Below are positions 1 through 14,657 of a stretch of 14,657 nt of DNA, piece after piece (position 1 is the stretch's first letter; each line of letters opens with the position of its first letter). The stretch spans positions 1 through 14,657 of the forward strand of contig JALVSV010000263.1 in assembly GCA_027024125.1 (NCBI GenBank). Reading direction: 5' to 3'. A model generated the notes under the pieces. It saw only the letters and a program-made list of their open reading frames with translations, was not told where the DNA came from and ran no database searches. Both the position numbers and the translations under genes were made by a program. This stretch comes from Methylothermaceae bacterium (GTDB taxonomy: Bacteria; Pseudomonadota; Gammaproteobacteria; Methylococcales; Methylothermaceae).

Positions 1-454
1 GAAACGTCAACAGTGACATCAACAACAGGATCATTCCCCATTGCTGCGGCCGGGCCTCGAGCAAGGGCCCCAGAAAATAACTGCTCACCATGAGCCAGGC
101 CACCCCACCTGCCGCTGCTCTGAATTGCAACCCGGAATAGCGGTAAAGTCCATAGAGCAGCATTGGAATTGCCGCCGCAGCCAGCATGCCCAGCAGCGCC
201 AGGGAAAAATCATGGCCCCACCCCATTGCCAGGGACAATTGCTGCACGACCCAGACGAAACCAGGACCTGACACCGGCCAGGCGATACCCTGATCCAGCC
301 ATTGCAGAATCAGCGCCCAATTCCCTTCATCTCCGGGGCAGCGGGGATAACCCAAACAGCCTCGGGCAACCAGCGATAGACAGAGCCCGACCACACCCAG
401 GATGAGCGGGAAACCCCAAGGGTGAATTTTCAATCGCCGACTCGCTATGGCCAT
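1..454 (-). CDS. GT-C type membrane glycosyltransferase, N-terminal part (partial)
   Basis: An open frame of 151 codons reads leftward from the ATG at 454 and leaves the window with no stop. It starts with a basic stretch (MAIASRRLK) and then a hydrophobic segment at about residues 13-31. A short loop follows with GDEGNW at 41-46, then further hydrophobic segments at about 83-104, 113-131 and from 137 on. An Asp-Glu pair just after the first membrane helix is the hallmark of GT-C glycosyltransferases (ArnT/PMT_2-like), which move a sugar from a polyprenyl-phosphate donor on the outer face of the inner membrane; the acidic loop is the catalytic site in that family. The start is set by an in-frame TAG about 60 bases upstream with no other ATG between. 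No clear Shine-Dalgarno is seen. It is divergent from the suf operon. The fold class is fairly sure, but the acceptor and exact family are not, since most of the protein lies outside the window. Confidence 0.72.
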   Translation of the reverse strand, partial: MAIASRRLKIHPWGFPLILGVVGLCLSLVARGCLGYPRCPGDEGNWALILQWLDQGIAWPVSGPGFVWVVQQLSLAMGWGHDFSLALLGMLAAAAIPMLLYGLYRYSGLQFRAAAGGVAWLMVSSYFLGPLLEARPQQWGMILLLMSLLTF

Positions 455-698
455 TTTCAGCGACTGACGCTGGCATCTTGCCCAAAGCCTTCCGGATGCC
501 TGAAGATATTCGATCTACCCAGATTAGACTTCACTTGGTTCGATTCCATCCCCTTGAAAGGGCGAATATTGTCTCACAGACATGCGGCAATATCAGGACA
601 TAGGTTACCAGCACCAGTGGGTGGCATGTTCGACGCACCGTCATTAGAGCATGGAATACGAGCCGCAGCGGGAAATCTGTTCTCCAGAAACCCAGCAC
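455..698. other. Intergenic stretch between divergent genes
   Basis: This is the non-coding space between the GT-C gene and the suf promoter. It becomes AT-richer toward its right end. I see no RNA gene, no convincing small gene and no clear promoter for the leftward gene. A plus-strand frame from 422 to 724 crosses it, but it overlaps both the GT-C start and the suf operator and has no recognisable protein character. Confidence 0.5.
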
Positions 699-742
699 TT
701 TACTTGGATTTTAATTGGGACTAATATAGTCCACAATTAAAA
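699..742 (+). promoter_or_regulatory. suf operon promoter with Rrf2/IscR-type operator palindrome
   Basis: A near-perfect palindrome lies at 709-742: TTTTAATTG (709-717), GGACTAATATAGTCC (718-732), one extra base, then CAATTAAAA (734-742). Its core GACTAATATAGTC (719-731) fits the IscR type-1 pattern GACTRwwwYAGTC at every position. A plausible sigma-70 promoter overlaps it: -35 TTTACT at 699-704, a 17-base spacer, and -10 TAATAT at 722-727, with the start of transcription expected near 734. A protein bound to the palindrome would cover the -10 box, so repression is the simple reading. The regulator gene starts at 756, so autoregulation by the Rrf2 protein, as with IscR in E. coli, is inferred. 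Box positions are by eye. Confidence 0.75.
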
Positions 743-755
743 TTCAATAGCAATC

Positions 756-1208
756 ATGTTACGTCTGAGCAAACTGACTGACTACGCCATCGTCATCGCC
801 TGTTACTGTGCCCGCAAGCCACAGGCGTTACACAATGCCGCTGAAATCTCGACGGCGGTGGGTATTTCCCTGCCCACGGTGCAGAAGATCCTCAAGCGCC
901 TGACTCAGGCCGGCATATTCCGGTCCGAGCGAGGTGCCCACGGCGGCTATTGTCTGGCCGACCAGCCGCAACAGGTCAACGTTGCCCAAATCATCGCCGC
1001 CCTGGAGGGTCCCATCGGCCTGACCGAATGCAGCCTGGCCGAAAACCAGTGCCAACAGGAGGAAGGCTGCGATATCCGTGGCAATTGGGCCCTGATCAAC
1101 CGGGCCATTCAGACGGCCCTGGAGGCGGTCACCCTGGCGGATATGGTCAAACCCGCACCGAGGGAGATTCCCATTTCCCTCGGCGGCCTTCACGCCACCA
1201 TCCGCTGA
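756..1208 (+). CDS. Rrf2-family SUF system Fe-S assembly transcriptional regulator (IscR-like)
   Basis: This 150-residue protein has the layout of the Rrf2 family, to which IscR belongs. The N-terminal winged helix-turn-helix runs over about residues 1-70 ([14 protein letters not shown], then [22 protein letters not shown] as the recognition region). Three cysteines follow at 92, 99 and 105, close to the spacing of the [2Fe-2S] ligands of IscR (92, 98, 104). It most resembles the proteobacterial 'SUF system Fe-S cluster assembly regulator' group, which sits first in suf operons. It probably binds a cluster and represses the operon through the palindrome about 14-47 bases upstream of its start. 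The ATG at 756 has no strong Shine-Dalgarno, and the leader is only about 22 bases. sufB starts 19 bases after its stop. It is not the DeoR-like SufR of cyanobacteria despite the shared name sometimes used. Confidence 0.93.
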
Positions 1209-1227
1209 ATCATCTAGGAGTCACACC

Positions 1228-2679
1228 ATGGCAGCAAGCAGCAAAGATCTGGAGACACTCATCGGCCGCGAATACGAGGAAGGTTTCGTCACCGAGGTGG
1301 AAGAAGACCGCCTCCCCCCAGGCCTCAATGAAGATATCATTCGCGCCTTATCGGCCAAGAAGGATGAGCCCGAATGGATGCTGGAATGGCGTCTGGAAGC
1401 CTACCGCCACTGGATCAGGATGGAAGAACCGCATCACTGGCCCCACATTCAGTATCACCCCATTGATTACCAGGCTATCAGTTACTATGCCGCCCCCAAA
1501 TCCCCCAAGGACGGTCCCAAGAGCCTGGACGAGGTCGATCCCAAGCTGCTGGAGACCTTCGAGAAGCTGGGGATCCCATTGCACGAGCGCAAGAGGCTGG
1601 CCGGCGTGGCGGTGGATGCGGTGTTCGACAGCGTCTCGGTGGCCACCACCTTCAAGGAGACCCTGGAAAAGGCAGGGGTGATCTTCTGTCCGATCTCCGA
1701 AGCGATTCGCGAACACCCGGAACTGGTGCGTAAATATCTGGGCACGGTGGTCCCCCAGGGGGACAATTTCTTCGCCGCCATCAATTCGGCGGTGTTCTCC
1801 GACGGTTCCTTCGTCTACATCCCCAAAGGTGTGCGCTGCCCGATGGAACTATCCACCTATTTTCGTATCAACGCCGCCAACACCGGGCAGTTCGAGCGCA
1901 CCCTGATCATTGCCGACGAAGGATCCCACGTCTCCTACCTGGAGGGCTGCACCGCTCCGATGCGCGACGAGAACCAGCTGCACGCGGCGGTAGTGGAACT
2001 GGTGGCGATGAAAGATGCCCAGATCAAATATTCCACGGTGCAAAACTGGTATCCGGGCGACGAAGAGGGCCGGGGCGGTATCTACAACTTCGTCACCAAG
2101 CGCGGTGAATGCCGCGGTGACCGGGCCAAGATCTCCTGGACCCAGGTGGAGACAGGCTCAGCCATCACCTGGAAGTATCCCAGCTGCGTCCTGCGTGGAA
2201 ACGATTCGGTGGGCGAATTCTATTCGGTGGCACTCACCAATCATTTCCAGCAGGCCGACACCGGAACCAAGATGATCCATATCGGCAGGAACACCAGAAG
2301 CACCATCATCTCCAAGGGAATCTCGGCCGGCCGAGCCCAGAACACCTACCGGGGACTGGTCAAGGTGCTCAAGAGCGCTGAAGGCGCCCGCAACTATACC
2401 CAGTGTGACTCACTGCTGATCGGCGACCAGTGCGGCGCCCACACCTTCCCTTATATCGAGGTCAAACGCGCCGATGCCCAGCTTGAACACGAGGCCACCA
2501 CATCCAAGATCAGTGAAGACCAGCTGTTCTACTGCCAACAGCGTGGTATCTCGGCCGAGGATGCGGTCTCGATGATCGTCAACGGCTTCTGCAAGGAGGT
2601 GTTCAAGGAGCTGCCGATGGAGTTCGCTGTGGAAGCGCAGAACCTGTTGGGAGTGAGTCTGGAGGGGAGCGTGGGATGA
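1228..2679 (+). CDS. sufB: Fe-S cluster assembly scaffold protein SufB
   Basis: SufB is a core subunit of the SufBC2D complex, the cytoplasmic scaffold on which iron-sulfur clusters are built. The protein is 483 residues, near the usual 470-495. The C-terminal core matches E. coli SufB closely: CGAHTFPY at 402-409, then [19 protein letters not shown] at 418-436 and the end [16 protein letters not shown]. Cys402 corresponds to the essential E. coli Cys405. The N-terminal helical part carries the family motif [12 protein letters not shown] at 48-59. A good Shine-Dalgarno, AGGAG at 1216-1220, lies 7 bases before the ATG. The gene is followed not by sufC but by a 1.1 kb block with two toxin-antitoxin modules, which is unusual, since sufB and sufC are normally adjacent. 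Confidence 0.97.
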
Positions 2680-2712
2680 TAGTAACGGTAGGTAAGTTTA
2701 CGCGCCGTTCAT

Positions 2713-2731
2713 GGGTGCATGAAATGCACCC
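2713..2731. repeat. Hairpin repeat (REP-like), short copy
   Basis: GGGTGCAT (2713-2720), a GAA loop, and ATGCACCC (2724-2731) form a perfect 8-bp stem 34 bases after the sufB stop. Nearly the same hairpin, with loop GGA, occurs at 10341-10357 in the prfB-lysS gap, so this is probably one member of a short interspersed palindrome family. Only TTT follows, so it is a poor rho-independent terminator, but it could slow or protect mRNA between sufB and the downstream genes. The remaining bases to 2814 hold TTGACA at 2755-2760 without a good -10 partner. Confidence 0.6.
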
Positions 2732-2814
2732 TTTGATCCCGCTTTACATGGGGTTTGACAGGTATAACAGTATCTACGGCTACACGGGTGAAGATGTAAG
2801 GCAGCGTGGGTTAA

Positions 2815-3066
2815 GTGTCAAAGTATGAAATTGAATTCCAATCCCGGGCACTCAAGGATCTCAAAGCGACTCCACAACAAGATGTGCAACGGATTCTGGG
2901 TAAGATCCAGAAATTGGAAAATGGCATGCACGGTGACATCAAGAAATTGACCAACTTCACCCCAGAATACCGTTTAAGGATTGGAGATTATCGCGTTTTG
3001 TTCGAATTGAACGACACACGAATTATCATTCATCGTATCAAGCATAGGAAAAAGGTTTACCAATGA
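2815..3066 (+). CDS. RelE/ParE-family type II toxin (module 1)
   Basis: This 83-residue protein has the compact beta-alpha-beta layout of RelE-type toxins, ribosome-dependent mRNA interferases. The start is MSKYEIEFQSRALKDLK, followed by a helical pair to about residue 46. The strand motif YRLRIGDYRVLFEL (52-65) comes next, and the end is IIIHRIKHRKKVYQ, with basic residues and a tyrosine at the positions usually used in catalysis. The start is GTG at 2815: an in-frame TAA sits directly before it, so nothing longer is possible. Its last codons overlap the antitoxin start (ATGA at 3063-3066), giving toxin-first order. Base composition is AT-richer than the suf genes. Family assignment is firm; whether it is an RNase (RelE) or a gyrase poison (ParE) cannot be told, but the charged C-terminal end favours RelE. 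Confidence 0.9.
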   Translation: MSKYEIEFQSRALKDLKATPQQDVQRILGKIQKLENGMHGDIKKLTNFTPEYRLRIGDYRVLFELNDTRIIIHRIKHRKKVYQ

Positions 3067-3269
3067 AGATTCATCCACAAATCATCAAGAAGGGAGAGAA
3101 AGACGAATTTATTGTCCTGCCAGTTGAGGAGTTCGAAACCCTTCTGGAAATGGCTGAAGCCTACGAGGACCTCAAGGACCTGCGTGAAGCCAAAGCCCAG
3201 ACGAGGGGTGAAAAAGGCGTCCCTCTTGATGAAGTCATTGCCGAAATGGCCCCGGAACTCAAACGGTGA
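3063..3269 (+). CDS. Phd/YefM-like antitoxin (module 1)
   Basis: This 68-residue acidic protein partners the RelE-like toxin that overlaps it by four bases. The N-terminal part (MKIHPQIIKKGEKDEFIVLPVEEFETLLEMAEAYEDLKDLREA) has the strand-helix pattern and the 'F-V-L-P-x-E-E-F' feature of small Phd/YefM-type antitoxins. The acidic C-terminal tail (about 45-68) would wrap the toxin. Such proteins neutralise the toxin and usually bind the module's own promoter. The four-base overlap implies coupled translation. Second place in the module is less common than first but is known for RelE/Phd-like pairs. Confidence 0.82.
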   Translation: MKIHPQIIKKGEKDEFIVLPVEEFETLLEMAEAYEDLKDLREAKAQTRGEKGVPLDEVIAEMAPELKR

Positions 3270-3275
3270 ACCAAT

Positions 3276-3494
3276 ATGACCAAATTACTGGAAAAAGCGT
3301 TCGAGGAAGCTTCAAAGCTGTCAGAATTGGATCAAAATGCCTTGGGTCATTGGCTGATAGAAGAAGTTCTGGCCGAAAAAAAATGGCAATCCATGTTTGC
3401 CGATTCCAAAGACGTCTTGGAAGCACTGGCGGATGAAGCTCTGGCTGATCATGAACAGGGCAAAACCGAGAAACTCGATCTTGATCAATTGTGA
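3276..3494 (+). CDS. Putative antitoxin of module 2
   Basis: This 72-residue, acidic, mainly helical protein reads MTKLLEKAFEEASKLSELDQ at its start, with LGHWLIEEVLAEKKW (23-37) and an acidic tail ALADHEQGKTEKLDLDQL. Proteins of this kind, often left 'hypothetical', precede a small RelE-like toxin, as here. The role is inferred from size, charge and position. Its stop overlaps the GTG start of the toxin frame (GTGA, 3491-3494). It begins 6 bases after the module 1 antitoxin; GGTGA at 3265-3269 could serve as a ribosome site. It is intact while its partner is frameshifted. Confidence 0.68.
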   Translation: MTKLLEKAFEEASKLSELDQNALGHWLIEEVLAEKKWQSMFADSKDVLEALADEALADHEQGKTEKLDLDQL

Positions 3495-3792
3495 AATCCA
3501 ATACCACGGAGAAATTTCGTGGCTTGTTGGCCGACTTACCTGCCGAGATCCGCAAGCAGGCAAAAGTTGCTTACATCCAATTTTGCCGGGAACCCTATTA
3601 CCCAGGGTTACGCTTCAAGCGGGTACATTCGAAACGGCCAATCTACTCTGTTCGCTCACCCGGGATTATCGTGCATTGGGAATCCAGCAGAATGGCAGAA
3701 TGATCTGGTTTTGGATTGGCTCCCACACGGACTACGAAAAATTTCTTCAACAGCTGAGACAGCATTTAATTCATGACCGACACCTTACTTAA
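3491..3792 (+). pseudogene. RelE-like toxin of module 2, broken by a one-base deletion
   Basis: From the GTG at 3491 a frame encodes MKSNTTEKFRGLLADLP through RPIYSVR (residues 49-55), then changes to unrelated residues and stops at 3703. The missing half is in another frame from 3658: TRDYRALG, MIWFWIGSHTDYEKFLQQL, to a stop at 3792. Adding one base between 3655 and 3656 gives IYSVR-(I/V)-TRDYRALG, the expected continuous motif of this toxin family, and a protein of about 100 residues. So one base has been lost, or misread. As written the toxin lacks its second half, including the strand with the conserved tyrosine, arginine and tryptophan residues, and is probably dead. The restored frame would overlap the sufC start by 20 bases. 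Confidence 0.8.
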
Positions 3793-4546
3793 AATCGAAA
3801 ACCTCCACGCCTGCGTGGAAGACAAACACATCCTCAAAGGGATCGACCTGACCCTCGACTACGGCCAGGTTCATGCCATCATGGGACCCAACGGCTCTGG
3901 CAAGAGCACCCTGGCCAATGTGCTGGCAGGCAGGGATGGCTATGAGATCACCGAGGGGCGGGTGTGGTACCGGGGCCATGATCTCCTGGCCATGCCACCG
4001 GAGGAACGGGCCCGTGAGGGGGTTTTCCTGGCCTTCCAATATCCGGTGGAGATCCCCGGGGTCAGCAACATCTATTTCCTCAAGGCGGCACTCAACGCCA
4101 TTCGCAAGCATCGCGGCGAATCCGAAGTGGATGCGATGGATTTCATTCTGCTGGTCAAGGAAAAGATGAAACGGATGCAGATGGACGAGCAGTTTCTTTA
4201 TCGCGCCATCAACGAAGGTTTCTCCGGGGGCGAGAAAAAGCGTAACGAGATCCTGCAGATGCTGGTACTGGAACCCACCCTGTGCCTCCTGGACGAGATC
4301 GACTCGGGGCTTGACATCGACGCACTCAAGATCGTCGCCGAAGGAATCGAGGCCCTCAGATCACCCGAACGTGGCTTCCTGATGGTGACCCACTACCAAC
4401 GCTTGCTCGACTACGTACAGCCGGATGTGGTACATGTGTTTGCCAACGGCCGTATCGTCAAATCCGGAGGACCGGAACTTGCCAGGGAACTGGAAACCAA
4501 GGGTTATGGCTGGATCGAACACTATCTGGAGGCTCAGGCCCGATGA
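3773..4546 (+). CDS. sufC: Fe-S cluster assembly ATPase SufC
   Basis: SufC is the ABC-type ATPase that drives conformational change in the SufBCD scaffold during cluster building; it is soluble and not part of a transporter. All nucleotide-binding motifs are present in the 257 residues: Walker A GPNGSGKS (38-45), Q-loop Gln89 in FQYP, signature SGGEKKR (151-157), Walker B CLLDEID (171-177) and switch His207 in VTHYQR. SGLDIDAL after Walker B is typical of SufC. The length is near the usual 248-260. The ATG at 3773 has no recognisable Shine-Dalgarno, and translation may have relied on the upstream toxin frame that overlaps it. Its stop overlaps the sufD start (ATGA). Confidence 0.97.
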   Translation: MTDTLLKIENLHACVEDKHILKGIDLTLDYGQVHAIMGPNGSGKSTLANVLAGRDGYEITEGRVWYRGHDLLAMPPEERAREGVFLAFQYPVEIPGVSNIYFLKAALNAIRKHRGESEVDAMDFILLVKEKMKRMQMDEQFLYRAINEGFSGGEKKRNEILQMLVLEPTLCLLDEIDSGLDIDALKIVAEGIEALRSPERGFLMVTHYQRLLDYVQPDVVHVFANGRIVKSGGPELARELETKGYGWIEHYLEAQAR

Positions 4547-5838
4547 CTCTGAGCGCTGAAGCCCTGGCCCTGTATCAAGATGCGGTCGAATCCCTGGCCT
4601 CGAACAGCCCCGCCTGGCTTGCGGGATTACGTCGGAAGGCCCTGGATCGATTTGCCACCAATGGTTTTCCCTCTCCTCGCGAGGAGGAGTGGAAATATAC
4701 CAACATCACCGCCATCGAGCGCAAGGGCTTTGCCGTTGCCACGTCAATGGGCGAAGTGGATCCGGCCTGGATTGGCTCACTGCTGCTGCCAGAGTGCTGG
4801 CATCTGGTGCTGATCGATGGTCACTTCGCACGGGACCTTTCCCATCCGGCCCTGGTAGGCGACGTGGTCTTCTGCGACATGGAGGCGGCTAAATTAAGGC
4901 ACGCGGACCTGCTCGCCGAGGGATTCGGCCAGGCGGTGGACGTGGATCATGGATTCATCGACTTCAACACCGCCCTGTTCCAGGGAGGCGCCCTGATCCG
5001 CTTGAACCCAGGCACCCGGCTGGAGCAGCCGATACAGATTCTCCACATTCTAACCCAGGCAGCGGCCATTCCCACCCGCCACCTGATTCAGATCGGAGAG
5101 GAAGCGGAAGCGACGGTGATCGAATCCCATGCCGGTGTCGCCGCAGGTCTCACCGCCCATGTCAGCGAGGTCCTGCTGGGAAAGAATGCCAGCCTGAAAC
5201 ACTTCATCATCCAGGAGGATCACCAGCGGGCCTTTCATTTCGGTGGCCTTTATGTCAGGCAGGAAACAGGCTCACGCCTTGCCCAGACCCAGTTCGCCCT
5301 GGGAGGGTTTCTGGCGCGAAGCGAAATCCACGTGACGATCGGTAAAGACTGTGAGACCCTTCTCGACGGGCTGCACTGGGCCAACGGGCGGCGCCACCTG
5401 GACACTCACACGCGCCTGGTGCATGCCAAACCCAATGGCACCAGCCGGGAGAACTACAAGGTCATCGCCGAAGAACGGGGCCGCAGCGTCTTTCAGGGCC
5501 GCATCGTGGTCGAACCCGGGGCGCAGAAAACCGATGCCGCGATGAACAACCGCAATCTGCTGCTTTCCGACGATGCCGAGGTGGACAGCAAGCCACAACT
5601 GGAAATCTATGCCGATGACGTCAAGTGCGCTCACGGGGTCACCATCGGCCAACTGGATCCAGACGCGTTGTTCTATCTACAGACCCGCGGCATCGATGCC
5701 GAATCGGCCCGCCAACTGCTCCTCTACGGCTTCGTCAACGAATTGATCGAGGCGGTGGACGTCGAGCCTCTGCGCGGTTATCTGCACAGGCAGCTGGATC
5801 GCCGTTTCCACGCCATCCCATTGGAAGAAAACCCATGA
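4543..5838 (+). CDS. sufD: Fe-S cluster assembly protein SufD
   Basis: SufD is the SufB paralogue that completes the SufBC2D complex and helps bring iron to the scaffold. The protein has 431 residues against about 423 in E. coli. The N-terminal helical region contains GFPSPREEEWKYTN (41-54), a SufD hallmark, followed by a long right-handed beta-helix region. The C-terminal core has KCAHGVTIGQLDPDALFYLQ (361-380); His364 matches the histidine (E. coli His360) needed for cluster formation. It then ends in a helical segment with LLLYGFVNELIEAV. The start overlaps the sufC stop by four bases and the stop overlaps the sufS start in the same way, so translation is coupled. Confidence 0.96.
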   Translation: MTLSAEALALYQDAVESLASNSPAWLAGLRRKALDRFATNGFPSPREEEWKYTNITAIERKGFAVATSMGEVDPAWIGSLLLPECWHLVLIDGHFARDLSHPALVGDVVFCDMEAAKLRHADLLAEGFGQAVDVDHGFIDFNTALFQGGALIRLNPGTRLEQPIQILHILTQAAAIPTRHLIQIGEEAEATVIESHAGVAAGLTAHVSEVLLGKNASLKHFIIQEDHQRAFHFGGLYVRQETGSRLAQTQFALGGFLARSEIHVTIGKDCETLLDGLHWANGRRHLDTHTRLVHAKPNGTSRENYKVIAEERGRSVFQGRIVVEPGAQKTDAAMNNRNLLLSDDAEVDSKPQLEIYADDVKCAHGVTIGQLDPDALFYLQTRGIDAESARQLLLYGFVNELIEAVDVEPLRGYLHRQLDRRFHAIPLEENP

Positions 5839-7082
5839 GCACCGTGCCAACACAATCCCCACAGACCTACCCCATCGACCGTATCCGCGCCGACTTCCCT
5901 GCCCTGCAGCAGCAGATCCGCGGCAAGCCGCTCGTCTATCTGGACAATGCCGCCAGCGCCCAGAAACCGAACCAGGTGATTGACACCCTGGCCGATTTCT
6001 ATCGTCACGATTTCTCCAACATCCATCGCAGCGTCCATACCCTTGGTGAGCGGGCCACAGCCAAATACGAGGCCGCCCGCGATACCGTGCGCCGCTTCCT
6101 CAATGCCAGGCAAACCGAAGAGATCGTGTTCGTGCGCGGCACCACCGAAGCAATCAACCTGGTGGCCCAAAGCTTCGGAGGCAGCCAGTTCAAGGAAGGC
6201 GACGAGATCCTCATCAGCGCCATGGAGCACCACTCCAATATCGTGCCCTGGCAGATGGTGTGTCAACAGACTGGCGCCCGGTTACGAGTGGTGCCGATCA
6301 ATGACCATGGTGAGCTGATCCTGGAGGAATACCAGCGGCTCCTGGGATCACGCACCCGCCTGGTGTCGATCACCCATATGTCCAACGCCCTTGGCACCCT
6401 CAATCCGGTGAAGGAGATCATCGACCTGGCCCATACCCGGGAGATCCCGGTGCTTCTTGATGGCGCTCAGGCAGTTCCTCATCTGCCGGTGGACGTGCAG
6501 GCATTGGATTGCGATTTTTACGCCTTCTCAGGCCACAAGCTGTATGGTCCCACCGGCATCGGCGTCCTCTACGGCAAGCGGGAATTGCTCGAGGCGATGC
6601 CCCCCTGGCAGGGAGGGGGGGAGATGATCCGTACCGTCACCTTCGAAAAGACTGAATACAACGAACTCCCCTACAAATTCGAGGCCGGCACGCCCGCCAT
6701 CGCCGAGGCAGTGGGGCTGGGCGCGGCCATCGATTATGTGGAAGCCATCGGCTGGGACCACATCGCTGCCCACGAACACGCCTTGATAGAGTATGCCACC
6801 GAAATGGTACACACCATTCCAGGCCTTGGAATCATCGGCACGGCAGCGGAGAAAGGCGCCATTCTCTCCTTCGCCCTGGACCGGGTCCACCCCCACGATA
6901 TCGGCACCTTCCTGGATCACTACGGCATCGCGGTGCGCGCAGGCCACCACTGCGCCATGCCGGTGATGGATTTCTTCAAGGTGCCGGCCACTGCCAGGGC
7001 CTCCTTCGGAATCTACAACACCCTGGAAGAGGTGGATCAATTGATCCACGCCATCAAGGAAATCATCAAGGTATTTGGCTGA
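5835..7082 (+). CDS. sufS: Cysteine desulfurase SufS (group II)
   Basis: SufS is a pyridoxal-phosphate enzyme that takes sulfur from cysteine, leaving alanine, and passes it as persulfide to a partner. The protein has 415 residues. Lys235 in FSGHKLYGPTGIG binds the cofactor, Asp209 and Gln212 (LLDGAQAVPH) hold the pyridine ring, His132 stacks over it (MEHHSN), and Cys373 in RAGHHCAMP is the persulfide-carrying residue. The short loop around Cys373 is of group II (SufS) type, not the longer loop of IscS/NifS. The frame is open upstream to 5625, but that extension lies entirely within sufD in another frame. The ATG at 5835 overlaps the sufD stop (ATGA), has GGAAG at 5823-5827, and gives the normal N-terminus. 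Confidence 0.96.
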   Translation: MSTVPTQSPQTYPIDRIRADFPALQQQIRGKPLVYLDNAASAQKPNQVIDTLADFYRHDFSNIHRSVHTLGERATAKYEAARDTVRRFLNARQTEEIVFVRGTTEAINLVAQSFGGSQFKEGDEILISAMEHHSNIVPWQMVCQQTGARLRVVPINDHGELILEEYQRLLGSRTRLVSITHMSNALGTLNPVKEIIDLAHTREIPVLLDGAQAVPHLPVDVQALDCDFYAFSGHKLYGPTGIGVLYGKRELLEAMPPWQGGGEMIRTVTFEKTEYNELPYKFEAGTPAIAEAVGLGAAIDYVEAIGWDHIAAHEHALIEYATEMVHTIPGLGIIGTAAEKGAILSFALDRVHPHDIGTFLDHYGIAVRAGHHCAMPVMDFFKVPATARASFGIYNTLEEVDQLIHAIKEIIKVFG

Positions 7083-7534
7083 TGCTCGACGATCTCAGAG
7101 ACCTGTATCAGGAGGTGGTCTTCGACCACAATCGCAACCCACGCAATTTTCGGGTGATCGAAGATGCCGATCGTACCATCGAGGGCTTCAACCCACTGTG
7201 CGGCGACCGCATCACTTTGTATATCAAGCTCGATGGCGACAGGATCACCGACGTCAGTTTCCAAGGTCAGGGGTGTGCCATCTCCACGGCATCGGCATCA
7301 CTGATGACCGAAATCGTCAAGGGCAAGACGATCCAGGAGGCGGAAAAGCTGTTCCAGGCCTTTCACAAGATCGTCACCGGCCAGGACGACGATCTCAAGC
7401 TGGAGGAACTGGGCAAGCTGGCAGTACTAACCGGGGTGCGGCAATATCCCTCCAGGATCAAATGCGCCACCCTGGCCTGGCATTCCCTGGAGTCGGCCCT
7501 GAAGGGTGAACAATCCTCGGTCAGTACCGAATAG
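7082..7534 (+). CDS. sufU: SufU-like (NifU N-terminal family) scaffold or sulfur-transfer protein
   Basis: This 150-residue protein belongs to the IscU/NifU-N fold, in the SUF-linked subgroup. The metal or cluster ligands are present: Cys40 and Asp42 in NPLCGDR, Cys65 in GQGCAIS, and Cys128 in RIKCATLAW. A region of about 20 residues between Cys65 and Cys128 (around 95-112, KIVTGQDDDLKLEELGKL) is longer than in IscU, as expected for SufU. In Bacillus SufU is a zinc protein that accepts sulfur from SufS; whether it plays that role here or is a scaffold is inferred. It starts on the last base of the sufS stop (TGATG). No sufE or sufA gene is present, which fits SufU doing the sulfur-acceptor job. 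Confidence 0.92.
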   Translation: MLDDLRDLYQEVVFDHNRNPRNFRVIEDADRTIEGFNPLCGDRITLYIKLDGDRITDVSFQGQGCAISTASASLMTEIVKGKTIQEAEKLFQAFHKIVTGQDDDLKLEELGKLAVLTGVRQYPSRIKCATLAWHSLESALKGEQSSVSTE

Positions 7535-7571
7535 CAGCTTCTTCGCGATTGTCGTAAAAGGACACTGGACA

Positions 7572-7892
7572 ATGTCTGACTGGATCGATGTCTGCAGGAC
7601 AGATGAATTGAAGCCCGGCGAACACAGGGTCGTGGATCTCGATGGTACCGAGGTGGCAGTGTTCAATCTCGACGGTGAATTCCACGCCATCGAGGACGTG
7701 TGTACCCACGACGGCGCCGAGATCGCAAGCGGGACGCTGGACCAGGATGTGATCGTCTGCCCCCGCCATGGCGCACGCTTCTGCATCCGTACGGGCCAGG
7801 TACTCTCCCCACCCGCCTACGAGGACCTGCATGTGTTCCCGGTCAGGGTGGAAAAGGATACCATTCAGGTAAGGGACGACCGCTGGGATTGA
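7572..7892 (+). CDS. Rieske [2Fe-2S] ferredoxin
   Basis: This 106-residue soluble protein is a single Rieske domain. The two ligand pairs are Cys44/His46 in VCTHDGAEI and Cys63/His66 in CPRHGARFCIRTG. It lacks the disulfide cysteines and the membrane anchor of cytochrome bc1 Rieske proteins, so it resembles the ferredoxin components of ring-hydroxylating dioxygenases. No oxygenase gene is near. As last gene of the suf operon it may supply electrons to cluster assembly or be a client protein; this is inference. The frame is open from a GTG at 7506, but that would add 22 atypical residues within sufU. The ATG at 7572 has AAGGA at 7558-7562 at good spacing and gives the normal family start (MSDWIDVC). 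Confidence 0.92.
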   Translation: MSDWIDVCRTDELKPGEHRVVDLDGTEVAVFNLDGEFHAIEDVCTHDGAEIASGTLDQDVIVCPRHGARFCIRTGQVLSPPAYEDLHVFPVRVEKDTIQVRDDRWD

Positions 7893-7959
7893 GCGATCCT
7901 CCGCCGGCCAATCCTCATTTCCCACCGCCAAGGGGAAGCCTGGCGTACTGCAGGCAATT

Positions 7960-8835
7960 TCACAGCTGCAGCCCCAATAATTTCTTACGCTGTTTCAGCA
8001 ACTTGCGCCAGGCTTGGCGTTGGCGTTCCTCGAAGAGGAACGACAACCAGCCAACGGATGCGCTGGTCCATTTGTCTGGTTCCTGCTCCATCAGATAGTC
8101 GTGCAACCATTGTGACTGAATATTGGCATCGTGATGATCGCCCAGGCTCGTCTGGAGCTCTTTCAGCACCCTGATGGCAGCCTTGGCCCGTTTTCCGCCG
8201 GCCTGGCTGACGGCAAATTCGAGGACATACCTCAGTTTCTTGCAAGCGATCCGAAAACGGTGAATCTCTTCGACCTCCGTATCCTTGGAGAGCCCGGCCA
8301 ACTGACTGGTCACCTTGCGATAGCGGCGCCTGATGTTTTTCCTCAGCGCTTTGGCCAATGGCACTTGTTCCCGGGTCAACAGGCGGGAAGCAGGTCCTTC
8401 GAGCCAAGTCCGCCAACTCGTCAGCAGGGAGCGGTAATGGGCACTGTGCAAAAAATTGACGACCTCCCGATGGGCAATTCGGCGCCTGACCTCAAGGTGC
8501 CCTTCCAGGGTATCCAATCCGGACAGAAGAAAGACTGGCAACAGGTCACGATCGTTAGCCAGAGCATCCAGGAACACATCGACATCACGACATTCATTGG
8601 TCACCCGGGCGACCTCCGCCAACTGGCTGCGAAAGGCTTCCAGTTGCGGCGAGAGAAGGGCCTTGAATTCTGACAGGAGCGCCCGGCTACGCCGCAGGGC
8701 CACACGGAAACGGTGCAATGCCTCCGGATCGGTACCCGCGATGACCCTGGCCTGTTCCTCCTCGACCACGTGGAGCTGAACGACCATATACTGTTGCAGG
8801 GCAGTGGCCAAGTCAGGCTGGTGGGATTTTGTCAT
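7960..8835 (-). CDS. CHAD domain-containing protein
   Basis: CHAD (conserved histidine alpha-helical domain) proteins are helical bundles with basic, histidine-rich faces that bind inorganic polyphosphate. The 291 residues from the chosen start are almost all CHAD. They carry LHRFRVALRRSRALLSEFK near the N-terminus, IHRFRIACKKLRYVLEF in the second half, and LGDHHDANI before the end. Arginine and lysine are very frequent. No CYTH (triphosphate tunnel) domain is attached, so no enzyme activity is claimed. The start is uncertain: the ATG at 8835 gives a natural N-terminus, 8856 is another ATG, and a TTG at 8943 would add 36 residues. The gene converges with the suf operon, 67 bases from its last stop. 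TTGCCG/TAAAAC (8983-8954, minus strand, 18-base spacer) could be its promoter. Confidence 0.88.
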   Translation of the reverse strand: MTKSHQPDLATALQQYMVVQLHVVEEEQARVIAGTDPEALHRFRVALRRSRALLSEFKALLSPQLEAFRSQLAEVARVTNECRDVDVFLDALANDRDLLPVFLLSGLDTLEGHLEVRRRIAHREVVNFLHSAHYRSLLTSWRTWLEGPASRLLTREQVPLAKALRKNIRRRYRKVTSQLAGLSKDTEVEEIHRFRIACKKLRYVLEFAVSQAGGKRAKAAIRVLKELQTSLGDHHDANIQSQWLHDYLMEQEPDKWTSASVGWLSFLFEERQRQAWRKLLKQRKKLLGLQL

Positions 8836-9052
8836 GTCGTCAGTGGTGGTCCTCATCAGAGGACATTCTGATCGACCCGGGCCAAAGAAACAATAGAACC
8901 TCCCGGGCAACAGGGCTCCGACATCCACTCGGGGTCGAGGCAATCCTTTATGTGTTTTAGTGGCGCAGTCTTGTTACCGGCAAACTTCCCGGACTTTCCT
9001 TCGTCTATTTGAGGTAGAATTATCCTATTTTCTCATTTGGAGACGGACAATC

Positions 9053-10157
9053 ATGGAAGCGTTGGAACTGAACCAACTGACCCGAACGATCGACGACCTC
9101 CAGGGCCGCGTCGAGGCCCTGAGGGGGTATCTTTGACTACGAACACAAGAAAGAACGCCTCGAGGAAATCCTGAGGGAACTGGAAGACCCCGAAGTCTGG
9201 AACGATCCCACGCGCGCCCAGGCCCTTGGCAGGGAACGTGCCCAACTGGAGGAAACGGTCCAGACACTGGAACAGTTGTCGCAGGGACTTGAAGACGCCA
9301 AAGAACTTCTCGAAATGGCGCTGGAAGAGGGTGACGACGACACCATCGCCAGCGTCGCCGAAGACATCGAACAATTCGAGAAGACCGTCGCCGACCTGGA
9401 ATTCCGCCGCATGTTCTCGGGCGAGATGGATGCCAACAACGCCTTTTTGGAAATCCAGGCAGGTTCCGGTGGCACCGAGGCCCAGGACTGGGCCGAAATG
9501 CTGCTGAGAATGTATCTGCGCTGGGCCGAACGCCGGGGCTTCAAGACCGAGATCATCGAACTGTCTCCAGGTGAAGTCGCAGGCATCAAAAGCGCCACCA
9601 TCAAGGTGGAGGGCCCTTACGCCTATGGCTGGCTGCGTACCGAAACCGGGGTTCACCGGTTGGTGCGCAAGTCCCCTTACGATTCGGGCAACCGCCGCCA
9701 CACCTCGTTTGCCGCGGTATTCGTCTCACCGGAAGTGGAGGACGACGTGGACATCGAAATCAATCCGGCGGATCTTCGTATCGACGTCTACCGGGCTTCC
9801 GGTGCCGGTGGTCAACACGTCAACCGGACCGAATCGGCGGTGAGGATCACCCACCTGCCCACTGGCATCGTGGTACAGTGCCAGAACGACCGCTCCCAGC
9901 ACAAGAACAAGGCCACAGCGATGAAACAGCTCAAGGCCAAGCTCTATGAACTGGAGATGCAGAAGAAACGGGCAGAACAGCAAAAATTGGAAGAGAGCAA
10001 GTCCGACATCGGGTGGGGCAGCCAGATTCGATCCTATGTACTCGACCAGTCCCGGATCAAGGATCTTCGGACCGGGGTCGAGACCGGCAATACCCAGGCG
10101 GTTCTCGATGGCGACATTGATCCCTTCATCGAGGCCAGTCTGAAAAGTGGCCTTTGA
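9053..10157 (+). CDS. prfB: Peptide chain release factor 2 (programmed +1 frameshift; join 9053-9133 and 9135-10157)
   Basis: RF2 ends translation at UGA and UAA. The gene starts at ATG 9053 (GGAG at 9039-9042) and reads 27 codons to CTT followed by an in-frame TGA at 9134. Skipping one T continues the frame as [12 protein letters not shown] to 10157, for 367 residues, against 365 in E. coli. The GGQ motif that enters the ribosomal peptidyl-transferase centre is at 252-254 in [17 protein letters not shown], and the stop-codon recognition tripeptide is SPY at 207-209 where E. coli has SPF. The coiled N-terminal domain 1 and the superdomain 2/4 sequence match E. coli closely. The residue before SGAGGQ is Ala, the form usual outside E. 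coli K-12. Counting only the later frame would wrongly shorten it. Confidence 0.97.
9122..9137 (+). promoter_or_regulatory. prfB programmed +1 frameshift site
   Basis: AGGGGG (9122-9127) acts as an internal Shine-Dalgarno three bases before the slippery CTT (9131-9133), followed by TGA and C (9134-9137). This matches the classical RF2 site AGGGGGTATCTTTGAC exactly. When RF2 is scarce the ribosome pauses at the UGA, slips forward one base, and completes RF2; when RF2 is plentiful it stops after 27 residues. Confidence 0.97.
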
Positions 10158-10315
10158 GCTTCCTTCGAACGGTATCACGCCCAGACATTGTCGTGGGTAC
10201 CATGATCAGACCAGAGTAATAGGCTGCAGCTGGTGAACCCCTGCCTTGTCCCTAAAGTTTCACAGCAGCACTCATGATGCGCCTGTCATCACCCCGGCAA
10301 ATGAAAGATATTGCA

Positions 10316-10357
10316 GGGTGCGTTCTACGCACCCTTCATTGGTGCATGGAATGCACC
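10316..10357. repeat. Twin-hairpin REP-like repeat
   Basis: Two hairpins lie side by side. The first is GGGTGCG (10316-10322), loop TTCTA, CGCACCC (10328-10334). The second is GGTGCAT (10341-10347), loop GGA, ATGCACC (10351-10357). The second is almost identical to the hairpin after sufB at 2713-2731. The pairing of two related stems is typical of bacterial interspersed palindromic elements. No T-run follows, so this is not a standard terminator. Confidence 0.75.
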
Positions 10358-10436
10358 CTACGGCTGCCTCAATGCAACTTTCACGGTACGGTACGATCAT
10401 GAAGATCCCATTACCCCTAGGTATGAAAGAACCCCC

Positions 10437-10541
10437 GAGGAAGCAGGGTGTTGGTTTGAGGGCGTACATGGCCTGGATGGCCATGTCCGAGCTTCCATGG
10501 ACGGATTTACAGCGTTCCGAAAACCAATGCCCTGCTTCCTC
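10437..10541. repeat. 105-bp palindromic element with 21-bp terminal inverted repeats
   Basis: The left end GAGGAAGCAGGGTGTTGGTTT (10437-10457, written here as part of a 21-mer) and the right end at 10521-10541 are inverted copies with two mismatches (TG against CA in the middle). Inside is a perfect 8-bp stem, ACATGGCC (10466-10473) and GGCCATGT (10479-10486), and a TCCATGGA palindrome at 10494-10501. There is no room for a transposase. It looks like a small non-coding mobile or REP-type element, of the kind with CCATGG-cored palindromes scattered in gammaproteobacterial genomes; the family match is from memory. It ends 22 bases before the lysS start. Confidence 0.7.
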
Positions 10542-10563
10542 CCACACTATTTCACGGTAATCA

Positions 10564-12075
10564 ATGAACGAACAAACCACCCCCAAGGAAGACCTCATCG
10601 CTCTACGCAAGGCCAAGCTGGCCGCCCTGCGCGAAGCTGGGATGGCCTATCCCACTGATTTCCGCCGCGACAGCATCGCCGCCGAACTCCACGCCCGCTA
10701 TGACGACAAACCGGGGGGGGTCTTTGAACAAACTCCGCTCAGAGTCCGGGTTGCAGGACGGATGATGACCCGCCGTATCATGGGCAAGGCCAGCTTTTGT
10801 CATCTGCAGGACTATTCAGGCCGCATCCAGCTGTTCGTCACCCGTGACGCCCTGCCCCAGGGTCTCTACCAGGAATTCAAGAAATGGGACATTGGCGATA
10901 TCGTCGGCGCCGAGGGAACGCTGTTCAAAACCAAAACCGGTGAATTGAGCGTCAGGGTCGACGCCATCCGCCTGCTGGCCAAATGTCTGCGCCCCTTGCC
11001 GGAGAAATATCACGGCCTGACTGACCAGGAGGTCCGATATCGCCAGCGCTATCTCGATCTGATCATGAACGAGGTTACCCGCCGGACTTTCAGGATACGA
11101 TCCCAAGTGGTCCAGAACATCCGGCAATTCCTCATCGAACGCGACTTCCTCGAGGTGGAGACCCCTATGATGCAGGTCATTCCCGGAGGCGCGGCCGCCC
11201 GGCCTTTCGTCACTTTCCACAATACCCTGGACATGCAGCTCTATCTGAGGATCGCCCCCGAGCTGTATCTCAAGCGCTTGGTGGTGGGTGGTTTCGAGAG
11301 GGTGTTCGAGATCAACCGCAACTTCCGCAACGAAGGGCTGTCGACCCAGCATAACCCCGAGTTCACCATGCTGGAGTTCTATCAAGCCTACAGCGAATAC
11401 CATGAATTGATGGATCTGACCGAAGAGATGCTACGGCAACTGGCACAGTTCGTATTTTCCGAAACCCGCTTCACCTATCAGGGACGTGAATACGATTTCG
11501 GCCAGCCATTCGAGCGCTATACCCTGTTCGAGTCACTGCTCAAGTTCAACCCGGGGATGAGTTCAGAAGACGTCGCCACCCTGGATGCCGCCAAGAGGGT
11601 GGCCGAGAAACTCGATATTCCAGTCCTTTCCGGATATGGACTGGGCAAGCTACAGACCGAGATCTTCGAGAAAACCGTCGAGCCCAAACTGCTCGATCCC
11701 ACGTTCATCACCGCCTATCCGGTGGAAGTCTCACCTCTGGCCAGGCGCAACGACGACAATCCAGAAGTCACCGACCGTTTCGAACTGTTCATCGCCGGAC
11801 GCGAGATTGCCAACGGCTTCACCGAACTCAATGACCCCGAAGACCAGGCCGAGCGTTTCCGCCAGCAGCTCCAGGCACGCGACGCGGGGGACGCCGAAGC
11901 CATGCACTTCGATGAAGATTATATTCTGGCATTGGAACACGGCATGCCGCCCACGGCCGGCGAGGGCATCGGAATCGACCGTCTGGTGATGTTGTTGACC
12001 GATTCGCCTTCCATTCGGGATGTGCTATTGTTCCCCCATCTGAGACCAAAGGTTGATCCAGGAGCGCAAAGTTGA
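10564..12075 (+). CDS. lysS: Lysyl-tRNA synthetase, class II
   Basis: This enzyme charges tRNA-Lys with lysine in the cytoplasm. The 503 residues match E. coli LysS along the full length (505 residues). The N-terminal anticodon-binding OB fold covers about 55-145 ([16 protein letters not shown] at 63-78). The catalytic domain follows with [18 protein letters not shown] (198-215), motif 2 as FRNEG (254-258), and motif 3 as [10 protein letters not shown] (468-477). The start [26 protein letters not shown] is normal for the family. No Shine-Dalgarno is visible in the 20 bases before the ATG, which come from the flank of a palindromic element, so the native leader may have been displaced. It follows prfB as in E. 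coli but with a wider gap. Confidence 0.98.
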
Positions 12076-12108
12076 GCTCTGATCGGCCTTTCAGCATGGG
12101 AGAGCGAA

Positions 12109-12483
12109 ATGAAGCAGATTGCTTACACCATTTTTGGTTTGTGGATGGGATTGGCTGGCCCGGCAACCGCCGGGCCAGTCCAGATCTCCATGGAACTGGG
12201 TGACTACCGTTTCAAGCCGGCTCGGCTGGAAGTTTCCGTAGGCCAGGAGGTCGAGTTGAAACTCACCAACACCGACAGCATCACCCCACACAACTTCGTA
12301 CTCAAGGCACCTGAAGCCGGATTGGATATGACCGTCGATGTCCCACCCGGCGCCAGCAAAACCGTCCGTTTCACCCCTGGCAAGCCAGGTTTCTTTCCAT
12401 TCTACTGCGACAAACGCCTGCTGTTCTTCAAGAGCCATAGGGAACGGGGCATGCACGGTGTTCTCACGGTCAATGCCAAATGA
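12109..12483 (+). CDS. Exported cupredoxin-domain (blue copper type) protein
   Basis: The 124-residue precursor has a signal peptide (MKQIAYTIFGLWMGLAGPATA, cleavage expected after residue 21), so it acts in the periplasm. The mature part of about 100 residues is one cupredoxin beta-barrel. Likely copper ligands are His61 in TPHNFVL, Cys100 in FFPFYCDK, His110 in FKSHRERG and Met115 in GMHG. His-x4-Met is as in plastocyanin, but Cys-x9-His is longer than in plastocyanin or azurin. The insert DKRLLFFKS is shared, as I recall, by a recognisable group of proteobacterial cupredoxin proteins. It likely carries electrons or copper; the partner is unknown. GGGAG at 12098-12102 precedes the ATG. It lies 33 bases after lysS with no terminator between. 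Confidence 0.85.
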   Translation: MKQIAYTIFGLWMGLAGPATAGPVQISMELGDYRFKPARLEVSVGQEVELKLTNTDSITPHNFVLKAPEAGLDMTVDVPPGASKTVRFTPGKPGFFPFYCDKRLLFFKSHRERGMHGVLTVNAK

Positions 12484-12531
12484 TGTCGACTAAACTAAAG
12501 GGATATCGACCATCGTGAGATCTAAAGCGAC

Positions 12532-13422
12532 ATGGGAATCGCAGAACCCCCCACCACTCCCCCGGCTACGGAAAACCTTGCTTCGAGCCGGTTTCTCCAG
12601 CAATGTTATCTGGCCCTGAAGAAGGGGAAGCTGCCGCTGCCGACCATTCCCGACATCGCCCTCAAGATCCGCCGGGCCATCAACGATCCCAAGGCCAACA
12701 GCAACAGGATCGCCAAGGTGGTACAAATGGATCCGGTCATCACCGCCCGGCTGATCCAGATTTCCAACAGCCCTCTCTACCGGGGGCGGCGCCGCATCGA
12801 AAGCTGTCCGGAAGCCCTGACGAGACTGGGGATGAAGGTCGCTCAACATTTGATCACCAGTTTTGCCCTCAAAGTGGTGTTCAAGGCCAAAACCCGTCAT
12901 ATTCAAAAGCAGATGAACGACTTGTGGCAACACAGCAGTTATGTCGCCGCCATCTGCGCCGTTCTGGCCCACAAAACGCCTGGCTTCGATCCTGACCGGG
13001 CGATGCTGGCAGGGCTGGTCCACGATATCGGCACCGTCCCCATACTGATCTTTGCCGATGCCTACCGGGATTTGCTGGAAAGTCAGGACGAGCTGCAAAA
13101 GACCATTGACAAACTTCGGGGACCGGTAGGGGCAGCCATCATGCGCAAGTGGCATTTTCCGGAGGATTTCGCCCAAATCATTCTGCACTCGGAGGATTGG
13201 TGGCGCGACCCCGAGCCGACGCCTGACTATATCGATCTGGTACTGGTGTCCCAACTACACAGTTTCGTCGGCACACCTAAAATCCGTGACTGCCCGCGTA
13301 TCGACGCCATCCCCGCCTATGGCAAGCTGCTGGCAGGACGCCTGGACGCCGATACCAGCCTCGGGGTCCTGGAAACTGCCAAGGAAGAGATCTGGCAGAT
13401 TCAGAAGATGCTCACATTCTGA
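12532..13422 (+). CDS. HDOD domain-containing protein
   Basis: HDOD is a helical domain related to HD phosphohydrolases, found in signalling proteins that act by binding rather than by catalysis. The 296 residues are one HDOD domain with no attached output domain. The N-terminal signature LPLPTIPDIALKIRRAINDP (34-53) is followed by IAKVVQMDPVITARLIQISNSPLY (60-83), the region that defines the family. The core has LVHDIGTVPIL (162-172) with only the His164-Asp165 pair, and LHSEDWWRD (218-226). The full HD metal set is not evident, as is usual for HDOD. Such proteins often control motility, chemotaxis or c-di-GMP output. Only two bases separate its stop from a flagellar fliK-like gene, which supports a motility link. 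The start codon is weakly supported by ribosome-site sequence. Confidence 0.92.
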   Translation: MGIAEPPTTPPATENLASSRFLQQCYLALKKGKLPLPTIPDIALKIRRAINDPKANSNRIAKVVQMDPVITARLIQISNSPLYRGRRRIESCPEALTRLGMKVAQHLITSFALKVVFKAKTRHIQKQMNDLWQHSSYVAAICAVLAHKTPGFDPDRAMLAGLVHDIGTVPILIFADAYRDLLESQDELQKTIDKLRGPVGAAIMRKWHFPEDFAQIILHSEDWWRDPEPTPDYIDLVLVSQLHSFVGTPKIRDCPRIDAIPAYGKLLAGRLDADTSLGVLETAKEEIWQIQKMLTF

Positions 13423-13424
13423 CC

Positions 13425-14657
13425 ATGGAGATCCGTTCGTCCCAACTGTCGCTTATTGGTCAAACCGCCTCGGGGGCAGACAGCAGCCGACCATTGCCCC
13501 CCTTGCAGCCAGGCCAGCGGCTGGAGGCCTGGGTGCTGGCCCACCCATCCGCATCCCGGATCATTCTTGATACCGGCGGCAGGCGCCTGATAGCCGAAAG
13601 CAACCTTCCTCTGCAACCAGGCGACCACCTCGAACTAGAAGTCGTCAGCACCCATGAAGGAGTGGCTCCTCGCTTGAAGATCGTCTCCCAGAGTCGATCT
13701 TCCACCCAATTGATAGCGCAAACGCTACGTACCCTATTGCCGAAACAAGAAAGTATGCCCCAAGCTTTCAATAAGATGAAGGCTTTGATAAACAACCCGG
13801 AGATCCTCAGTCGTCTCCCTCCGACCGTGGTTGATCCATTGGTTTCTCTAATGGATTCGTTGCCCCTCCAAAGTGATCTCATCCATCCAGATACCCTCAA
13901 AACGGCACTCCGGCATAGCGGTCTACTGCACGAGTCCCTTAGAACTCAAAGCGAATCTTCCTCCAAAGATGCAGGACCAACCGATCTCAAGGGGAAATTG
14001 TTGCAATTGGCGCAAGTGCTTCGAACCCCACCCTATGTTTCTCAGAGGCCCAATCACGCCCCACAGCCCGGAATACCTTCCACGAAGGACAATCCCAGCC
14101 CGCCCTCCAAATCCTCATTGCCGGAACCGCCATTCAACAGCCATTTAGAACGTCCCTCAGCTAAAATCCCTCCAGGAGTGCAGCTGCCATCAATTCACAA
14201 AGCCGTTGTTCGTGAGCACAATCATACCGAAGAAACCTTGTCCACCCCTGAAGACCCCATGGATATTCTCTCCAAGAAAACTTCCGCAGCACTCGCCCGG
14301 ATCGTTTTGGATCAATTAGCCTCCTTGCCAAAAACAGAGGGCTCCAACACGAGCTGGCATTTCGAACTCCCTTTCAGGCATGGCGAGATCATTGAAACCC
14401 TTCAACTTATCATCCAGGGGGAAGTTCCATCGCAAAAAAATCCGCCTCAGGAACCGTGTTGGTCAGTGATCATCAAAATGGAACCCCCAAGTCTAGGGAA
14501 AATAGAAGCGCGAGTCATATTGCAAGAAGGTAAGTTGAATGTCTTTTTATGGAGTGAATCCGCTCACACCAACCGGCTATTCAAGCGTTATCTGGAAAAG
14601 CTCGCGGAGAATTTCCTTGCCCAAGGTTTACAACCAAATCAATTGCAGACCATGGAT
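13425..14657 (+). CDS. fliK: FliK-like flagellar hook-length control protein (partial, runs off right edge)
   Basis: An uninterrupted frame of 411 codons starts at ATG 13425 and leaves the window. The N-terminal part has a short folded region (about 24-85, LQPGQRLEAWVLAHP then LQPGDHLELEVV). A proline-, serine- and lysine-rich linker of low complexity follows (about 185-290), as in the molecular-ruler part of FliK. The C-terminal part from about residue 305 has the FliK C-terminal pattern: MEPPSLGKIEARVILQEGKL, NVFLWSESAHTNRLFKRYL and LAENFLAQGLQPNQL. That domain touches FlhB and switches export from rod/hook to filament proteins. The linker and whole-length drift suggest a fast-evolving gene, and codon use is AT-richer than in lysS. 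It is probably co-transcribed with the HDOD gene two bases upstream. FliK family is likely; similarity is seen mainly in the C-terminal domain. Confidence 0.78.
   Translation, partial: MEIRSSQLSLIGQTASGADSSRPLPPLQPGQRLEAWVLAHPSASRIILDTGGRRLIAESNLPLQPGDHLELEVVSTHEGVAPRLKIVSQSRSSTQLIAQTLRTLLPKQESMPQAFNKMKALINNPEILSRLPPTVVDPLVSLMDSLPLQSDLIHPDTLKTALRHSGLLHESLRTQSESSSKDAGPTDLKGKLLQLAQVLRTPPYVSQRPNHAPQPGIPSTKDNPSPPSKSSLPEPPFNSHLERPSAKIPPGVQLPSIHKAVVREHNHTEETLSTPEDPMDILSKKTSAALARIVLDQLASLPKTEGSNTSWHFELPFRHGEIIETLQLIIQGEVPSQKNPPQEPCWSVIIKMEPPSLGKIEARVILQEGKLNVFLWSESAHTNRLFKRYLEKLAENFLAQGLQPNQLQTMD

Follow-up and report, generated by a model that had tools for sequence, protein, structure and literature searches.

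Two tandem toxin-antitoxin modules between sufB and sufC, a probable recurrent landing place for such modules in Methylococcales

Toxin-antitoxin (TA) modules are usually seen with a promoter of their own and in variable regions. In chromosomal insertion hot spots and defence islands, different cargo lies between the same conserved flanks. The suf operon is a core operon and probably essential. Recent insertion and loss of HEPN-MNT modules in gene clusters, and an abundance of solo antitoxins, are described in the excerpts of Makarova et al. 2009 (PMC2701414) used here. A search of the open-licence literature, which leaves most subscription papers outside, returned no description of TA modules in suf operons.

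The locus described here lies in a window of 14,657 nucleotides, the whole stretch of DNA that was analysed. It belongs to a draft genome (2.88 Mb, 534 contigs, completeness 91%), whose host is probably a methane-oxidising bacterium. The suf genes run in the order Rrf2-type regulator, sufB, an inserted block, sufC, sufD, sufS and sufU:

756-1208, + strand: SUF regulator gene of the Rrf2 family, first gene of the operon (TIGR02944, 155.9 bits, cut-off 110.65)
1228-2679, + strand: sufB (NF008773, 934 bits, cut-off 717)
2680-2814, + strand: spacer of 135 bases with a REP-like palindrome at 2713-2731 and a predicted RNA hairpin
2815-3066, + strand: module 1 toxin, RelE/ParE family, intact, GTG start (PF05016, 36.5 bits, cut-off 23)
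3063-3269, + strand: module 1 antitoxin, short, Phd/YefM-like (PF02604, 19.7 bits, below the cut-off of 29.8)
3276-3494, + strand: module 2 antitoxin, unnamed family, predicted all-helical, with same-site orthologues in G002 and G005
3491-3703, + strand: N-terminal part of the module 2 toxin, whose gene is frame-broken (PF24732 positions 2-38, under the cut-off)
3652-3741, + strand: C-terminal part of the module 2 toxin, read in a different frame (PF24732 positions 38-67, under the cut-off)
3773-4546, + strand: sufC (TIGR01978, 366.6 bits, cut-off 212.8)
4543-7534, + strand: remaining operon of overlapping genes (sufD 4543-5838, sufS about 5835-7082, sufU 7082-7534)

The block of 1,093 bases between sufB and sufC is real, as the initial annotation had proposed: both flanking genes score above their profile cut-offs, and its GC content is 46.1% against 57.3% in the remainder of the window. 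It carries four small, closely packed genes that all run in the direction of the operon. The genes of toxin 1 and antitoxin 1 share an ATGA, the overlap of adjacent genes expected of a type II TA module; 6 bases separate antitoxin 1 from antitoxin 2, and antitoxin 2 and toxin 2 share a GTGA. These genes are not chance reading frames, since the same proteins are encoded between sufB and sufC in relatives. Two earlier statements needed amendment. The block was placed at 2680-3772, which the flanks and GC content bear out, but no gene stands at its start, where 2680-2814 is spacer. Two TA modules are present as claimed, but the toxin of the second is broken, which had been missed, and module 1 is therefore the only candidate active pair.

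The perfect palindrome in the spacer is a copy of the genome repeat GGGTGCAT NNN ATGCACCC. This pattern occurs at 13 places in its own genome with at most 2 mismatches (0 for the reversed control), and further copies at 10316-10334 and 10340-10358 form a pair between prfB and lysS. The neighbouring prfB (8960-10157) has an in-frame TGA after CTTTGAC and continues in the next frame, presumably the programmed frameshift of release factor 2. The spacer RNA is mildly more stable than its shuffles (z -1.79). We rejected the spacer as a high-copy insertion, as the whole block matched only itself, though the short palindrome is repeated. No direct repeats were found within 2600-3850. A consensus scan of the block, which other promoter types may escape, gave no promoter- or terminator-like site on the + strand and one terminator-like site on the opposite strand (3401-3385).

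The module 1 toxin passes the curated ParE_toxin profile score and matches the structure 3bpq (RelE3) with an E-value of 1e-8; it is probably a neutralised toxin of the mRNA-interferase type. Its partner aligns with PF02604 only at positions 26-66 of 74, and the G006 orthologue reaches 28.1 bits against the cut-off of 29.8. With its own score under the cut-off, we call the antitoxin Phd/YefM-like only. Antitoxin 2 has no Pfam or NCBIfam family that we could find, yet belongs to a large group of 716 proteins (E≤1e-3) from different phyla with conserved residues. Its structure model consists of three helices (mean pLDDT 87.4). A Foldseek search with this model returned no PDB chain, a result uninformative on fold novelty either way. 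Some homologues are named CopG regulators in UniRef, which would make the family DNA-binding. The antitoxin 2 of G005, a member of the window's genus, is identical to P0020 of Methylohalobius sp. ZOD2, from which we take the host to be probably a methanotroph of the Methylothermaceae. The toxins of both modules share the RelE fold and fall into different Pfam families. Antitoxin 2 had no match in 72,556 plasmid records and no confirmed relative in viral contigs, and toxin 1 matched 13 plasmids, all below 60% identity and 80% coverage. A mobile origin was rejected on these grounds.

Across ten genomes of the window's genus (G000, the window's own, to G009), the sufB-sufC gaps measure 1093, 12, 502, 57, 405, 524, 480, 420, 460 and 401 bases. 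The other suf junctions, where measured, are short: 16-24 bases between regulator and sufB, -7 to -4 between sufC and sufD, -34 to 32 between sufD and sufS (about 6 bases off, the sufS start having been set at 5829 rather than 5835) and -1 between sufS and sufU. Eight of the ten genomes carry TA genes at sufB-sufC, and these are of three kinds. Toxin and antitoxin orthologues of module 1 occur at the junction in G006 and G008 as well as in the window, module 2 in G000, G002 and G005, and HicB/HicA pairs in G004, G007 and G009; the gap of G003 holds only an apparent 3' end of hicA. Within the genus, only the window has kept both modules 1 and 2. Their closest relatives among 61 genomes are those at this same site. 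On the SufB tree, G000 pairs with G008 and G002 with G006, and the three HicBA genomes together with G003 form one group. From this grouping, modules 1 and 2 may both be ancestral, with later loss of one or the other. Comparison of the junction across relatives had been suggested at the outset, and it returned both module orthologues and different TA modules. The block is thus not the one-off simple insertion that the initial annotation had considered.

We extended the comparison to the order, searching 61 genomes, 58 of which have sufB and sufC on one contig. TA-like genes of about ten kinds stand at sufB-sufC in 18 of the 58, or in 16 without the weak cases G038 (FRG domain only) and G044 (hicA remnant only); G051 was counted on DUF2442 and FRG alone. 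By family, the counts are 8/10 in f1, 8/13 in f8, 2/14 in f4, 0/14 in f6 and 0/7 in f2, f3, f5 and f7 together. No gap was taken from G029, G036 and G011, where SufD had been mis-assigned as SufB; the first two are long branches on the SufB tree. The kinds comprise ParE/Phd-like, module 2, HicBA-like (three subtypes), RelBE, MazE-PIN, DUF2281-PIN, MNT/HEPN (two subtypes) and DUF4160-DUF2442. The first MNT/HEPN subtype occurs as a pair only in the listed named set and as MNT alone in G035, and the second only in L101. The HicA of the L090 type, MazE and two of the three DUF2281 proteins fall below their Pfam cut-offs, and the genus HicB, which has no Pfam hit, was named from its partner. All 74 TA-like matches, from 28 loci, lie on the operon strand, and in 23 of these loci the first match starts no more than 25 bases from the sufB stop. 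These different TA pairs at one place in many relatives suggest that the suf operon repeatedly captures and keeps TA modules.

The other junctions of the same operons offer a comparison. TA-like genes were found in 0/55 regulator-sufB, 0/57 sufC-sufD, 0/56 sufD-sufS and 3/55 sufS-sufU gaps (3/223 in total), counted with a TA reference set made from sufB-sufC and sufS-sufU reading frames, which favours those two junctions. Reading frames were also read by eye in 6 of 12 long sufD-sufS gaps, all five long sufS-sufU gaps and the sole long sufC-sufD gap. The TA set was used to screen seven regulator-sufB gaps of at least 150 bases in the named set. An Uma2-family gene on the opposite strand occupies 10 of the 12 long sufD-sufS gaps, all in f8 (for example L199, L207 and L215). 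It looks like one old insertion, not many kinds. Uma2 is listed as a likely solo toxin in the excerpts of PMC2701414. Counting it raises the other junctions to 13/223, and the sufB-sufC excess stays (Fisher 1.1e-6). Fisher tests of sufB-sufC against other families (3.5e-7) and against other junctions (3.5e-11) ignore relatedness, and genomes inside one family are not independent; the diversity of kinds carries more weight. At sufS-sufU, HicBA pairs occur in L199, L210, L221 and L094, and a PIN-domain pair also in L221/L107, so that some f8 genomes and one Methylomonas use a second suf junction. L210 (G035) has inserts at sufB-sufC, sufC-sufD, sufD-sufS and sufS-sufU; a DNA methylase and an MNT gene are among them.

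In a named set, which did not list the window's genus and in which L107 is the same contig as in G047, TA-like genes stand at sufB-sufC in 10 of 77 loci among the matches listed, nine of them labelled Methylococcales. The named neighbours of the window's SufB, among the matches listed, include many Methylococcales. The tenth, L159, labelled as a Tepidisphaeraceae metagenome-assembled genome, has HicAB-like genes at sufB-sufC and a SufB 77% identical to the window's; this is a case of transfer or mis-binning. In the class, 115 genomes were searched; of those from outside the order, 63 carry sufB and sufC on the same contig. None of these 63 genomes from other families had TA genes at the junction, with the gaps of at least 150 bases (n=4) opened. 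Those four held a SufA-like gene twice, a stretch without a clear gene, and another gene. From their sequences, we take the genes in L307 (G109) and L308 (G131), from two other families, to be the SufA-like ones.

TA modules are common in the genus: the ten genomes yield 37 ParE-family and 37 HicA matches (E≤0.001). Yet three kinds at one junction among some thousands exceed, we infer, what chance would give. When flanks were compared for 60 ParE or HicA loci of the genus, suf was the locus at which clearly different kinds share strong flanks on both sides; three other groups with strong common flanks appear to carry the same TA kind. The ParE loci L255 (G007) and L260 (G004) have both flanks in common and no match in the middle, a possible second hot spot. 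With different modules between the same flanks, and more of them than at the other suf junctions, sufB-sufC is a candidate TA hot spot.

The genes at the genus site differ in their state of preservation. Antitoxin genes are open in nine of nine cases, whereas toxin genes are intact in four of nine (module 1, 3/3; module 2, 1/3; HicA, 0/3), counts that are small and nested in clades. The HicA of G007 has a stop, that of G009 is cut to 39 residues, and that of G004 has no usual start codon before an internal GTG, with the frame open over the profile. Toxins thus appear to decay before antitoxins. Protein change is nevertheless low against large, often saturated synonymous change. The module 1 toxin has a pN of 0.20–0.24 with a pS of 0.72–0.88, and pN is 0.14–0.20 for the antitoxins of modules 1 and 2, 0.02–0.06 for HicB and 0.12–0.24 for the toxin 2 pieces; the ratio is 0.06 to 0.29 where computable. 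This indicates that, during most of their stay at this junction, they were working protein-coding genes. Where the initial annotation had envisaged a simple persisting insertion, the genes show purifying selection.

With moderate confidence, we read the two tandem type II TA modules as passengers in the suf transcript, and the sufB-sufC junction of Methylococcales as a recurrent landing place. The junction would tolerate inserts because sufB and sufC are spaced. A promoterless module just 3' of the sufB stop would be read from the suf promoter, as the block shows no + strand promoter or terminator. An IscU over the cut-off was found in one of the ten genus genomes, G001, which has no insert and is among the two genus members that carry no TA genes between sufB and sufC; in the window's genome, SufU is the only IscU-like match. 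Judged by this marker, suf would work without an ISC partner in nine of ten members and would therefore be kept and expressed, tying the supply of antitoxin to its expression. The importance of the operon has probably helped retention, though the relation between IscU and the insert has one case, G001. Modules would be exchanged or lost over time. Module diversity, the constant operon strand, the early position after the sufB stop and recurrence are positive points for this model. Against it, anchoring to the operon does not predict the 0/14 of family f6. The two f6 genomes tested (G014 and G020) have no IscU over the cut-off and f6 has no inserts, so suf dependence alone does not explain the pattern. 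Nor does spacing alone explain the site, as regulator and sufB are also spaced (median 18 bases) and have inserts in 0/55. HicBA pairs occur at sufS-sufU in f8 as well. The Uma2 gene at sufD-sufS, the family assignments below Pfam cut-offs, the CopG names and the other genes (bestrophin, FRG, methylase) in some f8 inserts also count against the model. Nor would a pure passenger be expected to show the long purifying selection seen on the module 1 toxin.

An unlikely alternative, though one with several observations on its side, is neutral tolerance: inserts are simply accepted at the junction, TA modules being a common kind of small cargo, and their presence is unselected. Gaps without an insert are typically widest at sufB-sufC (10–139 bases, median 34, against medians of 18 for regulator-sufB, -4 for sufC-sufD, -10 for sufD-sufS and -1 for sufS-sufU). 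The decay of toxins would fit, as would the TA-free inserts of 267–277 bases at sufB-sufC in G012 and G060 and the acceptance of inserts at sufD-sufS and sufS-sufU in f8. However, neutrality does not account for amino-acid constraint despite large synonymous change, and 18 of 21 long sufB-sufC gaps are TA-like. Moreover, the 63 genomes from other families, whose gap is similar (median 27), carry no TA genes there.

Fe-S-responsive control of the toxin, raised in the initial annotation, is possible. The layout is compatible with Fe-S-linked expression, given the common strand, the upstream Rrf2/SUF regulator with cysteines at 92, 99 and 105, and a block in which no promoter or terminator of its own was seen. 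As an explanation of the site, Fe-S-coupled growth control would mean that the position was selected, with SufR-type control raising toxin and antitoxin under iron or oxidative stress and so slowing growth. Tight packing after sufB, repeated capture of different modules and an intact toxin under purifying selection would agree with it; however, for two of the three kinds of module found in the genus the toxins are mostly broken, which is unexpected in a useful switch. We regard this explanation as quite improbable. We are equally doubtful of its wider form, in which Methylococcales independently and repeatedly recruited different TA modules behind sufB, with suf control as the input of Fe-S status, the modules being swapped and the position kept. 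If true, a growth-arrest module would be coupled to an Fe-S assembly line that is often the only one in the cell.

The window itself has a broken toxin gene, in module 2. The second part of its profile match (PF24732 positions 38-67) lies in the frame of the reading frame 3397-3792, which stays open to 3792, over the sufC start. The pieces score 14.9 and 20.1 against 24.4 bits and no single complete frame exceeds the cut-off, whereas the G005 relative scores 54.4 bits; the intact module 2 pair is found only in relatives such as G005. A search with the reading frame 3491-3703 returned 22 proteins. P0125 is 97% identical to this toxin 2 piece, also has 70 residues and the same out-of-frame tail, and sits on a different contig from the window (the longest has 8,109 bases). 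We read toxin 2, of RelE fold, as a pseudogene, probably a recent one. Continued production through programmed frameshifting is very improbable: both pieces remain conserved, but homologues are uninterrupted, the G002 copy is broken elsewhere, and by eye no recognised slippery heptamer was seen at the break. Assembly chimera, contamination or an indel error in the metagenome-assembled contig is just as remote, for although the draft is split into many contigs, same-site orthologues occur in other genomes, identical or near-identical proteins lie on several contigs, and the break common to P0125 makes an error of the window contig alone unlikely.

That one core-operon junction received about ten TA kinds within one order makes it testable why chromosomal TA modules are retained: through addiction, through a benefit to the host, or because they hitchhike on essential transcription. 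The order in which toxin and antitoxin are lost becomes testable too. The site also offers natural replicates, as its modules are intact in some close relatives and broken or reduced to remnants in others.

When comparing the window's modules with the RelE/ParE superfamily of type II TA systems (RelBE, YefM-YoeB, DinJ-YafQ), several differences stand out. In module 1 the toxin gene comes first, and its antitoxin has only a sub-threshold Phd match that starts at profile position 26. The predicted structure of antitoxin 2 is all-helical, and both modules lie inside a housekeeping operon. HicAB, VapBC-like and MNT-HEPN systems occupy the same sufB-sufC junction in relatives; by our searches they are not homologous to the window's modules, and several copies are incomplete. 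The locus resembles what the excerpts of PMC2701414 describe in that a TA pair sits within an otherwise conserved cluster and toxin-less antitoxins are common. Whereas the example in those excerpts is one Deinococcus cluster, here about ten kinds are found at one core junction across an order. Unlike chromosomal hot spots and defence islands, the sufB-sufC site lies within one operon, and its TA-like cargo is always on the operon strand.
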